From positions 1 through 64,000 of the forward strand of contig NZ_FXTD01000005.1 of NCBI RefSeq assembly GCF_900182635.1: a stretch of 64,000 nucleotides of DNA, given 5' to 3'. Below are positions 1-64,000 of this stretch, in pieces. The first letter of the stretch is position 1, and every line of letters starts with the position of its first letter. The notes under the pieces were generated by a model, which was given only the letters and a program-made list of their open reading frames with translations, was not told where the DNA came from and searched no databases. Source of the DNA: Halorubrum cibi. GTDB lineage: Archaea > Halobacteriota > Halobacteria > Halobacteriales > Haloferacaceae. A program made the position numbers and the translations under genes.

Positions 1-86
1 TCCACCCTCGCGCGTGGTACCGCGAGTTCCGCGAGCTCGTGTTGACCGCCGTAGTCTACAACCTCGAACAGGCTCTCAAACAGTGA
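1..86 (+). pseudogene. C-terminal end of an IS5-type transposase (cut by window edge)
   Basis: The reading frame entering from the left edge gives WYREFRELVLTAVVYNLEQALKQ in pieces (key run FRELVLTAVVYNLEQ) and stops at 84-86. This matches the C-terminal helix of the complete transposase at 2425-3261 (FRELVIKCVVHNVERSL), so it is the last ~27 residues of a related IS5-family transposase. The two are clearly homologous but diverged, so they are different elements. A sequence at about 110-122 (TTCAACAAAGC) resembles the TTCAACAAGCC motif beside the other transposase and may be part of this element's end. Whether the gene is intact cannot be told from this window. Confidence 0.6.
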
Positions 87-238
87 TCCCCACGCAGTCA
101 TCGGATTCAACAAAGCAATCCCTTCCGAATCAATGACTGGTCCCAATCACGCCAGCACAATAACACGGGAGACCACGACTGGGGCGAAATCGACTTCGGA
201 TCCCGTACTGTCAACTGTCTGGACGCAAAGGTTAGAGG

Positions 239-1237
239 ATGATAGATGACAGTGCCGGTGAAGGGGGACATCAGGAACCGGACGTTGACGTCTCCACGCT
301 TCTCGGTGACGATTACGAGGCGTTCGAGGCGGTCCTCGCGGGTGAGGTGGATGGACCGGTCGCTGTCGTTGGCGATCCATTCTCCGGACGGGGTACCGTC
401 TTAGACAGGGCGGTACGGGATCTGGACGCGATCCGGGTCTCCCTGAAGCCGGGTGATGGGATCGACCGTATCCGCGAGAGAATGAACGACGGACCGGTCG
501 TGGTTGAGGACTGCCAGCACCTCTACGAACGACGCGTCGGAGGGTTCGCGGAACTGTCTACATTTCTCGACGACCTAGCGAGCGCCGATGCGACCGTGGT
601 GACCGGCTGGAACCGGTACGCGTGGGCATACCTCGCAGCAGTGCAGGCCCTCGACCGGGAGTTTTCCGTCACTGTTGAGCTTCAGTCCCTCTCCGCAGAA
701 CGGATCGCAGAACTCGTGCTAGATCGGTACGACGAGATGCCGGCATTCGTTGCAAACGACCCCGAGCAACGCGGGTTGATCGACACGACACGCCACGAGA
801 TTGGCTGGCGGGACTGGTCGGTGTCGGTGCCGGTTCCTATGCTGGACCCAGTCGCGGTCAGGGACTTGTTTTCGGACGGAAATATGGATCCAAAGGACGT
901 GACGTTCGGACGGCTCGCTGCGGTCTCGAACGGGAACCTCGGCGTCGCCACGGCGATTTGGGAGACTCATCACGGATCGGAAGTACGCCCGAGCGATATC
1001 GCCGTCCCCGCGTCCGGCCGGGACCTGGACCGCGAGGAGGCGTTCTGTCTGCGGCTCGTACTCGCGAAAGAGCGGATCGATCTGGCACAGCTCACGAGAA
1101 TTGTTGACGGACTCGAGCGCGTCCTCGGGCGCCTCTCGCGCGACGGCCTCGTCTCGGTCGAGGACGGTATCGTGGAACTGACACCGGCGGTGATGCCAGC
1201 CGCCGCTGCGGCGACCGAACGGGGGCGGATACTGTGA
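239..1237 (+). CDS. P-loop ATPase-like protein coupled to an MscS channel
   Basis: This 332-residue protein has a degenerate Walker A loop at residues 45-53 (GDPFSGRGT, Arg where the P-loop Lys normally sits) and a Walker-B-like strand at about 85-92 (PVVVEDCQHL). A sensor-like region (VVTGWNRYAW) follows near 122-131. The C-terminal ~70 residues look like a winged helix (LAQLTRIVDGLERVLGRLSRDGLVSVEDG). It is probably an AAA/STAND-type NTPase whose ATP hydrolysis may be impaired. The stop codon overlaps the start of the following MscS gene, so the two are probably translated together and may act together at the membrane. No signal peptide or membrane segment is visible. The substrate is unknown; pairing with the channel is the only functional clue. 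Confidence 0.75.
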   Translation: MIDDSAGEGGHQEPDVDVSTLLGDDYEAFEAVLAGEVDGPVAVVGDPFSGRGTVLDRAVRDLDAIRVSLKPGDGIDRIRERMNDGPVVVEDCQHLYERRVGGFAELSTFLDDLASADATVVTGWNRYAWAYLAAVQALDREFSVTVELQSLSAERIAELVLDRYDEMPAFVANDPEQRGLIDTTRHEIGWRDWSVSVPVPMLDPVAVRDLFSDGNMDPKDVTFGRLAAVSNGNLGVATAIWETHHGSEVRPSDIAVPASGRDLDREEAFCLRLVLAKERIDLAQLTRIVDGLERVLGRLSRDGLVSVEDGIVELTPAVMPAAAAATERGRIL

Positions 1238-2043
1238 TGGTGCTTCAGGTGCTGGTGAACCTAGGAATCGATCAGGAGACGCTCACGGGTATCGTGGGAT
1301 TGCTCGTGGCCGCGTACCTGGCCGGCCGGGTCGTCGGCTATGCGCTCACGGCGATTGCCGAGCGTAGCCCCCGCAGACGGATTAGCATCAAGATGTTGAT
1401 CCCGATTGCGCGGTTTCTGATCTACGGGACCGCGGTGTTTCTGGTCCTGGGACCGCTACTTCAATTATCGACCGCACAGTTGCTCGCCGTGTCGGGACTG
1501 CTCGGGGCAGCCCTGGGGTTCGGGTTGAAGGACCTCTTCGCAGGGATAATCGGCGGGGTGGTGCTCGTCACCGAGCGCCCCTATCAGGTCGGCGACAAGG
1601 TCACCATCGACGGCGACTACGGCGAAGTGACCGACATCGGCCTCCGGGCGACGACACTGACGACGCCCGACGACAGCGCTGTCAGGGTCCCGAACGCCAC
1701 GCTGTTCACCGCGAACGTCTCGAACGCCAACGATGGCCACCCGGAGATGATGGTCGTCGTCGAACTCGCGGTCACCGCCTCAACGGACGTCGATCGGGCG
1801 AGTGCGATAGTCAAGGAAGCCATGGTGACCTCGAAGTACGTCTACGTCGACGACGACCATCCGTTCACGGTTCTGGTCGAGGATGAGTCCTACTATCGAA
1901 CGATTCGCGGCAAGGCTTATGTGGCCGACCTGCGCGACGAGTTCGCGTTCGCCTCGGACGTGACCAAGCGCTCGATGGGCGCCTTCGCCAGCGAAGGGAT
2001 TGAAATGCCCGAGGCGCCCGTCCACGTCTCCGAGCACCGCTGA
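1237..2043 (+). CDS. MscS-family mechanosensitive channel
   Basis: About 268 residues with three predicted membrane helices near 9-35, 46-72 and 82-110. The third carries the glycine/alanine-rich pore helix typical of MscS (GLLGAALGFGLKDLFAGIIGG). A beta domain (ERPYQVGDKVTIDGDYGEVTDIGLRATTL) and an alpha/beta C-terminal domain follow, the classic MscS order. Such channels open under membrane tension and release osmolytes in hypo-osmotic shock. The start overlaps the upstream ATPase stop (TGATG at 1235-1239); a GTG at 1234 is an alternative start giving one more residue. Length matches small MscS proteins. Confidence 0.9.
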   Translation: MVLQVLVNLGIDQETLTGIVGLLVAAYLAGRVVGYALTAIAERSPRRRISIKMLIPIARFLIYGTAVFLVLGPLLQLSTAQLLAVSGLLGAALGFGLKDLFAGIIGGVVLVTERPYQVGDKVTIDGDYGEVTDIGLRATTLTTPDDSAVRVPNATLFTANVSNANDGHPEMMVVVELAVTASTDVDRASAIVKEAMVTSKYVYVDDDHPFTVLVEDESYYRTIRGKAYVADLRDEFAFASDVTKRSMGAFASEGIEMPEAPVHVSEHR

Positions 2044-2424
2044 CCGTTCGCGTCGCCCGCCGGGTTCGCCCAAGCGGAGGGAGTATCTCAGGGTCAACCC
2101 CCGAATGAATCACTTCCCGTCTCTAATCAGGTGCCCGCTTGTCGTAATAGTTCAGACCACGCTTAATATTTTGAAAAGAACTCCGGATCCTGCTGCATAC
2201 AACCTCTGTATTCAGCAGTCCATTCCTCTCAGCAGTAGGGACATTCGCACTACGCTCTTGTGAAGCAGATTGTTGGTAAGTACTCTGAACCCGGAGGGAC
2301 CAGCTAAGGGACATCTCTGCTCAGCCGCTCACACCCCGTTTTGAGTCAGGAGTCTCAAGACGCTACCGAGAACAAAACCGCTAGACAGCCCTCCACAACA
2401 ATGTACTTCCCAAGAGCGTTCGCA
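2044..2424. other. Intergenic, AT-richer than neighbours, no convincing gene
   Basis: The gap between the MscS stop and the IS5-type transposase is clearly AT-richer than its surroundings. A 63-codon minus-strand frame (2123-2314) shows no recognisable domain and is not called. A 13-base inverted repeat with one mismatch (ACGCTCTTGTGAA at 2252-2264 against TTCCCAAGAGCGT at 2407-2419) lies just before the transposase 3' end and may mark an old insertion boundary. Confidence 0.4.
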
Positions 2425-3261
2425 CTATTCATGCGAAACAGCGAGGCTTCGTTCCACGTTGTGAACGACGCACTTGATGACGAGTTCGCGGAACTGCTTC
2501 CACCACCGGCGTGACCGCACGAACGCACCGAACTTCTGTTTGATCGCCGCGTTGACTGTCTCGTTCACGTTCCGTTGATGGTAGAGATCGCCATCCAGCC
2601 GTGCATTCCACGCTTTGTGGAGTGAGGTGAACTCACGATGCTTGATGAGTGGTCGAATATCGTGGTCGCGGGCGAGCCGGCGGAGCTTCTGGTCGTCGTA
2701 TCCCTTATCACCGGTCAAGACCGCGATGGACGCTGCGTTCCGTTTCACTACCTGTGGCGCAATCTGCGTATCGTGTTTTCGTGTCGTCGTTACGTGGATG
2801 TCGAGAACAGCGTTGGTCGCCGTATCGACCAATAGCGTTGTCTTCAACTGCTGGATAGTGAGGTTCGTCCGCTTCGTGTAGTGTGTTGAGGCATGCGCCC
2901 GCTCGAACCCGGACGCATCGATGCCGGTGACACCGTTCAGCGGCAAGTCCTTGAGCGAGACGTTCAGCAGCACCCGCCAGACGGCCATCTCCAAGCGATC
3001 GAACGCCTTGCAGAGTGTCGAGGGTGCGGGGATCGAATCGAGATCGAGGGCGTCACGAATGCGAGGCATCTCGATGAGTTCGTCAACAAGGTCACGGTAT
3101 GTGGTCGTCTTCTTCACCTTGAGACAGAGCAGAACGACATGTTGGCGGAGCGTGAACCGCTTCCGTGAATAGCGAGTCGAAAACCGTGCCACAGCACGGC
3201 GAGCCAGCATCATAGCCCTTTCAACGAATCGAAGAAGTCGTGACTTTGGGACAGTATCCAT
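2425..3261 (-). CDS. IS5-type DDE transposase
   Basis: A 278-residue transposase of the haloarchaeal IS5 type. The first Asp is in GVTGIDASGFERAHAS (about residue 114), the second in AVLTGDKGYDDQKL (about 183) and the Glu in QRNVNETVNAAIKQKFGAF (about 236), giving the DDE triad of an RNase-H-fold transposase. The N-terminal third (FTLRQHVVLLCLKVKKTTTYRDLVDEL) is the helical DNA-binding part. Nothing is broken, so it could be active. A candidate right end (GGGTTTCAACAAGCCC, about 3299-3314) lies outside the start codon, but no matching inverted repeat is visible beyond the stop codon, so the element's left end may be damaged. Confidence 0.88.
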   Translation of the reverse strand: MDTVPKSRLLRFVERAMMLARRAVARFSTRYSRKRFTLRQHVVLLCLKVKKTTTYRDLVDELIEMPRIRDALDLDSIPAPSTLCKAFDRLEMAVWRVLLNVSLKDLPLNGVTGIDASGFERAHASTHYTKRTNLTIQQLKTTLLVDTATNAVLDIHVTTTRKHDTQIAPQVVKRNAASIAVLTGDKGYDDQKLRRLARDHDIRPLIKHREFTSLHKAWNARLDGDLYHQRNVNETVNAAIKQKFGAFVRSRRWWKQFRELVIKCVVHNVERSLAVSHE

Positions 3262-3369
3262 TTCCTCCAGCTACTCACCAGTCATGTTTGTCAGCAAGGG
3301 TTTCAACAAGCCCGAATATCCCAGACGTTGCGTTCTTAGTCCGGCAAAACGGACACCTTGAGGTGGGTT

Positions 3370-3483
3370 TCAGTTTTGTCTGTTCGGACGCTTGATGTCT
3401 TCGGCGGCCTGGATTTCGTCTGTTTTCTCGACTTCGGCGAATAGCTCTCGATACGCGTCGGGCTCGAAGAGGTTGTAGAGACT
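3370..3483 (-). pseudogene. Truncated protein fragment beside a mobile element
   Basis: On the minus strand, 37 codons followed by TGA read like a genuine, acidic haloarchaeal protein end (SLYNLFEPDAYRELFAEVEK then TDEIQAAEDIKR). There is no start codon: the frame runs back into the palindromic end of the element at 3490-3985, where protein-like character stops. The simplest reading is that insertion of the element removed the upstream part of a gene. I could not find a plausible continuation on the far side of the element, and I do not recognise the family. Confidence 0.35.
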
Positions 3484-3489
3484 GCAAGG

Positions 3490-3985
3490 TGAATACACCC
3501 GCCTTTAGGCGGGTGATGAAACCGACATGGCGTTGGATTTCCAGCGATAGTCATACGGCCGGAGTTTCCAATGTGTACTTTCAAGTGGAAAGAACCGCTA
3601 TACAATGGCAAGGTTAGGTCGGAACAAAGCAGATTCCGAACGACCTTTGGAGGCGGCCTGTCCGCCCACAGTAACGAGGCAGTATCCGAAATGCCGATGT
3701 GGTGAACACGAATCCTCGGGGGGTTCGTCTCGTGCCTGTCGGCCTGAGCAAGCCCAAAGGTACCTCCAAATCCGCTGACGCACCAGCGATCCTCTGCTGG
3801 CAAAAACAACAGGTGAGGGTCAACGGTGCCGAGGATAGGAGTAACGGCCACTTGGCATGGCCAGGCAGCCACCGACCACGACGACTGGGTTAAACGAGCT
3901 CCCGTAAAGTGGCGGAGTCCGTGGTTACAAACCTGAAACTCCCACCGCTCGGGATTCCTCCGCCTTCAGGCGGAGGAGGATGTCA
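3490..3985. mobile_element. Non-autonomous IS200/IS605-type element with palindromic ends (PATE-like)
   Basis: A ~0.5 kb segment is bounded by two related stem-loops. The left one is CACCCGCC-TTTA-GGCGGGTG (3496-3515) and the right one is TCCTCCGCC-TTCA-GGCGGAGGA (3956-3977), followed by GGATGTCAAG. Palindromic ends with similar loops and no inverted terminal repeat are the signature of IS200/IS605-like elements, and short versions without tnpA/tnpB are known in haloarchaea as palindrome-associated transposable elements. The interior has no tnpA- or tnpB-like protein; the long minus-strand frame across it (3336-3872) has no recognisable domain. The last ~100 bases resemble the region downstream of tnpB in related elements, where a guide RNA is made, but this is an inference. 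Confidence 0.65.
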
Positions 3986-4087
3986 AGTCTTGAATGCTTG
4001 TAGAACGGGCGTTCGACGCTGATCGGGGTACGTAGAACGGGATCGTTGCTGTCGCGGTGAACTCGAATGCGGAGAACGTCTCTAAAA

Positions 4088-4291
4088 CCCCAATCGCGAG
4101 GCACTCCGCGCCTCTGGCAGCCGGCGGCGGAGCCGCCGGCGACTGCCCCTTTGAGTCCCACCCGACCGCGACCGCCCCGCACCTCACGCCTCCCCAGCCT
4201 CGTCGCTGGCGCGGAACCGCGCCAGCGACTCCCTCGCGGGCTCCTCGTGCCCTGCGGGGCACTCGGAGGCGCGCCACCGCTTGGGAGATCG
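4088..4291 (+). repeat. Hairpin-slot intergenic repeat, copy 1
   Basis: First of three copies of a repeat also found at 10017-10365 (inverted) and 60233-60388. Order of parts: CCCCAATCGCGAGG; a GC hairpin (9-bp stem, GGA loop, 4120-4140); GGCGACTGCCCCTTTGAGTC; the conserved block CCGCACCTCACGCCTCCCC followed by AGCCTCG; a variable slot holding a 13-bp perfect stem with an AA loop (4202-4214 with 4217-4229); CTCCCTCGCGGGCTCCTCG; a small hairpin GTGCCC-TGCG-GGGCAC (4247-4262); and the end GGAGGCGCGCCACCGC. No open reading frame is conserved between copies. It lies between the IS605-type element and tRNA-Gly. Confidence 0.8.
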
Positions 4292-4345
4292 ATAGGCGAC
4301 TCGTCTGGGTGAAGCGAACGCTACCTGGCGGAGTCAGAGAGAAAA

Positions 4346-4416
4346 TGCACCGTCCGGGAATTGAACCCGGGCTATTAGCTTGGGAAGCTAATGTCCTACC
4401 ACTGGACCAACGGTGC
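4346..4416 (-). tRNA. tRNA-Gly(CCC)
   Basis: On the minus strand the sequence folds into a full cloverleaf. The acceptor stem GCACCGT pairs with ACGGTGC and the discriminator is A. The anticodon arm is TTAGC-TTCCCAA-GCTAA with anticodon CCC. The T arm is CCGGG-TTCAATT-CCCGG. It is 71 bases long with no intron and no encoded CCA. It decodes GGG glycine codons. Confidence 0.95.
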
Positions 4417-4546
4417 TCGATTCGGAGTACCCGACGGCCCCACTTCAACGTAGCGTTTCGCGGGCCGTCCCCCGATCGCGTCGACCGCGTCAACCCGCTA
4501 CCACCGGTTTCCACAGGATTAACCGGAACGCCCGGAAGGAACCCGC

Positions 4547-5947
4547 ATGGACGAACCTCCCTCCGACCCGGACGCCGTCGAGCGAGTGCGGGACCGATAC
4601 GCCGACCTCGCGCCCGCGCTCGCTCGGACATGGGCGTCCGAGGAGCCGTGGCGGTTCCTCACCGATCTCACCGCGATCGGGAGCCGAATGGCCGGTAGCG
4701 ACGGGGAACGGCGGGCGGCCGACCTCGTCGCCGACGCCTTCGAGCGCGCCGGCCTCGACGAGGTCCGGACGGACCCGTTCGAGCTGACCGCGTGGGAGCG
4801 CGGCGGGGCCGACCTCCGGGTCACGGTCCCCGGCCGCGACGGAACCGAGCGGACCCGCGAGTTCGAGGCGATCGCGCTCCCGTACTCGCCGGCGGAGACG
4901 GTCGAGGGCGAACTGGTCGACGTGGGGTACGGCACGCCCGAGGAGATCGACGACGCGGACGTGACGGGCCGGATCGCGGTCGCGTCGACGACGACCCCGT
5001 CGAACTCGCGGTTCGTCCACCGAATGGAGACGTTCGGTCACGCGATCGAGGCCGGCGCGACCGGGTTCGTCTTCGTCAACCACCTCGAGGGCCAACTCCC
5101 TCCGACGGGCTCGCTCACGTTCGGCGAGCCGGCGGCGGCCCCGGCTGTCGGCGTCTCGGCGGAGACCGGCGACTGGCTCCGCGAGTACGCCGCGAACGCC
5201 GAGGGTCCGGTCGCGAGCGTCGAACTCGGCGTCGACGCGTCGTTCCGGTCGGCTGAGTCGCGGAACGTGATCGGGCGAGCCGGTCCCGACACCGACGAGC
5301 GGATCCTGCTCTTAGCCCACTACGACGGCCACGACATCGCGGAGGCGGCGCTCGACAACGGCTGCGGGATCGCCACGGTCGTGACCGCCGCGGGGATCCT
5401 CTCGGAGGCGGACCTCCCGATCGGCGTCGACGTCGTCGCCGTCGGCTGCGAGGAGGTCGGGCTGCTCGGCGCGGAGCGGCTGGCGGAGACGACCGACCTC
5501 GAGGCCGTCCGCGGCGTGATCAACGTCGACGGCGCGGGGCGGTTCCGCGACCTCCGCGCGCTGACGCACACCTCCGGGGCGGCCCGGTCGGTCGCGTCGG
5601 CGGTGTCGACGGCGACCCGACACCCGATCGAGGTGGACCCGGATCCCCACCCGTTCTCCGACCAGTGGCCGTTCGTCCGGCGCGGGGTGCCCGCGCTCCA
5701 GCTCCACAGCGACTCCGGTGAGCGCGGCCGGGGCTGGGGCCACACTCACGCGGACACGCGCAACAAGGTGGACGATCGAAATCTGCGGGAACACGGGATG
5801 TTGACGGCGCTGCTCGTCGCCGAGTTCGCGGCCCAAGGCCGGGACCCCGAGCGGCTCGAGGCGGACGCGCTCGTCGACGCGTTCCGCGAGACGGAGTTCG
5901 AGACGGGGATGCGCGCGGCCGACCTGTGGCCGGCGGCGTGGGAGTGA
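4547..5947 (+). CDS. M28-family zinc aminopeptidase
   Basis: 466 residues. An inserted PA-like domain (about 95-215) sits inside an M28 peptidase fold. The co-catalytic two-metal site is visible in order: His/Asp in LLLAHYDGHD, Asp in ALDNGCG, the Glu-Glu pair in GCEEVGLLGA, Asp in VINVDGAG and the last His in WGHTHADT. These enzymes remove N-terminal amino acids from peptides. No signal peptide is seen at the N-terminus (MDEPPSDPDAVERVRDRYAD), so it is probably cytoplasmic. A TATA-like ATTAACC (4518-4524) lies about 27 bases before the ATG and supports this start and a leaderless mRNA. Confidence 0.88.
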   Translation: MDEPPSDPDAVERVRDRYADLAPALARTWASEEPWRFLTDLTAIGSRMAGSDGERRAADLVADAFERAGLDEVRTDPFELTAWERGGADLRVTVPGRDGTERTREFEAIALPYSPAETVEGELVDVGYGTPEEIDDADVTGRIAVASTTTPSNSRFVHRMETFGHAIEAGATGFVFVNHLEGQLPPTGSLTFGEPAAAPAVGVSAETGDWLREYAANAEGPVASVELGVDASFRSAESRNVIGRAGPDTDERILLLAHYDGHDIAEAALDNGCGIATVVTAAGILSEADLPIGVDVVAVGCEEVGLLGAERLAETTDLEAVRGVINVDGAGRFRDLRALTHTSGAARSVASAVSTATRHPIEVDPDPHPFSDQWPFVRRGVPALQLHSDSGERGRGWGHTHADTRNKVDDRNLREHGMLTALLVAEFAAQGRDPERLEADALVDAFRETEFETGMRAADLWPAAWE

Positions 5948-6002
5948 GCCTCGGCACGGAAGTGAGCGACGACGCGGGAGTGAACGACTGAGCCGGAGCG
6001 AG

Positions 6003-6959
6003 TCACTCCGACCGACGGCGGTCCGGCATCGGCGGCAAGGCGCGTTTGTGTTCGGTCGCCCGGTGGCGCTCGAGGAGGTCGTCGACCACCTCCCGCTCGA
6101 GACCGAGCCGTGACGCGATCTCGTCGACCGGGACTCCCTCGTCTATCGCGAGCCGGAGCGCGGGGTCGACGGCGTCGTAGTCGGCCCCGAGATCGTCGGC
6201 GTCGCGCTGTCCCGCGAGCATGCCCGCGGTCGGCGGCTTCTCGAGGACGAACCCCGGAACCTCGAGCGACTCGGCGAGCGCCCGGACATCGGTCTTGTAG
6301 AGGTGTCCGATCGGCAGGAGATCGACCGCCCCGTCGCCGTGTTTCGTCAGGTAGCCGAGCAGGTGCTCGCTGCGGTTCGTCGTCCCGCAGACGAGCCGGC
6401 CGGTCGCGTTGGCGGCGAGGTATGCGAGCGTCATGCGCAGGCGTGCGATGACGTTCCCGACGAGCGTCGGCTCGTCGTGGAGGCCGAACCGGTCGGGTGC
6501 GACGCTCCCGAACTGCGCGAGGAGCGGCTGGAGGTGGACCGTGTCGTGGTCGATCCCCAGCGCCTCCGCGAGCCCCTCGGCGTCCCGCGCGTGGTGAGCG
6601 CCGATCTTGTTACACGGGAGGATCAGTCCGTAGACCCGGTCGGACCCGAGCGCCTCGACCGCGATCGCGGCGGCCACCGTCGAGTCAAGCCCGCCGCTCA
6701 TGTTGATCACGATCCCGTCGGCCGCCGCCGCCGACACCGTCTCGCGAACGAACGAGACGGCACGTTCCAGCTCTGTCGCCGGATCGATCGGGTCACCAGG
6801 AGCGGCCGGCCCGGTCGGACCGGTCGGAGCGGAACCGGCCTCGCCGCCCTCGCGGGGGGCGCTCGGATCGCGATCGGACTCGACTCGGGTGGACGTGTGC
6901 GGTCCGTCGCCGTCGTCCTCCGTTCCCGTCTCCGGGTCGCCGCGTGTGGAGGTGTCCAT
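6003..6959 (-). CDS. nadE: NAD+ synthetase (ammonia-dependent)
   Basis: 318 residues from the chosen ATG at 6957-6959. The enzyme adenylates deamido-NAD with ATP and replaces AMP with ammonia to make NAD+, the last step of NAD synthesis. The ATP-pyrophosphatase P-loop SGGLDST is present, followed by LVCGTTNRSEHLLGYLTKHGDG, a typical NadE substrate-binding segment, and DLLPIGHLYKTDVRALA. There is no glutaminase domain. The first ~55 residues are a Glu/Asp/Gly-rich low-complexity extension. A TATA-like TATTTACG on the minus strand (6984-6993) is about 30 bases before this start; an upstream ATG at 7052 would lie across that promoter and is less likely. Confidence 0.9.
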   Translation of the reverse strand: MDTSTRGDPETGTEDDGDGPHTSTRVESDRDPSAPREGGEAGSAPTGPTGPAAPGDPIDPATELERAVSFVRETVSAAAADGIVINMSGGLDSTVAAAIAVEALGSDRVYGLILPCNKIGAHHARDAEGLAEALGIDHDTVHLQPLLAQFGSVAPDRFGLHDEPTLVGNVIARLRMTLAYLAANATGRLVCGTTNRSEHLLGYLTKHGDGAVDLLPIGHLYKTDVRALAESLEVPGFVLEKPPTAGMLAGQRDADDLGADYDAVDPALRLAIDEGVPVDEIASRLGLEREVVDDLLERHRATEHKRALPPMPDRRRSE

Positions 6960-7264
6960 GGCGTCTCGCCGTCCCGAACGGACGCGTAAATACGCTCCGT
7001 GGGTATTGTTTAAGGTCGTTCTCCGACCGATAGCGGGCGTTCGCTGCCCCACGGGTCCCCGCGACCGGTCGGTCGATCACGAACCGACGCGATCCCGTCC
7101 GATACCGCAGGAAACCGATGCGTCGATCGAGGAAAATCACACGTTCCTTCCGTCTCGCAATTCGTTATCCATATCATGAAGAACAATCCGGTATAATGCC
7201 CGATAGAAGTATATTAGGTATTTATAACCGAACGTTTATACAATAATACAGCCATCTAACTCAC
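6960..7264. other. Divergent promoter region between nadE and a regulator gene
   Basis: Holds the nadE TATA-like element near its left end (6984-6993) and, at its right end (7140-7260), a strongly AT-rich stretch unlike the surrounding GC-rich DNA, with several overlapping TATA-like words (ATATTAGG, TTTATAAC, GTTTATAC). No gene or RNA fold is apparent inside. Confidence 0.6.
7235..7240 (+). promoter_or_regulatory. TATA box of the winged-helix regulator gene
   Basis: TTTATA lies 25-30 bases before the ATG at 7265 and is preceded by the purine/C-rich CCGAAC, a fit to archaeal BRE-TATA spacing for a leaderless or near-leaderless transcript. A second TTTATAA at 7221-7227 could be an alternative. 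Confidence 0.55.
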
Positions 7265-7834
7265 ATGTCGGCAATACAGTTGAGTTCGAGTCAGAAGCGG
7301 ATCCTCACGTCGCTCGTGAACCTCGTCGACGACGAGGACGGCGTCGTCTGCGGGCGGGAGATAGCCGAGGCGATCGACCGGAACCCCGGAACCGTCCGCA
7401 ACCGGATGCGGAGCCTTCGCTCGCTCCAGCTGGTCGAGGGCGTCCCCGGCCCGGACGGGGGGTACACGCCGACCCGCAGCGCCTACGAGACGCTCGATCT
7501 GGAGCGGATGGAGGACGCCGAGCCGGTTCCCGTCGTCCACGACGGCTCGCCGGTCGAGGGGGTCACCGTCCGCGAGATCGAGCTCTCGAGCGTCAACAAT
7601 CCCGAGCTGTGCCGCGCGGAGGTCGTGTTGTGCGGGTCCGCCCGACCCTTCGAGCGCGGCGATCGCGTGACGGTGGGACCGACGCCGGCCTCGGGGCTCC
7701 GCGTGTCCGGCGTCGTCGACGCCGCCGACGTCGACGGCGACACCCTCATGGTCCGCGTCGAGTCGATGGAGACGGTCGCCGACCCGGCGGAGGCGACCGG
7801 CGGCTCGGTGGGGAAACGGTCCGCGAGCGACTAG
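7265..7834 (+). CDS. Winged-helix DNA-binding regulator (Rrf2-like N-terminus)
   Basis: 189 residues. Residues 5-75 form a winged helix: SSSQKRILTSLVNLVDDEDGVVCG then REIAEAIDRNPGTVRNRMRSL, with the recognition helix around the last motif and a wing at GGYTPTRSAYETL. The C-terminal half (about 85-165) is beta-rich (VTVREIELSSVNNPELCRAEVV, then VTVGPTPASGLRVSGVVDAADV) and looks like a small barrel or ligand domain. It could sense a ligand, but no metal-binding cluster of Cys or His is present. The promoter is unusually AT-rich. It ends tail-to-tail with truA. The target is unknown. Confidence 0.7.
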   Translation: MSAIQLSSSQKRILTSLVNLVDDEDGVVCGREIAEAIDRNPGTVRNRMRSLRSLQLVEGVPGPDGGYTPTRSAYETLDLERMEDAEPVPVVHDGSPVEGVTVREIELSSVNNPELCRAEVVLCGSARPFERGDRVTVGPTPASGLRVSGVVDAADVDGDTLMVRVESMETVADPAEATGGSVGKRSASD

Positions 7835-8715
7835 TCCCCGAACGCCTCGCCGTCGGCTCTCCCGATCCGGTCCCGGATCGCGCCGGTCGCCGCGGCGACC
7901 CGCCGGGCGTCACGGTGGCGCTCGCCGAACGCGCCGACGGCGCTCGCGGCGGCCTCCTCGTCGACCTCGAAGTCGACGCCGTCGTACGCGACGTCCCACA
8001 GCACGAGCGGTTCCGGTGCGGCGGGACCGACGCCGTACTCGCCGGGGACCGGCTCGTCGGCGAGGAGCCGGTCGACGAGTTCCGAGTCCGCGGTCCCCCG
8101 GCCGACGGCCTCGGCCGCGCCGACGATCCGCCGGACGAGCGCCCGCGGAAAGCCGCCCGCGGCGACCTCGACGACGAGGAAGTCGCCCTCGCGGGTCGCC
8201 GTCGCCCGGAGATCGCGAACGGTTCCGGCGTCGTCGCTCGTGAGGTTGTGGAAGTCGTGCTCGCCCGAGAGTCGCGCGAGCGCGTCGTGAACCGCGTCGT
8301 CGTCGATCGCGTGCTCACCCCGCCGGTCGACGTCGACCGGCTCCGTCGCCGGCGCGTACAGGAAGTACCGGTACGTCCGCCGGACCGCGTCGTGGGTGGC
8401 GTGAAACCCCGCGTCGACGTCGGCGGCCGCCCAGATCCGGACCGATCCGGGGAGTCGACCGTTGAACGCGCGCGGCGTGAGCCACTCCGGAGCCTCGAAC
8501 GCGACGGTCTGGGCCACCGCGGAGACGCCCGCGTCCGTCCGGCCCGCCGCGGCGTATCCCGGCGGCGTCGCGTGGGTCGGGCCGTCGCCGCGCGCGACGA
8601 GCCCGTGTTTCGAGAGCGCGGCGAGCAGCGTCCCCTCGACCGTTTCGGCGTGCGGCTGGCGCTGAAACCCGGCGTACGCCCGGCCGTCGTACGCGACGCG
8701 GAACGCCCGGGTCAC
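7831..8715 (-). CDS. truA: tRNA pseudouridine synthase A
   Basis: 294 residues. TruA isomerises uridines at positions 38-40 of the tRNA anticodon arm. The start MTRAFRVAYDGRAYAGFQRQP is the standard TruA opening and the catalytic Asp is in AAGRTDAGVSA. HDFHNLTSDD and the C-terminal FPRALVRRIVGA motif are also present. Its start overlaps the end of the upstream UspA gene by 4 bases (8712-8715), so the two form an operon. Confidence 0.93.
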   Translation of the reverse strand: MTRAFRVAYDGRAYAGFQRQPHAETVEGTLLAALSKHGLVARGDGPTHATPPGYAAAGRTDAGVSAVAQTVAFEAPEWLTPRAFNGRLPGSVRIWAAADVDAGFHATHDAVRRTYRYFLYAPATEPVDVDRRGEHAIDDDAVHDALARLSGEHDFHNLTSDDAGTVRDLRATATREGDFLVVEVAAGGFPRALVRRIVGAAEAVGRGTADSELVDRLLADEPVPGEYGVGPAAPEPLVLWDVAYDGVDFEVDEEAAASAVGAFGERHRDARRVAAATGAIRDRIGRADGEAFGD

Positions 8716-9149
8716 GCCTCGTCGTCGGCCATCGGGACCGTGACGACCGGCACCGGCGACGTTCGCACGACCTTCTCCGTGACGCTCCCGAGGAGGACGC
8801 GCTGGAGCCCCGTCCGCGTGTGGGTCGGCATCACCACGATGTCGGCGCCGGTGTCCCCGATGGCGTTCTCGATCACCCGCAGGGGGTCGCCGTGGATCAC
8901 GCTGCCGACGGCGTCGATCCCGGCGGCCTCGAGCTCCTCGGTCACCGTCTCGACGCGGCGCTCCGCGCCGGCCTCGACGCGCTCGGCGAACGCGCCGGCC
9001 CGCGGCCCCGCGAGCGTGTGCTCGAGCGTGTCGACCGCGCTCACGACGTGGACCGTCGCGCCGTAGCGCTCGGCGAGGCTCCGGGCGTGCGGGACCGCGT
9101 CGTTCGCGGCGCTGCCCGGCGCGACCGGCAGGAGGATGTCGTCGTACAT
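8712..9149 (-). CDS. UspA-type universal stress protein
   Basis: 145 residues from MYDDILLPVAPGS. The Usp fold is recognisable, with an ATP-binding type C-terminal loop (G-2x-G-9x-G[S/T]-like: TRTGLQRVLLGSVTEKV followed by SPVPVVTV). Usp proteins bind ATP or dimerise and respond to stress; specific roles are mostly unknown. The ATG at 9149 lies about 26 bases from an AT-rich arm of the inverted repeat at 9175-9204, which supports this start over the longer frame. Cotranscribed with truA. Confidence 0.88.
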   Translation of the reverse strand: MYDDILLPVAPGSAANDAVPHARSLAERYGATVHVVSAVDTLEHTLAGPRAGAFAERVEAGAERRVETVTEELEAAGIDAVGSVIHGDPLRVIENAIGDTGADIVVMPTHTRTGLQRVLLGSVTEKVVRTSPVPVVTVPMADDEA

Positions 9150-9174
9150 GATCGGAAGTGGAGCCGCCGGGCGC

Positions 9175-9204
9175 AAAACGCTACCGGCGGATGGGTAGCG
9201 TTTT
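9175..9204. promoter_or_regulatory. Mirror-image divergent promoter (inverted repeat)
   Basis: AAAACGCTACC (9175-9185), 8 bases, then GGTAGCGTTTT (9194-9204): a perfect 11-bp inverted repeat. Each T-rich arm ends 26 bases from one of the two divergent start codons (UspA ATG at 9149, cyclophilin ATG at 9230). Each arm therefore occupies the BRE/TATA position of its own gene, and the two promoters are mirror copies. Confidence 0.6.
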
Positions 9205-9229
9205 CCGACCGGACGACCTCTCTCGGGCC

Positions 9230-9796
9230 ATGGCACGAGACGTTTCCAACGCCGACAACCCGCAGGTGACGCTTCACACCAACCACGGCGACGTCGTCGT
9301 CGAATTGTTCGCCGACCGCGCGCCGCGGACGGTCGAGAACTTCCTCGGACTGGCCCGGCACGACCCCGCCGCCGACGCCGACCCCGCCCGCGACACCAAC
9401 ACGTGGAAGGACCCCGAGAGCGGCGAGGTCCGCGGCGACTCGCTGTACGAGGGGAACGTCTTCCACCGCGTCATCGACGACTTCATGATCCAGGGCGGCG
9501 ATCCGCTCGAGTCCGGCCGCGGCGGCCCCGGCTACCAGTTCGACGACGAGTTCCACGACGAGTTGACCCACGACGGTCCCGGAATCTTATCGATGGCCAA
9601 CTCCGGGCCGAACACCAACGGCTCGCAGTTCTTCATCACGCTCGACGCCACCCCGCACCTCGACGGCAAACACGCCGTCTTCGGTCAGGTGATCGAGGGG
9701 ATGGACGTCGTCGAGGAGATCGGCTCGGTCCCGACCGGCCGCAACGACGAGCCGCGCGACACCGTCTCGATCGACCGCGTCACGGTCGAGGAGTAA
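9230..9796 (+). CDS. Cyclophilin-type peptidyl-prolyl isomerase
   Basis: 188 residues. Cyclophilins speed cis-trans isomerisation of proline bonds during protein folding. The signature [15 protein letters not shown] (with the catalytic Arg) and [20 protein letters not shown] are intact, and [17 protein letters not shown] completes the fold. A ~25-residue haloarchaeal insertion ([20 protein letters not shown]) lies between the first strand pair and the FHR motif. No signal peptide, so cytoplasmic. The ATG at 9230 was chosen because the family begins close to [15 protein letters not shown] and because of promoter spacing. Confidence 0.93.
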
Positions 9797-10016
9797 CGCC
9801 GCGACGCGCCGGCGACATCGTCAGTCGATATCTCGTTCCGACTTGGTCGCGGTCATACAGCCACCTTTTTGATCGTCGGGTGCCCTCGCTCACTGCGTTC
9901 GCTTCGGGAACCACTCCTCGAAAAACCTGGAGGGAAAAATCCGACTCCGCCGTCTTCGACGGCTCCGTCGGTGAACCGCTCGCTTCGCTCGCGGATGCTC
10001 ATTACAGGCGAAGCAA

Positions 10017-10365
10017 CGATCACTTGTAATGCGGTGGCGCGCCTCCGAGCGTCCCAGAGGGACGCGAGGAGCCCGCGAGGGACGTCGCGAACGAAGTCGT
10101 TCGAAAGACCGGAGGTCTTTCGTGATGACGAAAATCTCCGATTTTCGAACCATGAGCGACGAGGCTGGGGAGGTGTGAGGTGCGGAGCTGTGTGGTTCGG
10201 GTGGGAATCAAAGGGGCAGTCGCCGGCGGCTCCGCCGCCGGCTGCCAGAGGCGCGGAGCGCCTCGCTGTCGCGAGGGCGACAGCGGCCGAAGTAAGCACC
10301 GCAGCGAGTGAGCAAAGCAAACGAACGAGGAGCACAACGAGGCCCCCGAGTCCTCGCGACTGGGG
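10017..10365 (-). repeat. Hairpin-slot intergenic repeat, copy 2 (longest)
   Basis: Inverted relative to copies 1 and 3. Read on the minus strand it starts with CCCCAGTCGCGAGG and carries an extra ~80-base stretch before the same GC hairpin as copy 1 (10222-10242). It then has the conserved CCGCACCTCACACCTCCCC block (about 10160-10185). The variable slot holds three successive stem-loops: 10129-10147 (CGAAAATC/GATTTTCG), 10102-10122 (CGAAAGACC/GGTCTTTCG) and 10088-10103 (CGAACGA/TCGTTCG). The closing hairpin GCGTCCC-AGA-GGGACGC is at 10049-10065 and the end is GCGCGCCACCGC. It fills much of the 739-base gap after the cyclophilin gene; the flanks 9797-10016 and 10366-10535 show no gene. Confidence 0.8.
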
Positions 10366-10535
10366 CTTTGGCGATGTTCGCTCCACCAGCAACGTTCCCG
10401 TTCTCATCAGCCCGATCTCCATCGAAACACCCGTCATATAGGCATCTTTCATCGACCAGTCGTTTCGAACGAAAACGTGCCGGAAAATAGGATCGCAACG
10501 GAGCCGACCACGACGCCGTGGTCGCGCCCCTCACC

Positions 10536-10985
10536 TCACTCCGAGACGGTCGTCTTCACGATGCTCACCGGCGCGGGCGACTGCCGGGAGACGCGTTCCG
10601 TGACCGAGCCGAGCATCCGCCGGTACTCGCCCGGTCGCGTCTTCGAGCCCATCACGGTGAGGTCGATGTCCTCCCGGTCGATGTACCGGAGGATCGATTC
10701 GTCCGGCTTCCCGTACACGAGGTCGGTCACGACCTGAACGCCCGCGCTCTCCGCGCGCTCGGCGACCGCCTCAAGCGCCTCGCGGCCGTTCTCCTCGAGG
10801 GTTTCTTCGGCCCCCTCGGAGCCGTCCACGAACTCGTCGCCGGAGTAGGCGTTGACGATGTCGCTATCGACGACGTAGAGCACGTGGAGCGTGGCGTCGT
10901 AGCGATCGGCCGCGTCGATGGCGTGGTCGGTCGCGCGGTCGACGCCCTTCGTGCCGTCCGTCGGGAACAGTATTCGATCGTACAT
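10536..10985 (-). CDS. UspA-type universal stress protein
   Basis: 149 residues starting MYDRILFPTDGTKGVDRATD, the usual haloarchaeal Usp opening. The nucleotide-binding loop is complete: LTVMGSKTRPGEYRRMLGSV followed by TERVSRQSPAPVSIV. An acidic insertion lies in the middle (VNAYSGDEFVDGSEGAEETLEE). A single-domain, probably dimeric cytoplasmic stress protein. The long upstream extension of the frame is not coding-like and was dropped. Confidence 0.88.
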   Translation of the reverse strand: MYDRILFPTDGTKGVDRATDHAIDAADRYDATLHVLYVVDSDIVNAYSGDEFVDGSEGAEETLEENGREALEAVAERAESAGVQVVTDLVYGKPDESILRYIDREDIDLTVMGSKTRPGEYRRMLGSVTERVSRQSPAPVSIVKTTVSE

Positions 10986-11114
10986 ATGCGAGGATTGGTC
11001 CGGTGACCGAATAAAACGTGTGCCCGGTTCCCGGGTCGAGGGAGCGTGTGGATCCCCTCGGGTCAGCCCGGTCCCGCCCCAAACGGTTAATCCGCCGCGC
11101 GCGGGAGGACCTTC

Positions 11115-12734
11115 ATGAGCGAAGCCGCCGATCGGGTCTTCCTGAATGGGGAGGTCCACACGCTAGCCGAGTCCGACGAGACCCACGAGGCGGTCGCCGT
11201 CCGAGACGGGGAGGTCGTGCGACTCGGCCGGACGTACGACGTCGAGTTCCTCGCCGGCGTCGACACCGACGTCGTCGATCTCGATGGCCGGACGCTCCTG
11301 CCGGGCTTCATCGACGCGCACACGCACCTGACGACCGTCGGGCGAACGCTCGTTCACGCGGACCTCTCCGCCGCCGACTCGCCGGCGGAGGCGGTCCGGC
11401 TGCTGGCGGAACGGGCCGAGGAGGTCGAGCGAGCGGACGGCGGCGACGAGGCGGGTCCCGGCAGCGACGCCGCCACCGCCGACGCCGACCCCACGAGCGA
11501 GTGGGTGATCGGCTACGGCTACGACGAGTCGACGTGGGCGGAGAAGCGGTACCTGACGCGCGATGACCTCGACCGTGTCTCGACGGACCGCCCGGTGGCC
11601 GCGTTCCGCGAGGACCTCCACGTGGCCGCGGTCAACGGTGTCGTCCTGGACCGGTTCGCCGACGCGCTCGAGGGAGTCCCCGACGAGACGGTCCCGACCG
11701 ACGACGCGGGCGAGCCGACCGGCGTCCTCCTCGAGGCCGCGATCGACCCGATCCGCGAGGCGGTCGAGCCCGGCGTCGCAGGGACGCGCGCGGCGGTCGA
11801 GGCGGGCCTCGAACTCTGTGCCGAGCGGGGGATCACGGGCTTTCACGACATGGTCCGGAACTCACACGCCCCGCGGGTCTACCGCGACCTCGACGCGGAA
11901 GGCGAACTGACCGCGCGCGTTCGCATCAACTACTGGACCGACCACCTGGACGCGCTCCGGGAGGTGGGGCTGGCGACGGACGCCGGCTCCGCGTTCGTCG
12001 AGACGGGCGCGATCAAGTCGTTCACCGACGGGAGCTTCGGCGGACGGACCGCCAAACTCTCCGAGCCGTACGCCGACGACGCCGAGGAGACCGGACAGTG
12101 GGTGATCGACCCCGACGAGCTACGCGAGTGGGTGCGCGAGGCCACCGAGGCGGGCTACCAGTTCACGGCACACGCCATCGGTGACGAGGCGATCCGGGCG
12201 GCTCTCGACGCTTACGAGGAGGCGGCAGCGGGCGATCCGGGCGCGGACCGCCACCGGATCGAACACGTCGAACTCGCCGCCGACGACGCCATCGAGCAAC
12301 TCGCGGAGACCGGCGTCGTCGCGAGCGTCCAGCCGAACTTCCTGAAGTGGGCGGGGGCGGACGGGCTCTACGAGGCGCGACTCGGCGAGGAGCGAACCGC
12401 CGAGACCAACCGCTACCGCGAGATGCTCGATTCGGGCGTTCGGCTCGCGTTCGGCTCCGACGGGATGCCGATGGGGCCGCTCCTCGGCGTCCACCACGCC
12501 GTCAACGCCCCCGCGGCGGGCCAACGGCTCTCCGTGACGGAGGCGCTTCGCGCGTACACCCGCGGCGCGGCGTACGCCGGCTTCGACGAGGACCGGCTGG
12601 GCACCGTCGAGCCCGGCAAGCGCGCCGACTTCGTCGTCTTAGCGGAGTCGCCGTGGGAGAACCCGGAGGCGATCCGCGAGATCGACGTGGCGATGACGGT
12701 CGTCGACGGCGAGGTCGTTCACGACGCGCGCTGA
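11115..12734 (+). CDS. Amidohydrolase of the YtcJ type
   Basis: 539 residues, a composite-domain metal-dependent hydrolase. The N-terminal strand domain (VFLNGEVHTLAESDETHEAV) precedes the metal-binding GFIDAHTHL (about residue 61). Later come ERGITGFHDMVRN, the FTDGSFGG motif typical of YtcJ/amidohydrolase-3 proteins, HAIGDEAI, HRIEHVELA and FGSDGMPMGPL with the final metal Asp. The C-terminal beta domain returns with GTVEPGKRADFVVL. Such enzymes hydrolyse C-N bonds in small molecules; the substrate cannot be told. The length is typical. It starts on its own promoter, divergent from the UspA gene. Confidence 0.85.
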   Translation: MSEAADRVFLNGEVHTLAESDETHEAVAVRDGEVVRLGRTYDVEFLAGVDTDVVDLDGRTLLPGFIDAHTHLTTVGRTLVHADLSAADSPAEAVRLLAERAEEVERADGGDEAGPGSDAATADADPTSEWVIGYGYDESTWAEKRYLTRDDLDRVSTDRPVAAFREDLHVAAVNGVVLDRFADALEGVPDETVPTDDAGEPTGVLLEAAIDPIREAVEPGVAGTRAAVEAGLELCAERGITGFHDMVRNSHAPRVYRDLDAEGELTARVRINYWTDHLDALREVGLATDAGSAFVETGAIKSFTDGSFGGRTAKLSEPYADDAEETGQWVIDPDELREWVREATEAGYQFTAHAIGDEAIRAALDAYEEAAAGDPGADRHRIEHVELAADDAIEQLAETGVVASVQPNFLKWAGADGLYEARLGEERTAETNRYREMLDSGVRLAFGSDGMPMGPLLGVHHAVNAPAAGQRLSVTEALRAYTRGAAYAGFDEDRLGTVEPGKRADFVVLAESPWENPEAIREIDVAMTVVDGEVVHDAR

Positions 12735-12769
12735 GAAACGGGGTGGTCGGGGCCGGGAGGGTACGCGAC

Positions 12770-13390
12770 CTACGCGACCGACTCGAGGAAGTTGCGGATC
12801 ACGTCGTGGCCGACCGCGGTGAGGACGCTCTCGGGGTGGAACTGGACCGCCTCGATCGGGTGGTCGCGGTGCCGGATCCCCATCACGATCGGCTCGCCGT
12901 CGTGGTCGGTCGTCGCGGTGACCGCGAAGGAGTCGGGCACCTCCGTGGCGACGAGCGAGTGGTACCGACCCGCCCGAAAGCCCTGGTCGAGCCCGGCGAA
13001 GACGCCCTCGCCGTCGTGGTCGACTGGGAACGCCTTGCCGTGGACCGGCTCCGGCGCGTGCCCGACCGTGCCGCCGTACTCGTGGACGGCCGCCTCCAAC
13101 CCGAGACACACCCCGAGGGTCGGCACGTCGGGGGACAGATCCCGGAGCACCGACGCCGAGACCCCGACGTCCCGCTCGTTCCTCGGATGACCCGGTCCGG
13201 GACTGATCACCACGGCGTCGGGCTCTTCGGCCTCGACCGCCGACAGCGACGCGGTGTTTTTGAGCACCGCTATCTCGACGTCGTCGGGTTCGCCGCCGGC
13301 GTTTTCCTCCCTGCCGATCGACAGCTCCGAGACGTACTCGACGAGGTTGTAGGTGAACGAGTCGAAGTTGTCGACGACGACGACCTTCAT
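12770..13390 (-). CDS. trpG: Anthranilate synthase glutaminase subunit
   Basis: 206 residues. Supplies ammonia from glutamine to TrpE for anthranilate synthesis, the first step of tryptophan biosynthesis. Class I glutaminase features: MKVVVVDNFDSFTYNLVEYV start, VVISPGPGHP oxyanion region, nucleophile Cys in TLGVCLGLEA, and His/Glu in VQFHPESVLT. The residues after the nucleophile are CLGLE rather than the more usual CLGHQ, a mild variation. The ATG overlaps the trpE stop (ATGA at 13387-13390), so translation is probably coupled. Last gene of trpDFEG. Confidence 0.93.
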   Translation of the reverse strand: MKVVVVDNFDSFTYNLVEYVSELSIGREENAGGEPDDVEIAVLKNTASLSAVEAEEPDAVVISPGPGHPRNERDVGVSASVLRDLSPDVPTLGVCLGLEAAVHEYGGTVGHAPEPVHGKAFPVDHDGEGVFAGLDQGFRAGRYHSLVATEVPDSFAVTATTDHDGEPIVMGIRHRDHPIEAVQFHPESVLTAVGHDVIRNFLESVA

Positions 13391-15063
13391 CGCCCGACCC
13401 CCTCGAGCGCGGGTTCTCCCTCGCGAACCCGGTCGATCGCGGCGAGAACGCCCTCCATCTTGCGCTCGGTCTCCTCGTACTCCGCTGTCGGGTCGGAGTC
13501 GGCGACGATCCCCGCGCCGGCGCGGACCGTGATCTCGTCGATCCCGTCCTCGCCGGTGGCGCTCTCGCCGTCGCTTGTGCCGATCCCCTCGCGTATCGTC
13601 GCCGTGCGGATCACGATCGCGAAGTCGGCGTCGCCGGTCCACGAGTAGTAGCCGACGCCGCCGCCGTACGCCTCCCGCGGGGTCGTCTCGAGGTCGTCGA
13701 TGATCTCCATCGCACGCACCTTCGGGGCGCCGGTGAGCGTGCCCGCGGGGAACGCCGCCCGCGTGGCGTCGAACGGGTCGCAGTCGGCCGCGAGCGTCCC
13801 CGTCACCGTCGACTCGATGTGCTGGACGTGGCTGTACTTCAACACGTTCATGAACTCCTCGACGCGGACCGAACCCGGCTCCGACACCCGGCGCACGTCG
13901 TTGCGCGCGAGGTCGACGAGCATCGTGTGTTCGGCGCGCTCCTTCCCGTCCGCGAGCATCTCGCCGGCCAGCCGGCGGTCCTCGACCGGACTCGTCCCGC
14001 GCGGACAGGTGCCCGCGATCGGGTTCGAGACGACTCGGTCGCCCTTCACCGAGACGAGCGTCTCCGGGCTCGCGCCGACCACCGTCCGGTCGTCGTGGCT
14101 GAGGACGTACATGTACGGCGAGGGGTTGATCTCCCGTAGGGCCGCGTACAGCCCGAGCGGGTCGACGTCGCCGCGGAGCCGCCGGCTCCGGGATATCACG
14201 CCCTGGTAGATGTCGCCGTCGAGCACGTGGCGTTTCGCGGTTCGGACCGCCTCCTCGTAGGCCGCCTGCGGGTCGGCTTCCTCCTCGCGGACGCGGACGC
14301 CGCCGGGGTCCGGTGGGTCGGCCGCCGCGAGGTCGGCGGCGACTCGGTCGGCCTCCGCGGCGAGTTCGTCGTACACCTCGCCGGGGTCGTCGTCGACGTC
14401 GACGATCGGCGTGAACACCAGGTCGACGGTCCCCTCCTTCTCGTCGAAGACGACCGTACGCGTCGTGAGGAGGAACTCGGCGTCTGGGAAGTCGGTCTCG
14501 GGGCGCTCGACGCCGACCTCCTCGAGCCAGAGGTCGTACACCGCCTCGTACGCGAGGAAGCCGACGAACCCGCCGGAGAGTATCTGCCGGTCCGTCTCGG
14601 GGAAGCCGCGGCGGCTCACGTCGGGAAACGCCGCGCGGATCCGGTCGATGGCGTCGCCGTCGCCGTCGCCGTCGGTCGCACCGGCGTCGGTCGCGTCGGC
14701 GTCCACGTCGTCGATGAACTTCGCCGCGGAACCGAGCCGCGTCACGCGAGTCTCCTCGGGGTGGACCGAGACGACCGCCTCGGGATCGTAGCCGACGAAC
14801 GAGTACCGGGCGTGTTTGTCGGCCTTGCCGCCGGCAGTGAACGCCCCGTCGGGGTCGCTCGAGGCCACCTTCTCGCCGGATTCGAGGAGGAAGCCGTACG
14901 GCTCGTCACCGACGAGCGTGGCGTACGCCGAGAGCGGGGTCGTCTCGGGATCGAGCGACGCGGCCGCGCGGACGACGACCGGCCGCTCGGCGTCCGCGAC
15001 CAGCTCGACGAACTCGGCTCTCGAGCGGTCGAGCAGAGTCGTCCCGCCCCCGACTCCGGTCAT
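13387..15063 (-). CDS. trpE: Anthranilate synthase component I
   Basis: 558 residues. Converts chorismate and ammonia to anthranilate. The N-terminal regulatory half contains the YSFVGYDPEAVVSVHPEE region. The chorismate-binding half has GDIYQGVISRSRRL, the NPIAGTCPRG motif, MLVDLARNDVRRVSEPGSV, FPAGTLTGAPKVRAMEIID and ITVRAGAGIVADSDP, all standard for TrpE. A short acidic linker (DVDADATDAGATDGDGDGDA, about residues 115-134) is a haloarchaeal addition. The start overlaps the trpF stop by 4 bases. Confidence 0.94.
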   Translation of the reverse strand: MTGVGGGTTLLDRSRAEFVELVADAERPVVVRAAASLDPETTPLSAYATLVGDEPYGFLLESGEKVASSDPDGAFTAGGKADKHARYSFVGYDPEAVVSVHPEETRVTRLGSAAKFIDDVDADATDAGATDGDGDGDAIDRIRAAFPDVSRRGFPETDRQILSGGFVGFLAYEAVYDLWLEEVGVERPETDFPDAEFLLTTRTVVFDEKEGTVDLVFTPIVDVDDDPGEVYDELAAEADRVAADLAAADPPDPGGVRVREEEADPQAAYEEAVRTAKRHVLDGDIYQGVISRSRRLRGDVDPLGLYAALREINPSPYMYVLSHDDRTVVGASPETLVSVKGDRVVSNPIAGTCPRGTSPVEDRRLAGEMLADGKERAEHTMLVDLARNDVRRVSEPGSVRVEEFMNVLKYSHVQHIESTVTGTLAADCDPFDATRAAFPAGTLTGAPKVRAMEIIDDLETTPREAYGGGVGYYSWTGDADFAIVIRTATIREGIGTSDGESATGEDGIDEITVRAGAGIVADSDPTAEYEETERKMEGVLAAIDRVREGEPALEGVGR

Positions 15064-15707
15064 ACGACCTCCATCTCGCGACCCGCGTTGGCGACGAAGC
15101 GGGCGACCGCGTTGTGGTCCTTCCGCCCCTCGACGCGCTCGACGCCGGAGGCGACGTCGACGGCGTACGGGTCCGCGACCCGCACCGCCTCGGCGACGTT
15201 CTCCGCGGTGAGCCCGCCGGCGAGCACGACCGGAACGGTCAGTCGATCCGCCAGTTCACCGGTCGCCGCCCAGTCGTGGGTCTCGCCGGTGCCACCGGCC
15301 CCGGACTCGCGCGTCGAGTCGACGACGAGCGCGTCGGCGACGCCGTCGAACTCCTCGGCGCGCGCCGGGTCCTCGGCGTCGATCGCGACCAGTACCTTCC
15401 GCTCGGTCTCCGCGCGGATGAACCGGAGTTCGTCGGGCGTCCACTCGCCGTGGAGTTGGAGGGCGTCGGGGCCGATGGTCCGGACGAGTTCCACCACGCG
15501 CTCGGCCGAACTCGGCATCGTGACGAGCGTCGCCGTGACGAAGGGCGGCACGTCGGCGAGGAGGTCGGCCGCGTGCGCCGGATCGACCTCGCGGGAGGTA
15601 TCGACCGGAACTTCGCTTATCACGCCGACCGCGTCGGCGCCCGCTTCCACGGCCGCCCGGAGGTCCGCACCGTCGGTGAATCCGCACACCTTCACCCGCG
15701 CCATCAC
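15060..15707 (-). CDS. trpF: Phosphoribosylanthranilate isomerase
   Basis: 215 residues, a (beta/alpha)8 barrel that rearranges phosphoribosylanthranilate to CdRP. The opening ARVKVCGFTDGADLRAAVEA carries the catalytic Cys (KVCG); the catalytic Asp is in the strand ADALVVDSTRE. VVLAGGLTAENVAEAV and AVDVASGVERVEGRKDH give the phosphate-binding end. Two adjacent ATGs (MMAR) make the start uncertain by one residue. Overlaps both neighbours by 4 bases, the tightest coupling in the window. Confidence 0.93.
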   Translation of the reverse strand: MMARVKVCGFTDGADLRAAVEAGADAVGVISEVPVDTSREVDPAHAADLLADVPPFVTATLVTMPSSAERVVELVRTIGPDALQLHGEWTPDELRFIRAETERKVLVAIDAEDPARAEEFDGVADALVVDSTRESGAGGTGETHDWAATGELADRLTVPVVLAGGLTAENVAEAVRVADPYAVDVASGVERVEGRKDHNAVARFVANAGREMEVV

Positions 15708-16786
15708 TCGCCCTCCGACCCGGAGCCAGTCGCCGCGCCCGGCCCGCCCGACACGCCCGATCCGGCCGCCGCCGGCTCCGCGGGCGCCCCGTCGCAGAGC
15801 GCCGCGAGCTTGTCTGCGGCCGACCCGGAGTCGATCGCCTCCGCGGCGCGCTCGACGCCGGCCGACAGCGAGTCCGCCTCGCCGGCGACGTAGATCGCCG
15901 CGCCCGCGTTCGCGAGGATCAGGTCGCGTTTCGCCCCCGCGACCGAGCCGTCGACGATCCCGCGGAGGTCGGCGGCGTTCTCCTCGGGCGTCCCGCCGGC
16001 GACCGCCTCGATCGGCGCTCGATCCACGCCGAGGTCCTCCGGCGTGATCGTGAACTCTCGTACCGCGTCGCCGTCGACCTCTGCGGCGACCGTCTCGTCG
16101 TGGATCCCGATCTCGTCCATCCCCGCGCCGTGGACGACGAGGGCGCGCTCGACGGGCATGTGGGCGAGCGCGCGGGCGATCGGCCCGACCAGGTCGGGGT
16201 CGTAGACGCCGAGAAGCTGGGCGTCGGCTCCGGCGGGGTTCGTCAGCGGGCCGAGGACGTTGAAGATCGTTCGCATTCCGAGCTCCTTTCGCGGGCCGAT
16301 GACGGCCTTCATCGCGGGGTGGAAGACGGGCGCGAGCATGAACCCGATCCCGTCGGCCTCGATGGCGTCCTCGACCGCCGCGGGCTCGGCCTCGACGTCC
16401 GCGCCGGCGACCTCGAGCACGTCGGCGCTGCCGGACGACGAGGAGACGGAGTAGTTGCCGTGTTTGGCGATCGGGACGCCAGCGCCCGCGGCGACGATCG
16501 CCGAGGTCGTCGAGACGTTGATCGTATTGTAGTCGTCACCGCCGGTCCCACAGGTGTCGACCAGCGGCGACCGGTCGGGCTCGATCGTCCGCGCCGCGTC
16601 GCGCATCCCTTGCGCGAAGCCCGCGATCTCCGCCTCGGTCTCGCCCTTCGCGCGCAGGGCGGCGAGCAGCGCCCCGATCTGCGCCTCGGTCATCTCCTCG
16701 AAGACGAGCCGCGCGGCCTCGCGCGCCTCCTCGAGCGACAGGTCCTCCCCGTTCGTCACGCGTTCGACCGTGTTTTGGATGTCCAT
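15704..16786 (-). CDS. trpD: Anthranilate phosphoribosyltransferase
   Basis: 360 residues. Transfers phosphoribose from PRPP to anthranilate. PRPP and anthranilate sites are intact: VDTCGTGGDDYNTINVSTTS, then VPIAKHGNYSVSSSSGSADV (usually KHGNRSVSS, so Tyr replaces Arg), HPAMKAVIGPRKELGMRTIF then NVLGPLTNPA. First gene of the trpDFEG operon. The start MDIQNTVERVTNGEDLSLEE fits the family; the longer frame would run into the promoter. The C-terminal tail is Ala/Gly-rich low complexity. Confidence 0.93.
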   Translation of the reverse strand: MDIQNTVERVTNGEDLSLEEAREAARLVFEEMTEAQIGALLAALRAKGETEAEIAGFAQGMRDAARTIEPDRSPLVDTCGTGGDDYNTINVSTTSAIVAAGAGVPIAKHGNYSVSSSSGSADVLEVAGADVEAEPAAVEDAIEADGIGFMLAPVFHPAMKAVIGPRKELGMRTIFNVLGPLTNPAGADAQLLGVYDPDLVGPIARALAHMPVERALVVHGAGMDEIGIHDETVAAEVDGDAVREFTITPEDLGVDRAPIEAVAGGTPEENAADLRGIVDGSVAGAKRDLILANAGAAIYVAGEADSLSAGVERAAEAIDSGSAADKLAALCDGAPAEPAAAGSGVSGGPGAATGSGSEGE

Positions 16787-16818
16787 GATGATCACCGATG
16801 TATGTGTTCGGGTTGTGA

Positions 16819-16843
16819 TGTACAAGTATGTACACTAAGTTAA
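16819..16843 (-). promoter_or_regulatory. trpD promoter with a TGTACA dyad
   Basis: Two TGTACA hexamers (16819-16824 and 16829-16834) separated by four bases, next to a TATA-like TTAACTTA on the minus strand (16836-16843). This is about 50-57 bases before the trpD ATG, so the dyad would cover the transcription start and might be a regulator site. No leader peptide rich in Trp is visible. Confidence 0.45.
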
Positions 16844-16924
16844 CGCTGTCGCCGTCGCTGTGCGGTCGACGGTGCGCTCGCGGCGACGGTGTGGAGGATC
16901 AGGGAGATACGTGGGTTCGGGGTG

Positions 16925-17593
16925 TCACTCCTCGAGTATCGATGTCTCGCCGTCCGCCTCGACGACGACCACGGGAACCGCGGACTCGTCGACGACGGTG
17001 TCGGTCGTCGAGCCGAAGACGAACCGACCGACCGTCCCCGTGGTCGGCGTCCCGACGACGACGAGGTCGTAGTACGGCGACTGCTCGACGATCGCGCCGG
17101 CGGCGGTCCGGTCCTCGACGAGCCAGCGGTCGACCCGGTCGAAGTCGGCGAGGCGGTCGCGCGCGGCCGCGAGCAGCGGATCGCCGGTCGTTGCGGCGTC
17201 GGCATCGACCCCGACCGCGGTGGCGTCGGCCGCCGCCGCGTCCGCGCCGTCTCCCTCTCCGCCGGTTCCGTCGCCGTCGCCGAGCGCGGCCTCGGACGGG
17301 ACCACGTGGAACAGCTCCAGCCACGCATCGGTCGCCTCGGCGATCCCCCGCGCGAGGTCGACGGCCGCCCCCGAGTGCGGGCCGGGGCCGACCGCGACGA
17401 GGATCGAGGCGATCCGGTCGGGCCGGTCCGCCCGGTCTACGCCCTCCAGCCGCGCGTCCGCGGCCGTCCCGGTCGTCGCGAGCGCCTCCGCAACGGCCGG
17501 CTCGACGACCGGCTCGCCGAGGTCCGCCGATCCGACGGTCGAGTCGCCGGCCGTCTCGTCCGCGGCCGCGTCGTCGGCGTCGCTCCCGTACAT
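16925..17593 (-). CDS. UspA-domain protein with acidic N-terminus
   Basis: 222 residues. The first ~55 are acidic low-complexity sequence (MYGSDADDAAADETAGDSTV). A Usp domain follows (ASILVAVGPGPHSGAAVDLA) and ends in YYDLVVVGTPTTGTVGRFVF then GSTTDTVVDESAVPVVVVEA, which keeps the G-2x-G-9x-G[S/T] shape of ATP-binding Usp proteins. An Asp/Ala-rich insert (about residues 120-145) splits the domain. Probably a cytoplasmic stress or nucleotide-sensing protein; it is on the trp strand but stands alone. Confidence 0.75.
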   Translation of the reverse strand: MYGSDADDAAADETAGDSTVGSADLGEPVVEPAVAEALATTGTAADARLEGVDRADRPDRIASILVAVGPGPHSGAAVDLARGIAEATDAWLELFHVVPSEAALGDGDGTGGEGDGADAAAADATAVGVDADAATTGDPLLAAARDRLADFDRVDRWLVEDRTAAGAIVEQSPYYDLVVVGTPTTGTVGRFVFGSTTDTVVDESAVPVVVVEADGETSILEE

Positions 17594-17688
17594 ACCCTAC
17601 GCGTCAGACGTGCGCATGATAAATCCCGTTGGTCCGACGCGTCTCGCCGGATGCTCGGGGTAGCTCTCGCGGAAGCTACTCCCGAAGA

Positions 17689-18972
17689 CTACTCGCGGAA
17701 GAACGCCTCGTCCTCGAACGGCTCCGATTCGCCCTCCACGGCGATCACGTCGAGCGCGGTGACCTCGGCCCCGACGCCGAGGAGCCCGGCGAGGCTCGGC
17801 TCCGTCCGCCCCTCGTCGCCGGAGATCAGCTCCTTGATGTAGAGTCCACCCGCGCCGTGGATCTCGACGGTCGCGTGCCGCGAATCCTCGAGTTCGGCGG
17901 TCGCCTCGTACACGTCGCGCTCGCGGGTCAGGCTCGCGCGCCGGTGGTCGACGCGGTTCGGGGTGTACTGCTCGACGGTCGCTCCCTCGAGTTCGTCGAT
18001 CGCGGCCGCCAGGTCGTCGACGTCGACGTCGGCGTCGAAGGTCACCTCGGCGCGGTAGCGCTTCGAGGCGTCGTGTTCCTTGACGCGTTCGACCATGTCG
18101 TAGGTCGCGAGTCGAAGCCCCTCGACCTCGACCGCGCCGTCGGCGAACGCGTTGACGTCGGCCTCGAGCCGGTCGGTGTCGACCCGCCGGCGACGTGGTT
18201 CCGCGATTTCGATCACGAACGGGCGGCCGGTGCCGAGCATGAGCGCGTCGACGTCCTCGCGGCCCGCGCCGTGGAACGTCGCCTCCGTGCCGTCCATCAC
18301 GTCCTCGACGATCGGCGCGGTGTACTCCTCGACGCTGTCGTCGTAGAGGTACCCCGAGCCGCCGCAGTGGTCACACGGGTCCGCCCCTTGCCGGCCGGAC
18401 CCCTTACACTCCCGGCAGGGCCACTCGGTCTGGGGGATGTCCCGCTCCAGCTTCCGGTAGCGCCCGTAGACGAACGCGGAGTTCACTTTCGCGTCGACGG
18501 CGTCCTCGGCGAGGTCGATCGTGAACTGGACGTCCGGGCGGTCGAAGGAGACCTCCGTGTCCGTGAGCCGACCGAACCGTTTGCCGACCTCGCGGTTGAA
18601 CTCGGACTTGAACGGCTCGCCGGCGTCCGCCTCCAGCCCGGCCTCCTCGCGGAGCAGCGCCTCGTTCTCCTCGATCAGCGGCGGCGGCCGCGTCCCGACG
18701 TTGTAGGTCGAGAACTCGATCTCCTCGACGGCCTCGGCCGCACGCTCGGCCCACGCGTCGAACTCGGCACAGCGCCCCTCACACACCCAACAGTCCTCGG
18801 TCGCGACCGATTCGTGGTCGTCGTCCTCGCGCAACGCGAGCGAGACCCGCAGCGCCGACCCGCGCTCGGCGTTCGACAGCCCGAAGCTCCGGTCGGCGAC
18901 GAGCCGACCGAGACAGGCGTCACACACCGGGCCCGTCGCGGTCGCGCGCGCGGCGACTTCCAGTACGTCCAT
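17689..18972 (-). CDS. pus10: tRNA pseudouridine synthase Pus10
   Basis: 427 residues. Archaeal Pus10 makes pseudouridine 54 (and often 55) in the T loop of tRNA. The N-terminal zinc domain has Cys pairs CDACLGRL and CWVCEGRC, with a second pair set CRECKGSGRQGADPCDHCGG in the middle. The catalytic domain has GAGREDVDALMLGTGRPFVI, with the catalytic Asp in REDVD, then EIAEPRRR. The C-terminus (TPNRVDHRRASL ... GLYIKELISGDEGRTEPSLA) is typical. The ATG at 18972 precedes MDVLEVAARATATGPVCDAC; the longer frame is not conserved in style. Confidence 0.92.
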   Translation of the reverse strand: MDVLEVAARATATGPVCDACLGRLVADRSFGLSNAERGSALRVSLALREDDDHESVATEDCWVCEGRCAEFDAWAERAAEAVEEIEFSTYNVGTRPPPLIEENEALLREEAGLEADAGEPFKSEFNREVGKRFGRLTDTEVSFDRPDVQFTIDLAEDAVDAKVNSAFVYGRYRKLERDIPQTEWPCRECKGSGRQGADPCDHCGGSGYLYDDSVEEYTAPIVEDVMDGTEATFHGAGREDVDALMLGTGRPFVIEIAEPRRRRVDTDRLEADVNAFADGAVEVEGLRLATYDMVERVKEHDASKRYRAEVTFDADVDVDDLAAAIDELEGATVEQYTPNRVDHRRASLTRERDVYEATAELEDSRHATVEIHGAGGLYIKELISGDEGRTEPSLAGLLGVGAEVTALDVIAVEGESEPFEDEAFFRE

Positions 18973-19043
18973 GCGGTGGGAAGCCGGCCGCGGGGTAACT
19001 GTCTTGCCCTTGGACTCCACCTCCGCCCGCTCCCGACCGACTT

Positions 19044-19451
19044 ATGTCCGTCACGACCGTCGGCCCGGCCGTGAGCGAGCCGGCGACGCGCGCGGAAAAG
19101 GTCGACCTCGGCGTCGAGCTCCTCGCACACCTCGAACGCGACGAGCTCCGGCTTCCCGAGGCGATGGACCGGATCGAGACGGTGACGACGAACCCCGCTC
19201 TCACCCGCGAGATCCTCGACACGGCGGAGAAACGCGGCGTGATCGACCGCGAGAACGCCCGCCTCCGCGTGCTTCGGGGCGGAACCTACGTGGAGTACGA
19301 CAGCCAGGTGGTCGCGCGCGAGGGCGACTTCGAGTGTAAACGGTGCGGCGCGGGGATCACGACCGGGCACTTCGTCCGGTTGGAGGCCGGCGAACTCGGG
19401 CCGTTCGGCTCCTCGTGCGTGCGGAAGGTCATCGGTCGGGACGCCGACTGA
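19044..19451 (+). CDS. Small conserved haloarchaeal protein with zinc-ribbon-like end
   Basis: 135 residues. The first ~75 look helical with a winged-helix flavour (EPATRAEKVDLGVELLAHLE ... TREILDTAEKRGVIDRENAR). The end carries FECKRCGAGITTGHFVRLEA and FGSSCVRKVIG, with Cys-x2-Cys, a His and a further Cys that could hold zinc. I believe it matches the haloarchaeal family DUF5830, but that is from memory and unverified. Divergent from pus10, with only 71 bases between them, so it may share a control region. No function can be assigned. Confidence 0.6.
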   Translation: MSVTTVGPAVSEPATRAEKVDLGVELLAHLERDELRLPEAMDRIETVTTNPALTREILDTAEKRGVIDRENARLRVLRGGTYVEYDSQVVAREGDFECKRCGAGITTGHFVRLEAGELGPFGSSCVRKVIGRDAD

Positions 19452-19477
19452 GACGGGAGCGACCTCGAAAGGTCCCG

Positions 19478-20728
19478 TTACCGTCCCTGTCGCAATTCCT
19501 CGATGAGCCGCTCGATGAGTTCGGACTGTCGCTCGATCTTCGCCGACTGCGCCTCGACGGTCTGCCGGAGCGCCGTGACCTCGGTCGCGAGGTCGTCGTC
19601 CTCCACGCCCGCGCTCTCGAAGGGCGATCCCTCGAATCCGTCGCCGTCGATCGATTCCGTCGTATCCGGTGACCTGTCCGCGTTCGCCGGGTCCGCGGTC
19701 GCGTCGGCGTTCCCCGTCGAGCCGTTCGCGTCGGCCGCCGACGTCCCGAAGTCGTCGCCGAGCGGGTCGTCCCCGCCGGCCGCGTTCGCGTTTCCGCCGG
19801 CCGTGTTCGCGTTTCCGCCGGCCGCGTTCCCGACCGCTCCGCCGGTGCGGCCGTGGCTCTCCACGGACTCCGTACCGCCGCGGTCGAAGTCGGTTCCGAT
19901 CGAGCCGCCGACGTCCGTCTCCGCGATCGCTTCGGATCTCTCTTCCGGATCGGCGTCCGAACGCGTTTCGAATCCCTCGCCCGTTTCGGCCGCTGCCTCC
20001 GCATCGGCCGCGGGTGACGCCGAGAGCGGGTCCGGTCCCTCGCCGAAATCGGTCGTCCCGGTCGTCTCCTCTCCCGCGTCCTCGGCGTCGTCCGCGACGG
20101 TCACTCGAAGTTCCTCGAGGCTTCCCACGTCGTGGAACGCACACACCGCGTCGACGAGGCTCTCCCTGACGGCCCGAGCCGATTCGTTGGGGGCCTTGAA
20201 CCGCTCGGATCGTCCGCCGTGCGTGAGCACGACCGCGGTCGCGACGGTCCCCTCCTCGAAGTCGAGGTCGGTCAGGTCGGCGTAGGGGAACTCCTCGAAC
20301 TCCTCGTCCCAGACGGCCGAGCCGACGTGTTTCACGAGCCGGCTGTCGGTGACGACGAGGGTGAGCTCCGAGAAGCGGAACGTCCGCGCGACCGACTCGC
20401 CGGGGTCGGTCACGCCCCGCGCGGAGAGGACTCCGGCGAGGACGGGGTGGACCACGTCGTCGAGGCGTTTCGACGGGACGGTAAGCGTCTCCTCGCCGTC
20501 GAGACCGTAGCCGAAGACGACCTTCGACTTCCGTCGGCCGGTCGAGACGGCGATCCGCTCGGCGTCGTGCGGGTACTCCTCGACGGTCTCGTCGGAGAGC
20601 AGGCCGTCGGCGCGGTACACGAGCGTTCGCGTGGGCGTGACCGCCAGGAGGTCGTCCCCCCCGAGCGGGACCCGTGCGACGACCTCCTCGTCGCCGGCGG
20701 CCCCCGACAGTAGTTCCGGAAGGCTCAT
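19478..20728 (-). CDS. Conserved haloarchaeal protein: two PH-like modules, acidic linker, coiled coil
   Basis: About 416 residues from MSLPELLSGAAGDEEVVARV (an ATG nine codons upstream is possible). Two similar beta-rich modules can be seen: residues ~20-95 (LLAVTPTRTLVYRADGLLSD ... KSKVVFGYGLDGEETLTVPS) and ~115-185 (LTLVVTDSRLVKHVGSAVWD ... FPYADLTDLDFEEGTVATAV), the layout of bacterial-PH-like domains. An Asp/Glu/Ala/Gly/Asn-rich disordered linker of ~160 residues follows, including short NAAGGNANTAGGNANAAGGD repeats. The end is a predicted coiled coil (TEVTALRQTVEAQSAKIERQ). Cytoplasmic, no catalytic motif recognised. Probably a scaffold or oligomeric protein (inference). Confidence 0.6.
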   Translation of the reverse strand: MSLPELLSGAAGDEEVVARVPLGGDDLLAVTPTRTLVYRADGLLSDETVEEYPHDAERIAVSTGRRKSKVVFGYGLDGEETLTVPSKRLDDVVHPVLAGVLSARGVTDPGESVARTFRFSELTLVVTDSRLVKHVGSAVWDEEFEEFPYADLTDLDFEEGTVATAVVLTHGGRSERFKAPNESARAVRESLVDAVCAFHDVGSLEELRVTVADDAEDAGEETTGTTDFGEGPDPLSASPAADAEAAAETGEGFETRSDADPEERSEAIAETDVGGSIGTDFDRGGTESVESHGRTGGAVGNAAGGNANTAGGNANAAGGDDPLGDDFGTSAADANGSTGNADATADPANADRSPDTTESIDGDGFEGSPFESAGVEDDDLATEVTALRQTVEAQSAKIERQSELIERLIEELRQGR

Positions 20729-20852
20729 ACGCCGAACGTCCGGGGCGTCCGGCATAAATCCGCGGGGTCCGTTTCTCGGTCGTGGATCCGGTCGACGACG
20801 ACGCTCGCGTGATCGCGTGCGGACCCCTCACAGACCCCCGACGGATGGGAAG

Positions 20853-20858
20853 CTTAAA
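20853..20858 (+). promoter_or_regulatory. TATA-like element of the tRNA-Met gene
   Basis: CTTAAA about 30 bases upstream of the mature tRNA 5' end at 20886 fits an archaeal promoter placing transcription start very near the tRNA. Confidence 0.45.
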
Positions 20859-20885
20859 GAGTGTCATCGCGATACGTAAGCGTGA

Positions 20886-21039
20886 GGCCGGGTGGCTTAG
20901 CTGGACATAGCGCCGCACTCATAGGGTTCGGAGATTCGGTGCGGTGACGCCTTGGAAGCGTCCGCGTCCTTCCCGTGGCTCCGCCGAGCCTCGGACCTGG
21001 GACATGCGGAGATCGTGGGTTCGGAGCCCACCCCGGCCA
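20886..21039 (+). tRNA. tRNA-Met(CAT), elongator, with intron
   Basis: The acceptor stem GGCCGGG pairs with CCCGGCC and the discriminator is A. The anticodon stem CCGCA/TGCGG is interrupted in its loop after position 37. The T arm is GTGGG-TTCGGAG-CCCAC. The anticodon CAT is at 20920-20922. The exons are 20886-20923 and 21004-21039, joined by removal of an 80-base intron. Elongator tRNA-Met with an intron at 37/38 is the usual haloarchaeal arrangement. Confidence 0.93.
20924..21003 (+). other. tRNA-Met intron with bulge-helix-bulge splice sites
   Basis: The exon/intron junctions form the archaeal bulge-helix-bulge. The central helix CTCA (20918-20921) pairs with TGGG (20998-21001). The 3-base bulges are TAG (20922-20924) and ACA (21002-21004), cut after the second base of each. 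A flanking intron helix (GGTTCG with CGGACC) supports it. The tRNA endonuclease would cut at 20923/20924 and 21003/21004. Confidence 0.88.
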
Positions 21040-21132
21040 TACTTCCTCTCGTCGACGGTACTCACTGACGTCCCCCGATCCGGATACTGCCGGGATCGAT
21101 ACATCCAATCCACGTCGGACGCCGATCAGCCC

Positions 21133-22113
21133 GTGACACCCTCCGACACCGACGCGGGAACCGAGACGGTACTGGTGACCGGCGGCACGGGCTTCATCGG
21201 ATCACACCTCGCCCTGCGGCTCGTCGACGACGGCCACGAGGTCGTCGCCGTCGACGCCGCGCCCGACGCCGCGCTCCTCGATCGGCTCGGCGTCGCGGAA
21301 TCCGTCGAGGTCCGACGCGGCGACGTGACCGACGTGGCCGCGATCGCTCGGGCGATCCGCGAGAGCGGAGCCACGCGGATCGTCCACCTGGCCGCGCTCT
21401 TGAGTGAGGACGTTCGAACCGACGAGCTCGCGACCACGCGAGTGAACGTGCTCGGCGCGAACCACGTGCTCGAGGCCGCTCGGCTCTTTTCGGACCGGAT
21501 CGACCGCGTCGTGGTGACGTCGAGCGAGACGGTGTACGGCCCCGGATCGGCGTACGAGGGACCCGTCCCCGAGGACGCGCTGTTGTCGCCGGACTCGCCG
21601 TACGCCGCCGCGAAGCGCCACGCCGAGTGTCTCTCGCGACGCTATCGGGAGGACCACGGCGTCCCCGCGGTCGTGCTCCGACCGACGGGCGTCTTCGGAC
21701 CGTTCAGACGGAGCTTCACGGCGTTTTCGGACCTCTTCGAGCGGCCGGCGGTCGGCGATCCCGTCCGCGTCGAGGGCGGTGGAACCGCCGTGAGCTGGCT
21801 CTCCGTGCGGGACGCCGCCGACGCGTTCCGGCGCGCCGCGCTGGCGTCCGACGGCGACCTCGAGCACGGCGTCTACAACGTCCGCGGCGAGGTCGCAACC
21901 GTCGCGGAGACCGCGGAGGCGGTCCGGCGGCTCCTCCCGGGCGCGGCGGTGACCGTGGCCGACGACGCCGACCACGACTGGTCCGCCCAGCGGCTCGCGC
22001 TCGACCGCGCACGGACCGATCTCGGCTACGAGATCGACTACGGCCTCGAGGAACTCACGCGCGAGTACGTCGACGCGGTTCGGCGCGACGCCGGGCTTGG
22101 CACCGTCGACTGA
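21133..22113 (+). CDS. NAD-dependent epimerase/dehydratase (extended SDR)
   Basis: 326 residues from a GTG start. The Rossmann motif VLVTGGTGFIGSHLALRL is at residues ~11-28. Asp-Val binding follows (VEVRRGDVTDVAAIA), then VVTSSETVYG with the catalytic Ser/Thr and YAAAKRHAE with the Tyr-x3-Lys pair. VVLRPTGVFGPF is the substrate-side loop. Typical of nucleotide-sugar epimerases or dehydratases; the substrate is unknown. The frame is open far upstream, but that would overlap the tRNA-Met gene, so the GTG at 21133 (just before TPSDTDAGTETVLVTGG) is preferred. Nearby glmU- and glmM-like genes suggest a role in sugar-nucleotide metabolism. Confidence 0.82.
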   Translation: MTPSDTDAGTETVLVTGGTGFIGSHLALRLVDDGHEVVAVDAAPDAALLDRLGVAESVEVRRGDVTDVAAIARAIRESGATRIVHLAALLSEDVRTDELATTRVNVLGANHVLEAARLFSDRIDRVVVTSSETVYGPGSAYEGPVPEDALLSPDSPYAAAKRHAECLSRRYREDHGVPAVVLRPTGVFGPFRRSFTAFSDLFERPAVGDPVRVEGGGTAVSWLSVRDAADAFRRAALASDGDLEHGVYNVRGEVATVAETAEAVRRLLPGAAVTVADDADHDWSAQRLALDRARTDLGYEIDYGLEELTREYVDAVRRDAGLGTVD

Positions 22114-22156
22114 TCCGGGGAGCGCGGCCGCCGCGACCGATCCCCGCCTTCCAGCC

Positions 22157-22651
22157 TCACCCGCCGACGGCCGTCCCGGTCAGGACCGCGATCCCGGCGA
22201 CTACGCCGCCGGCGACGAGGAGGGCGTAGTTCGCGACTGGGTTCGCCGCCGTCACCAGATCGAGGGTGTAGTGGTCGTCTCGGACGGGCGCGTACGGGCG
22301 GATCCCCATCGGCGTGATCGCGTCGGCGAGGAGGTGCGAGACGACCGTCCCCGCGCCGAGGACGAACCCGAGTGCGGCGAGCGCGAGTGCCGCGATCGGT
22401 CCGCTCTCGATCCCTACTGCGCCGCCGACGAGACCGAACGCGACGCCGACCGCGAGCGCGAACCAGACCGTGTGGGTGATCCCGCGGTGTTTCACGAACG
22501 GGACGCGCGTGTCCAGATCAGGAAGCATCGCCGTCCAGGCGACGATGGCGGTTCCGACCGCCGCGAGTTCGAGGCCGGCGAACGCGGCGAGGCCGAACCC
22601 GACCGGCGCGTACACCGCGAGCGCGGCCCCGACGTGTCCCTTCCTGTACAC
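22157..22651 (-). CDS. Membrane-bound metal-dependent hydrolase-like protein (DUF457/YdjM type)
   Basis: 164 residues with four or five membrane helices (GHVGAALAVYAPVGFGLAAF, VGTAIVAWTAMLPDL, TVWFALAVGVAFGLVGGAVG, IAALALAALGFVLGAG and a C-terminal helix). The His/Asp motif typical of this family is present: the GHVGAAL His, LPDLDTRVPF, KHRGITHT and VSHLLAD. These proteins are linked to membrane phospholipid hydrolysis or are of unknown role. It starts just downstream of the glmU-like gene on the same strand (20-base gap). Confidence 0.75.
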   Translation of the reverse strand: MYRKGHVGAALAVYAPVGFGLAAFAGLELAAVGTAIVAWTAMLPDLDTRVPFVKHRGITHTVWFALAVGVAFGLVGGAVGIESGPIAALALAALGFVLGAGTVVSHLLADAITPMGIRPYAPVRDDHYTLDLVTAANPVANYALLVAGGVVAGIAVLTGTAVGG

Positions 22652-22670
22652 GGTCGATCGCTCACTCGGT

Positions 22671-23855
22671 TCAGCGGTCCCGCAGGACCGTCTCGCCGGG
22701 CGCGACCGTCGCGCCCGCGGAGAGGACGATCCCGACGTTGATCGTACAGTTGATCCCGGTGCGGACCCCGTCGCCGCAGACGATCCCGAACTTCCGGCGG
22801 CCCGTGCTCACCCGGTCGCCCTTCACCGTGAGCTCGACCGGCTCGCCGTCGTGTCTGAGGTTCGCGACCGTCGTCCCCGCGCCGAGGTTGACGTCCTCGC
22901 CGAGCACGCTATCGCCGAGGTACGTGAGGTGTGGCACCGCCGAGTCAGCCATCACGACGCTGTTTTTCACCTCGACGCCGTGGCCGACGCGGGTGTCCGG
23001 CCCGAGATACGTCGTCCCCCGGACGTACGCGTTGGGGCCGACGTGGCTGCCGGCGGCGACGTACGCCGGCCCCTCGATCACGACGCCGGGCTCGATCGTC
23101 GCGTCGTTCTCGACGATCACCGTGCCCCGTAACTCGGCGTCGTCGCTCACGTCACCGCCGACCTCGCGGTCGAGGTCCGCGATCTTCCACTCGTTGGCGG
23201 CGAGCAGCTCCCACGGCCGGCCCACGTCCAGCCAGCGGTCGAAGGGGATCGAGCGCACGTCGGTCGTCTCACACGCCCGCTGGAGCACGTCGGTGAGCTC
23301 CAGCTCGCCGCGTTCGCTCTCGTCGACGTCGAGCCACGCGAGCGCTGCGGCGGGGAAGACGTACGCGCCGGTGTTCACGAGGTTCGAGGGCGGGTCCGCG
23401 GGCTTCTCGACGACGCCTTCGACCCGGCCGTCGGTGACGCGCAACACCCCGTACGACGAGGGATTCTCGACGCGGTAGGAGCCGACCGCGGCATCCGAGT
23501 CGTACAGTTCCTCGAGCGACTCGCGGTCGTAGAGGGCGTCGCCGTTCAACACGACGAACGGTGCCTCCTCGAGTTCGCTTCGGGCGGTGCGGACGGCGTC
23601 CGCCGTCCCGCGCTGTTCGGTCTGCGTGACGGTCTCGACCGGCACCGACCAGTCGCGCTCGGCGATCGCGGTCCGGACCGCGTCCGCCTCGTAGCCGACG
23701 ACGACGACGACCCGGCTCGCGCCCGACTCGATCGCGTCCTCGAGACAGCGGACGACGAGCGGTTTGCCGGCGACCGGCAGCATCGGTTTCGGCGTGTTCG
23801 CCGTCAGCGGGCGCATCCGAGTCCCTTCACCGGCCGCGAGTACGACGGTCTGCAT
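22671..23855 (-). CDS. Bifunctional sugar-1-phosphate nucleotidylyl-/acetyltransferase (GlmU-like)
   Basis: 394 residues. The N-terminal nucleotidyltransferase has VVLAAGEGTRMRPLTANTPK then PMLPVAGKPL (nucleotide loop and Lys), VVLNGDALYD (metal Asp) and NLVNTGAYVFP. From residue ~245 the left-handed beta-helix hexapeptide repeats begin (GTVIVENDATIEPGVVIEGP ... NLGAGTTVANLRHDGEPVEL). This is the archaeal GlmU/ST0452-like layout that makes UDP-GlcNAc from GlcN-1-P, although glucose-1-phosphate thymidylyl activity is also possible. The adjacent glmM-like gene, with the same orientation and an 88-base gap, supplies the sugar-1-phosphate. Confidence 0.85.
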   Translation of the reverse strand: MQTVVLAAGEGTRMRPLTANTPKPMLPVAGKPLVVRCLEDAIESGASRVVVVVGYEADAVRTAIAERDWSVPVETVTQTEQRGTADAVRTARSELEEAPFVVLNGDALYDRESLEELYDSDAAVGSYRVENPSSYGVLRVTDGRVEGVVEKPADPPSNLVNTGAYVFPAAALAWLDVDESERGELELTDVLQRACETTDVRSIPFDRWLDVGRPWELLAANEWKIADLDREVGGDVSDDAELRGTVIVENDATIEPGVVIEGPAYVAAGSHVGPNAYVRGTTYLGPDTRVGHGVEVKNSVVMADSAVPHLTYLGDSVLGEDVNLGAGTTVANLRHDGEPVELTVKGDRVSTGRRKFGIVCGDGVRTGINCTINVGIVLSAGATVAPGETVLRDR

Positions 23856-23943
23856 ATACCCGAACGTCTCCGGACTCCGGGAAAGGTATTGCGACGTCGG
23901 ACGACAGCGGCGACAGCGGCGGCCGCGCCGAGCGTGCCGAGCG

Positions 23944-25308
23944 TCAGTCTCCCGCGTCCGCGAGCGCGCGATCGACTATCCCGCTCGCGCGCTCTAGGAG
24001 GGCGTCCGCGGCGTCGGCCTGGCGGGCCTCCGCCGTGAGCCGGATCAGCGGCTCGGTCCCCGAGGCGCGGAGGAGGAACCACCCCTCGTCGGCGTCGACG
24101 CGGACCCCGTCGAGCGTCGAGACGTCGTCGAACTCGTCGGTCACGCGCTCCGCGACCAGCGCCATCGCGTCGGCCTTGTGGTCCGTCCGAACCGAGCGCC
24201 GCCGGATCGGGTAGCGCTCCATCGCCGCGACACGCTCCGAGAGGGGCCTCTCCGCGATGAGCGCGGCGAGCCGGACCGCCGCGAGCGGCCCGTCCGGACA
24301 CAGCGTCTCCTCCGGGAAGATCCACGCGCCGGAGGGTTCACCGCCGAAGGCGACGCCCGCCTCGGCGGCGCGCTCGGCCACGTAGACGTCGCCGACGCGC
24401 GTGTAGACGAGTTCCGCACCGATCTCGGCGAGCGCGTCCGCGGCCGCGAGGCTTGTGTCGACCGGAGCAGCCACTCGATCCCCGTCTCCGGCCGCCGCCC
24501 GACCGAAGACGGCGAGGAGCAGGTCGCCGGGGACGAACTCGCCCTCCTCGGTGACCGCCATCATGCGGTCCGCGTCGCCGTCGTGAGCGATCCCGAGGTC
24601 GGCGTCGATCGCCTCGACGGTGGCAGTGAGCGTCGCGCAGTTCTCGGCGGTCGGCTCGCTCGGGCGGGCGGGGAACCGGCCGTCCGGCGTCGCGTTCAGC
24701 GTCTCGACGTCGGCACCCAGCTCGTGGAGCGCGTCGGCGGTCACGCCGCCCGTGCCGTTGCCGACGTCGACGACGACGGAGAGATCGGCGAGGGGATCGG
24801 AGGCGGCTGCTCCGGCCTCGTCCGTCTCCGTCGCGCGCTCGACGGCCGCGACCAGCGCGTCGCGGTGGCGGTCGGTCGCGGCGGTGATGCGCTCGTACTC
24901 GCCCTGTCCCTCCCAGTCGGCGAGGTCGAACGCTTCCTCGCGGATCCGCTCCTCGATGACGTCCTGTCGCCCCGGCGGGTACGCCTGCCCCGAGGGGGTC
25001 CACAGCTTGAGCCCGTTGTCGGGCGCCGGGTTGTGCGAGGCTGTCACGACGATCCCGGCGTCCGCGTCCCGCGTTCCGATCGCCCGCGCGACCGTGGGCG
25101 TGGCGGCACGGCCCACGTCGATCACGTCCGCGCCGGTCTCGCGGAGGCCGGCGACCAACGCGTCGCGGAGCGTCTCTCCCGTCTTTCGCGCGTCGCGTCC
25201 GACCACGACCCGGTCCGTCTCGGTGCCGACCGCGCGCCCCACGTCGAGCGCGACGGCCGCGGTGACGGTCTCGCCGACGGGGCCGCGGATCCCGCTGGTT
25301 CCGAACAT
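23944..25308 (-). CDS. glmM: Phosphohexomutase (phosphoglucosamine mutase-like)
   Basis: 454 residues. Interconverts hexose-6- and hexose-1-phosphates. The opening MFGTSGIRGPVGETVTAAVA, the phosphoserine loop IVVTASHNPAPDNGLKLW, the Mg2+ loop IAHDGDADRMMAV, the sugar-binding AFGGEPSGAWIF and the phosphate-binding RASGTEPLIRLTAEA are all intact. Archaeal members may act on glucosamine, mannose or glucose phosphates; the GlmU-like neighbour favours glucosamine (inference). The ATG at 25308 starts the conserved protein; the upstream extension is not conserved. Confidence 0.82.
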   Translation of the reverse strand: MFGTSGIRGPVGETVTAAVALDVGRAVGTETDRVVVGRDARKTGETLRDALVAGLRETGADVIDVGRAATPTVARAIGTRDADAGIVVTASHNPAPDNGLKLWTPSGQAYPPGRQDVIEERIREEAFDLADWEGQGEYERITAATDRHRDALVAAVERATETDEAGAAASDPLADLSVVVDVGNGTGGVTADALHELGADVETLNATPDGRFPARPSEPTAENCATLTATVEAIDADLGIAHDGDADRMMAVTEEGEFVPGDLLLAVFGRAAAGDGDRVAAPVDTSLAAADALAEIGAELVYTRVGDVYVAERAAEAGVAFGGEPSGAWIFPEETLCPDGPLAAVRLAALIAERPLSERVAAMERYPIRRRSVRTDHKADAMALVAERVTDEFDDVSTLDGVRVDADEGWFLLRASGTEPLIRLTAEARQADAADALLERASGIVDRALADAGD

Positions 25309-25375
25309 ACCTGTGGCTCCCGTCGGGGAGCCTTGTAACCTCGGGAAAGGAGGGGCGAGAAGGCGACGACCGATC

Positions 25376-25705
25376 TCAGATGCGGTTCTCGCGGCCGGGG
25401 TCCACGTCGATGGCGTCGACCGGGCAGACGTCGACACAGAGCATACAGTCGATACACTGGTCCTCGTCGGTCGGGTTCGCCTTCCGATCGGACTCGGGGT
25501 GGCCGGGCGTGTCGACCCACTCGAAGACGTCGACCGGACAGTCCTCCAGACACGCGCCGTCGGCCAGACAGATGTCGAAGTCGACGGCGACGTGGGTCCC
25601 GCGGACCCCGAGCTTCTCCGGCGGCTCGACCGGCCCCCACACGTCGACGTCGTGCTCCTCGCCGGTCCGCTCCAGGTTCCGCTCGAAGTTCGGGTCGATG
25701 CCCAT
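25376..25705 (-). CDS. Ferredoxin with two Fe-S cluster motifs
   Basis: 109 residues. The second half of the pair is a full [4Fe-4S] motif CIDCMLCVDVCP. The first is FDICLADGACLEDCP, where cysteine spacing is altered as in 3Fe-4S/7Fe zinc-type archaeal ferredoxins. A ~45-residue N-terminal extension (MGIDPNFERNLERTGEEHDV) precedes the fold. It is a soluble electron carrier, probably for 2-oxoacid oxidoreductases. Single gene with short gaps to glmM and gltX. Confidence 0.88.
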   Translation of the reverse strand: MGIDPNFERNLERTGEEHDVDVWGPVEPPEKLGVRGTHVAVDFDICLADGACLEDCPVDVFEWVDTPGHPESDRKANPTDEDQCIDCMLCVDVCPVDAIDVDPGRENRI

Positions 25706-25785
25706 CTTGCCGTGGCTTTCGCGCGTCGACAGTTAAACTCCGCGACGCGGATCGGCTGACGTCCCGTCCGGTCGGAGGCACCCGC

Positions 25786-27558
25786 TCAGGGATGCGCGTA
25801 GTACGCCACGAGGTCCTCCTCGCCGGTCGGCCCGTCGGGCTCGTCGGTGCCGGTCGGGTCGAACGAGTCGAGCCGGGCGAAGCCGATCCGCTCGAACTGG
25901 ACCACGTCATCGACGGCGGCGTCGGCGATCCCCGGCTCGGCGTATCCCCGCACGTCGCCGTCGAGGGTCCGCATGAGCGTCTCGAGCGACTCCTCGACGG
26001 GAACCCAGTGGACCACGTCGACGTCGCCGTCGCGGACCACGTCGATGTCGGCGTCGAGGTAGACGAGCTCGTCGTCCTCGCGGCGCACGGGGCCGTACCC
26101 CTTCAGCCAGACCCGCTCGCCGGCCGGCGGGAGGTCGGACGCCTCGACGAGGACCCGTCCCGCCGGGATCGTCCGGTCGCCGCGGTCGGGGTGGTCGGGG
26201 TGTCGCGCGGGGCGGCCGGCGGCCGGCGCGGGCGCGTCGCCGTCGACGACCGGAAGCTCGACGGCCGGGTCGTCCTCGCGGTCGCGCACGAGGAAGAACC
26301 GATCGGCTCCGTCGTCGACGAGGTCGCGGTTGTTGGCGTACACCGACGACATCGCCAGATCGACGTCGGAGGTCGACATCCCGAGGTCGGTCATCGACTC
26401 GACGAGCGCCTCGCCGCGGATCCCTCGCCGGCGGACCGATCGAATGGTCGGCGCGCGCGGGTCGTCCCACCCCGTCAGCTCGCCCGCCGCGATGAGCTCC
26501 TTGATCGTCGACGTCGAGAGGCTCACGTCGTACTCGTCGAGCTGGACGTGACCCCAGTGGAGGACCTCGGGGTACTCCCAGTCGAAGTAGTCGTAGACGA
26601 ACCGCTGGCGCTTCGCGGAGTCCTGGAGGTCGATGCCGCGGATGATGTGGGTGACGCCCGTGAGGTGGTCGTCGACGCCCGACTGAAAGTCGAGCATGGG
26701 CCAACAGCGGTACTCCGCCGCCTCCTCGCGGGGGTGCGGCGTGTCGATCATCCGGAACGCGACCCAGTCGCGCAGCGCGGGGTTCTTGTGGTCGATGTCG
26801 GTTCGCACCCGGAGGACCATCTCGCCGGCGTCGTACTCGCCGTCGACCATCGCCGCGAACTCCTCGCGGACGGTCTCCTCGTCCTTCTCGCGGTGCGGAC
26901 AGGCCTCGCCGTCGTTCTTCAGCTCCGAGAACGCCTCGCCGGAACACGAGCAGGTGTAGGCCCCGCCGCGGTCGATCAGCTCGCGAGCGTGCTCGTAGTA
27001 GGTCTCGAGGCGGTCGGACGCCCGCAGGACGCGGTCGGCCTCGAAGCCGAGGTACTCGATGTCCTCGAGGATCGCGTCGTAGGCGTCGAGATCGGGCCGT
27101 TTCGTCTCCGGGTCGGTGTCGTCGAACCGGCAGATGAACTCGCCGTCGTACCGCTCCTTGTACGTCCCGATCACCGCGGGCATCCGGGCGTGCCCGATGT
27201 GCCAGGGGCCGTTGGGGTTCGGCGCGGCGCGCATCACGACCGCTCCCTCCTCGGCGTTCGGCAGGTCGGGGAGGACGTGTTCGTCCCCCTCGTCGTCGGC
27301 TTCGAGTTCCGCGAGCTGATCGGGCGCGAGGGTCTCGAGCCGCTCGCGTCGCTCCGTCTCGTCCATCCGGCCGACCTCGGCCACGATCGGAGCGATCACG
27401 CCGGGGATCTCGTCGCCGTGCGGGCGGAACTCGGGGTTCTCGCCCATCAACGGGCCCATGATCGCGCCCACGTCGGGGTCGCTGCCGTGTTTGAGCGCGT
27501 TGAAGAGCGCGGCCGTCTCGCCGGCCGCCTCGACCCGCTCGCGGAGTTCGTCGTCCAT
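25786..27558 (-). CDS. gltX: Glutamyl-tRNA synthetase (archaeal type)
   Basis: 590 residues. Charges tRNA-Glu (and in archaea lacking GlnRS also tRNA-Gln, feeding the GatDE/GatCAB route). The class I signature is PNPNGPWHIGHARMPAV, the anticodon-side motif is SLSTSTIKELI (KMSKS equivalent), and HRE/CWPMLDFQSGVDDHLTG lies between. A zinc-like CSCSGEAFSELKNDGEACPH stretch is present near 230-255. An archaeal N-terminal helical domain (MDDELRERVEAAGETAALFN) supports the start at 27558. The C-terminal beta-barrel ends are typical. Confidence 0.92.
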   Translation of the reverse strand: MDDELRERVEAAGETAALFNALKHGSDPDVGAIMGPLMGENPEFRPHGDEIPGVIAPIVAEVGRMDETERRERLETLAPDQLAELEADDEGDEHVLPDLPNAEEGAVVMRAAPNPNGPWHIGHARMPAVIGTYKERYDGEFICRFDDTDPETKRPDLDAYDAILEDIEYLGFEADRVLRASDRLETYYEHARELIDRGGAYTCSCSGEAFSELKNDGEACPHREKDEETVREEFAAMVDGEYDAGEMVLRVRTDIDHKNPALRDWVAFRMIDTPHPREEAAEYRCWPMLDFQSGVDDHLTGVTHIIRGIDLQDSAKRQRFVYDYFDWEYPEVLHWGHVQLDEYDVSLSTSTIKELIAAGELTGWDDPRAPTIRSVRRRGIRGEALVESMTDLGMSTSDVDLAMSSVYANNRDLVDDGADRFFLVRDREDDPAVELPVVDGDAPAPAAGRPARHPDHPDRGDRTIPAGRVLVEASDLPPAGERVWLKGYGPVRREDDELVYLDADIDVVRDGDVDVVHWVPVEESLETLMRTLDGDVRGYAEPGIADAAVDDVVQFERIGFARLDSFDPTGTDEPDGPTGEEDLVAYYAHP

Positions 27559-27954
27559 ACTGTCGGGTTGTCGGGGTCGACTCAAAAACGCCGCGAAACC
27601 GTCGGCGTCACGGCGGGAGACGCGGATCGCGTCGGCGAGACGCCGGCGATCCGCCCGCTCCCGTCCCACCGTCGGGGCCGCGGGTAGGGGCGTGGACACG
27701 TCGGAGACGCGCGGCTATAAACGGTCGAGACCGTTCACGCCGTCGAGATTCGCTGACGGGCGTGAACGGTCGCGAGATTTATATATTAACGACGACCTAC
27801 CGGGCGGATCCGGCAGGGTCGACGACCGGCGATCGCTGCCGATCGACCGGCAGTCGACCGCGTTCGGTCAGCGGGATTATATCGGCCCGGGACGTGGAGC
27901 GGGTATGGAGACGCGAGGGTTCGGACCGGGGCGCACACGCCCCGGGGGTACGGG
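27559..27954. other. Intergenic between gltX and a small membrane protein gene
   Basis: 396 bases. The left ~150 are GC-rich and featureless upstream of gltX. The right half carries the inverted repeat and TATA word described separately. A tiny frame at 27905-27961 (18 codons ending at a TAG that overlaps the next ATG) could be a leader peptide but has no support. Confidence 0.5.
27729..27788 (+). promoter_or_regulatory. Inverted repeat next to a strong TATA box
   Basis: GACCGTTCACGCC (27729-27741) is repeated inverted as GGCGTGAACGGTC (27759-27771), a perfect 13-bp stem with a 17-base loop, and the left arm is itself flanked by ACGGTC (27721-27726). The run TTTATATATTAAC (27778-27790) starts 6 bases further on. 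The arrangement looks like a regulator site upstream of a TATA box for rightward transcription, which would put the start near 27810 with a ~140-base leader before the next gene. Confidence 0.5.
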
Positions 27955-28185
27955 ATGGTAGAGCCGATGTCGCGGGAGGAACGCGACGCCGGAAATCGGA
28001 AGGTGAAGATCGGGTTCCTGCTTCTGGTGGCGGTCTCGCCGCCGCTCATCGCCATGCTCGGGGACCCGACGCCGGCCCAACTCGCGATCGCCGCGGTCGG
28101 CGGGCTCCTCCTCGGACTGCTCGTCGTCTGGTATCTGAGCCGGCTGGCCGCCGAGTTCACCGACGGCTCCCGACGGCTCCGGTAG
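27955..28185 (+). CDS. Small two-helix membrane protein, unknown
   Basis: 76 residues (64-72 if a later start is used). It has a charged N-terminus (MVEPMSREERDAGNRKVKIG), then two membrane helices FLLLVAVSPPLIAML and LAIAAVGGLLLGLLVVWYL, and a basic tail. No motif recognised. Separated by 2 bases from the end of surE on the opposite strand. Haloarchaeal genomes carry many such small membrane proteins of unknown function. Confidence 0.55.
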   Translation: MVEPMSREERDAGNRKVKIGFLLLVAVSPPLIAMLGDPTPAQLAIAAVGGLLLGLLVVWYLSRLAAEFTDGSRRLR

Positions 28186-28187
28186 GC

Positions 28188-29141
28188 CTACTCGCCGGCG
28201 GCCTCGAGCGTTCCGTCGTCGATATCGAGCGTTTCGCCCGCGACGTCGAACGTCTCGCCGACCCGGTCGCCGGCGACCGACCGCGACGAGGACAGCGGCG
28301 AGACGCTCACCTCGCCCTCGACCGTCGCGAGTCGGTCGGATCCCGGGTCGTCGGCCACGTCGCCCCGGAGGAACTCCCGCCAGAAGCGGTCGCGCAGTTC
28401 CATCCCCATCTCGCCGCGCCGCTCGCCGAATCCGGAGGCGTCGCCGCCGGGATCGCCCGAGCCGGCGGTGTCAGTCTCGCGTTCCCCGTCCTCGCCAGTC
28501 GCGTCCGTCCCCGGCGCTGCGGCCTCCGTCCCGGGGTGGAACTCGATCACGTCGAAGCCGCGGGCGGGTTCGGTCACCCGATAGGTCGGGTCGGCGGCGG
28601 CCTCGTCGTCCGCGGCGGGGACGTTGACGTTGAGCACGTCCGCGCCGAAGGGGAGACGCCCCCCGTCGTCGACGCGGGCGACGAGATCGGCCGCGACCCG
28701 CCCCGCGAGCGCGAAGTCGTCGTGGGAGACCGTCGGCGGGATCGGGAGGTTGCCGCGGTCGTACAACGAGACCGCGATCGCGGGCGTCCCGAGGAACGCC
28801 GCCTCCATTGCCGCGCCGACGGTCCCCGACTGCCCGAGGACGTGCGCGCCGATGTTCGGCCCGTGGTTACAGCCGGAGACGACGACGTCGGGCTCCAACT
28901 CGAGGGCGACTTCCGCGACGGCGACGCAGTCGGCCGGCGTCCCCTCGACCGCGTAGCCGAGGTCGCGCTCGGTGTACTCGACGGTGGTCTCCCACCACGA
29001 CCGGTTTCCGCCCACGCCCGACTGGTTCGTCGCCGGTGCGATGACGGTCACGTCGTACTCGGCCGAGAGCGCCTCCGAGAGCGCCCGGATCCCGGTCGCG
29101 TCGATCCCGTCGTCGTTGGTGAGGAGGACCTCGCGTGTCAT
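28188..29141 (-). CDS. surE: 5'/3'-nucleotidase SurE
   Basis: 317 residues. The metal site is intact: LLTNDDGIDATGIRALSEAL (Asp-Asp), Ser/Asn in TNQSGVGGNRSWWETT, and VVSGCNHGPNIG with the Asn. SurE hydrolyses nucleoside 5'- and 3'-monophosphates. A 60-residue acidic, Gly/Asp-rich insert near residues 205-265 (GTEAAAPGTDATGEDGERET) is a haloarchaeal extra. Length is longer than the bacterial ~250 for that reason. Confidence 0.9.
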   Translation of the reverse strand: MTREVLLTNDDGIDATGIRALSEALSAEYDVTVIAPATNQSGVGGNRSWWETTVEYTERDLGYAVEGTPADCVAVAEVALELEPDVVVSGCNHGPNIGAHVLGQSGTVGAAMEAAFLGTPAIAVSLYDRGNLPIPPTVSHDDFALAGRVAADLVARVDDGGRLPFGADVLNVNVPAADDEAAADPTYRVTEPARGFDVIEFHPGTEAAAPGTDATGEDGERETDTAGSGDPGGDASGFGERRGEMGMELRDRFWREFLRGDVADDPGSDRLATVEGEVSVSPLSSSRSVAGDRVGETFDVAGETLDIDDGTLEAAGE

Positions 29142-29311
29142 GGTGGTCTCTGGGAGGTCACGGGTGAAAACGCCGCCGGAAGCGGCCGAGTGGCGCGATA
29201 GGACGTACTATAGCGCGAAAGAGCGCCGGTGGAGGGCTGGTACTCCGACGGTGAGGTGGATACGGGGTGAGATGGATGCGGGGTGAGGTTCGGACCGAGT
29301 CGGGGTCGCGG

Positions 29312-30373
29312 TCAGTCGGCGGCGACCGGCTGGCGCGACTCCGCCAACTCCAGCACCTCGTCGAAGAAGCCGAGCGAGTCGTGCGGACCGGGGTTCGCCT
29401 CGGGGTGGTACTGGCGAGTGATGACGTCCAGCTCCTCGCTGTCGAGTCCCTCGACGGTGTCGTCGTTGACGTTCACCTGCGTCACCTCGAGCGGGCCGGT
29501 GTCGGCGACGGTGTAGCCGTGGTTCTGGGTGGTCATCACCACCTTGTCGGTGCGGAGGTCCTTGACCGGCTGGTTGACGCCCCGGTGGCCGAAGGACATC
29601 TTCTCGGTCGAGCCGCCGAGCGCGCTCGTGATCACCTGCTGGCCGAGACAGATGCCGGCCATCGGCAGGTCGCCGGCGTAGGCGTCGACGACCTCCTGGG
29701 CTGCGACGAAGTTCTCCGGGTCGCCGGGGCCGTTCGAGACGAACAGCACGTCGGGCTCGACCGCCGCCACGTCCTCGGGGGTCGCGTCGTACGGGAGGAC
29801 GTGGACGTCCGCGCCGCGCTCGGTGAGCGAGGAGATGATCGACCCCTTCGCCCCGCAGTCGAGCAGCGCGATCGTCGCCTCGTCGCCGCCCTCGTGGACC
29901 GTCGGTTCCGAGACCGAGACGCCCGCGCCGATGTCGACGTGCGCGCTCATCGGCTCGCAGGCCTCCATCTCCTCGATCGCGTCCTCGGGGGTCGCATCCT
30001 CGCCGGCGGCGATCCCGCAGGCCATCGCGCCCTCCTCGCGGACGGTGGTGACGATCTCGCGGGTGTCGAGGTGGTCGATCGCCGGGACGCCCTCGCTCTC
30101 GAGCCACTCGGCGACGTCGTCGGTCATCTCGCGGGCGATCGCCGCGCGGGGCTGGACGGAATCGGACTCGAATCGCTCCTCTCGGACGCCGTAGTTCCCG
30201 ATCAGGGGGTACGAGAAGGTCAGCACTTGCTCGGCGTAGGAGGGGTCGGTCAGCGATTCCTCGTAGCCGGTGTACGCGGTCGTGAACACGAGTTCACCGC
30301 GTGTCCGCCCCGGCGAACGGGTGCGCGCTTCGAGCACGCGTCCGTCGGCCAGCGCGATGTAGGCGTCCGACAT
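29312..30373 (-). CDS. carA: Carbamoyl-phosphate synthase small (glutaminase) subunit
   Basis: 353 residues. Releases ammonia from glutamine for the CarB large subunit to make carbamoyl phosphate for arginine and pyrimidines. The N-terminal domain (LADGRVLEARTRSPGRTRGE then LVFTTAYTGYEESLTDPSYA) and the class I glutaminase domain are both present: MAGICLGQQVITSALGG (nucleophile Cys) and RQYHPEANPGPHDS (His and Glu). carB is not in this window. The mRNA is leaderless (TATA 28 bases upstream) and a palindrome shared with the Lrp gene lies just upstream of it. Confidence 0.95.
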   Translation of the reverse strand: MSDAYIALADGRVLEARTRSPGRTRGELVFTTAYTGYEESLTDPSYAEQVLTFSYPLIGNYGVREERFESDSVQPRAAIAREMTDDVAEWLESEGVPAIDHLDTREIVTTVREEGAMACGIAAGEDATPEDAIEEMEACEPMSAHVDIGAGVSVSEPTVHEGGDEATIALLDCGAKGSIISSLTERGADVHVLPYDATPEDVAAVEPDVLFVSNGPGDPENFVAAQEVVDAYAGDLPMAGICLGQQVITSALGGSTEKMSFGHRGVNQPVKDLRTDKVVMTTQNHGYTVADTGPLEVTQVNVNDDTVEGLDSEELDVITRQYHPEANPGPHDSLGFFDEVLELAESRQPVAAD

Positions 30374-30397
30374 TACGAGATACGTACGGAGGAACCG

Positions 30398-30438
30398 TAT
30401 TAAATGCGTCGTTCGAAGTTCAGTTGCGAAATTCGTAA
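30398..30438 (-). promoter_or_regulatory. carA promoter with Lrp-type palindrome
   Basis: The minus-strand TATA ATTTAATA (30398-30405) sits about 28 bases before the carA ATG. Twenty bases further upstream is TTGCGAAATTCGTAA (30424-30438), a near-palindrome that matches 12 of 15 bases of TTACGATCTTCGTAA upstream of the Lrp-type gene (31122-31136). Confidence 0.6.
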
Positions 30439-30604
30439 CGGGATGTGTCGAGAAGCCGAGAGCGACCGTCCGTCAGAGCCCGATCCCCGGTCGTTTCCGA
30501 TGATGGACGCCGGCTCGACGGAGTGACGACGCGATCGATGAGTCCCGAGAGGACGCCGTCGATCCGTACCACCTGTTTTGTCGCTCCGCGTCGTCTCGAC
30601 GACT

Positions 30605-31036
30605 ATGGACCACGTCGAGTACGTGTACACCGCCGGAATGACCGAATCCGAGATCGAAGACCGTTTGCGGTCGGGAGAGCACGGCGTTCTCGGATTGGCG
30701 AACGACGGCGACGCGTACGCGATCCCGCTGAGCTACCACTACGACGGCGATCGGCTCCTCCTCCGAGTGAGCGAACACGACGACGAGAGCGAGAAGGGGC
30801 GGTTCCTCGAGACGACCGAGACCGCCACGTTCGTGTGCTATGAAGCGTCGACGAACGAATCATGGAGTATTCACGTCCGCGGACCGATCCGGGAGTGGAA
30901 GACGGACGTCGACGAGACGACGGTCAACGAGTGGTTCCAGCCGTTTCGCCTGTTCGACGAAGCCGTTTCGAGCGTCGAATTCACCCTGTATGAGATCGGG
31001 ATGAAGACCGTCATCGGTCGAAAAACGATCGAGTAA
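30605..31036 (+). CDS. Pyridoxamine 5'-phosphate oxidase-family flavoprotein
   Basis: 143 residues. Split-barrel flavin fold: LRSGEHGVLGLANDGDAYAI then PLSYHYDGDRLLLRVSEHDD is the typical start, with ESWSIHVRGPIREWKTD in the later strands. Proteins of this family bind FMN or F420 and act in redox or haem chemistry; the substrate is unknown. It lies between carA and the Lrp-type regulator, divergent from carA and codirectional with the regulator, so it may be controlled by the same regulator (inference). Confidence 0.75.
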   Translation: MDHVEYVYTAGMTESEIEDRLRSGEHGVLGLANDGDAYAIPLSYHYDGDRLLLRVSEHDDESEKGRFLETTETATFVCYEASTNESWSIHVRGPIREWKTDVDETTVNEWFQPFRLFDEAVSSVEFTLYEIGMKTVIGRKTIE

Positions 31037-31121
31037 CGGCGTCACGTGTCGAAAACCGCATCGAAATCGGCTACGAACATCGCACTCACGCTCCGTTGTC
31101 GTTGTGGAGTTCGAAGGGTAG

Positions 31122-31136
31122 TTACGATCTTCGTAA
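31122..31136 (+). promoter_or_regulatory. Palindromic operator upstream of the Lrp-type gene
   Basis: TTACGATCTTCGTAA, a perfect dyad around a TCT centre, 31-45 bases before the ATG at 31168. This is the position where a regulator would control its own promoter. The same motif occurs in front of carA. Confidence 0.6.
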
Positions 31137-31167
31137 GCCGTAAGTCGCCGCCGTCCCTCCTCGCCGT

Positions 31168-31581
31168 ATGGACGACCTCGACCGCCGGATCCTCTCGATC
31201 CTGCGACGGGACGCGCGAACCCCTTACACCGAGATCGCGGACCGGGTCGGCACCTCCGAGGGGACGGTCCGCAACCGCGTCGACCGGTTGACCGAGGAGG
31301 GCGTCATCGAGCGGTTCACGGTCACCACCCGGACCGGCAACGTGAAGGCGATGATCGAGATCTCCGTGGAGATGAACGTCGACACCGCCGCCGTCGGCGA
31401 GCGCATGGTGGAGTGGGAGGAGGTGGACTTCGTCTGGCAGGTCTCCGGCGAGGACGACATCGTCCTCGTCGTCGACGCGGTCGACACCCGCGCCGTCAAC
31501 GAACTCATCACGCAGGCGCGCGAGCTGGACGACGTCAAGTCGACGAAGACCCGGCTGATCCTCGACGAACGGCTCGGTTGA
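31168..31581 (+). CDS. Lrp/AsnC-family transcriptional regulator
   Basis: 137 residues. The N-terminal helix-turn-helix is MDDLDRRILSILRRDARTPY then TEIADRVGTSEGTVRNRVDR, and the RAM ligand-binding half is VKAMIEISVEMNVDTAAVGE ... VSGEDDIVLVVDAVDTRAVN. Lrp proteins bind DNA as dimers or octamers and sense amino acids. The next gene but one upstream is carA, and both promoters share a palindrome, so arginine, pyrimidine or amino-acid metabolism is a likely target (inference). It ends with KSTKTRLILDERLG, the standard closing. Confidence 0.9.
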   Translation: MDDLDRRILSILRRDARTPYTEIADRVGTSEGTVRNRVDRLTEEGVIERFTVTTRTGNVKAMIEISVEMNVDTAAVGERMVEWEEVDFVWQVSGEDDIVLVVDAVDTRAVNELITQARELDDVKSTKTRLILDERLG

Positions 31582-31627
31582 TCCGGACGAGCACGGTCGC
31601 GGTGAGCCCGCGAGCCGCCCGCCCGTC

Positions 31628-32326
31628 TCATTCGTCGGCGTCGAGATCGGGCGACCGCTTCTCGGCGAGTTCGCGCTCCAGGCTCCCGCGCTCCCAGTTA
31701 CGCATCGCGTTCCCCTCGATCTCGGCGTGGAGCTTCTCCTCGATCAGGTTGACCGCCACGCTGTTCGCCCCCTCCGGGATGATCAGGTCGGCGTGGCCCT
31801 TCGTCGGCTCGATGAACCGCTCGTGCATCGGCTTCACGGTCGAGAGGTACTGGTCGATGACGCCCTCCAGATCGCGGCCCCGCTCGAGTACGTCGCGGCG
31901 GATCCGCCGGAGGATCCGCACGTCGGCGTCCGTCTCGACGTACAGCCGGAGGTCCATCATCCCGTTTATCGCCTCGTCGTGGAGCGCGAGGATCCCTTCG
32001 AGCACGATGACGTCGGTCGGCTCGACGGTGGTCCGCTCGTCCTTCCGGTTGTGGACCTCGAAGTCGTACTGGGGCATCTCGACCGGCTGGCCCTCCAACA
32101 GGGTCTCGAGGTGGTCGCGGAGGAGTTCCCACTCGAAGGCGGACGGGTGGTCGTAGTTGACCTCCTGGCGCTCCTCGAAGGAGAGTTCCGAGCGGTCCTC
32201 GTAGTAGTTGTCGAGCGGGATCCGCGTGACGTCGTCGCCGAGGTTCTGCGTGACGAGCCGGGAGACCGTCGTCTTCCCCGCGCCGGTCCCCCCCGCGATC
32301 CCGATCACGAACGAGGGTATGGTCAT
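31628..32326 (-). CDS. udk: Uridine kinase
   Basis: 232 residues. Phosphorylates uridine and cytidine using ATP or GTP in pyrimidine salvage. The P-loop is GIAGGTGAGKTTVSRL and the Walker-B-like VIVLEGILALHDE sits where expected. DNYYEDRSELSFEERQEVNY and YDHPSAFEW form the nucleoside pocket. The tail EREL AEKRSPDLDADE is acidic, a haloarchaeal addition. Tail-to-tail with the Lrp gene. Confidence 0.88.
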   Translation of the reverse strand: MTIPSFVIGIAGGTGAGKTTVSRLVTQNLGDDVTRIPLDNYYEDRSELSFEERQEVNYDHPSAFEWELLRDHLETLLEGQPVEMPQYDFEVHNRKDERTTVEPTDVIVLEGILALHDEAINGMMDLRLYVETDADVRILRRIRRDVLERGRDLEGVIDQYLSTVKPMHERFIEPTKGHADLIIPEGANSVAVNLIEEKLHAEIEGNAMRNWERGSLERELAEKRSPDLDADE

Positions 32327-32480
32327 ACCCGCGTTCCGACGCGGGGGCGTTTCAAGCCTCCCTTTCCGCTCGCCGTTTTCGGGGTTCTCCCGGCGTCATC
32401 CGCCGAACCGCGTTCTACGCCCGGAGGCGTGATAACGGTACCGGGGGCAGTTTTTAGCCGGTCGACGCCGATCCGCGAGT

Positions 32481-33098
32481 ATGCGCATAGATACCACGGT
32501 TCGCGACGTGATGCACCGGGAGTTCCTCGGGGTCAGCGAGTCGGACACGCTCGCGGACGCGGCCGCGCTGTTGGTCGAGGAGGGAACCGACTGTCTGGTC
32601 GTCCTCCGCGGCGGGGAGGCCGTCGGCCGGCTCGCCGCGCGGGACGCGCTCGCGGCCGTCCTCGAGGGCGACGTCGACGACGCGACCGTGGGCTCGGTGA
32701 TGCGACCGCCGCTGCCGACGGTCGCGCCCGACGACGGGCTCCGGGCCGTCGAGGAGCGGCTGGTCGCGGAGGGGATCGACCGCGTCGTCGTCGCCGCCGA
32801 CGGGGAGGCGGTCGGGGTCGTCACCGCGCGCGACTCGCTCGCCGCGGGCGCGGCGCGGGACGAGGATCCTCCCGAGGAGCCGACGGGCGCCGCAGACGTG
32901 CGGAACGGCGCCCGTCTCGAGACGACTCGGTCGGGAACGGCCGACGCGGCGCGGGGGTCCGAGCGGGCTCGGACCGCCTCCTCGACGGACGCCGCCGGCG
33001 CACCGACCCAGGGCGTCTGTGAGGTGTGCGGCGCGCTCGCACCGGACCTCGCGGACGCGAACGGACAGGCCATCTGTCCGAACTGCCGGGAGGTCTGA
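32481..33098 (+). CDS. CBS-pair protein with C-terminal zinc ribbon
   Basis: 205 residues. Two CBS modules: TTVRDVMHREFLGVSESDTL ... GGEAVGRLAARDAL, and ATVGSVMRPPLPTVAPDDGL ... DGEAVGVVTARDSL. CBS pairs bind adenosine nucleotides and regulate partners. A ~45-residue disordered linker leads to a zinc ribbon with Cys pairs CEVCGAL and CPNCREV. The TATA-like GTTTTTAG (32450-32457) fits a leaderless ATG at 32481. The ribbon suggests contact with nucleic acid or another protein; the role is unknown. Confidence 0.8.
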   Translation: MRIDTTVRDVMHREFLGVSESDTLADAAALLVEEGTDCLVVLRGGEAVGRLAARDALAAVLEGDVDDATVGSVMRPPLPTVAPDDGLRAVEERLVAEGIDRVVVAADGEAVGVVTARDSLAAGAARDEDPPEEPTGAADVRNGARLETTRSGTADAARGSERARTASSTDAAGAPTQGVCEVCGALAPDLADANGQAICPNCREV

Positions 33099-33150
33099 GC
33101 CGACGCGTCGAGCGGCAGGCTCAAAGCACGGAAGGAGGCTACTACGAGTC

Positions 33151-33696
33151 GTGTCGAAACCCGATGAACCGCGGATCGTCGCGGCGACCGTCGACGACGT
33201 CGACGCGATCACGGACCGGTGGGTGGCGCTCGCCCGCGGCCAGCGCCGGCACGGGTCGACGCTGCTCGCGTCGGCGAACCGGGCCGCGGTCAGGGAGTGG
33301 GTCGCCCGAAGCGTGGTCACCGGCGAGCTGCTCGTGGCGCGGGACGGCGAAAAGGGCGGCGGGGAGAACGACGGGAACGGCGGCAGGAGCAACGACGGAG
33401 CGGACGCCGAGGACCCGATCGTCGGGTTCGTGGCGTTCTCGATAGAGCGCGACGGCTACGAGCGCGACCGGACGCGCGGCGTCGTTAGCAACCTCTTCGT
33501 GACGCCGGAGCGCCGCGGCGAGGGGATCGGAACGGCGCTGCTCGCGGCGGCGGAACGCGAGCTGGCGGACGCGGGCGCGGACGCGATCGCGCTGGAGGCG
33601 CTCGCGGATAACGAGCGCGCGCGCTCGTTCTACGCGGATCACGGCTACGACCTCCACCGGGTCGAACTCCGCAAGGAGATCGGCGACGGGGAGTGA
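33151..33696 (+). CDS. GNAT-family N-acetyltransferase
   Basis: 181 residues from a GTG (SKPDEPRIVAATVDDVDAIT). The acetyl-CoA pyrophosphate-binding loop is FVTPERRGEGIGTALLAAAE and the C-terminal strand is LADNERARSFYADHGYDLHR. An acidic, Asn/Gly-rich loop (GGGENDGNGGRSNDGADAED) splits the N-terminal half. It probably acetylates an amine of a small molecule or protein; the substrate is unknown. The longer frame starting at 33019 overlaps the CBS gene and is unlikely. Confidence 0.78.
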   Translation: MSKPDEPRIVAATVDDVDAITDRWVALARGQRRHGSTLLASANRAAVREWVARSVVTGELLVARDGEKGGGENDGNGGRSNDGADAEDPIVGFVAFSIERDGYERDRTRGVVSNLFVTPERRGEGIGTALLAAAERELADAGADAIALEALADNERARSFYADHGYDLHRVELRKEIGDGE

Positions 33697-33784
33697 GTCG
33701 TACCGGAGGTCGTTCCGAGACCCGTCCCGGGAGGTTCGCCGAAAGCGACACGCACTCATACGAGCGTCGAGAACGTTCGACCGC

Positions 33785-33858
33785 GCCAGGGGAGCATGGG
33801 TGGTTCATGCACTCGACTTGTAATCGAGACTTCCGGGGTTCAACTCCCTGCCCTGGCT
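33785..33858 (+). tRNA. tRNA-Thr(TGT)
   Basis: The acceptor GCCAGGG pairs with CCCTGGC and the discriminator is T. The anticodon arm is CTCGA-CTTGTAA-TCGAG with anticodon TGT. The T arm is CGGGG-TTCAACT-CCCTG (one wobble/mismatch at the stem end). 74 bases, no intron. Decodes ACA threonine codons. Confidence 0.93.
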
Positions 33859-33904
33859 TCCGACCGTCCGACGTCCCGGGCTTCGACCTCTCCGACGACC
33901 GCGA

Positions 33905-34246
33905 CTACCGCTCGATCCCGCCCTGCTCTTTGATCCGCATGATGTGGCGGACGTTGAGATAGATCTCCTCGGGCGAGGTCGACTCGGCCGAGTCGTATAG
34001 GTCCGACACCCGGTACAGCACCGCCGAGAGCTGCTTGCTCTCCGAGCTGTCGCCCCGCACGTCCTCGGCGACCTCGCGAAGGAACTCCCGAACCTCGTCG
34101 TCGGGCGGGAACTCCTCGGCCGCCGCGTCGGTCGCCGAGTCCGGCACGACCGGATCGACGCCGGCGGCCGCGAGCGGGTCCGCGGACCCCTCGTCGCCGT
34201 CGGCCGACTCGTCTTCGCGTTCCACCCGTTCGTCCTCCCCGGTCAT
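33905..34246 (-). CDS. Conserved haloarchaeal protein cotranslated with Mrp ATPase
   Basis: 113 residues. The first ~45 are acidic and disordered (MTGEDERVEREDESADGDEG). The rest is helical (DDEVREFLREVAEDVRGDSS, LSAVLYRVSDLYDSAESTSP, EEIYLNVRHIMRIKEQGGIE). No family recognised. The ATG overlaps the stop of the upstream Mrp gene by 4 bases (ATGA at 34243-34246), so it is translationally coupled and may assist the Fe-S carrier (inference). Confidence 0.6.
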   Translation of the reverse strand: MTGEDERVEREDESADGDEGSADPLAAAGVDPVVPDSATDAAAEEFPPDDEVREFLREVAEDVRGDSSESKQLSAVLYRVSDLYDSAESTSPEEIYLNVRHIMRIKEQGGIER

Positions 34247-35286
34247 CGTCCCTCGCCGGCCTCGCGGCGGCGGACGACGCCGGCGTTGTTCGCGACGTTC
34301 TCCGTGATCACCCGGAAGGCGTCGGCGGTGTCGCCCTCGCCGAGCACGACGGGCGCGCCGTCGTCGCCGCCGGTCCGCACCGCGGGATCGAGCGGGATCC
34401 CGCCGAGGAACGGCAGGTCGTGGTCGGCCGCCATCGCCTTCCCGCCGCCGGAGCCGAATATCTCGTGGAACCCGCCGCAGTCCGGACACCGGAACCCGGC
34501 CATGTTCTCCGCGATCCCGAGCACGTTCGTGTCGTGTTTGCCGAACATCCGGAGGCCCTTCACCGCGTCGTCGAGCGCCACGTCCTGTGGCGTGGTGACT
34601 ATCACCGCGCCCGTCAGCGGCAGCGTCTGGAGGATCGTGAGCTGGGTGTCGCCCGTTCCCGGCGGCAGGTCCATCACGAGGTAGTCGAGCTCGCCCCACT
34701 CGACGTCCTCGACGAGCTGGGTGATGATCTTGTGGACCATCGGCCCGCGCCAGATCACGGGGTCGTCCTCGCCGGTGAGGAAGTCCATGCTCATGAGCTT
34801 CACGCCGTACCGCTCCGGCGGCACGATCGTCTCGCCGTCCGTCTGCGGCCGCTCCTCCGCCGCGACCATCCGCGGGACGTTCGGGCCGTACACGTCGGCG
34901 TCGAAGAGCCCGACCCGCGCGCCGAGCTCCGAGAGCCCCGCCGCGAGGTTCACCGCCACCGTCGACTTCCCGACGCCGCCCTTCCCGGAGGCGACCGCGA
35001 TCACGTTCTCGACGCCGGGCAACACCTGCTCGGCCGCCGAGAGGTCGTCGGGGATCGACGCCGACAGCTCCACGTCGAGGCCGGTGTCCGCGAGCGCGGC
35101 CCGCACGCCGTCGGCGATCGTCGACTCGTGTGGCGAGAACGGGGCACCGAGCGCCAACGAGACGTGAACCGTCCCGGCCTCCTCCTCGAGGTCGACCCCG
35201 TTCACCAGCCCGAGCGAGACCACGTCGTCGCCGAGATCGGGGTCCTCGACCTCCCGCAGCCGCTCTCTGACGTCCGCTTCGTTCAT
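34243..35286 (-). CDS. apbC: Mrp/NBP35-type ATP-binding Fe-S carrier
   Basis: 347 residues. An N-terminal DUF59 (MIP18-like) domain (NEADVRERLREVEDPDLGDD then VVSLGLVNGVDL) is followed by a SIMIBI P-loop ATPase: IAVASGKGGVGKSTVAVNLA (deviant Walker A), VGLFDADVYGPNVP, YLVMDLPPGTGDTQLTI. The Cys pair FRCPDCGGFHEIFG is the surface Fe-S site. The protein transfers clusters to apoproteins. Start MNEADVRERL fits the family. Slightly divergent from the response regulator gene. Confidence 0.9.
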   Translation of the reverse strand: MNEADVRERLREVEDPDLGDDVVSLGLVNGVDLEEEAGTVHVSLALGAPFSPHESTIADGVRAALADTGLDVELSASIPDDLSAAEQVLPGVENVIAVASGKGGVGKSTVAVNLAAGLSELGARVGLFDADVYGPNVPRMVAAEERPQTDGETIVPPERYGVKLMSMDFLTGEDDPVIWRGPMVHKIITQLVEDVEWGELDYLVMDLPPGTGDTQLTILQTLPLTGAVIVTTPQDVALDDAVKGLRMFGKHDTNVLGIAENMAGFRCPDCGGFHEIFGSGGGKAMAADHDLPFLGGIPLDPAVRTGGDDGAPVVLGEGDTADAFRVITENVANNAGVVRRREAGEGR

Positions 35287-35350
35287 GTCCGAGAGGAGGG
35301 CGGTGGCGCGAATAAGGGTTCGGTACGGCGATCGGATCGGTCCCCGAAGC

Positions 35351-35357
35351 GTTTATG
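35351..35357 (+). promoter_or_regulatory. TATA-like element of the response-regulator gene
   Basis: GTTTATG, 24-30 bases before the ATG at 35381, preceded by CCCGAAGC, fits the BRE-TATA pattern for a leaderless mRNA and supports the short protein start. Confidence 0.5.
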
Positions 35358-35380
35358 TCACGACGGAATACCGTTCACGT

Positions 35381-36151
35381 ATGCACGACGGCTCGGAGTC
35401 GACCGCGCCGATCCGGCTCCTCCACGTCGAGGACGACGCCGCCTTCGCCGACCTCACGGCGACGTATCTCGACCGGCTCGCGCCGGCCGTCAGTCACGAA
35501 CCCGTCCCCACGATCGACGAGGGGCGCGAGCGGTACCGCGAGGCGTCCTTCGACGCGGTCGTCTGTGACTACGACCTCCCCGACGGCACGGGGATCGACT
35601 TCCTCGAGCGGGTGCGCGAGGACGACACGGAGCTCCCGTTCGTGCTGTTCACCGGCAAGGGGTCGGAGGAAGTCGCGAGCGAGGCGATCTCCGCGGGCGT
35701 CACCGACTACCTCCAGAAGCGCGGCGGCGGCGACCAGTTCGAGGTGCTCGTCAACCGACTCCGGAACGCGGTCGACAGACACCGACTCATGCGACAGGTC
35801 GAACGGAGCATCGCCGCCCTGGAGGCGGCAAACGAGCCGATCGGGATCCTCGGTGCCGAGGGTCGGTACCTCTTCGCCAACGAGGCGTACGCCTCGGTGT
35901 ACGGCCGGTCCTCCGAGGAGGTCGTCGGCCGCCACTGGGAACAGTTCTATCCCGACGACCAGATCGAGCGGTTCACGGAGGAAATCCTCCCGATCGTGAC
36001 CGAGGAGGGACACTGGACCGGCGAGGCGACCGTCCGCGACGAGGACGATCGGCTGATCCGCGAACGGCTCGTCCTGACGCACACGACCGACGGCGGACAC
36101 GTGTGTATCATCCGCGGGGCGGAGCCGATCGAGGCGTCGGACGGCGAGTGA
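35381..36151 (+). CDS. Receiver-PAS protein (HoxA-like response regulator)
   Basis: 256 residues. The receiver domain is residues ~10-125: LLHVEDDAAFADL (acidic pocket), phosphorylated Asp in VVCDYDLPDGTGIDFLERVR, and VLFTGKGSEEVASEAISAGV with the Thr and Lys. A PAS domain follows (IAALEAANEPIGILGAEGRY ... LVLTHTTDGGHVCIIRG). There is no histidine kinase or DNA-binding domain. Haloarchaea have many such receiver-PAS proteins that take phosphate from separate kinases. Confidence 0.85.
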   Translation: MHDGSESTAPIRLLHVEDDAAFADLTATYLDRLAPAVSHEPVPTIDEGRERYREASFDAVVCDYDLPDGTGIDFLERVREDDTELPFVLFTGKGSEEVASEAISAGVTDYLQKRGGGDQFEVLVNRLRNAVDRHRLMRQVERSIAALEAANEPIGILGAEGRYLFANEAYASVYGRSSEEVVGRHWEQFYPDDQIERFTEEILPIVTEEGHWTGEATVRDEDDRLIRERLVLTHTTDGGHVCIIRGAEPIEASDGE

Positions 36152-36157
36152 GTCGAG

Positions 36158-36988
36158 TCAGTCGATCCGCGTTCCGACCGCCTCGCCGCGGAGGAACGCC
36201 TCCAACCCCGCCGGACCGAAGACCGACGCCGGCGCGTCGAGCGCCAGCAGCTCTCTCACCTTCGCCGCCATGCCGCCGGAGACGTCGGTCGCGTCGCTCG
36301 CGCCGAGCGCGTCGGCGACGGACTCGAAGGACTCGATCGAGGGGATCACCGACCCGTCGGCGTCGAGGACGCCGGCGACCGTCGAGCAGACGCCGACCCG
36401 ATCGGCTCCGAGCCCCGCGGCGAGTTCGACGACGAGTTCGTCGCCGGAGACGACCGTCACGCCCTCGCCGGCGGTGGCGACCCCGTCGCCGTGGAGGACC
36501 GGGACGAACCCCTCCCCGAGCAACGTCGCCGTCGAGGAGAGCGGCAGGTCGAGGCTGCCGTCGACGCCTCCGGGTCGCGCCGCGAGCGAGAGCGGGTGAA
36601 CCGGAACCGCGGGTACGCCCCGGTCGTGAAGCGACGAGAGGACGGCCCGGTTGAGCCGCACCATCGCGCCGTGGACGTCCATGACCGCGTCGGCGTCGTG
36701 GGTGCCCTCCGTCGTCGAGACCCCGTGTTCGCTGGCGTGGTGGTGTCCGAAGCTCCCGCCGCCGTGGACGACGACGAGCCGGTCGACCGAGCCGCGGTCG
36801 AGGGCAGCTGCGAGCGCGTCGGTGGCGGTCGCGAGCGCCGCGTCGTCGACCGTCTCGGGGCGGTCCTTCTCGGTGATCACGCTCCCGCCGAGTTTGAGCA
36901 CGACGGGCGGGTCGGCGGCGGGGGCGGACGAGTCGTCGGCGGGGGCGGACGAGTCGTCGCCGTCCGAGCCGCACTCGCCGGCGGTCAC
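36158..36988 (-). CDS. Isopentenyl phosphate kinase
   Basis: 276 residues of the amino acid kinase fold. Phosphorylates isopentenyl phosphate to isopentenyl diphosphate, the last step of the archaeal mevalonate route to lipids. VVLKLGGSVITEKDRPETVD is the family start, LVVVHGGGSFGHHHASEHGV carries the catalytic His, and TDVSGGMAAKVRELLAL is the nucleotide end. An acidic N-terminal extension of ~27 residues (GSDGDDSSAPADDSSAPAAD) precedes it; the repeats SSAPADD/SSAPAAD are tandem. Overlaps mvk by 4 bases. Confidence 0.92.
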   Translation of the reverse strand: MTAGECGSDGDDSSAPADDSSAPAADPPVVLKLGGSVITEKDRPETVDDAALATATDALAAALDRGSVDRLVVVHGGGSFGHHHASEHGVSTTEGTHDADAVMDVHGAMVRLNRAVLSSLHDRGVPAVPVHPLSLAARPGGVDGSLDLPLSSTATLLGEGFVPVLHGDGVATAGEGVTVVSGDELVVELAAGLGADRVGVCSTVAGVLDADGSVIPSIESFESVADALGASDATDVSGGMAAKVRELLALDAPASVFGPAGLEAFLRGEAVGTRID

Positions 36989-38001
36989 GGCTCCACCACC
37001 CGGACGCCCTCGGTCGCCAGCTCGGCACGGAAGGCCTCCTCACATCCCTGGGTGTACGAGAGCGCGGTCGGCGTCTCGGCGTCGGAGTCGAGCGCGACGA
37101 TACAGCCGCCGCCGCCGGCCCCGGTGAGCTTGGCTCCGTGTGCCCCGGCGTCCCGCGCGGCCCACACCATCGCGTCGAGCGAGCGCGCCGAGACGCCGAG
37201 CGCGGCCAACAGCCCGTGGTTGAAGTCCATCAGGTCTCCCAGTTCCTCGAGCAGCTCGCGGGAGGGGTCCGCCTCGGGGACCGCCTCCGCCAACAGCTCC
37301 TCGCCGTCGCGAACGATGTCGCCGATCGCTCGAACCGTGTCGGCGGCGAATCGGTACTCCTCGCGCAGTTCACGGACGCCGGCGACGAGCGCGCCGGTGT
37401 CGCCCGCGCCGCCGTCGAACCCGATCACGAACGGGAGGTTCGGCGCGTCGATCGCCTCGCAGTCGTCGCCCTCGACGCGGACGGCACCGCCCATCGTCGA
37501 GCAGAACGTGTCCGCGCGGGAGGCCTGTCCCTCCTGGACCTCGAACTCGGCGCGGTAGGCGCGGTCGGCCAGCTCCTCGCGGTCGAGCGGCTCGCCGAGC
37601 GCGCGCGTCGCGGCGTCGATCCCCGCGACGACGACCGCGGCCGACGACCCCAGTCCCGCACCCAGCGGGATCTCGCTCTCGACGGTTATGTCGAAGCCGG
37701 CGTCGGGCGCGTCGGCCGCCGAGCGGGCCTGTCGGACCGCGGCGTCGACGTACCCCATCGCGGCCTCGACGAGCGGCGCGGGCGCGTCGATGTCGGGACG
37801 GTCACCGGTCCCGCCGGCGTACTCGACGGTGAACCCGTCGAGCGAGAGGTCCTCGGCGGTGACCCGGACGTGGTCGTCCTCCCGCGGCTCGGCGGTCACC
37901 CGCGCCCGGCGCTCTATCGCCGCCGGGACCGCGGGCTCGCCGTAGACGACGGCGTGTTCGCCGAAGAGGTACACCTTCCCCGGCGCTTCACAGACGGTCA
38001 T
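36985..38001 (-). CDS. mvk: Mevalonate kinase
   Basis: 338 residues of the GHMP kinase fold. Makes phosphomevalonate from mevalonate. Motif 1 APGKVYLFGEHAVVYGEPAV, the ATP loop EIPLGAGLGSSAAVVVAGID and the C-terminal KLTGAGGGGCIVAL are intact. The start MTVCEAPGKVYLFGE at 38001 fits the family; the longer frame is not conserved. The IPK gene starts inside its stop, so both steps of isoprenoid activation are made together. Confidence 0.92.
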   Translation of the reverse strand: MTVCEAPGKVYLFGEHAVVYGEPAVPAAIERRARVTAEPREDDHVRVTAEDLSLDGFTVEYAGGTGDRPDIDAPAPLVEAAMGYVDAAVRQARSAADAPDAGFDITVESEIPLGAGLGSSAAVVVAGIDAATRALGEPLDREELADRAYRAEFEVQEGQASRADTFCSTMGGAVRVEGDDCEAIDAPNLPFVIGFDGGAGDTGALVAGVRELREEYRFAADTVRAIGDIVRDGEELLAEAVPEADPSRELLEELGDLMDFNHGLLAALGVSARSLDAMVWAARDAGAHGAKLTGAGGGGCIVALDSDAETPTALSYTQGCEEAFRAELATEGVRVVEP

Positions 38002-38129
38002 ACGACCCACCTCTCCCCGCGGGTTTACAGGTATTGCGTTTGGCGGGTCGCCGGACCGGGACGCCGTGGAGACGCCGACGAGTCGGCCGTTCCCGTACCT
38101 TTTCACCGTCGGCCGTCCTCGTGCGCCCC

Positions 38130-38693
38130 ATGACCCCGATACCGTCGCTTCTCACCGGGTCGCTCGCCGACTTCCTCGACGGCGTGTTCGCCGCGATCCC
38201 CCGGGCGCTGTCCGGGTTCGTCTTCCTCGGACTGGCGTACGTCGCCGTCAGGATCGTCCTCGCGCTGGTTCGGACCTCGATCGGGCGGCTGTACGTCGAC
38301 GACCGTGAACTCGTCGGTGACCTCCTCGTCACCGTGATCGCCGTCTTCCTGTGGTTCGGCGTCGCGCTCACGTTCCTCAAGATCCTCGGCATGGGCGACA
38401 TCGCGGCGAGTCTGGGCACCGCCGTCGGGTTCATCGCGCTCGGCGTCTCCTACGCGCTCTCGGAGATGATCGAGGACACCGTGGCCGGGATCTACCTGCT
38501 GAAGGACCCGGACTTCAACCCCGGCTACCGCGTGGAGGCGAAGGGCGTGACCGGCACCGTCGCCGCCATCGAGCTGCGGAAGACCCGGATCGACACGGAC
38601 GCCGGCGACCGGATCGTGATGGCCAACCGGGAGATAGAGTCGCGGTGGACGCTCGACGTGCCGGAGTCAGAGACCGGCCCCGAGAGCGACTGA
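38130..38693 (+). CDS. Short MscS-type membrane protein
   Basis: 187 residues, against ~270 for a full small MscS. Three membrane helices (AIPRALSGFVFLGLAYVAVR, LLVTVIAVFLWFGVALTFLK, SLGTAVGFIALGVSYALSEM) are followed by a shortened beta domain (DFNPGYRVEAKGVTGTVAAI then ELRKTRIDTDAGDRIVMANR). The C-terminal alpha/beta vestibule domain is missing. It is probably a channel or a channel-like regulator. Its start is 129 bases from the mvk start on the opposite strand. Its neighbours are otherwise the mevalonate and ribosomal genes on the other strand. Confidence 0.72.
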   Translation: MTPIPSLLTGSLADFLDGVFAAIPRALSGFVFLGLAYVAVRIVLALVRTSIGRLYVDDRELVGDLLVTVIAVFLWFGVALTFLKILGMGDIAASLGTAVGFIALGVSYALSEMIEDTVAGIYLLKDPDFNPGYRVEAKGVTGTVAAIELRKTRIDTDAGDRIVMANREIESRWTLDVPESETGPESD

Positions 38694-38763
38694 ACGCCGG
38701 AGCCGTCGCTCGACGGGATAGAGCGGCGGTGAAAAGCGAGTCGAACTCGGATCGAAAGCCGGC

Positions 38764-39603
38764 TTACAGCTCGTCCTCGAAGTCCTCGAGGGCGAAGACG
38801 GTGTCCGTGCCGCGGCGGTCGAGCGTCTCGTTGGCGAGCAGCCAGTAGACGACCGACAGCGCGCGTCGACCCTTGTTGTTCGTCGGGATGACGAGGTCGA
38901 CGTTCGACAGCTGGTTGTTCGAGTCGCACATCGCGATCACGGGGATGCCGACCGTGATCGCCTCCTTGACGGCCTGGGCGTCGCCGATCGGGTCCGTCAC
39001 CACGACGACGTCCGGCTCGATGTAGCCGGCGTAGTCGGGGTTGGTGAGGGTTCCGGGGATGAACCGCCCGGTGCGGGCGCGAGCGCCGACCGCGTCGGCG
39101 AACTTCTCGGCCGGGAAGCGACCGTACTGCCGCGAAGAGGTGACCAGGATCTGTTCCGGGTCGTAGTTCGCGAGGAAGTCGGCCGCCGTGCGGATCCGGC
39201 CGTCCGTCTCGCTCACGTCGAGCACGTAGAGCCCGTCGTCGCGGACGCGGTGGATGAACCGCTCCATGTCGGCCGTCTTCTGTTGGGTCCCGATGTGGAC
39301 CCCCGCGGAGAGGTAATCCTCGACGGGAATGAGCAGGTCGACGTCGTCGTCGGGCATGACGTCGTCGTCGAACGGCGAGGCCTCCTCCTCGTCCTCGAGG
39401 TCCGCCTCGTCGCCCTCGGCGGCCGCCTCGACGTCGTCGGCCGCGGCGGTCGTCTCTTCCGTTCCAGCGTCGGCGGAGGCCTCCTCGGCACCCGCGTCTG
39501 CGGTCGATTCCTCGGTCGTGTCGGCCTCCTCCTCGACGTCCGCGTCGACCGCCTCGGTCTCGGCGTCCTCGTCGAGTTCGACCGCGTCGTTGTCTTCACT
39601 CAT
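38764..39603 (-). CDS. rps2: 30S ribosomal protein S2 with acidic N-terminal extension
   Basis: 279 residues. The conserved S2 fold begins near residue 90 ([20 protein letters not shown]) and includes [40 protein letters not shown] and [14 protein letters not shown]. The first ~85 residues are nearly all Glu/Asp/Ala/Thr and presumably disordered, a haloarchaeal feature. Last ribosomal gene of the cluster downstream of enolase (15-base gap). Confidence 0.94.
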
Positions 39604-39618
39604 GCGTGTGGGTATCCG

Positions 39619-40821
39619 TCATACCGCGTCGTCCGCGATGCGGACCAGTTCGTTCAGCTTGGCGGTTCGCTCGCCGCCGACCGTGCCCGTCTTGATGTAG
39701 GCGGCGTCGGTCGCCACGGCGAGGTGTGCGATGGTCGTGTCCTCGGTCTCGCCCGAGCGGTGGGAGATGACGCTCTCCATGCCGTTCCGGGTCGCGAGCT
39801 CGACCGCGTCGAACGCGTCCGAGAGCGTCCCGATCTGGTTCGGCTTGATCAGGATGCTGTTTCCCGCGCCGACGTCGATCCCCTCGCGGAGCCGCTCGAC
39901 GTTGGTGACGAATAGGTCGTCGCCGCAGATCAGCGTCCGGTCGCCGACCCGGTCGGTCAGCGCCGCGAACGCCTCGTAGTCGTTCTCGTCGAGCGGGTCC
40001 TCGACGTACGCGAGGTCGTACTCCTCGACGAGGCCGGCGACGTACTCGATCTGTTCGTCCGTCGACTTGATCTCCTCGCCGTAGACGTACGCCTCTCGGT
40101 CGTCGTCGTACAGCTCGGCCGCTGCCATGTCGAGCCCGAAGCGGATCTCGAAACCGACCTCGTCTTCGACCGTCTCGACGGCCTCCGCGACGACCTCGAA
40201 CGCCTCCGCGTCCGAGATCGGCGGGGCCCACGCGCCCTCGTCGCCCTTCGCCGCGGGCACGCCGCGCTCGTCGAGCACGTCCGCGACCGCCGCGTGGACC
40301 GCGGCGTTCGCGAAGACGGCCTCCGAGACGCTCGGCGCGCCGACCGGTGCGGCGAGGAACTCCTGGATATGAGTCGCCTCCTTGGCGTGTTCGCCGCCGC
40401 CGACGACGTTGCCGAGCGGGATCGGGAAGTTGTCGCCGCGGAACGCTCCTCCCAAATGCTGGTACAGCGGCGCACCGAGCACGTCCGCGCCGGCCTTTGC
40501 CGCCGCCATCGAGATCGCGACCGCGCTGTTCGCGCCGATCGCGGAGAAGTCGTCGGTGCCGTCGGCCGCGCGCAACGCGGCGTCGACCGACCGCTGGTCG
40601 CCGGCGAAAAGCCCCTCGAGCCGCGGAACCGCGCGCTCGCGGGCCTTCGCGATGGACTCCTCGGCGGGGAGCTCGATCGCCTCGAATTCGCCGGTCGACG
40701 CGCCGCTCGGCGCTGCCGCGCGACCGAAGCCGCCGGACTCGGTGAGCACGTCCGCCTCGACCGTCGGGTTGCCCCGCGAGTCGAGGATCCGACGGAGCGA
40801 CACGTTCGTGATCCGGGTCAC
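39619..40821 (-). CDS. eno: Enolase
   Basis: 400 residues. Interconverts 2-phosphoglycerate and phosphoenolpyruvate. The substrate and Mg2+ residues are in place: [81 protein letters not shown] and [20 protein letters not shown]. It lies between rpoK and S2, the standard haloarchaeal order. The start overlaps the rpoK stop by 4 bases. Confidence 0.95.
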
Positions 40822-41000
40822 GCGTCGGCCTCCCTCCGGACCGTGAACGGAAGCGCGCCCGCGTCGTACTCCTCCGCGGCGACGAGGATCGGCTCCGTCT
40901 GGTCCGTCTCGATCAGCACGGGTGCCCCGTAGGACACCTGTAGGGCGCGCGCCCCGAGGATCCGCGCCTTCTCGTACCGATTGTATCTCTGTGTTGACAT
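40818..41000 (-). CDS. rpoK: RNA polymerase subunit K
   Basis: 60 residues, the archaeal counterpart of omega/Rpb6 that helps assemble the large subunits. The core [20 protein letters not shown] then [20 protein letters not shown] matches the family. Its small size is typical. It is 3 bases from rpoN upstream and overlaps enolase downstream. Confidence 0.93.
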
Positions 41001-41003
41001 GTA

Positions 41004-41198
41004 TTACTGGTACGGCGAGACGACGTCGACGAGGTCGCGGTGGCTGACCAGCATCCGCCGACAGCAGTGTCGGTTCACGCCGAGGTCGTCGAGCACCTCG
41101 CCGGGGTCCTCATCGCCCTCGCGAGCGCGCTCTTTGAATTCCTCCCAGTGTTCACCCACGACGTTGCCGCACGTGAAACACCGGACGGGGATCATCAT
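41004..41198 (-). CDS. rpoN: RNA polymerase subunit N
   Basis: 64 residues, the Rpb10 counterpart. The zinc site is intact: [20 protein letters not shown] then the tandem [17 protein letters not shown]. It binds subunit D in the polymerase. 12 bases separate it from S9. Confidence 0.94.
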
Positions 41199-41210
41199 AA
41201 CTGGATCACC

Positions 41211-41609
41211 TCAGCGGTAGGACTTCTGGTAGCGGGCACGCGCGCCGGGTCCGCCCCACTTCTTGGGTTCGGACTGGCGCACGTCGTTGACCAGCAGCGT
41301 GCGGTCGAAGCTCATGTACGCGTCGCGCAGCTCCGCGTCGCCGAGGTGCTGGACGAGCCCACGAGCGATGGCGGTCCGCGTCGCGTCAGCCTGACCGCTG
41401 AACCCGCCGCCGGTCACGTCGATGTCGATGTCGACGCCGTCGCGGATGTCGTCGCCGGCGATGCGGAACGGCTCCAGCATCTTGAGGCGCGCCTGCTCTG
41501 GTTCGACCAGCTCGACCGGCTGGGAGTTGATTCGAACGCGGCCCTCGCCGTCGCGCACCGTGGCGCGGGCGACGGCCGTCTTCTTCTTACCGGAGGTGTT
41601 CGTTACCAT
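41211..41609 (-). CDS. rps9: 30S ribosomal protein S9
   Basis: 132 residues. [20 protein letters not shown] start, [20 protein letters not shown] in the middle, and the Lys/Arg-rich C-terminus [17 protein letters not shown] that reaches the P-site tRNA in the ribosome. The ATG at 41609 overlaps the L13 stop by 7 bases, an unusually long overlap for this cluster. Confidence 0.95.
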
Positions 41610-42052
41610 GTGACGTTAGCTCCCAGGGACTCGGAGACGTCCCCGAGCGTGGTGAACTTGATGTTCGAGAGTCGGTCCAGCGACGTGCCGTCGAGAACGA
41701 CCGCCTCGGCGTCCTCGTCGCGCTCGTAGGGGTTACCCACGTAGACGCGAACGTTCGAGAGGGCCTCGCGGCCGTCTTCGCTCTTGTACGGCAGCATCCC
41801 GCGGATGGCCCGCTTGAAGATGCGGTCCGGACGCTTGGGGTAGTACGGCCCGCTGTCCGAGCCGAGGTTCGCGCGAGTGTGGTAGGTGTCCATCGTCGCC
41901 TCCTCGTTGCCGGTGATCACCGCGTGTTCGGCGTTGACCACGGCGACCGTCTCCCCGTCGAGGACGCGCTGTGCGACCTTCGAGGAGACTCGGCCCAGGA
42001 TACAGTCCCGGGCGTCGACGACGACGTCGGCGTCGACCTTCGCGAGGCTCAT
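41603..42052 (-). CDS. rpl13: 50S ribosomal protein L13
   Basis: 149 residues. [20 protein letters not shown] then [15 protein letters not shown] is typical; [20 protein letters not shown] and [13 protein letters not shown] close the fold. ATG at 42052 ([20 protein letters not shown]) overlaps the L18e stop by 4 bases. Confidence 0.94.
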
Positions 42053-42402
42053 CGGATCACCCGGACGTTGCCGCCCTCGGGGTTGTCCTCGACGAACCGG
42101 TCGAGCGACACCGCCTCGCCGGCCTGATCGATCTTCGTGCGGGCGGTGCCCGAGAAGTCGACGGCGGCGACGGTGACGTTCTTCTCCAAGACGCCGCTGC
42201 CCAGCACCTTGCCGGGGACGACGACCGTCTCGTCTTCGTTTGCGTACCGTTCGATGCGACCCAGATTGACCTCGGCGTGGGTACGCCGCGGCTTCTCCAG
42301 TCGGTCGGCGACGTCCTGCCACACGTTGGCACCGGAGTCACGCGAGACCGACTTCAGATCGGCGATGAGGTTCTGTAAGTTCGGATTCGTCTTGCTACTC
42401 AT
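42049..42402 (-). CDS. rpl18e: 50S ribosomal protein L18e
   Basis: 117 residues of the archaeal/eukaryotic L18e family (HL29 in Haloarcula). The core [20 protein letters not shown] then [20 protein letters not shown], with [20 protein letters not shown], is characteristic. First protein gene after tRNA-Leu, as in the known Haloarcula S9 operon. Confidence 0.94.
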
Positions 42403-42440
42403 AGCTGTCCCTCCCTGTGGGGGGTTCCTGAAAAGCGGAG

Positions 42441-42525
42441 TGCAGGGAGCAGGATTTGAACCTGCGGACCTCTACAGGACAGCGCCCTGAACGCTGCGCC
42501 GTTGGCCTGACTTGGCTATCCCTGC
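42441..42525 (-). tRNA. tRNA-Leu(CAG)
   Basis: Acceptor GCAGGGA/TCCCTGC with discriminator A. The anticodon arm is CAGCG-TTCAGGG-CGCTG with anticodon CAG. There is a long class II variable arm and the T arm is GCAGG-TTCAAAT-CCTGC. 85 bases, no intron. Its place just before L18e matches the tRNA-Leu that leads the haloarchaeal S9 operon. Confidence 0.94.
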
Positions 42526-42661
42526 GTGCACTCCTGGGTAATCCGGCTCCCTTCAAACCACTTTCGGTCCCGCCGTTCGGAACCGCGCCGTCGTCGTCGA
42601 CGGCGTCGCCGCTCGCGAACGGGGCGAGCGCCGTGTGGGTGGTTCGGGGAGTCGACATTCC

Positions 42662-43414
42662 TTAGACCGCGACCTTCGTTCGAAGTTCGTCCGCGCGCTC
42701 CTCGATGGAATCGATCGCGCGGAGCAGCAGTTCCTCGACCGTGAACGAGCCGTCCGTCTCGATGTGGAAGACGAACGCGCCGGGGACGTCCTCGACGCGC
42801 ACCTCCTTTCCGGGGTACCGCTCCGAGAGGTCGTTACCGAACTCGTCGGTGACGACGACCTCTCCCTCCGGCGTCTCGATGACGCCGCGGAGGACTCGCG
42901 GCTCCTCGTCGTCGAACTCGCCGCGGTCGCCCTCGACCGTGACGCGCTGGAGGTGTCTGTAGCCGACGGAGACGCCGCCCTGATGTTTGGCGTGCTCCTT
43001 GCCGGCCTCGAGGACCGCGTCGGCCTCGAACTCCAGCCGCTGTCCCTCCTTCAGTTCGACGATGGGCACGTTCTCGTCGGCGGGCTCGACCAGCGGCTCC
43101 GCGGACTCGATGTCCCCGGAGTAGGCGGTCGCCGGCCCCTCGACGTCGAGCGCGAGCGTGACGGTGTCGCCGATCTCGAACTCGTCGAGCGGCGTCGTCA
43201 GCGGAACGAGCCCTAATCGCAGCCCGATCATCTCGTCGAACATCACGGAGGAGTTCTCGACGAACCGCACCGTGTCGATCGAGAACGTCGGGACGTCGGC
43301 GATCATCGCGCGGCGGATGCCGTTCGCGAACGCCGGCGTGAGCCCGCGGATCAGCACCCGCGCGCTGCGATCGTCCCGTTCGACGTACTCCACGTCGAAG
43401 TCGGCTTCCGTCAT
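42662..43414 (-). CDS. rpoD: RNA polymerase subunit D
   Basis: 250 residues, the archaeal alpha/Rpb3-like assembly subunit. The dimerisation motif [20 protein letters not shown] then [13 protein letters not shown] is clear, and the inserted middle domain and [20 protein letters not shown] end are typical. I see no Cys-rich Fe-S motif in the insert, so a cluster is unlikely here. Two bases separate its start from the S11 stop region. Confidence 0.93.
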
Positions 43415-43415
43415 G

Positions 43416-43805
43416 TCAGACTCGCTTGTTCTTTGGCGCCTTCGTCCCGTCGTGCGGGATCGGCGTGACGTCCTCGATTCGACCGATCTCGACGCCGGCA
43501 CGCGACAGCGCGCGGATCGTCGCCTGCGCGCCGGGGCCGGTCGACTTGTTGAGGTTGCCGCCGGGGCCGCGCACGCGGACGTGGACGCCCTCCAAGCCGG
43601 CCTCCTTGACCCGCTCTGCGACGACCTCGGCCATCTGCATGGCGGCGTACGGCGACGCCTCGTCTCGGTTCTGTTTCACCACGGTGCCGCCGGACGACTT
43701 GGCGATCGTCTCGGCGCCCGTCTCGTCGGTGACCGTGATGAGCGTGTTGTTGAACGACGCGTACACGTGGGCAATTCCCCACTTTCCGTCCTCGGATTGG
43801 CTCAT
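43416..43805 (-). CDS. rps11: 30S ribosomal protein S11
   Basis: 129 residues. [20 protein letters not shown] start, the conserved [20 protein letters not shown] and the ending [20 protein letters not shown] are all standard S11. Part of S13-S4-S11-rpoD. Confidence 0.96.
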
Positions 43806-43809
43806 GTGT

Positions 43810-44337
43810 TTACTCCTGTGACTCCGCGCGCTCGGGGTGTAGGTCGTCCGCGAGCGGACTCGTCTCGTCGAAGGCGATGGCGCCCTCGTCGCTCACGTCG
43901 ACCTTCACCGAGGGGCGCGTCACGCGCGCCCCGTCGACGGTGACGTGTCCGTGAACGATGAACTGGCGTGCCTGCTTCGTCGAGGAGGCGAACCCCTGTC
44001 GGTACGCCACCGTCTGTAGGCGGCGCTCGAGGAGGTCCGTCACGTCGAGCGACAGGACCGTCGAGATGTCGTCGTTGTCGCCGAGCACGCCGATGCGGCG
44101 CAGTCGCGCGACGAACTCCGAGCCCGCCTCCTGGGCGGCGTCGACGTCACCCTGGGCCTCGCCGAGGAGGCGTCGCGCCTCCCGGCGCATGCGACGCAGT
44201 TCCGACTGCGCCCGCCAGAGTTCCTCCTTGTTCTTCAGACCGTACCGCGAGAGGAGGTCGGACTCCTCGGCGATCCGCTCGCCCTGGTACGGGTGGTTCG
44301 GCGTCTCGTAGCCTTTGGTGTTCTTGCCGGTGCTCAT
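43810..44337 (-). CDS. rps4: 30S ribosomal protein S4
   Basis: 175 residues. The S4 RNA-binding motif is at [20 protein letters not shown] then [21 protein letters not shown]-terminal [20 protein letters not shown] is archaeal S4. The start overlaps the S13 stop by 4 bases. Confidence 0.95.
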
Positions 44338-44855
44338 TCCTCGTCACCCGCTTCCTCGTCGGCCATCTCCTCGCGGATCTCCTCGACGTTGACGCCGATG
44401 GTCCCCTCGGTCCGGCCCGTGGACTTCGTCCGCTGGCCGCGGACCTTCTGGCCGCGCTTGTGTCGGACGCCCTTGTACGATTCGATCTGCTTCATCCGGT
44501 TGATGTCGTGACGCCGCTTCTCGTTGACGTCGGTGCCGACGAGGTGGGTCGTCTCCCCGGTGAAGAAGTCGTTCTGTCGATTGGTCATCCATGACGGGAC
44601 GTGGTCCTCGAGGTTCTCGGCGACGTCGACCACCGCCTCGATGTCCGCCTCGTCGAGAAGCCCGAACGTGGACGTCCGGTCCACGCCGGCCTCCTCGGCG
44701 ACCAGCCGCGCCATGCGCGTGCCGATGCCGTTGAGTTCAGATAGGCTTCGCTCGACCGTCTTCGTCCCGTCGAGGTCCGCGCCCCCGATCCGAACGAAGT
44801 ACTGGAGGTCTTCCTCCTCCTCCGGCGAGTCGTCCTGTGATTCTTCCGTGCTCAT
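44334..44855 (-). CDS. rps13: 30S ribosomal protein S13
   Basis: 173 residues. A short acidic N-terminus ([20 protein letters not shown]) leads to [20 protein letters not shown] then [40 protein letters not shown] is the tRNA-contacting C-terminal region. First protein gene of the long cluster. The ATG at 44855 was chosen for the family start; the longer frame enters tRNA-Ser. Confidence 0.95.
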
Positions 44856-44911
44856 GTGTTGATCGCAGTGAGCCCTACCGGCGCGATCCGGCGGTGCTCG
44901 GTCGTTTCGAG

Positions 44912-44997
44912 CGTTGCGGCGGGGATTCGAACCCCGGAGGCAGTGACGCCACAGAGTTAGCAACCCTGCGCCTTGGGCCAGGCTTGGCTACCGCAAC
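44912..44997 (-). tRNA. tRNA-Ser(GCT)
   Basis: The acceptor GTTGCGG pairs with CCGCAAC and the discriminator is G. The anticodon arm is CAGGG-TTGCTAA-CTCTG with anticodon GCT. Long class II variable arm; T arm CGGGG-TTCGAAT-CCCCG. 86 bases, no intron. Its position ahead of S13 suggests it is processed from the ribosomal-protein transcript. Confidence 0.93.
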
Positions 44998-45076
44998 TCG
45001 CGTCGTATCGTCGCCCTCGCGGACTCGGGGTCCGGTACCCCTGCAGTTCGTGCGTTCGAATGGACCACGCATCGGT

Positions 45077-45085
45077 ACTTAAACG
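45077..45085 (-). promoter_or_regulatory. Candidate promoter of the tRNA-Ser/S13 cluster
   Basis: CGTTTAAGTA (minus strand) is the best TATA-like run upstream of tRNA-Ser, placing transcription start ~55 bases before the tRNA. It is likely to drive tRNA-Ser together with S13-S4-S11-rpoD, although internal promoters cannot be excluded. Confidence 0.4.
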
Positions 45086-45231
45086 TCACGAAAGCCCGGA
45101 GACGTGGCTCTCGTTGACACGGGAGAGTCGGGCACTGGGGAACGCCCACGAGGGTGCCGGCGACGACGGCGATCGCTGCCGCCGCCACCGATTGCCATAC
45201 CGTTTAGTGATCCGCTGCGATGGGTGTTCCC

Positions 45232-46272
45232 ATGAAGGCCGTCCAGTTCGACGCCCACGGCGCCCGCGACGTGATCGAGTACGGCGAGTTCCCGGATCCC
45301 GACCCCGACCGCGGGGAGGTGCTCGTCGACGTCAAGGCCGGCGCGGTGAACCACCTCGACGTCTGGACCCGCCGCGGGCTGCCCGGCGTCGACCTCGACA
45401 TGCCGCACGTCCCCGGCAGCGACGCCGCGGGCGTCGTCGAAGCGGTCGGCGAGGGCGTCGATCGGTTCGAGCCCGGCGACCGCGTCGCGGTGAGCGCGGG
45501 CGTCGCCTGCGGGAGCTGCGAGTTCTGCCGGGACGGCGAGGAGTCGCTCTGCGTCTCCTTTCACATCTTGGGCGAACACGTCCGCGGCGTCCACAGCGAA
45601 CGGGCGGCGGTGCCCGCCGAGAACCTCGTTCCCGTCCCGTCGGGCGTCGACTGGGAGATCGCCGGCTCGGTCTCGCTCGTCTTCCAGACCGCTTGGCGCA
45701 TGCTTCACACGCGTGCGGACATCGAGGCTGGCGAGAAGGTGCTCGTTCTCGGCGCGTCCGGGGGTGTCGGCCACGCCGCGGTCCAGATCGCCGACCACGC
45801 GGGGTGTGAGGTGTTCGCGACCGCCTCGAGCGAGGAGAAGCTCGCGCACGCCGAGGACTGTGGAGCCGATCACGTCGTCGACTACGAGGCGAACGACTTC
45901 GCCGAGGAGGTCGCCGACATAACTGGAAAGCGCGGCGTCGACGTCGTCGTCGACCACGTCGGCGCGGCGACGTACCCCGACTCGCTGAAGTCCATGGCGA
46001 AGGGCGGGCGGCTCGTCACCTGCGGGGCGACGACCGGGCCGAACCCGGACGCGGGGCTGAACCGGATCTTCTGGAACCAGCTCTCCGTGATCGGTTCAAC
46101 GATGGCGACGCCGGGCGAGGTCGACGACGTGCTCGAGCTCGTCTGGGACGGCACCTTCGAGCCGCGGGTCCGCGAGACGCTCCCGATGAGCGAGGCCGCG
46201 CGCGCCCACGAGATGATAGAGAACCGTGAGGGCTTTGGCAAAGTGGTCCTGAAACCCGACAGTGAGTTCTGA
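45232..46272 (+). CDS. Zinc-type alcohol dehydrogenase/quinone oxidoreductase
   Basis: 346 residues. GroES-like half KAVQFDAHGARDVIEYGEFP and Rossmann half VLVLGASGGVGHAAVQIADH. The structural zinc Cys set CGSCEFCRDGEESLC is present. At the catalytic zinc position the usual Cys is replaced (VNHLDVW), so the first metal ligand is probably lost and activity may be of the quinone-oxidoreductase kind. A TATA-like CGTTTAG (45201-45207) sits ~28 bases before this ATG, supporting the start at 45232 over the one at 45220. Confidence 0.82.
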   Translation: MKAVQFDAHGARDVIEYGEFPDPDPDRGEVLVDVKAGAVNHLDVWTRRGLPGVDLDMPHVPGSDAAGVVEAVGEGVDRFEPGDRVAVSAGVACGSCEFCRDGEESLCVSFHILGEHVRGVHSERAAVPAENLVPVPSGVDWEIAGSVSLVFQTAWRMLHTRADIEAGEKVLVLGASGGVGHAAVQIADHAGCEVFATASSEEKLAHAEDCGADHVVDYEANDFAEEVADITGKRGVDVVVDHVGAATYPDSLKSMAKGGRLVTCGATTGPNPDAGLNRIFWNQLSVIGSTMATPGEVDDVLELVWDGTFEPRVRETLPMSEAARAHEMIENREGFGKVVLKPDSEF

Positions 46273-46603
46273 GACCGACGCGGACGGCAGGTACGTCCAC
46301 ACGCCGGACGAGATCCCGGCCGACGGCGACGCGGAACGCTCCGCGACGGACGCCGAGGCCGCCGCGGACGCGGCCGACGAGACCGCGGAACCGGCCGCCG
46401 ACGGCTTCGGCCGGAAGGGGTGGGCGCTGACCGCCGTGCTGTTCGCCTGCGTCCTCGTCATTCCCGGAATCATCTACGCGTACCCGTACGCCGCCGGGGC
46501 GTTCGGGTTCACCTTCTTCGCGACGTACCTCGCGCTCCCGCTCGTCCCCGCGGTCCTGCTCGGGCTCGTCGCGGTCTGGTCGATGACGGCCGCGACGGAG
46601 TAA
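46262..46603 (+). CDS. Small membrane protein, unknown
   Basis: 113 residues from a GTG start that overlaps the end of the oxidoreductase gene. An acidic Ala/Glu-rich N-terminus of ~55 residues ([20 protein letters not shown]) precedes two membrane helices ([20 protein letters not shown] and [20 protein letters not shown]). Probably a haloarchaeal DUF family (I recall DUF7314, unverified). No function can be assigned. Confidence 0.6.
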
Positions 46604-46683
46604 CACGCTATGAACTACCACGCTGCGTCGCGGTCCCGAACGCGAACGATAACCGTTTTGAACGGGCCTGCCGGAGGGTGGAT

Positions 46684-47262
46684 ATGTTGATCACCGTCTC
46701 CGGCCCGCCGGGAAGCGGGAAGAGCACGAACGCCGCGGGGCTCGCCGAGGCGCTCGGGCTCGACCACGTCTCCGGCGGCGACATCTTCCGGGAGATGGCC
46801 GCGGACCGCGGCATGACGCCCGTCGAGTTCAACGAGCACGCCGAGGACGACGGCGACATCGACCGCGACCTCGACCGTCGGCTCCGCGAGATCGCGACGA
46901 CCCGCGAGGCGGTCGTGCTCGAATCGCGGCTGGCCGGCTGGCTCGCCGGCGAGCACGCCGACCTGCGGTTCTGGTTCGACGCCCCCGTCGCGGTCCGTGC
47001 CGAGCGGATCGCCGATCGGGAGGACAAGCCCGTCTCGCAGGCCCGCGAGGAGACGCTTCGCCGCGAGGCCTCCGAGCGGAAGCGGTACCTGGAGTACTAC
47101 GACGTCGACATCGACGATCTGTCCATCTACGACGCCGCCTACAACACCGCCCGATGGGGACCCGACCGGTTCCTCGACGCGCTCGTCGCCACGGTCGAGG
47201 CCTACGACCCCGACGACGACGAGGGGAAAGTCCCGATCGAGGGCGTCTCCTACGACTTCTGA
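46684..47262 (+). CDS. cmk: Cytidylate kinase (archaeal type)
   Basis: 192 residues. Phosphorylates CMP and dCMP. P-loop [40 protein letters not shown]-like substrate site, and [20 protein letters not shown] lid region match the small archaeal Cmk. TATA-like CGTTTTGAAC (about 46650-46659) lies ~30 bases upstream of this ATG and supports the start; the long upstream frame is not coding-like. Confidence 0.9.
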
Positions 47263-47301
47263 ACGGTGCCGAATCCGGAATTCAGGCATACACCACCCGA
47301 A

Positions 47302-48324
47302 ATGACCGACGACATCGACACCGACACCGATCCCGGATCCGCCGCCGCCGCGAGCGACGACTCCGCCGCCGCGGGTGACGACCCGATCCGCGCCCCGCCC
47401 GGCGAGCGGTCGGTCCCCGAACTGCTCAGGTTCGGCGTCGTCAACGTCGACAAGCCCGCGGGACCCTCCTCCCACCAGCTCTCCGCGTGGGTGCGCGACG
47501 CGATCAACGGGACGCTCGCGGTCCTCGATCCCGACGGGCCGCGGATAGACGGCGTCGCCCACGCGGGCACGCTCGATCCCAAGGTCACGGGCTGTCTCCC
47601 GACGCTCACCGGAATCGCGACCCGGATGGCACAGGTGTTCCTCGAGGGCCGGAAGGAATACGTCTCGGTGCTGGAGCTCCACGGGCCAGCGCCCGCGGAT
47701 TTCCGGGATGTCGCCGCGGAGTTCGAGGCGGAGATCTACCAGAAGCCGCCTCGAAAGAGCGCGGTCACCCGCCGGCTGCGGACTCGGACGATCCACGACC
47801 TCGACGTGCTCGAACTGGAGGAGCGGCGCGCCCTGCTCCGGATCGGCTGTGAGTCCGGGACGTACGTCCGCAAGCTGTGTCACGACCTCGGGCTCGCCGC
47901 CGGCGTCGGCGCGCACATGGGACACCTCCGCCGGACCGCCACGGACCCCTTCGACGACACCGATCTCCACACGCTCGAAGACCTCACGGACGCGCTCGCG
48001 TGGGCGGAGGACGGCGACGACGAACTCCTCCGCGAGGTGGTCCGCCCCGCCGAGGAGGCGCTGGTCCACCTCCCGTCGGTGACGGTCGCGCCCTCCGCCG
48101 CGCGCAACGTCGCCACCGGGGCCCCCGTCTACGCGCCCGGCGTGATCGACAGCGACCTGGACGCGGCCGACGCCGCGGACACGCCGAACCGCGAAGACCA
48201 AACGGAGCCCCCGCTCGTCGCCTGTTACGTGCCGAACGGGACGGCCGTCTGTCTCGGCCGGTTCGTCGGCGATCCGGCCGCCGAGTCGGGGACGGTCGTC
48301 GCGCTCGAACGCGTTCTTTTATAG
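47302..48324 (+). CDS. truB: rRNA/tRNA pseudouridine synthase Cbf5 (TruB family)
   Basis: 340 residues. The catalytic domain has FGVVNVDKPAGPSSHQLSAW and the catalytic Asp in DGVAHAGTLDPKVTGCLPTL. KEYVSVLELHGPAPAD, YQKPPRKSAVTRRL and the PUA-like C-terminus (VTVAPSAARNVATGAPVYAP) follow. Cbf5 modifies rRNA in H/ACA complexes and tRNA position 55. An acidic/Ala-rich insert (DSDLDAADAADTPNREDQTE) lies near the end. A GTG 12 codons upstream is an alternative start. Confidence 0.93.
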   Translation: MTDDIDTDTDPGSAAAASDDSAAAGDDPIRAPPGERSVPELLRFGVVNVDKPAGPSSHQLSAWVRDAINGTLAVLDPDGPRIDGVAHAGTLDPKVTGCLPTLTGIATRMAQVFLEGRKEYVSVLELHGPAPADFRDVAAEFEAEIYQKPPRKSAVTRRLRTRTIHDLDVLELEERRALLRIGCESGTYVRKLCHDLGLAAGVGAHMGHLRRTATDPFDDTDLHTLEDLTDALAWAEDGDDELLREVVRPAEEALVHLPSVTVAPSAARNVATGAPVYAPGVIDSDLDAADAADTPNREDQTEPPLVACYVPNGTAVCLGRFVGDPAAESGTVVALERVLL

Positions 48325-48346
48325 CTCCGCCGGCAGCCGTTCGTCC

Positions 48347-49507
48347 ATGGAAGCCGACCGACACCGACTCGAACTCGGAAGCGCGAGCGCCGCACCCGGA
48401 ACCGTCGACCGCGGCTGGCTCGACGTCGCCGACCTGCCGACCGGAACGCCCGAGCGACTCCCTGTGATCGTCGCCAACGGGGCCGACCCGGGACCGACGC
48501 TCTGGCTGACCGGCGGGGTCCACGGCGACGAGGCGACCGGAATCGCCGTCGTCCTCGAAACGATGGACGCGCTCGCCGACGACCCGGAGGCGCTGGCGTC
48601 GCTCGCCGGCGCGGTCGTCGCCGTCCCGGTCGTCTCGCCCGCGGGTCTCCGCCGGAACGCCCGGCACACCTACTACGACGACGAGGATCCCAACCGGTAC
48701 TTCCCCGACGCAGACGCGACGTCTGCGCGTCCGCCGAAGCTCCAGGAGCGGATCGACGCCCGGCTCTACGGGGCGATCGTCGGCGAGGGAGACGCGGGCT
48801 CGGACCCCGCCGACGCCGTCGCCGCGGACGCCCTGATCGACTGTCACACCGCGGGCGTCGACAGCGAGCCGTTCGCGATCCGGGACCGGGTGCTGTACGG
48901 CGACCGCCGGAGCGAGTCGGCGGCGGAGGCGCTCGCGACCGAGCTCGAGTCCGTCGTCGACGCCTTCGGCTTTCCGACGCTCACGGAGTACCCCGCCGCG
49001 GAGTACGTCGAGGAGAACCTCCAGCGATCGCTCGCGGGAGCCGTCCTCAACGAGGCAGGCATCCCCGCGTTCACCGCCGAACTCGGCTCGCACTCCGTCG
49101 TCGACGACCGCCTCGTCGCGGGCGGCGTCGCCGGCGCGTTCGCGGTCGCGGTCGAGCGCGGCCTGCTCGCTCCCGACGACGTCCCCGCGCGCGTCGGCGA
49201 GCCCGCGGAGCACGTCGACGAGGTGCCCGTCGACTACCCGGTTCGGCGGTATCGCGGTCCGACGACCGAGACTTCGGGGCTCGTTCGCCATCGCGTCGAC
49301 GCGGGCGAGTCGTTCGCCGAGGGCGACGTCCTCGCCGATGTCGTCTCCGCGACGGGCGAACAGCAGGAAACGATCCGGGCCGACCACGACGGGTACGCCA
49401 TCTCGCGACGTGAAGGGCTGGCCGTCTACGAGGGCGACCCGATCGCGAGCCTGGCGGTGCGCGACGATGGCGACCTCGTCGTCCCCCGCGAGGACGGCGA
49501 AGACTGA
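48347..49507 (+). CDS. Aspartoacylase/succinylglutamate desuccinylase-type zinc hydrolase
   Basis: 386 residues. The carboxypeptidase-like fold carries the zinc-binding GGVHGDEATG (His and Glu) and the second His in ADALIDCHTAG. The middle (SPAGLRRNARHTYYDDEDPN then RYFPD) is typical of the family. The C-terminal ~90 residues form a beta-barrel-like part (RADHDGYAISRREGLAVYEG). The substrate is unknown. TATA-like CTTTTATAG (48315-48322) lies 28 bases before the ATG, inside the truB stop region, giving a leaderless mRNA. Confidence 0.82.
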   Translation: MEADRHRLELGSASAAPGTVDRGWLDVADLPTGTPERLPVIVANGADPGPTLWLTGGVHGDEATGIAVVLETMDALADDPEALASLAGAVVAVPVVSPAGLRRNARHTYYDDEDPNRYFPDADATSARPPKLQERIDARLYGAIVGEGDAGSDPADAVAADALIDCHTAGVDSEPFAIRDRVLYGDRRSESAAEALATELESVVDAFGFPTLTEYPAAEYVEENLQRSLAGAVLNEAGIPAFTAELGSHSVVDDRLVAGGVAGAFAVAVERGLLAPDDVPARVGEPAEHVDEVPVDYPVRRYRGPTTETSGLVRHRVDAGESFAEGDVLADVVSATGEQQETIRADHDGYAISRREGLAVYEGDPIASLAVRDDGDLVVPREDGED

Positions 49508-49553
49508 AACGAAGTCCTTAATTACGGGACGGTCGTTCCTCCGAGTGCGACCC

Positions 49554-49624
49554 GGGACCGTGGGGTAGTGGTATCCTCTGCGGATGGGGTCCGTAGGACC
49601 TGAGTTCGACTCTCAGCGGTCCCA
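49554..49624 (+). tRNA. tRNA-Pro(GGG)
   Basis: The acceptor GGGACCG pairs with CGGTCCC and the discriminator is A. The anticodon arm is TGCGG-ATGGGGT-CCGTA with anticodon GGG. The T arm is TGAGA-like with TTCGACT. 71 bases, no intron. The DNA right after it turns AT-rich, as tRNA genes often do where elements integrate, but no duplicate of its 3' end is visible in this window. Confidence 0.92.
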
Positions 49625-49837
49625 TCAAAAATTTTACTGGTCTTCATTATCGAGGACTTCAGTACCCTCTAACGCCCGAAAGCGACATTCTGGGGTACGT
49701 TATGAACCGCCAGATCGGCGGGTCTGAAGAACCGATCGGCTACCGAAACAGCAACTGTCTCGAATCGTATAGGTCCTAGAAGTATCTTCGGCGTCAGTAT
49801 CGGACGAGAATAACAAACGGGTGAAAGTGAGAGTCGT

Positions 49838-50308
49838 CTACGGTGAGCTGAAGCTTAAGTCATCAGCGAATGCGAAGTTATCCACGACTTCGAGTGTTCT
49901 GTCGACGAGGATGGAATCACTCGGCTGGTGAATGATTCGAACACGGACCTCTTCTCCGCTGCTAACATTGTTAGAACCGGTAGATGTGGTATTAATTCGA
50001 TCTCCAACAGAAAGTCTATCACTAATGGTAGTCGTACCTTCATTATTGCCACTAGACACAATGACACGAAGCGTGTCCGATTCGATGGGATCTCCTCCAC
50101 CGTGTTCGATCACGGTTTGATTATTTGTCTCGTCGAGGCTGACCTCTAGTTGTGCCGTCGGTTGACTGTCTCCGAGCGAATCCCCCAGACCGAGTACGAA
50201 CGTCCCGATGACGGCCGCCAGGATCACCGTAATGGCGACCATAAGGATGACGCCGATAACGGGACTCACCGCGCGGTCGTCCGTGTTGAACAGGTTGTGT
50301 GGTTTCAT
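49838..50308 (-). CDS. Type IV pilin-like protein
   Basis: 156 residues. The haloarchaeal pilin N-terminus [20 protein letters not shown] then [14 protein letters not shown] is a class III signal with cleavage expected just before AVSPVIG and a hydrophobic helix after it. The rest is Ser/Thr/Asn-rich and beta-rich ([20 protein letters not shown]). Such proteins assemble into adhesion or motility pili by the PilB/PilC system, which is not in this window. GC is clearly lower than the surroundings. Promoter TATA (ATATTTATGG on the minus strand, about 50415-50424) gives a ~80-base leader. Confidence 0.82.
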
Positions 50309-50614
50309 TGTCTGAATCCAGCGGTTCGTCGGTTCGGGACGTCGAACCCCCTCGATCCCCCGACCGGATGCTGGTTAGTTGAAGGGAGGCGGACCTTCCA
50401 TAAGTACTTGCTGCCATAAATATCAACGTTGAAAATTAGTTGTCGGTGAGAAATGATTGGACGATCGAGGTTTTCTCGGCGGAGTTCGTGGACGATCCGT
50501 GGGGCGGCGGCTGCGCAGCCAGACGTGCCGACACACCGCACGGATTTATACGGTCTCACGTTCCTCACGGACACACCCGATGCCCGAACGAACCCGCCGA
50601 CGCCACCCATCGAG
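50309..50614. other. Intergenic between pilin and AI-2E-type genes
   Basis: 306 bases. The left half is AT-rich and carries the pilin promoter. The right half is GC-rich and includes TTTATA (50545-50550), a TATA candidate for the rightward gene with ~40 bases of leader. No RNA gene is apparent. Confidence 0.5.
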
Positions 50615-51661
50615 ATGAGCGACGGCACAGCGTCCCGGCCGTCACCGCTGAACGGGCTGTCGGTTCTGGCGCTCGCCAGCGCCGTCTTCGCCGCCATTCT
50701 CATCGCCACGTACCTCCAGTACGTGTTGCTCGCGGTCGTCATCGCGTACGTACTCGCGCCCGTCCAACACCGCGCGGAGGAACACGTGCGGCCGGGAATG
50801 GCCGCGATCTCGGTGATCACGGGGGCGACCCTCGTGGTGTTCGTCCCACTCGCGTACGTCCTCACGGTCGCGCTCCGACAGGGACTCGCACTTCTCTCCG
50901 CCCTCCGACGCGGCGAGTTACGGGACCTCGTGGTCGACGAGATCGAGATATTCGGATACGTCGTCGACATCGACGTCCTCTACGTGACCTACCAGGAACC
51001 GATCAACACCGCGATACAGCGGCTCGCGAGCTGGGGACTCGGGCTGCTCCGCGGGATCCCGGACCTGACCGTGGGGCTGTCCGTGACGCTTTTCGTCCTG
51101 TTCACGCTGTTGCGCGACGGCGACCGACTCTTCGCGTGGGCGCTCACCGTCGCGCCGGTCTCCGAGCGCGTCCAGCGCGACCTGATCGCGGAACTCGACG
51201 ACCTGATGTGGGCGTCGGTCGTCGGGAACGTCATCGTCGCGGGGATCCAGGCGCTGCTTCTCGGCGTCGGGCTGTTCTTACTCGGCGTGCCCGGCGTCAC
51301 GTTCCTCACCGTGGCCGCGTTCGTCCTCACGCTGCTCCCGCTCGTGGGCTCCTTCGGCGTCTGGGTCCCGCTGTCGCTGTATCTGCTCGTGCGCGGTCGG
51401 ACCACCGCGGCAGTCATCCTCTTCGTCTTCGGCGTCCTCGTCAGCCTCTCGGACACGTACCTCCGTCCCGCCGTGATCAACCGGGCCGGCGCGATCAACG
51501 TGGCGATCATCGTCGTGGGGATCTTCGGCGGGATCGTCCTCTTCGGCGGGGTCGGCCTCTTCGTCGGGCCGGTCGCGCTTGGCGGAGCGAAGGTAGTCCT
51601 CGACCTGTACGCGCGCGAGCGGGAGGCGGAAGCGAGAGTGATCGACCGTGGTGTGGAGTGA
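50615..51661 (+). CDS. AI-2E-family transporter (TqsA/YdiK type)
   Basis: 348 residues with about eight membrane helices: LALASAVFAAILIATYLQYV, LLAVVIAYVLAPV, GATLVVFVPLAYVL, LTVGLSVTLFVLFTLL, VAGIQALLLGVGLFLLGVPG, FLTVAAFVLTLLPLVGSFGV and two more. The conserved loop VGSFGVWVPLSLYLLVRG and YLRPAVINRAGAIN near the end are family features. Members export autoinducer-2 or act as Na+/Li+-proton antiporters; the role in archaea is unknown. ATG at 50615 follows the hydrophilic-to-membrane boundary; the longer frame is low-probability. Confidence 0.82.
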   Translation: MSDGTASRPSPLNGLSVLALASAVFAAILIATYLQYVLLAVVIAYVLAPVQHRAEEHVRPGMAAISVITGATLVVFVPLAYVLTVALRQGLALLSALRRGELRDLVVDEIEIFGYVVDIDVLYVTYQEPINTAIQRLASWGLGLLRGIPDLTVGLSVTLFVLFTLLRDGDRLFAWALTVAPVSERVQRDLIAELDDLMWASVVGNVIVAGIQALLLGVGLFLLGVPGVTFLTVAAFVLTLLPLVGSFGVWVPLSLYLLVRGRTTAAVILFVFGVLVSLSDTYLRPAVINRAGAINVAIIVVGIFGGIVLFGGVGLFVGPVALGGAKVVLDLYAREREAEARVIDRGVE

Positions 51662-51682
51662 GAGAAGGGAGCCTAGAGGGAC

Positions 51683-53071
51683 TCAGTAGACGTACTCGTC
51701 CTCGGCGATCGTCACGTAGTCGCGTCTCGTCTTCCGCTTGTTCCACTTGTAGCCGAGGATGAGCTTCAGCGACTCCCATCCCGACCGGTACGGCTGTGCG
51801 AGCAGCCCGCCGTCCGTCTCCGCGGCGAGCATCGCGTCCGCCGCGCCGATGATCCGGTCCCAGTCTGCCGGCTCGTAGTCGGCGACCATGTCCGCCATCG
51901 TGACGTTCCGGACGACCTCGTCGCCGATGGCCTCCTTCCACCGTCGGTTGTACGGAGCCAGATCGCCGGCGGCGGCGAGTTCACCCGCGATCGCGCCGGT
52001 GCGGACGGCGACGTGGTCGCCGCCCTCGTGGAACGCCGAGGTGGTCCCCATCGCGCCGCCGGCCACGGCGATGCCCGCCTCGGTCGGCGAGTCGATCGGC
52101 CGGGTCGAGGAGATCGGGTACGTCTCCGTCCCGCCGCGTTTGCCCGCGTCCTCGACGAGCGGGAAGTCCTCCTTGACGTCGTACTCGTCGCCGTACTGCC
52201 ACTCCAGCAGCCGGCGGACGTACTCCGCACCGCTCGGAATCGAGTCGTCGTCCGCGGTGAGCAGCTCGTAGGCGTCGACGTCGAAGTCGTCGATGTCCAT
52301 CCCGATCGGCATCGTGAGCCCGATCCGGCAGACGCGGTCGTCGTTCGGGAAGATCCACGGGTAGGCGGTCTCGCCGGGCATCACGCCCCACCAGAAGACG
52401 ATCGCGTCCTTCACCTCCTCGTACACCGCCTCGGGCACGCGGCGGTACTCCTGGTAGGCGATGTGATTGGCCTCCGGCGGCGCGAGCCGGTCGGATCCAC
52501 CCCGACCGGTCGGCAGGTACTCGTCGAGCACTCGGTTCGTCACCGTCCGCTGGGGTCCGTCCGCGAGCACGACGAAGTCGGCCCCGATCTCGTCGCCGTC
52601 GGCGAGGCCGAGCGTATGGCGGGGCGTCTCGCCGTTCGCTCCCGCGTCCAGGTCGGTGTCGACGCCGCGGACCGAGACGCCGACCCGGTACTCCGCGCCG
52701 GCCTCCTCGGCACGCTCGCGCAACCAGTCGTCGAAGCGGGCGCGCTGGAAGGTGTATCCGAACCCGTCGTAAGAGGACTCAATCCCCGTGTCGTACAGGG
52801 TTGCTGCGGACGACGGGCCGCGGAACTCCGCCCGATCCAGCTCCCGTTGAACGACGCCGTCGGCGAACTCGTCGGGGTGGATCCCCATGATATCGACCCA
52901 GTAGTCCAAGATCCCGGCGGCGTCGGTGGAGTCGGGACCGAGCCCCTCGCGATCGGCCCGCGGCACGCCCTTCTCCAACACGAGGGCGTCCGCGCCGCCG
53001 CTCGCGGCCGCGTGCGCCGCGGACGAACCGGCAGGCCCACCGCCAACGATCGCGACGTCTACGCGTTCCAT
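51683..53071 (-). CDS. Geranylgeranyl reductase-family flavoprotein
   Basis: 462 residues. The FAD motif ERVDVAIVGGGPAGSSAAHA starts the protein, with VLADGPQRTVTNRVLDEYLP in the middle (second FAD region) and a C-terminal reductase half. Members saturate the isoprenoid chains of archaeal lipids or of quinones and chlorophylls. Which substrate is used cannot be told; the length and motifs fit digeranylgeranylglycerolipid reductase-like haloarchaeal paralogues. It has an operator-like palindrome between TATA and start. Confidence 0.82.
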   Translation of the reverse strand: MERVDVAIVGGGPAGSSAAHAAASGGADALVLEKGVPRADREGLGPDSTDAAGILDYWVDIMGIHPDEFADGVVQRELDRAEFRGPSSAATLYDTGIESSYDGFGYTFQRARFDDWLRERAEEAGAEYRVGVSVRGVDTDLDAGANGETPRHTLGLADGDEIGADFVVLADGPQRTVTNRVLDEYLPTGRGGSDRLAPPEANHIAYQEYRRVPEAVYEEVKDAIVFWWGVMPGETAYPWIFPNDDRVCRIGLTMPIGMDIDDFDVDAYELLTADDDSIPSGAEYVRRLLEWQYGDEYDVKEDFPLVEDAGKRGGTETYPISSTRPIDSPTEAGIAVAGGAMGTTSAFHEGGDHVAVRTGAIAGELAAAGDLAPYNRRWKEAIGDEVVRNVTMADMVADYEPADWDRIIGAADAMLAAETDGGLLAQPYRSGWESLKLILGYKWNKRKTRRDYVTIAEDEYVY

Positions 53072-53076
53072 ACCCT

Positions 53077-53102
53077 GTGAGGTCGACCTCACGGCATTAA
53101 AT
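53077..53102 (-). promoter_or_regulatory. Palindromic operator and TATA of the geranylgeranyl-reductase-like gene
   Basis: GTGAGGTCGACCTCAC (53077-53092) is a perfect 16-bp palindrome. It sits between the ATG (53069-53071) and the minus-strand TATA ATTTAAT (53096-53102), which is about 28 bases from the ATG. A protein bound here would cover the transcription start of a leaderless mRNA, a repressor position. Confidence 0.6.
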
Positions 53103-53279
53103 TCACGGTCGCCGCCGGGATCCGAGCGACGCCAGGGGGTTCGGACGCCCTCGCGACCGGGTCGGTCGCTCTCGGCCCGCCGGGAATCGGTCGAAAACGA
53201 TCGTTCATCCAGTTTTATCGGCGATTCTCGGCGTCGGAAAGACACGCTTTTGGTTCCCAACCGGGTCCGTCCGACAACG

Positions 53280-54635
53280 ATGGCACGCGAGACGTGGGCG
53301 ACACGAATGGGATTCATCCTGGCAGCGGTCGGGAGCGCGGTGGGGCTCGGGAACATCTGGCGGTTCCCCTTCATCACCGGACAGGAGGGCGGCGGAGCGT
53401 TCCTGCTCCTCTACCTGCTTTTCGTCGTGTTGATCGGCTTCCCGGCGATCCTCGTCGAGTTCGTGATCGGCCGGTACACCGAACTGAACCCGGTGGGGGC
53501 GATACGTGAACTCGGGAGCGGGGCATGGAACTACCTCGGCTGGCTGTTCGTCGTCACCGGCTTCGTCACCCTCTCGTACTACAGCGTCGTCGCCGGCTGG
53601 TTCCTTCGGTACACCCTGATCGGAGTCACCGACGGGTACGCGCTCGCGGGACCGGAGGAGGCGACCGCGCTGTACGGCTCGGTCACCACCGGACTCGACT
53701 CGCTCCTGTTTCACGCCGTGTTCATGGCGCTCGTCATCGGGATCATCGCCGCCGGCGTACGGCGGGGAATCGAGGTCGGCGTGAAGGTGATGGTGCCGGC
53801 GATCATCGTGGTGCTCGTCGGGCTCGCGGCGTACGCGTTCACGCTGGATGCCGCGGGCGCGGCGTACGCGTACTACCTCACGCCGGACTTCGGCTACCTC
53901 GCCGCGAACTGGACGAGCATCCTGCCGGCCGCCGCCGGACAGGCCTTCTTCACGCTCTCGCTCGGGATGGGGGTGATGATCACCTACGCCTCCTACCTCG
54001 GCGAGGACCGGAACCTCGCAACGGACGCGGGCATCATCGCCGCGCTCGACACGCTCATCGCCGTGATCGTCGGCTTCGTCGTCTTCCCGTTCCTCTTCGC
54101 GGCCGGGATCGAGCCCGGCGGCCCCGGTCCCAGTGCGATCTTCGTGAGCCTCACGTCCGCGTTCACGGGGATCCCCGGCGGTCGAATCATCGGGATCGTG
54201 TTCTTCGCGATGGTCGGGATAGCCGCGCTCTCCTCCGCGATCAGCATCCTCGAAGTGCTCGTCTCGTACCTGATCGACGAGTTCGACGTCGAGCGCGTCC
54301 CCGCGTCGGTCGCCATCGGCGTCGCCGTCTTCCTGCTCGGCGTCCCGGTGACGATCGACCTGATCTTCCTCGGGTTATACGACAATCTGGCCGGCGGCGT
54401 CCTGCTCGTGTTAGGCTCGCTGCTGCTCGCGCTGTTCGTCGGCTGGGTGATCCCCGACGTCGCCCGCAATGAACTGGAAAAGGGGATCGGCAGCCTCGGC
54501 GGACTCGGAACCGCCTGGATCTGGATCGTCCGGATCCCGATCGTGATCGTCGTCCTCGTCTCGCTGTATCTGGGAGTCGTCGGCTACGTCGACTTCCTGA
54601 CCGGCGGCTTCGCCGAGTGGCTGGCGGCGCGATAG
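53280..54635 (+). CDS. Sodium-dependent transporter of the SNF/NSS family
   Basis: 451 residues. Twelve membrane helices. The family start GFILAAVGSAVGLGNIWRFP then FITGQEGGGAFLLLYLLFVV is clear, and FTLSLGMGVMITYASYLGED is the conserved substrate/Na+ region around helix 6-8. Members take up amino acids or related solutes with Na+. The substrate is unknown. No large N-terminal cytosolic domain. The ATG at 53280 fits the family's short N-terminus (ARETWATRMGF). Confidence 0.88.
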   Translation: MARETWATRMGFILAAVGSAVGLGNIWRFPFITGQEGGGAFLLLYLLFVVLIGFPAILVEFVIGRYTELNPVGAIRELGSGAWNYLGWLFVVTGFVTLSYYSVVAGWFLRYTLIGVTDGYALAGPEEATALYGSVTTGLDSLLFHAVFMALVIGIIAAGVRRGIEVGVKVMVPAIIVVLVGLAAYAFTLDAAGAAYAYYLTPDFGYLAANWTSILPAAAGQAFFTLSLGMGVMITYASYLGEDRNLATDAGIIAALDTLIAVIVGFVVFPFLFAAGIEPGGPGPSAIFVSLTSAFTGIPGGRIIGIVFFAMVGIAALSSAISILEVLVSYLIDEFDVERVPASVAIGVAVFLLGVPVTIDLIFLGLYDNLAGGVLLVLGSLLLALFVGWVIPDVARNELEKGIGSLGGLGTAWIWIVRIPIVIVVLVSLYLGVVGYVDFLTGGFAEWLAAR

Positions 54636-54646
54636 ATCCGTCTCCT

Positions 54647-54722
54647 GCGGTCCTGCCGGTTCCGTTGACCGAACCCGTCCGGCGGTCCTGCCGATCCCGT
54701 TGACCGAACCCGTCCGGCGGTC
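54647..54722. repeat. 35-bp tandem repeat
   Basis: Units at 54647-54681 and 54682-54716 are 35 bases each and differ at only two positions (GCGGTCCTGCCGGTTCC against GCGGTCCTGCCGATCCC, then both GTTGACCGAACCCGTCCG). A third copy is truncated after GCGGTC. It fills the gap between the SNF transporter and radB. Confidence 0.85.
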
Positions 54723-54772
54723 GAACCGACCGTACCGACTGCTTAAAGGCGAACGGGACTGAAGCATCGTCA

Positions 54773-55483
54773 GTGAGCGAACCGATCCCGATCGGCTGTG
54801 AGCCGGTCGACGACCTGCTGGGCGGCGGGTTCGAACGCGGGGTGGTCACGCAGGTGTACGGTCCCCCCGCCGCGGGCAAGACCAACCTCGCGCTCTCCGC
54901 AGCCATCGAGGTCGCGGCGAGCGGCGACCGGTCGCTCTTCATCGACACCGAGGGGCTCTCGATCGACCGGTTCGAGCAGATGGCGGGCGCACGAGTCGAC
55001 CGCCCGGACATCGACGAGGACGTCGAGGAGCTGGCCTCGCGGCTGGTGATCACCGAGGCGTACGACTTCGAGGACCAGCGCGAGGCCGTCCGCGACGCCG
55101 AGGAGCTCGCGGCAGAGGTCGATCTGGTCGTGTTGGACTCCGCGACCGGCTTCTACCGGCTCGAGCGCGCCGACGACACGGAGGGCGGTCAGTCGCTCCG
55201 GAAGGTCGCGAAACAGGTGACGCACCTCCTCTCGCTGGCGCGACGACACGACCTCGCGGTGGTGATCACGAACCAGGTGTTCACGGATCCCGAGAGCGAC
55301 CGCGACCGCGCGCTCGGCGGCAACACGCTCAACCACTGGACCGGCGCGATCCTCCGTGTCGACCGCTTCCGCGGCGGGAACCGTCGAGCAACCCTGGAGA
55401 AACACCGGTCGAAGCCCGCCGGAGACTCCGCCACGTTCCGGATCGTCGAAAAGGGACTCGCGGCGGGCGCGAACGAGGACTAG
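54773..55483 (+). CDS. radB: DNA repair protein RadB
   Basis: 236 residues. The RecA/Rad51 core without the N-terminal DNA-binding helix-hairpin-helix domain of RadA, which is how RadB is recognised. P-loop TQVYGPPAAGKTNLALSAAI, Walker B VDLVVLDSATGFYRL, and LAVVITNQVFTDPES then LGGNTLNHWTGAILRVDRF (L2/ATP cap region). RadB assists RadA in recombination. The start is GTG at 54773. Upstream is the tandem repeat. Confidence 0.92.
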   Translation: MSEPIPIGCEPVDDLLGGGFERGVVTQVYGPPAAGKTNLALSAAIEVAASGDRSLFIDTEGLSIDRFEQMAGARVDRPDIDEDVEELASRLVITEAYDFEDQREAVRDAEELAAEVDLVVLDSATGFYRLERADDTEGGQSLRKVAKQVTHLLSLARRHDLAVVITNQVFTDPESDRDRALGGNTLNHWTGAILRVDRFRGGNRRATLEKHRSKPAGDSATFRIVEKGLAAGANED

Positions 55484-55563
55484 CGTCGGAGAGAGCGGGT
55501 CGAGCCGGAAAACGATCGAACGTGGGCGAGCCGGAGTGTCGGGCCGAGGTGAGTCGGACGCGC

Positions 55564-56703
55564 TTAGAGCTCGCCGAGCTTCCGGAGCAGCTGGCCGCGG
55601 TACTCCTCGTCGGCGTTGACGCCTTTGATCTCGAGGACGTTCCGCTCCAGCTTGTCGAGCGCCACGTGGAACGCGTGTTCGGCGCCGTACCCCTCGCCGG
55701 AGCCGCCGACCTGTCCCTGGTCCGTCCGCAGGCGGATCTGACACTGGATGAGCGGGGTGCCGCGGAGCTTCTCCTTGTGCTGGTGGAGCCGGACGTGCGC
55801 GTGCATCACCTGCATCTGGGCGTACTTGTCCGCGACGCTTTCGATCGACTCGACGACGTGTTCGCGCGAGGTGTGCTCGAGGAGGTCGACGTTCGTGATC
55901 TGTACGTCGAGCGAGTCCTCTTCAGTGAACGTGAGCGCGCGCAACACGTCGGTCTTGGTGACCATCCCCGCGACCGCTTCGATGCCTTCGGGGGTGACGA
56001 CGAGCCCGGAGACCTCGTTGTCGAACATACGCGAGACCGCCTCCTCCGCGGTCTCGTCGGCGGTCGCGGTCACGACCGGACTCGACATGATGTCGTACAC
56101 GGGGAGATCGAGCATCCGATCGATGTCGCCGGCGCGGTCCCCGCTGCCCTGACGCTCCTGGTCGCGGACGACGAACTCGACGATGTCGTTCGTGGTGACG
56201 ACGCCGGCGAGCATCCCGTCGTCGTCGAGCACCGGCAGTCTGGAGATCCCGTTCTCGCGGAGTCGGTTGATCGCTCGCCCCACGCTGTCCTTCTCGTTGA
56301 TGCCGATCACGTCGGTCGTGGCGATCTGATCGACCGTGATCGCGTCGAGGCTCTCCAAGACGGCCTCAAGGATCTGATCGACCGTCACGATGCCGTAGAG
56401 CTTCTCACCCTCGTACACGGGCGCGATCTTCACGTCGCCCTCGACGAGGAGCCGGGCGGTCTCGCGGACGTCCTCCGTCCGCTTCACCGAGGGCGCGGGC
56501 TTGACGACGGCAGAGACCTTCGTGTCGTCCTCCATCCGTGAACGCAGCAGCTGTTTCTCACCGACGACCCCCGCGTACTCGCCGTCCTCGGTGACGACTA
56601 TCCCCTTCGGATTCTCGCGCTCGAAGATGGATCGGACCTTGGCGAGCCGCTCGTCGGCGTCGACCTCGACGTACTCCGGCACTGCGATATCAGCGATGTT
56701 CAT
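55564..56703 (-). CDS. Four CBS domains fused to an HPF-like ribosome-hibernation domain
   Basis: 379 residues. CBS1-2 at about 1-115 (IADIAVPEYVEVDADERLAK ... APVYEGEKLYGIVTVDQIL) and CBS3-4 at about 122-262 (ITVDQIATTDVIGINEKDSV ... YDIMSSPVVTATADETAEEA). The last ~100 residues (YAQMQVMHAHVRLHQHKEKL and IQCQIRLRTDQGQVGGSGEG then YGAEHAFHVALDKLERNVLE) resemble the ribosome-binding core of HPF/YfiA/S30AE. CBS domains sense adenine nucleotides, so the protein may connect energy charge to ribosome inactivation. That role is inferred from the domains. Confidence 0.75.
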   Translation of the reverse strand: MNIADIAVPEYVEVDADERLAKVRSIFERENPKGIVVTEDGEYAGVVGEKQLLRSRMEDDTKVSAVVKPAPSVKRTEDVRETARLLVEGDVKIAPVYEGEKLYGIVTVDQILEAVLESLDAITVDQIATTDVIGINEKDSVGRAINRLRENGISRLPVLDDDGMLAGVVTTNDIVEFVVRDQERQGSGDRAGDIDRMLDLPVYDIMSSPVVTATADETAEEAVSRMFDNEVSGLVVTPEGIEAVAGMVTKTDVLRALTFTEEDSLDVQITNVDLLEHTSREHVVESIESVADKYAQMQVMHAHVRLHQHKEKLRGTPLIQCQIRLRTDQGQVGGSGEGYGAEHAFHVALDKLERNVLEIKGVNADEEYRGQLLRKLGEL

Positions 56704-56848
56704 GGTCCAACCGGAACGTTGGACGCGCCGGGTATTGAAAGTACAGGGGTCGTGGTGGTGCGTGAGATTCCGACGCGAACCGCGGAACGCGGAGCGTCCG
56801 GAACGGTCCGGTGAAAGCTTTTTGACCGTTACCCCCCGAGAACGCGAC

Positions 56849-57523
56849 GTGTACGACGCCGTCGTCCTCGATCACGACGGGGTGATCGTCGGTCGGACGC
56901 CGTTCGACACCCTCCGTGAAGCCGCCTGGGAAGCGTTCGAGCGGCTGGGCGTTGCCGATCCCGACCTCACGCACGTCGACGACGTCGCGGTCGGCGTCGA
57001 TCCGGCGACGCTTTCCGACATCTGTGAGCGGTATGAGATCGACCCGGTGGAGTTCTGGCGCGTCCGCGACGAGACCGCGTCCGACGCGCAGATCGCCGCC
57101 TCGCGAGCCGGTCGCAAGACTCCCTATGAGGACGTCGACGCGCTCTTACATCTCGACGCCGCGCTCGGAATCGTCTCCTCGAACCAGCAGGCCACGGTGG
57201 ACGACCTCCTCGCGCACTTCGGGCTCGCGGACCGCTTCGACGTCGTCTACGGTCGCGAACCCTCGATCGCCAGCCTCTCGCGGAAGAAACCCTCCCCGTA
57301 CTACCTCGAGCGAGCGCTCTCCGACCTCGACGTCTCGACCGCGCTGTTCGTCGGTGACAACGAATCGGACGTCCGCGCGGCCGACAACGCCGGGATCGAC
57401 TCCGCCTTCATCCGCCGGCCGCACCGCCGCTCGTTCGAACTCTCCGCGCAGCCGACCTACGAGATCGACGACCTCCACGACCTCGTGAGCCTCTGTGGTC
57501 GCTCGCCGATCGGGTCGCCGTAA
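56849..57523 (+). CDS. HAD-superfamily hydrolase
   Basis: 224 residues from a GTG (YDAVVLDHDGVIVGRTPFDT). The nucleophile and acid Asp pair is DHD in motif I; GIVSSNQQATVDDLLAHFGL is motif II with the Ser; KKPSPYYLERAL carries the motif III Lys; FVGDNESDVRAADNAG is motif IV. A helical cap is inserted near 20-85. Probably a small-molecule phosphatase, PGP/beta-PGM-like. The substrate is unknown. Confidence 0.85.
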   Translation: MYDAVVLDHDGVIVGRTPFDTLREAAWEAFERLGVADPDLTHVDDVAVGVDPATLSDICERYEIDPVEFWRVRDETASDAQIAASRAGRKTPYEDVDALLHLDAALGIVSSNQQATVDDLLAHFGLADRFDVVYGREPSIASLSRKKPSPYYLERALSDLDVSTALFVGDNESDVRAADNAGIDSAFIRRPHRRSFELSAQPTYEIDDLHDLVSLCGRSPIGSP

Positions 57524-57604
57524 GCGGTGGCTTCCGCGAAAGTCACGCGCCTCCGCCGGAACCGCGACGCCGACGTTTATGCGTCGCCGACCGTGATTCG
57601 AGAC

Positions 57605-58375
57605 GTGAACCTGAACCTCCCGCCGGTGGGACTGGGAACGATGGGAATCGAGGACCCCGAGCCGATCGCGACCGCGCTCGGGGTCGGGTACCGCCATCTC
57701 GACACCGCCCGGATCTACGGCAACGAGGCGGTCGTCGGCGAGGGACTCGCCGCGAGCGACGTCGACCGCACTGACGTGACGGTCGCGACGAAGCTCTGGA
57801 TCGACGCGCTCGCCGGCGACGACGTGGAATCGACCGCGCGAGAGAGCGCCGACCTCCTCGGCATCGACCGGATCGATCTCCTGTACGTCCACCGCCCCCG
57901 CGGCGCGTACGACCCGGAGACGACGCTCCCCGCGCTCGATCGGCTCGTCGACGCCGGGGTCGTCGGTGCGGTCGGCGTCTCGAACTTCGAGGTCGACGAC
58001 CTCGAGCGCGCCCGCGAGGTCCTCGACGCGCCGATCGCCGCCCACCAGACCGAGCTCCATCCGCTGTATCACCGCCCGGAACTCCTCGAACACGCCCGCG
58101 AGCACGGCTACCCCATCGTCGCGTACTCGCCGCTCGCAGGCGGGAGGGTCGGAGAGGTCGACCCAGTCTGCGAGGTCGCGGAGAACCACGGGACGACGCC
58201 CGAGGCGGTCGCGATCGCGTGGGCGACCGCGAAGGAGCCGGTGGTGACGATCCCGAAGGCGTCGACGGAGCGGCACCTCCGAGCGAACCTCGCGGCCGCC
58301 GAGATCGAACTCGATCCCGAGGAGATCGCCGCGATCGACGCGGTCGACCGCGAGGAGGAGCTGTACCCGGAATGA
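57605..58375 (+). CDS. Aldo/keto reductase
   Basis: 256 residues from a GTG (NLNLPPVGLGTMGIEDPEPI). The catalytic tetrad is visible: Asp and Tyr in LDTARIYGNEAVVGEGL, Lys in VTVATKLWID and His in DLLYVHRPRG. The NAD(P)H-binding C-terminus KEPVVTIPKASTERHLRANL is typical. Substrate unknown; such enzymes reduce carbonyls. TATA-like GTTTATG (57575-57581) is ~27 bases upstream of this GTG; the ATG at 57527 would lie upstream of the TATA box, so the shorter protein is preferred. Confidence 0.85.
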   Translation: MNLNLPPVGLGTMGIEDPEPIATALGVGYRHLDTARIYGNEAVVGEGLAASDVDRTDVTVATKLWIDALAGDDVESTARESADLLGIDRIDLLYVHRPRGAYDPETTLPALDRLVDAGVVGAVGVSNFEVDDLERAREVLDAPIAAHQTELHPLYHRPELLEHAREHGYPIVAYSPLAGGRVGEVDPVCEVAENHGTTPEAVAIAWATAKEPVVTIPKASTERHLRANLAAAEIELDPEEIAAIDAVDREEELYPE

Positions 58376-58417
58376 TCGGTGGACGGATCCGACGAGTGGA
58401 GAGTCGGACGACTAAGG

Positions 58418-59020
58418 TTAGTTATCTGTCCCAAATTCAGTCTTGGCATCCGTCACAAGTTCAGCTAAGATTTTGAGGTAATAACGGAGGTCGTCTCGTG
58501 CCTCCGTTGGTTTACTGTAGGACTCTTGTTCATTTAAGTCTGGAAAAAATAATCCAGTCTCCACATCAACATTATCAAAATCGATGTAGAATTTTACTTC
58601 CTCACCGTCCTCTGTTTCCACAATAAAACCAGATCCGCCCCATTGGTCACCAATGAAGATTGAGTCTGCCCAGCTAGGTACCTGCCTTTGGAGTTCAGCT
58701 ATGCTTCCTGAGAATGAAGCGTGAGTGGCTACTCCCGAACCACCCTCGTGTTCCATCTCATTACGTAGATCCTTCATACGCCGGCAAACAGGATCCTGCT
58801 TTAGTACCTCAATTCGATCCTCGTACCAGTGCTCAAATTCAGCATCCTTAGATTTTGCTTTCTGTAGGGCGAACGTGAGATTCCTTCCAAACGAAACAGC
58901 GTTGTACAGTCCAATATACTTCTCCTCACCCTCTCCTGATTCAAATTGTTTTAATCCAGCATATGCGCCTTTCAACATACGATCTGCGCGCTCTACTGCT
59001 TGTTCCGGTTCCACGCTCAT
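58418..59020 (-). CDS. Unknown protein with a HEPN-like R-x4-H motif, low-GC
   Basis: 200 residues. GC is far lower than in neighbouring genes, and codon choice is AT-leaning, so recent transfer is likely. Helical N-terminal half: VERADRMLKGAYAGLKQFES, LYNAVSFGRNLTFALQKAKS, and the sequence DPVCRRMKDLRNEMEHEGGS with RNEMEH at residues 86-91, which matches the R-x4-6-H catalytic motif of HEPN ribonucleases. The second half is beta-rich (SGFIVETEDGEEVKFYIDFD). No partner gene such as a MNT nucleotidyltransferase is beside it. HEPN proteins act as toxins or antiviral effectors, but this function is only a suggestion. Confidence 0.6.
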   Translation of the reverse strand: MSVEPEQAVERADRMLKGAYAGLKQFESGEGEEKYIGLYNAVSFGRNLTFALQKAKSKDAEFEHWYEDRIEVLKQDPVCRRMKDLRNEMEHEGGSGVATHASFSGSIAELQRQVPSWADSIFIGDQWGGSGFIVETEDGEEVKFYIDFDNVDVETGLFFPDLNEQESYSKPTEARDDLRYYLKILAELVTDAKTEFGTDN

Positions 59021-59291
59021 ATCGTGACCTTTGGATTGTTTGCCGAAAAATCATCTGTTCAATCAGATTAGGACGAATCATCTACCGTATGGCGAGAAGC
59101 AGGTCCGTTTCGCCGGATCGATGAGTTGCCTCATACGCTCATACCGTTGTCTGTCCAAGAAATCGGCGGCAGGCGGATTCGACGAGCGATCGATAGAATA
59201 GATCCATGTTTGTGTATATTTCTCTACTGCCACCCGAATTGATCGACACGATCCCGGGCAGCTTTTACCCTTCCCGGCACCCCGTTCGGGT

Positions 59292-60185
59292 ATGACCGAG
59301 GTCATCGACGGCGAGGCGGTGGCGGCCGACGTTCGATCCGACGTGGCCGACTGCGTGGGGACGCTCGCGGACGCGGGCGTGACCCCCGGATTGGCGACCG
59401 TGCTGATGAGCGACGATCCCGCGAGCGAGACGTACGTCTCGATGAAACAGCGCGACTGCGAGGAGGTCGGCATCGAGGGGATCCACGTCGACGTCGACGC
59501 CGACGCGCCCGCCGCGGAGCTGTTCGAGACCATCGACGACCTCAACGAGCGCTCGGACGTCCACGGAATCTTGGTCCAGTTACCCGTCCCCGATCACGTC
59601 GAGAAGCGCGAGGTGCTCCGGCGGATCGACCCCGAGAAGGACGTGGACGGGTTCCACCCCGAGAACGTCGGGCGGCTCGTCGCGGGCGACGCCCGCTACA
59701 AGCCCTGTACGCCCCACGGTGTCCAGAAGCTGCTCGCCGCCTACGACGTCGAGACCGAGGGGGCCGACGCGGTCGTCGTCGGCCGCTCCGACATCGTGGG
59801 CAAGCCGATGGCGAACCTCCTGATCCAGAAGGCCCCGCAGGGCAACGCCACCACGACGGTCTGTCACTCCCGCACCGAGGACCTGGAGGGGAGACTCGGA
59901 GACGCGGACATCGTGATCGCCGCCGCCGGCATCCCGGAGTTCGTCGACGGCTCGATGTTGAAGGCGGACGCGACCGTGATCGACGTGGGGATAAATCGGG
60001 TCGAGACGGACACGGAGAAGGGGTACGAACTGGTCGGCGACGTCGATTACGAGTCGGCGAAGGAGGTCGCGGGCGCGATCACGCCAGTTCCCGGCGGCGT
60101 CGGCCCGATGACCCGCGCGATGCTCCTGTACAACACGGTGAAGGCGGCCGGGCGTCAGCACGACGTCGCGGTCGATCTGGACTGA
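59292..60185 (+). CDS. folD: Methylenetetrahydrofolate dehydrogenase/cyclohydrolase
   Basis: 297 residues. Bifunctional FolD makes 10-formyl-tetrahydrofolate from 5,10-methylene-THF through methenyl-THF. Motifs: YVSMKQRDCEEVGI (usually Lys in YxxxK), GILVQLPVPDHVEKREVLRR then IDPEKDVDGFHPENVG, PCTPHGVQKLLAAY, VVGRSDIVGKPMANLL (NADP site) and PVPGGVGPMTRAMLL. Complete and in-family length. Confidence 0.95.
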   Translation: MTEVIDGEAVAADVRSDVADCVGTLADAGVTPGLATVLMSDDPASETYVSMKQRDCEEVGIEGIHVDVDADAPAAELFETIDDLNERSDVHGILVQLPVPDHVEKREVLRRIDPEKDVDGFHPENVGRLVAGDARYKPCTPHGVQKLLAAYDVETEGADAVVVGRSDIVGKPMANLLIQKAPQGNATTTVCHSRTEDLEGRLGDADIVIAAAGIPEFVDGSMLKADATVIDVGINRVETDTEKGYELVGDVDYESAKEVAGAITPVPGGVGPMTRAMLLYNTVKAAGRQHDVAVDLD

Positions 60186-60232
60186 ATCCGGCGTCGCGGC
60201 CGCTTTCCCGTCGCGTCCCGTCTCACTCGAAC

Positions 60233-60388
60233 GCCCCGCACAGCCCCGCACTGCCCCGCACCTCACACCTCCCCAGCCTCGGCGGACGGTCCGTCGCGGG
60301 CGAGCCGCTCCGGCCCGCCGCCTCCCTCGCGCGGACTCCTCCCGCCCTTCGGGCGCTCGGAGGCACGCGCCACCGCACTACAGATCAG
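60233..60388 (+). repeat. Hairpin-slot intergenic repeat, copy 3 (shorter)
   Basis: It lacks the 5' CCCCA-G-TCGCGAGG block and the first GC hairpin of copies 1 and 2. The conserved CCGCACCTCACACCTCCCC plus AGCCTCG is present, the slot holds another GC-rich palindromic stretch (about 60280-60320), then CCTCCCTCGCGCGGACTCCT, the closing hairpin CGCCC-TTC-GGGCG (60343-60355) and GGAGGCACGCGCCACCGC. It fills the gap between folD and the metallophosphatase. Confidence 0.78.
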
Positions 60389-60424
60389 TAGCGCTCGCCG
60401 TCGCAGATCGTCGATTCCCGTAGC

Positions 60425-61816
60425 TCACTCCTCCCGGTTCCGGATCTCGATCCGCCCCTCTATCTCGGGGTCGATACCGCGCTCGCGGGCGAAATCGGCG
60501 AGCACCTCGTACTGGATGTCGGTCTCGCCGACCCGGTGGCGCTCCTCGAGCGTCGGGTACTCGTGATCGGAGTGGAGCAGGTACTCGGAGGTGGCGACGG
60601 TGTACCGGGCGTCCGGATCGATCGCGTCGCCGTCGACGGTCGCCTCCGTGATCGCCTCGCGTTCGGCGTCCCAGACGATCCGGGCGTTCGAGACGTGGCC
60701 GTGCCACCAGTCGTCCTCGCCGAAATCGACGTCGGGCGCGGCCATCTCCCGGAGGACGCGCCGCAGCTCCTCGCCGTCGATCTCGGTGAGAACCACCGGC
60801 TCCTCGAAGGGGATGAGACTGATGAGGTCGGCCTTCGTCACGTCGCCGGCCCAGGGGTCGCCCTGCCGGAGGCCGCCCGCGTTCGAGAGCCCCACGTCGG
60901 CGTCGTGCGCCCAGCGGAACGCGTCGGCGACGAAGTTGCCGACGCGGCACTCGCCGCCGTGGACGACGTCGCCAGTCCGCTCGATCGGCTCCGTGACGCG
61001 GTCGACGACCTCGCCGAGGTCGGCCGCGCCCATCCGCTCGGCGAGCGCCCGCTCGAGATCCGCGTGGGGGGCGACGCCGTCCGGCTCGTGGAGGGTCGCG
61101 GTGGCGGAGGCGTCGGGGTTCGTCGGGTCGCCGAGGTCGACCTCGGCGACCGCCTCGCCGTTCACGCCCGGTCGGACGAGGAGCGTCCCGTCGACGCGCT
61201 CGTTCCGCCGGCTGTGGACGTGGCCGCCCAGCACCGCGTCCACGTCGAGCTCGCGGGCGAGGTCGTCGTCGCCGCCGCCGAGGTGCGAGAGGACGACCCG
61301 GTGGTCGACCTCGGGACCCTCGCGTTCGAGGTCGGCGAGCGCCTCCCGCGCGGCCGCGACCGGGTCGTCGAACGAGAGCGGCGCGGCCATCGGGTTGAGC
61401 GAGTCGGTCGCGGGGTCGGTGACGCCGACGAACCCCACGGTCGCGCCGTCGACCGCGCGGGTCGTCCAGGGGACGACGCCCTCCGATCGGCCGAAGGGGT
61501 CGCCGTCCTCGTCGCGGACGTTCGCGGAGACGAACTCGACGGGCGCGTCGTCGACGAGCCCGCGGAGGGCGTCGGGGCCGTAGTCGAACTCGTGGTTGCC
61601 GAAGGTGTCGAGGAGGGTGTCGGTGGCCGCGTAGAAGTCGATCGTCTGTCGTCCCTTCGCGACGAGCGACAGGACGCCCGGCGCGGTGGTGTCGCCGGTG
61701 GCGACGACCGCGGCGTCGGGGCCGTCGAGGGCGCGGATCCGGCCGGCCAGCCGGGCCGCGCGCTCGGGGACGTCGAAGACGTTCTCGATGTCGGAGTAGT
61801 GGAGGAGACGAGCCAT
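60425..61816 (-). CDS. 5'-nucleotidase/metallophosphatase family protein
   Basis: 463 residues. Calcineurin-like phosphoesterase domain: LHYSDIENVFDVPER (first metal ligands, the DIEN of the haloarchaeal form), VATGDTTAPGVLSL, DTFGNHEFDYG and VLSHLGGGDDDLARELDVDA then VLGGHVHSRRNE. The 5'-nucleotidase C-terminal domain follows (VGNFVADAFRWAHDADVGLS, NAGGLRQGD, DLISLIPFEEPVVL). No signal peptide is evident, so it is probably cytoplasmic, unlike bacterial UshA. Hydrolyses nucleotides or other phosphoesters. Confidence 0.88.
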   Translation of the reverse strand: MARLLHYSDIENVFDVPERAARLAGRIRALDGPDAAVVATGDTTAPGVLSLVAKGRQTIDFYAATDTLLDTFGNHEFDYGPDALRGLVDDAPVEFVSANVRDEDGDPFGRSEGVVPWTTRAVDGATVGFVGVTDPATDSLNPMAAPLSFDDPVAAAREALADLEREGPEVDHRVVLSHLGGGDDDLARELDVDAVLGGHVHSRRNERVDGTLLVRPGVNGEAVAEVDLGDPTNPDASATATLHEPDGVAPHADLERALAERMGAADLGEVVDRVTEPIERTGDVVHGGECRVGNFVADAFRWAHDADVGLSNAGGLRQGDPWAGDVTKADLISLIPFEEPVVLTEIDGEELRRVLREMAAPDVDFGEDDWWHGHVSNARIVWDAEREAITEATVDGDAIDPDARYTVATSEYLLHSDHEYPTLEERHRVGETDIQYEVLADFARERGIDPEIEGRIEIRNREE

Positions 61817-61907
61817 GCGTGGATGCCCCTCGGTCGGGCGCGAACAAAAACGATCGCAAGCGGAACCGATCGGGGAATCCCCCCGTCACGCCCTGGCACG
61901 CCTCCCG

Positions 61908-61930
61908 AGCGCTTTGAAAGCGCTTTTATG
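61908..61930 (+). promoter_or_regulatory. Palindrome overlapping the TATA box of the L7Ae operon
   Basis: AGCGCTTT-G-AAAGCGCT (61908-61924) is perfect apart from its odd centre. It runs straight into the TATA-like CTTTTATGC (61923-61931). Transcription would start near 61955, leaving a ~90-base leader before the L7Ae ATG at 62047. The leader holds a 7-bp inverted repeat (GGTCGAT, 61966-61972, with ATCGACC, 61993-61999). Confidence 0.55.
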
Positions 61931-62046
61931 CTGTCCAAGAGTACCCGGGAGTACACCCTCTGTGGGGTCGATGATGTGCCGTTCCGATAGGGATCGACCA
62001 CGGGACGGACACGCGAGCCCACACGGAGGACATAGGTGAACAACAC

Positions 62047-62409
62047 ATGCCAGTTTACGTAGACTACGACACCCCGGCCGACCTCGCCGAGCGATCGCTT
62101 GAGGCGTTCGAGGTCGCCCGAGACACCGGTACCGTAAAGAAGGGAACGAACGAGACCACCAAGTCCGTCGAGCGCGGCAACGCGAAGCTCGTCCTCGTCG
62201 CCGAGGACGTCTCGCCCGAGGAGATCGTGATGCACCTCCCCGAGCTCGCCGAGGAGAAGGGGATCCCGGTCGTCTTCGTCGACACGCAGGACGAGGTCGG
62301 CCACGCCGCGGGCCTCGAGGTCGGCTCCGCCGCCGCCGCGGTCGTCGAGGCCGGCGACGCCGCCGACGACATCGAGGACATCGGCGAGAAGGTCGCGGAG
62401 CTTCGATAA
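62047..62409 (+). CDS. rpl7ae: 50S ribosomal protein L7Ae
   Basis: 120 residues. Binds kink-turns in rRNA and in C/D and H/ACA guide RNAs. [20 protein letters not shown] is the RNA-binding stretch; [20 protein letters not shown] then AAAAVVE closes the fold. First gene of L7Ae-S28e-L24e-ndk. Confidence 0.95.
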
Positions 62410-62415
62410 CCACCC

Positions 62416-62640
62416 ATGAGCGCAGAAGAGGGACCCGGCGATTCGACCACCGCCGAGGTGATCGAGGTCGTCGGCAAGACCGGGATGCACGGCGAGGCCA
62501 TGCAGGTCAAGTGCCGCATCCAGGAGGGATCGAACCAGGGACGGATCATCACGCGAAACGTCCTGGGTCCCGTCCGGCTGGGCGACGTGCTCCAGTTGCG
62601 CGAGACCCAGCGTGACGCCGACGCCATCGGAGGCCGATAA
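62416..62640 (+). CDS. rps28e: 30S ribosomal protein S28e
   Basis: 74 residues, archaeal/eukaryotic-only ribosomal protein. [20 protein letters not shown] then [20 protein letters not shown] is the family core, with [14 protein letters not shown] at the end. Six bases after L7Ae. Confidence 0.94.
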
Positions 62641-62643
62641 CCC

Positions 62644-62832
62644 ATGGTCGAGACACGCACCTGTGATTACACCGGCGAGGAGATCGAGCCCGGAACGGGC
62701 ACGATGTACGTGAAGACGAACGGCCAGATCCTCCACTTCGTCGACTCGAAGGCGGAGAAGAACTACTTCCTCGGCCGCGAGGCGCGCGACCTCGAGTGGA
62801 CCGAGGAAGGCCGCAACGAGGGAGGCGAGTAG
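62644..62832 (+). CDS. rpl24e: 50S ribosomal protein L24e without the zinc site
   Basis: 62 residues. ETRTCDYTGEEIEPGTGTMY then KTNGQILHFVDSKAEKNYFL and GREARDLEWTEEGR follow the family backbone. Canonical L24e has two Cys pairs. Here only Cys7 remains, with Thr10, Val33 and Ala37 in the other three places, so zinc cannot be held in the normal way. Stop TAG overlaps nothing; the ndk ATG follows immediately. Confidence 0.9.
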   Translation: MVETRTCDYTGEEIEPGTGTMYVKTNGQILHFVDSKAEKNYFLGREARDLEWTEEGRNEGGE

Positions 62833-63312
62833 ATGAGCCACCACGACGAGCGCACCTTCGTGATGGTCAAACCCGACGGCGTCCAGCGCGGACTCATCGG
62901 CGAGATCGTCTCCCGGTTCGAGGAGCGCGGGCTGAAGCTCGTCGGCGGCAAGTTCATGCGGATCGACGAGGATCTCGCCCACGACCACTACGGCGAGCAC
63001 GCCGACAAGCCCTTCTTCGACGGGCTCGTCGAGTTCATCACCTCCGGGCCCGTCTTCGCGATGGTCTGGGAGGGCGCTGACGCGACCCGGCAGGTCCGCG
63101 CGATGGTCGGCGAGACCGACCCCGCCGAGTCCGCGCCCGGCACGATCCGCGGCGACTTCGGCCTCGACCTCGGCCACAACGTGATCCACGCGTCGGACCA
63201 CGAGGACGAGGGCGCGAACGAACGCGAGATCGACCTGTTCTTCGGCGACGACGAACTCGTCGAGTACGCCCTCGACACCGCGGCGTGGGTGTACGAGGAC
63301 GAGGATCACTGA
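62833..63312 (+). CDS. ndk: Nucleoside diphosphate kinase
   Basis: 159 residues. Equalises NTP pools. [20 protein letters not shown] start, and the phosphohistidine His is in [20 protein letters not shown]. Length is slightly above the usual ~150 because of an acidic C-terminus (AWVYEDEDH). Last gene of the L7Ae operon, starting right after the L24e stop. Confidence 0.95.
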
Positions 63313-63508
63313 GGCCGACGACCTCATCTCGAAGCCCCGAAATTCGACTCCCCGGAACTCGACGCCCTCCTGACGGCCCATCTCACCGGTTCTCCCGTCG
63401 GAGCACCCCGACGACGACCGCATAGCGGCCGCTTCGTTGACACACCTCGTTTCCGGTGAAAACGGACCGGCATCCCGCTTCAGTCACTCGATTCTTCGAC
63501 TGGGGACG

Positions 63509-63588
63509 TATATAAGTCGACCCTCCCGGACGCCACGGCTCACCGAACGTCGGCAGGCGTGATCCGTCGGGTGTCGGCAGCCGTGGCT
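63509..63588 (+). promoter_or_regulatory. Strong TATA word followed by a stem-loop, no gene
   Basis: TATATA (63509-63514) lies in a ~290-base gap. The predicted start, about 25 bases downstream, falls at the base of an inverted repeat GCCACGGCT (63532-63540) / AGCCGTGGC (63579-63587). The only downstream gene is the convergent PQQ-type gene ending at 63601, so this may make a short RNA or an antisense to that gene's 3' end. No supporting evidence beyond the sequence. Confidence 0.35.
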
Positions 63589-63600
63589 CGTCGAGTGCCG

Positions 63601-64000
63601 CTACGTCGACAGCGCCCGAACCACGCCGCGCTGGTCGACGACGAGTACCTCGTCGGTTCCGTCGTCGTCCGCGTCGGCGAACAGCGGTCCCGCGTAGACG
63701 ACCGTCTGCGGGACGCTCCCTCGGAGGACGACCTCGCCGGTGGGGGTCAATCCGAGGACCTCACCCTCCCGATTGACCGCGGCCGACTCGGACGTGTCGT
63801 CACCCGTCACCTCGCCGATACCGGGCGCGTTCACCCGCGTCTGGCCGCCGTACTGTTGTTTCCAGACGACCTCGCCGTCGAGCAGACTGACGGCCCAGAT
63901 GCTCCCGACGCCGCCGACGAGGACGCGCCCGTCGTCCGCATCGCCGACCGCGACGGGGCGGTCCTGGAGGCCGACCTCGTACCGCGAGGAGCCGTCGGCG
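63601..64000 (-). CDS. PQQ-type beta-propeller protein, C-terminal part (cut by window edge)
   Basis: About 133 residues before the window edge. Repeated propeller strands can be read: IWAVSLLDGEVVWKQQYGGQ, TRVNAPGIGEVTGDDTSESA and VYAGPLFADADDDGTDEVLV then VDQRGVVRAL. This looks like the end of a PQQ-like or FG-GAP propeller, often secreted or membrane-anchored in haloarchaea. The DADDDGTDEV stretch is a calcium-binding FG-GAP-type loop. The start lies outside the window. Confidence 0.75.
   Translation of the reverse strand, partial: ADGSSRYEVGLQDRPVAVGDADDGRVLVGGVGSIWAVSLLDGEVVWKQQYGGQTRVNAPGIGEVTGDDTSESAAVNREGEVLGLTPTGEVVLRGSVPQTVVYAGPLFADADDDGTDEVLVVDQRGVVRALST

Follow-up and report, generated by a model that had tools for sequence, protein, structure and literature searches.

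The stretch of Halorubrum cibi DNA analysed here (the window; 64,000 nucleotides of contig NZ_FXTD01000005.1) carried three copies of an intergenic repeat, which a sequence-only reading had placed at 4088–4291, 10017–10365 and 60233–60388; copies and conserved blocks were present as that reading had given them. The intact element was approximately 300 bp long and modular, and the three window copies were pieces of this one element. On its G-rich strand, the order was an end block (GCGGTGGCGCG), a hairpin slot (hp2), a spacer (CGCGAGGGA), a second hairpin slot (hp1), a block (GAGGCTGGGGAGGCGTGAGGTGCGG), a variable linker, domain A (a rod of approximately 115 nt; GTGGGACTCAAAGGGGCAG ... CTGGGGCTTTGG) and one or more 3′ tandem units (GGTGTTCACCGC...). 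Between hp1 and domain A lay a conserved single strand rich in G (GAGGCUGGGGAGG-N-GUGAGGUGCGG). In hp2, and in most copies also in hp1, a 2 × 2 GA/GA loop separated the outer from the inner stem and a tri- or tetraloop closed the hairpin; the 2 × 2 TC/TC internal loop common to hp2, many hp1 and the rod is the same GA/GA loop seen on the opposite strand. Copy 2 contained all parts and copy 3 was without domain A. The RNA-like (G-rich) strand was the minus strand for copies 1 and 3 and the plus strand for copy 2. The following features were assigned:

4040–4082, minus: copy 1, 3′ unit on the RNA-like strand (GTTCACCGCGACAGCAACGATCC), common to most full copies
4083–4162, minus: copy 1, remnant of domain A, outer stem GGGACTCAAAGGGGCAGTCG..CGATTGGGGTTTTA kept and rod replaced by a nested E3 double hairpin
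4163–4176, minus: copy 1, variable C-rich/G-rich linker
4177–4201, minus: copy 1, conserved block B1 (GAGGCTGGGGAGGCGTGAGGTGCGG on the RNA-like strand), 81 genome copies
4202–4229, minus: copy 1, hairpin slot hp1, perfect 12-bp stem
4230–4238, minus: copy 1, conserved spacer B2 (CGCGAGGGA), invariant columns in alignment A2
4239–4270, minus: copy 1, hairpin slot hp2 with GA/GA internal loop
4271–4280, minus: copy 1, end block B3 (GCGGTGGCGC)
10001–10030, plus: copy 2, 5′ tail (ATTACAGGCGAAGCAACGATCACTTGTAAT); 46 of 215 copies, chiefly those of the two closest genomes, had a related tail
10031–10040, plus: copy 2, end block B3
10041–10073, plus: copy 2, hairpin slot hp2
10074–10082, plus: copy 2, conserved spacer B2
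10083–10160, plus: copy 2, hairpin slot hp1 (GTCGC-GA-AC..GT-GA-GCGAC) with a nested 55-nt E2 at 10098–10152
10161–10185, plus: copy 2, conserved G-rich block B1
10201–10371, plus: copy 2, domain A (CAAAG-GGG-CAG..rod..CTG-GGG-CTTTG) with a nested E3 at approximately 10224–10272
60256–60280, minus: copy 3, conserved block B1, no domain A in the copy
60281–60322, minus: copy 3, hairpin slot hp1, long GC-rich stem that differs in orthologous copies of relatives
60323–60331, minus: copy 3, conserved spacer B2
60332–60366, minus: copy 3, hairpin slot hp2
60367–60376, minus: copy 3, end block B3

The domain A of copy 2 was recovered by the covariance model of this domain, R1 (G000:C5:10253-10373:+, E 7.6e-14). 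The hairpins differed between the copies, as first described. The stem of copy 1 was perfect over 12 bp, copy 2 had a hairpin with an insert of 55 nt, and the stem of copy 3 was GC-rich. The sequence-only reading had located the copies correctly but made them too small, since the element continues past the side opposite hp2 into domain A and the 3′ units. The hairpins, which it had described as unrelated, are related in design, in which the TC/TC loop recurs from hp2 to many hp1 and the rod.

Further hairpin elements were nested in the copies. E2 (CGTTCGA-hp-TCGTGATGACGA-hp-TCGAACCA), the double hairpin in the hp1 loop of copy 2, was also present at L026, L254 and L268, and relatives (82–90%) were found on secondary replicons of Natronorubrum, Halomontanus, Natronosalvus and Natribaculum. 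A second double-hairpin family, E3 (AGCGAGG-hp-CCTCTGGCAGCCGGCG-hp-CGCCGGCGAC), occupied several different slots in both orientations (in the window at approximately 4097–4141 and 10224–10272; also L009, L016, L022 and L061). The third, E4 (CCACCGGAAGACGGTCC...GCGGGAACGCAC), was located between the linker and B1 at L013, L022, L032, L043, L061 and L064. In other genera, a different conserved stretch (CCCGGAATGGTCGGTCGCGAGCGA), with no intact TnpB ORF, replaced module B approximately 100–240 nt before domain A (L258, L272, L304, L307 and L308). Sequences resembling TnpB remnants, which precede some of the domain A copies of these genera, also contained no intact TnpB ORF and were rejected. Beside copy 1, at 3955–3990, the window contained a hairpin (CCTCCGCCTTCAGGCGGAGGAGG) which we take to resemble IS605-type ends, and the region left of copy 1 lay outside the syntenic matches in related genomes.

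Copy number and distribution

Allowing up to two mismatches, the conserved block CCGCACCTCACNCCTCCCC was matched 81 times, 55 of them exactly, in this genome (G000; 3.18 Mb, 35 contigs; G001, G003 and so on denote the other genomes compared). Since the reversed pattern, used as a control, gave no matches in G000, the repeat is not due to chance. A search of Halorubrum genomes, as the earlier reading had proposed, returned the block from 51 of the 52 genomes of the genus, with tens to more than 100 copies in most of them. The refuting condition set in that reading (three places only, or part of a known insertion sequence or tRNA-linked element) thus did not hold, given the 81 sites, the 51 genomes and seven of eight TnpB loci without the element at their ends. 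In a sample of the order the exact block was otherwise rare and patchy. The named loci bearing it belonged to Halobellus captivus, a few MAGs and upwards of 20 species of Halorubrum.

Domain A was detected with R1 in 203 of 293 Halobacteriales genomes (approximately 70%) and in 66 of 87 genera; strict filters were applied in this order-wide search, and its per-genome numbers are lower bounds (at most 11 given per genome). The number of R1 domain A copies was 60 in G000, 61 and 29 in two other genera of the same family, 6 to 19 in genus g37, and 1 to 40 over six genomes of g85, a genus of another family. All genome searches relied on a loose first pass. No matches to the element were obtained in phages or IMG/VR viral contigs. 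Among plasmids, a first query matched only via its nested insert, and a cleaner query gave a few secondary-replicon records.

No family of Rfam 15 was matched at gathering score, and a permissive scan of copy 2 gave spurious weak matches only. No prior description of the element was found in the open-licence literature searched, including by sequence string. The suggestion of a family of dispersed structured elements, undescribed in these sources, was therefore borne out. The element is a new class of dispersed structured element and probably a multicopy RNA family.

Base pairing and the strand apparently under selection

Alignment A1, comprising 72 domain A copies from many species, contained 31 pairs, 21 of which had changes on both sides. 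In total, 97.8% of its cells were paired and the covariation score was 0.449, compared to 81.6% and 0.155 ± 0.007 in shuffles and 26–40% and 0.02–0.06 with slid partners. Alignment A3 (31 matches, mostly from other genera), which was fitted to the model and hence leans towards it, had 94.8% of cells paired, two-sided changes in 26 of 31 pairs and a score of 0.563 vs. 0.155. Compensatory changes, as required of a structured RNA, thus exceeded the controls in both alignments. The internal loops of A1 were almost fixed: GA/GA columns held G or A in 67–71 of the 72 copies, with neighbouring pairs varying freely, and the GGG/GGG loop was kept in 71–72 of 72. The latter (columns 17–19 and 128–130) adjoins further G-tracts, and it is conceivable from the sequence that these G-tract motifs form a quadruplex in molar potassium.

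The consensus structure of R2, the model of module B, was poor owing to the lack of alignment in hp1, and pairing in this module was therefore measured hairpin by hairpin. Distinct hp2 stems were 95% paired, vs. 73.2 ± 1.4% (highest 77.4%) when 3′ arms were dealt among copies of equal stem length. Among 71 parsed copies, 62 distinct hp1 sequences were present. A single copy may, however, fold no better than its shuffles, as was the case for copy 3 (z −0.5), which weighs against the reading as an RNA. The payload proposed in the sequence-only reading is variable indeed, but it does not behave as cargo: the slots hold interchangeable stems, in which pairing and the fixed non-canonical loops are kept despite the turnover of sequence.

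Near-perfect arms and a fast sequence turnover could also result from mutation itself, if template switching or palindrome correction kept the arms complementary without any selection. Such correction would erase mismatched loops, yet the tandem G.A and GGG/GGG loops were nearly invariant amid covarying pairs, and no strand asymmetry would be left by it. We consider this origin extremely improbable.

A strand asymmetry was present in the non-Watson–Crick pairs. Read on the C-rich strand, hp1 and hp2 together had 48 A.C and 11 G.T pairs, and the outer stem of domain A had approximately 118 and 28, respectively, with CG 93, TA 73, CA 38 and TG 3 at its clearest position. Read on the G-rich strand, G.U and A.C numbered 52 and 16 in A1 (p approximately 1e-5 assuming independent cells, which they are not) and 25 and 9 in A3; throughout, pair-cell counts are not independent events. 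The asymmetry of wobble pairs that marks a structured RNA was thus found in hp1 and hp2, in the domain A stem and in A1. As G.U exceeded A.C (approximately 4:1) only when the G-rich strand was read, selection apparently acts on that strand. Most simply, the selected strand would act as RNA; selection on the single-stranded DNA of the G-rich strand would also give an asymmetry of G.T over A.C. The C-rich strand had been considered as the transcript, on account of an upstream CTTATA motif, and was dropped because the wobble pairs favour the G-rich strand.

Genomic sites and mobility

None of 250 copies lay inside a predicted gene (gene calls were a simple codon-model prediction), in agreement with the location in gaps between genes noted at the outset, and no ORF was present in the copies examined, which likewise code for nothing shared. 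The copies were chromosomal and dispersed over all large contigs of G000; being dispersed, and not tandem repeats with unique spacers, they are not a CRISPR. Their neighbouring genes were convergent for 95 copies (the commonest pair type), divergent for 48 and tandem for 107 (G-rich strand co-directional in 43 and opposite in 64). In several low-copy genera, domain A was located 50–100 nt past a co-directional gene. This position, together with the exclusively intergenic location and the frequent convergent pairs, would suit an element that acts at the mRNA level (a 3′ UTR stabiliser, terminator or processing site, REP/BIME-like) rather than as an independent RNA. The 48 copies between divergent genes do not fit such a role, nor was the G-rich strand more often co-directional in the tandem pairs, which makes an mRNA-level element very improbable. 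Within the genus, a 3′-UTR role was not supported by this gene-orientation test.

At window locus 3, between convergent genes, G001, G005 and G022 carried a copy with altered or different hairpins and six more genomes had a longer version including domain A. In G003, G008, G011, G012, G024 and G033, the same site was a gap of 21–58 bp with no copy; these empty sites were too divergent to place element boundaries. Such presence/absence polymorphism at one site, as well as the high copy number and intergenic dispersal, would be expected of a non-autonomous mobile DNA with hairpins acting as single-stranded DNA, similar to the PATEs derived from IS200/IS605. An HUH (Y1) transposase would then bind the hairpins of one strand, with the blocks as recognition sites, and hairpin selection on one strand would also favour G.T over A.C. 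In Haloquadratum, the copies of PATEs are heterogeneous and lack inverted repeats, and their palindromes are near-terminal (PMC3119063). The high-copy genome G021 encodes one Y1 transposase. However, three of the four high-copy genomes checked were without one: Y1_Tnp (PF01797) was absent from G000, G001 and G014, each with approximately 76–122 copies. None of eight TnpB loci searched with R1 and R2 had element ends; one had a full element copy approximately 1.4 kb away, and one a weak degenerate element match just upstream of the TnpB ORF. Three hairpins and a 31-bp rod with fixed internal loops also far exceed two terminal hairpins, and in some low-copy genera copies were at the same, orthologous sites between genomes. 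A PATE-like origin thus appears unlikely to us.

Except in G000 and G001, TATA-like boxes occurred 10–20 bp outside the hp2 end/B3. Of 111 copies from species other than these two closest genomes, 30 had inverted TTATAA boxes at both ends, mostly 280–315 bp apart; the reported lack of inverted ends was therefore correct for the copies of G000 but not for other species of the genus. The boxes may be promoters or boundary repeats. As a promoter, they are slightly too near B3 for a start that retains all of hp2; their absence in G000 and in the genome closest to it, and their mirrored occurrence at the opposite end, would suit boundary repeats. Inverted CTTATAA boxes could bound a MITE-like element mobilised by a transposase of another family, the internal structure being incidental. 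No target-site duplication was recognised beside the inverted boxes, however, and neither an ORF-bearing domain A copy nor an element-sized copy with an ORF was found among the retrieved loci. The boxes were also absent in G000 despite the abundance of the element, and covariation across genera is not explained by incidental structure. A MITE-like origin is thus decidedly unlikely. As the earlier reading had held, the repeat is not a CRISPR and is probably not a classic MITE.

Hairpin turnover and the proposed element

Based on their flanks (mostly 82–96% identical), 26 loci had a copy in both G000 and G001. The comparison of turnover comprised the 16 of these at which both hairpins were parsed, unparsed pairs such as those with nested inserts being left out. 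Identity in the 16 orthologous pairs was 95% for B1, 57% for hp1 and 60% for hp2, with no hairpin identical, and in non-orthologous pairs it was 95, 53 and 58%, respectively. With B1 at 95%, hairpins at orthologous sites were no more alike than those at unrelated loci, indicating that whole hairpins are exchanged. Of 42 distinct hp1 sequences in G001, 10 were found exactly in G000. Near-identical tracts between loci of G000 often started at the hp1 edge (e.g. L053/L067, 99.2% over 266 nt) or inside domain A (e.g. L045/L054, 100% over 171 nt). The simplest reading of these tracts and shared hairpins is ectopic gene conversion between copies. At L016 and L082, the inner domain A was inverted between the stem arms, as though recombination across the hairpin had turned it over.

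With a probability of roughly 0.6, we interpret the repeat as a dispersed chromosomal multicopy structured-RNA element that is read from the G-rich strand and whose hairpins are swapped by ectopic conversion. From 5′ to 3′, the element comprises hp2, hp1, the G-rich single strand and domain A. Hp2 and hp1 each have an outer and an inner stem, usually set apart by a tandem GA/GA internal loop; domain A has an outer stem broken by the invariant GGG/GGG loop, followed by a rod of 2-bp helices split by tandem G.A loops. Acting as RNA, the molecule would be recognised by its fixed non-canonical loops and its G-rich strands, whereas the helices would serve as interchangeable struts. With the conserved blocks providing homology, ectopic gene conversion would swap whole hairpins, so that blocks stay alike and arms stay paired while stem sequences turn over. 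More tentatively, and as a reading that could well prove too broad, the element might represent a haloarchaea-wide, SINE-like class of RNA, in which hairpin cassettes are traded by ectopic conversion around fixed tandem-G.A and G-tract motifs, with possible quadruplexes in molar potassium.

Several known systems share part of this design. The REP/BIME elements of enterobacteria are high-copy intergenic palindromes; REPs, which depend on RAYT Y1 proteins for their mobilisation, are much smaller than the present element. To our knowledge, they have no sequence in common with it, and unlike in the REP/RAYT system, the Y1 protein was absent in three of the four genomes checked here. Rfam RNA families likewise have covarying helices, fixed internal loops and a spread over many genera, but the element differs from them in reaching more than 100 copies per genome and in its stem turnover at orthologous sites. 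The PATEs and SMRs of Haloquadratum walsbyi are also haloarchaeal, free of transposase and palindromic, with tens to hundreds of copies and nesting (PMC3119063). PATEs share ends with IS605-type transposons, whereas none were found for the present element; SMR-A is approximately 110 bp long with inverted terminal repeats, and neither strand-biased covariation nor hairpin exchange is part of the published description (PMC3119063).

The Allomyces DHE and sponge RHE, mitochondrial hairpin elements of fungi and sponges, are similarly short, GC-rich, intergenic and non-coding, and vary in copy number between close relatives; their transposition mechanism is given as unknown (PMC2800124). In sponge RHE, stems are conserved and loops vary, whereas in the haloarchaeal element stems vary and internal loops are fixed. 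Moreover, DHE and RHE are organellar, and the present element is larger, multi-domain, chromosomal and haloarchaea-wide. By analogy they are its nearest likeness, and a likeness only, as size, genome and variable part differ.

Haloarchaea are model archaea, yet an element that reaches more than 100 copies in a genome and occurs in most haloarchaeal genera sampled seemingly has no description in Rfam or the open literature searched. The annotation of hundreds of genomes is also affected. If the element is an RNA, it would be among the most abundant structured RNA gene families of archaea, and unusual in design, as its non-canonical loops are fixed and its helices disposable. Its hairpins make visible a selection for base pairing with almost no sequence constraint, and their replacement at orthologous sites renders the tempo and mechanism of ectopic gene conversion measurable in polyploid archaea. 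If the SINE-like reading were true, each genome would hold a large and fast-changing repertoire of RNAs that are structurally equivalent but different in sequence.
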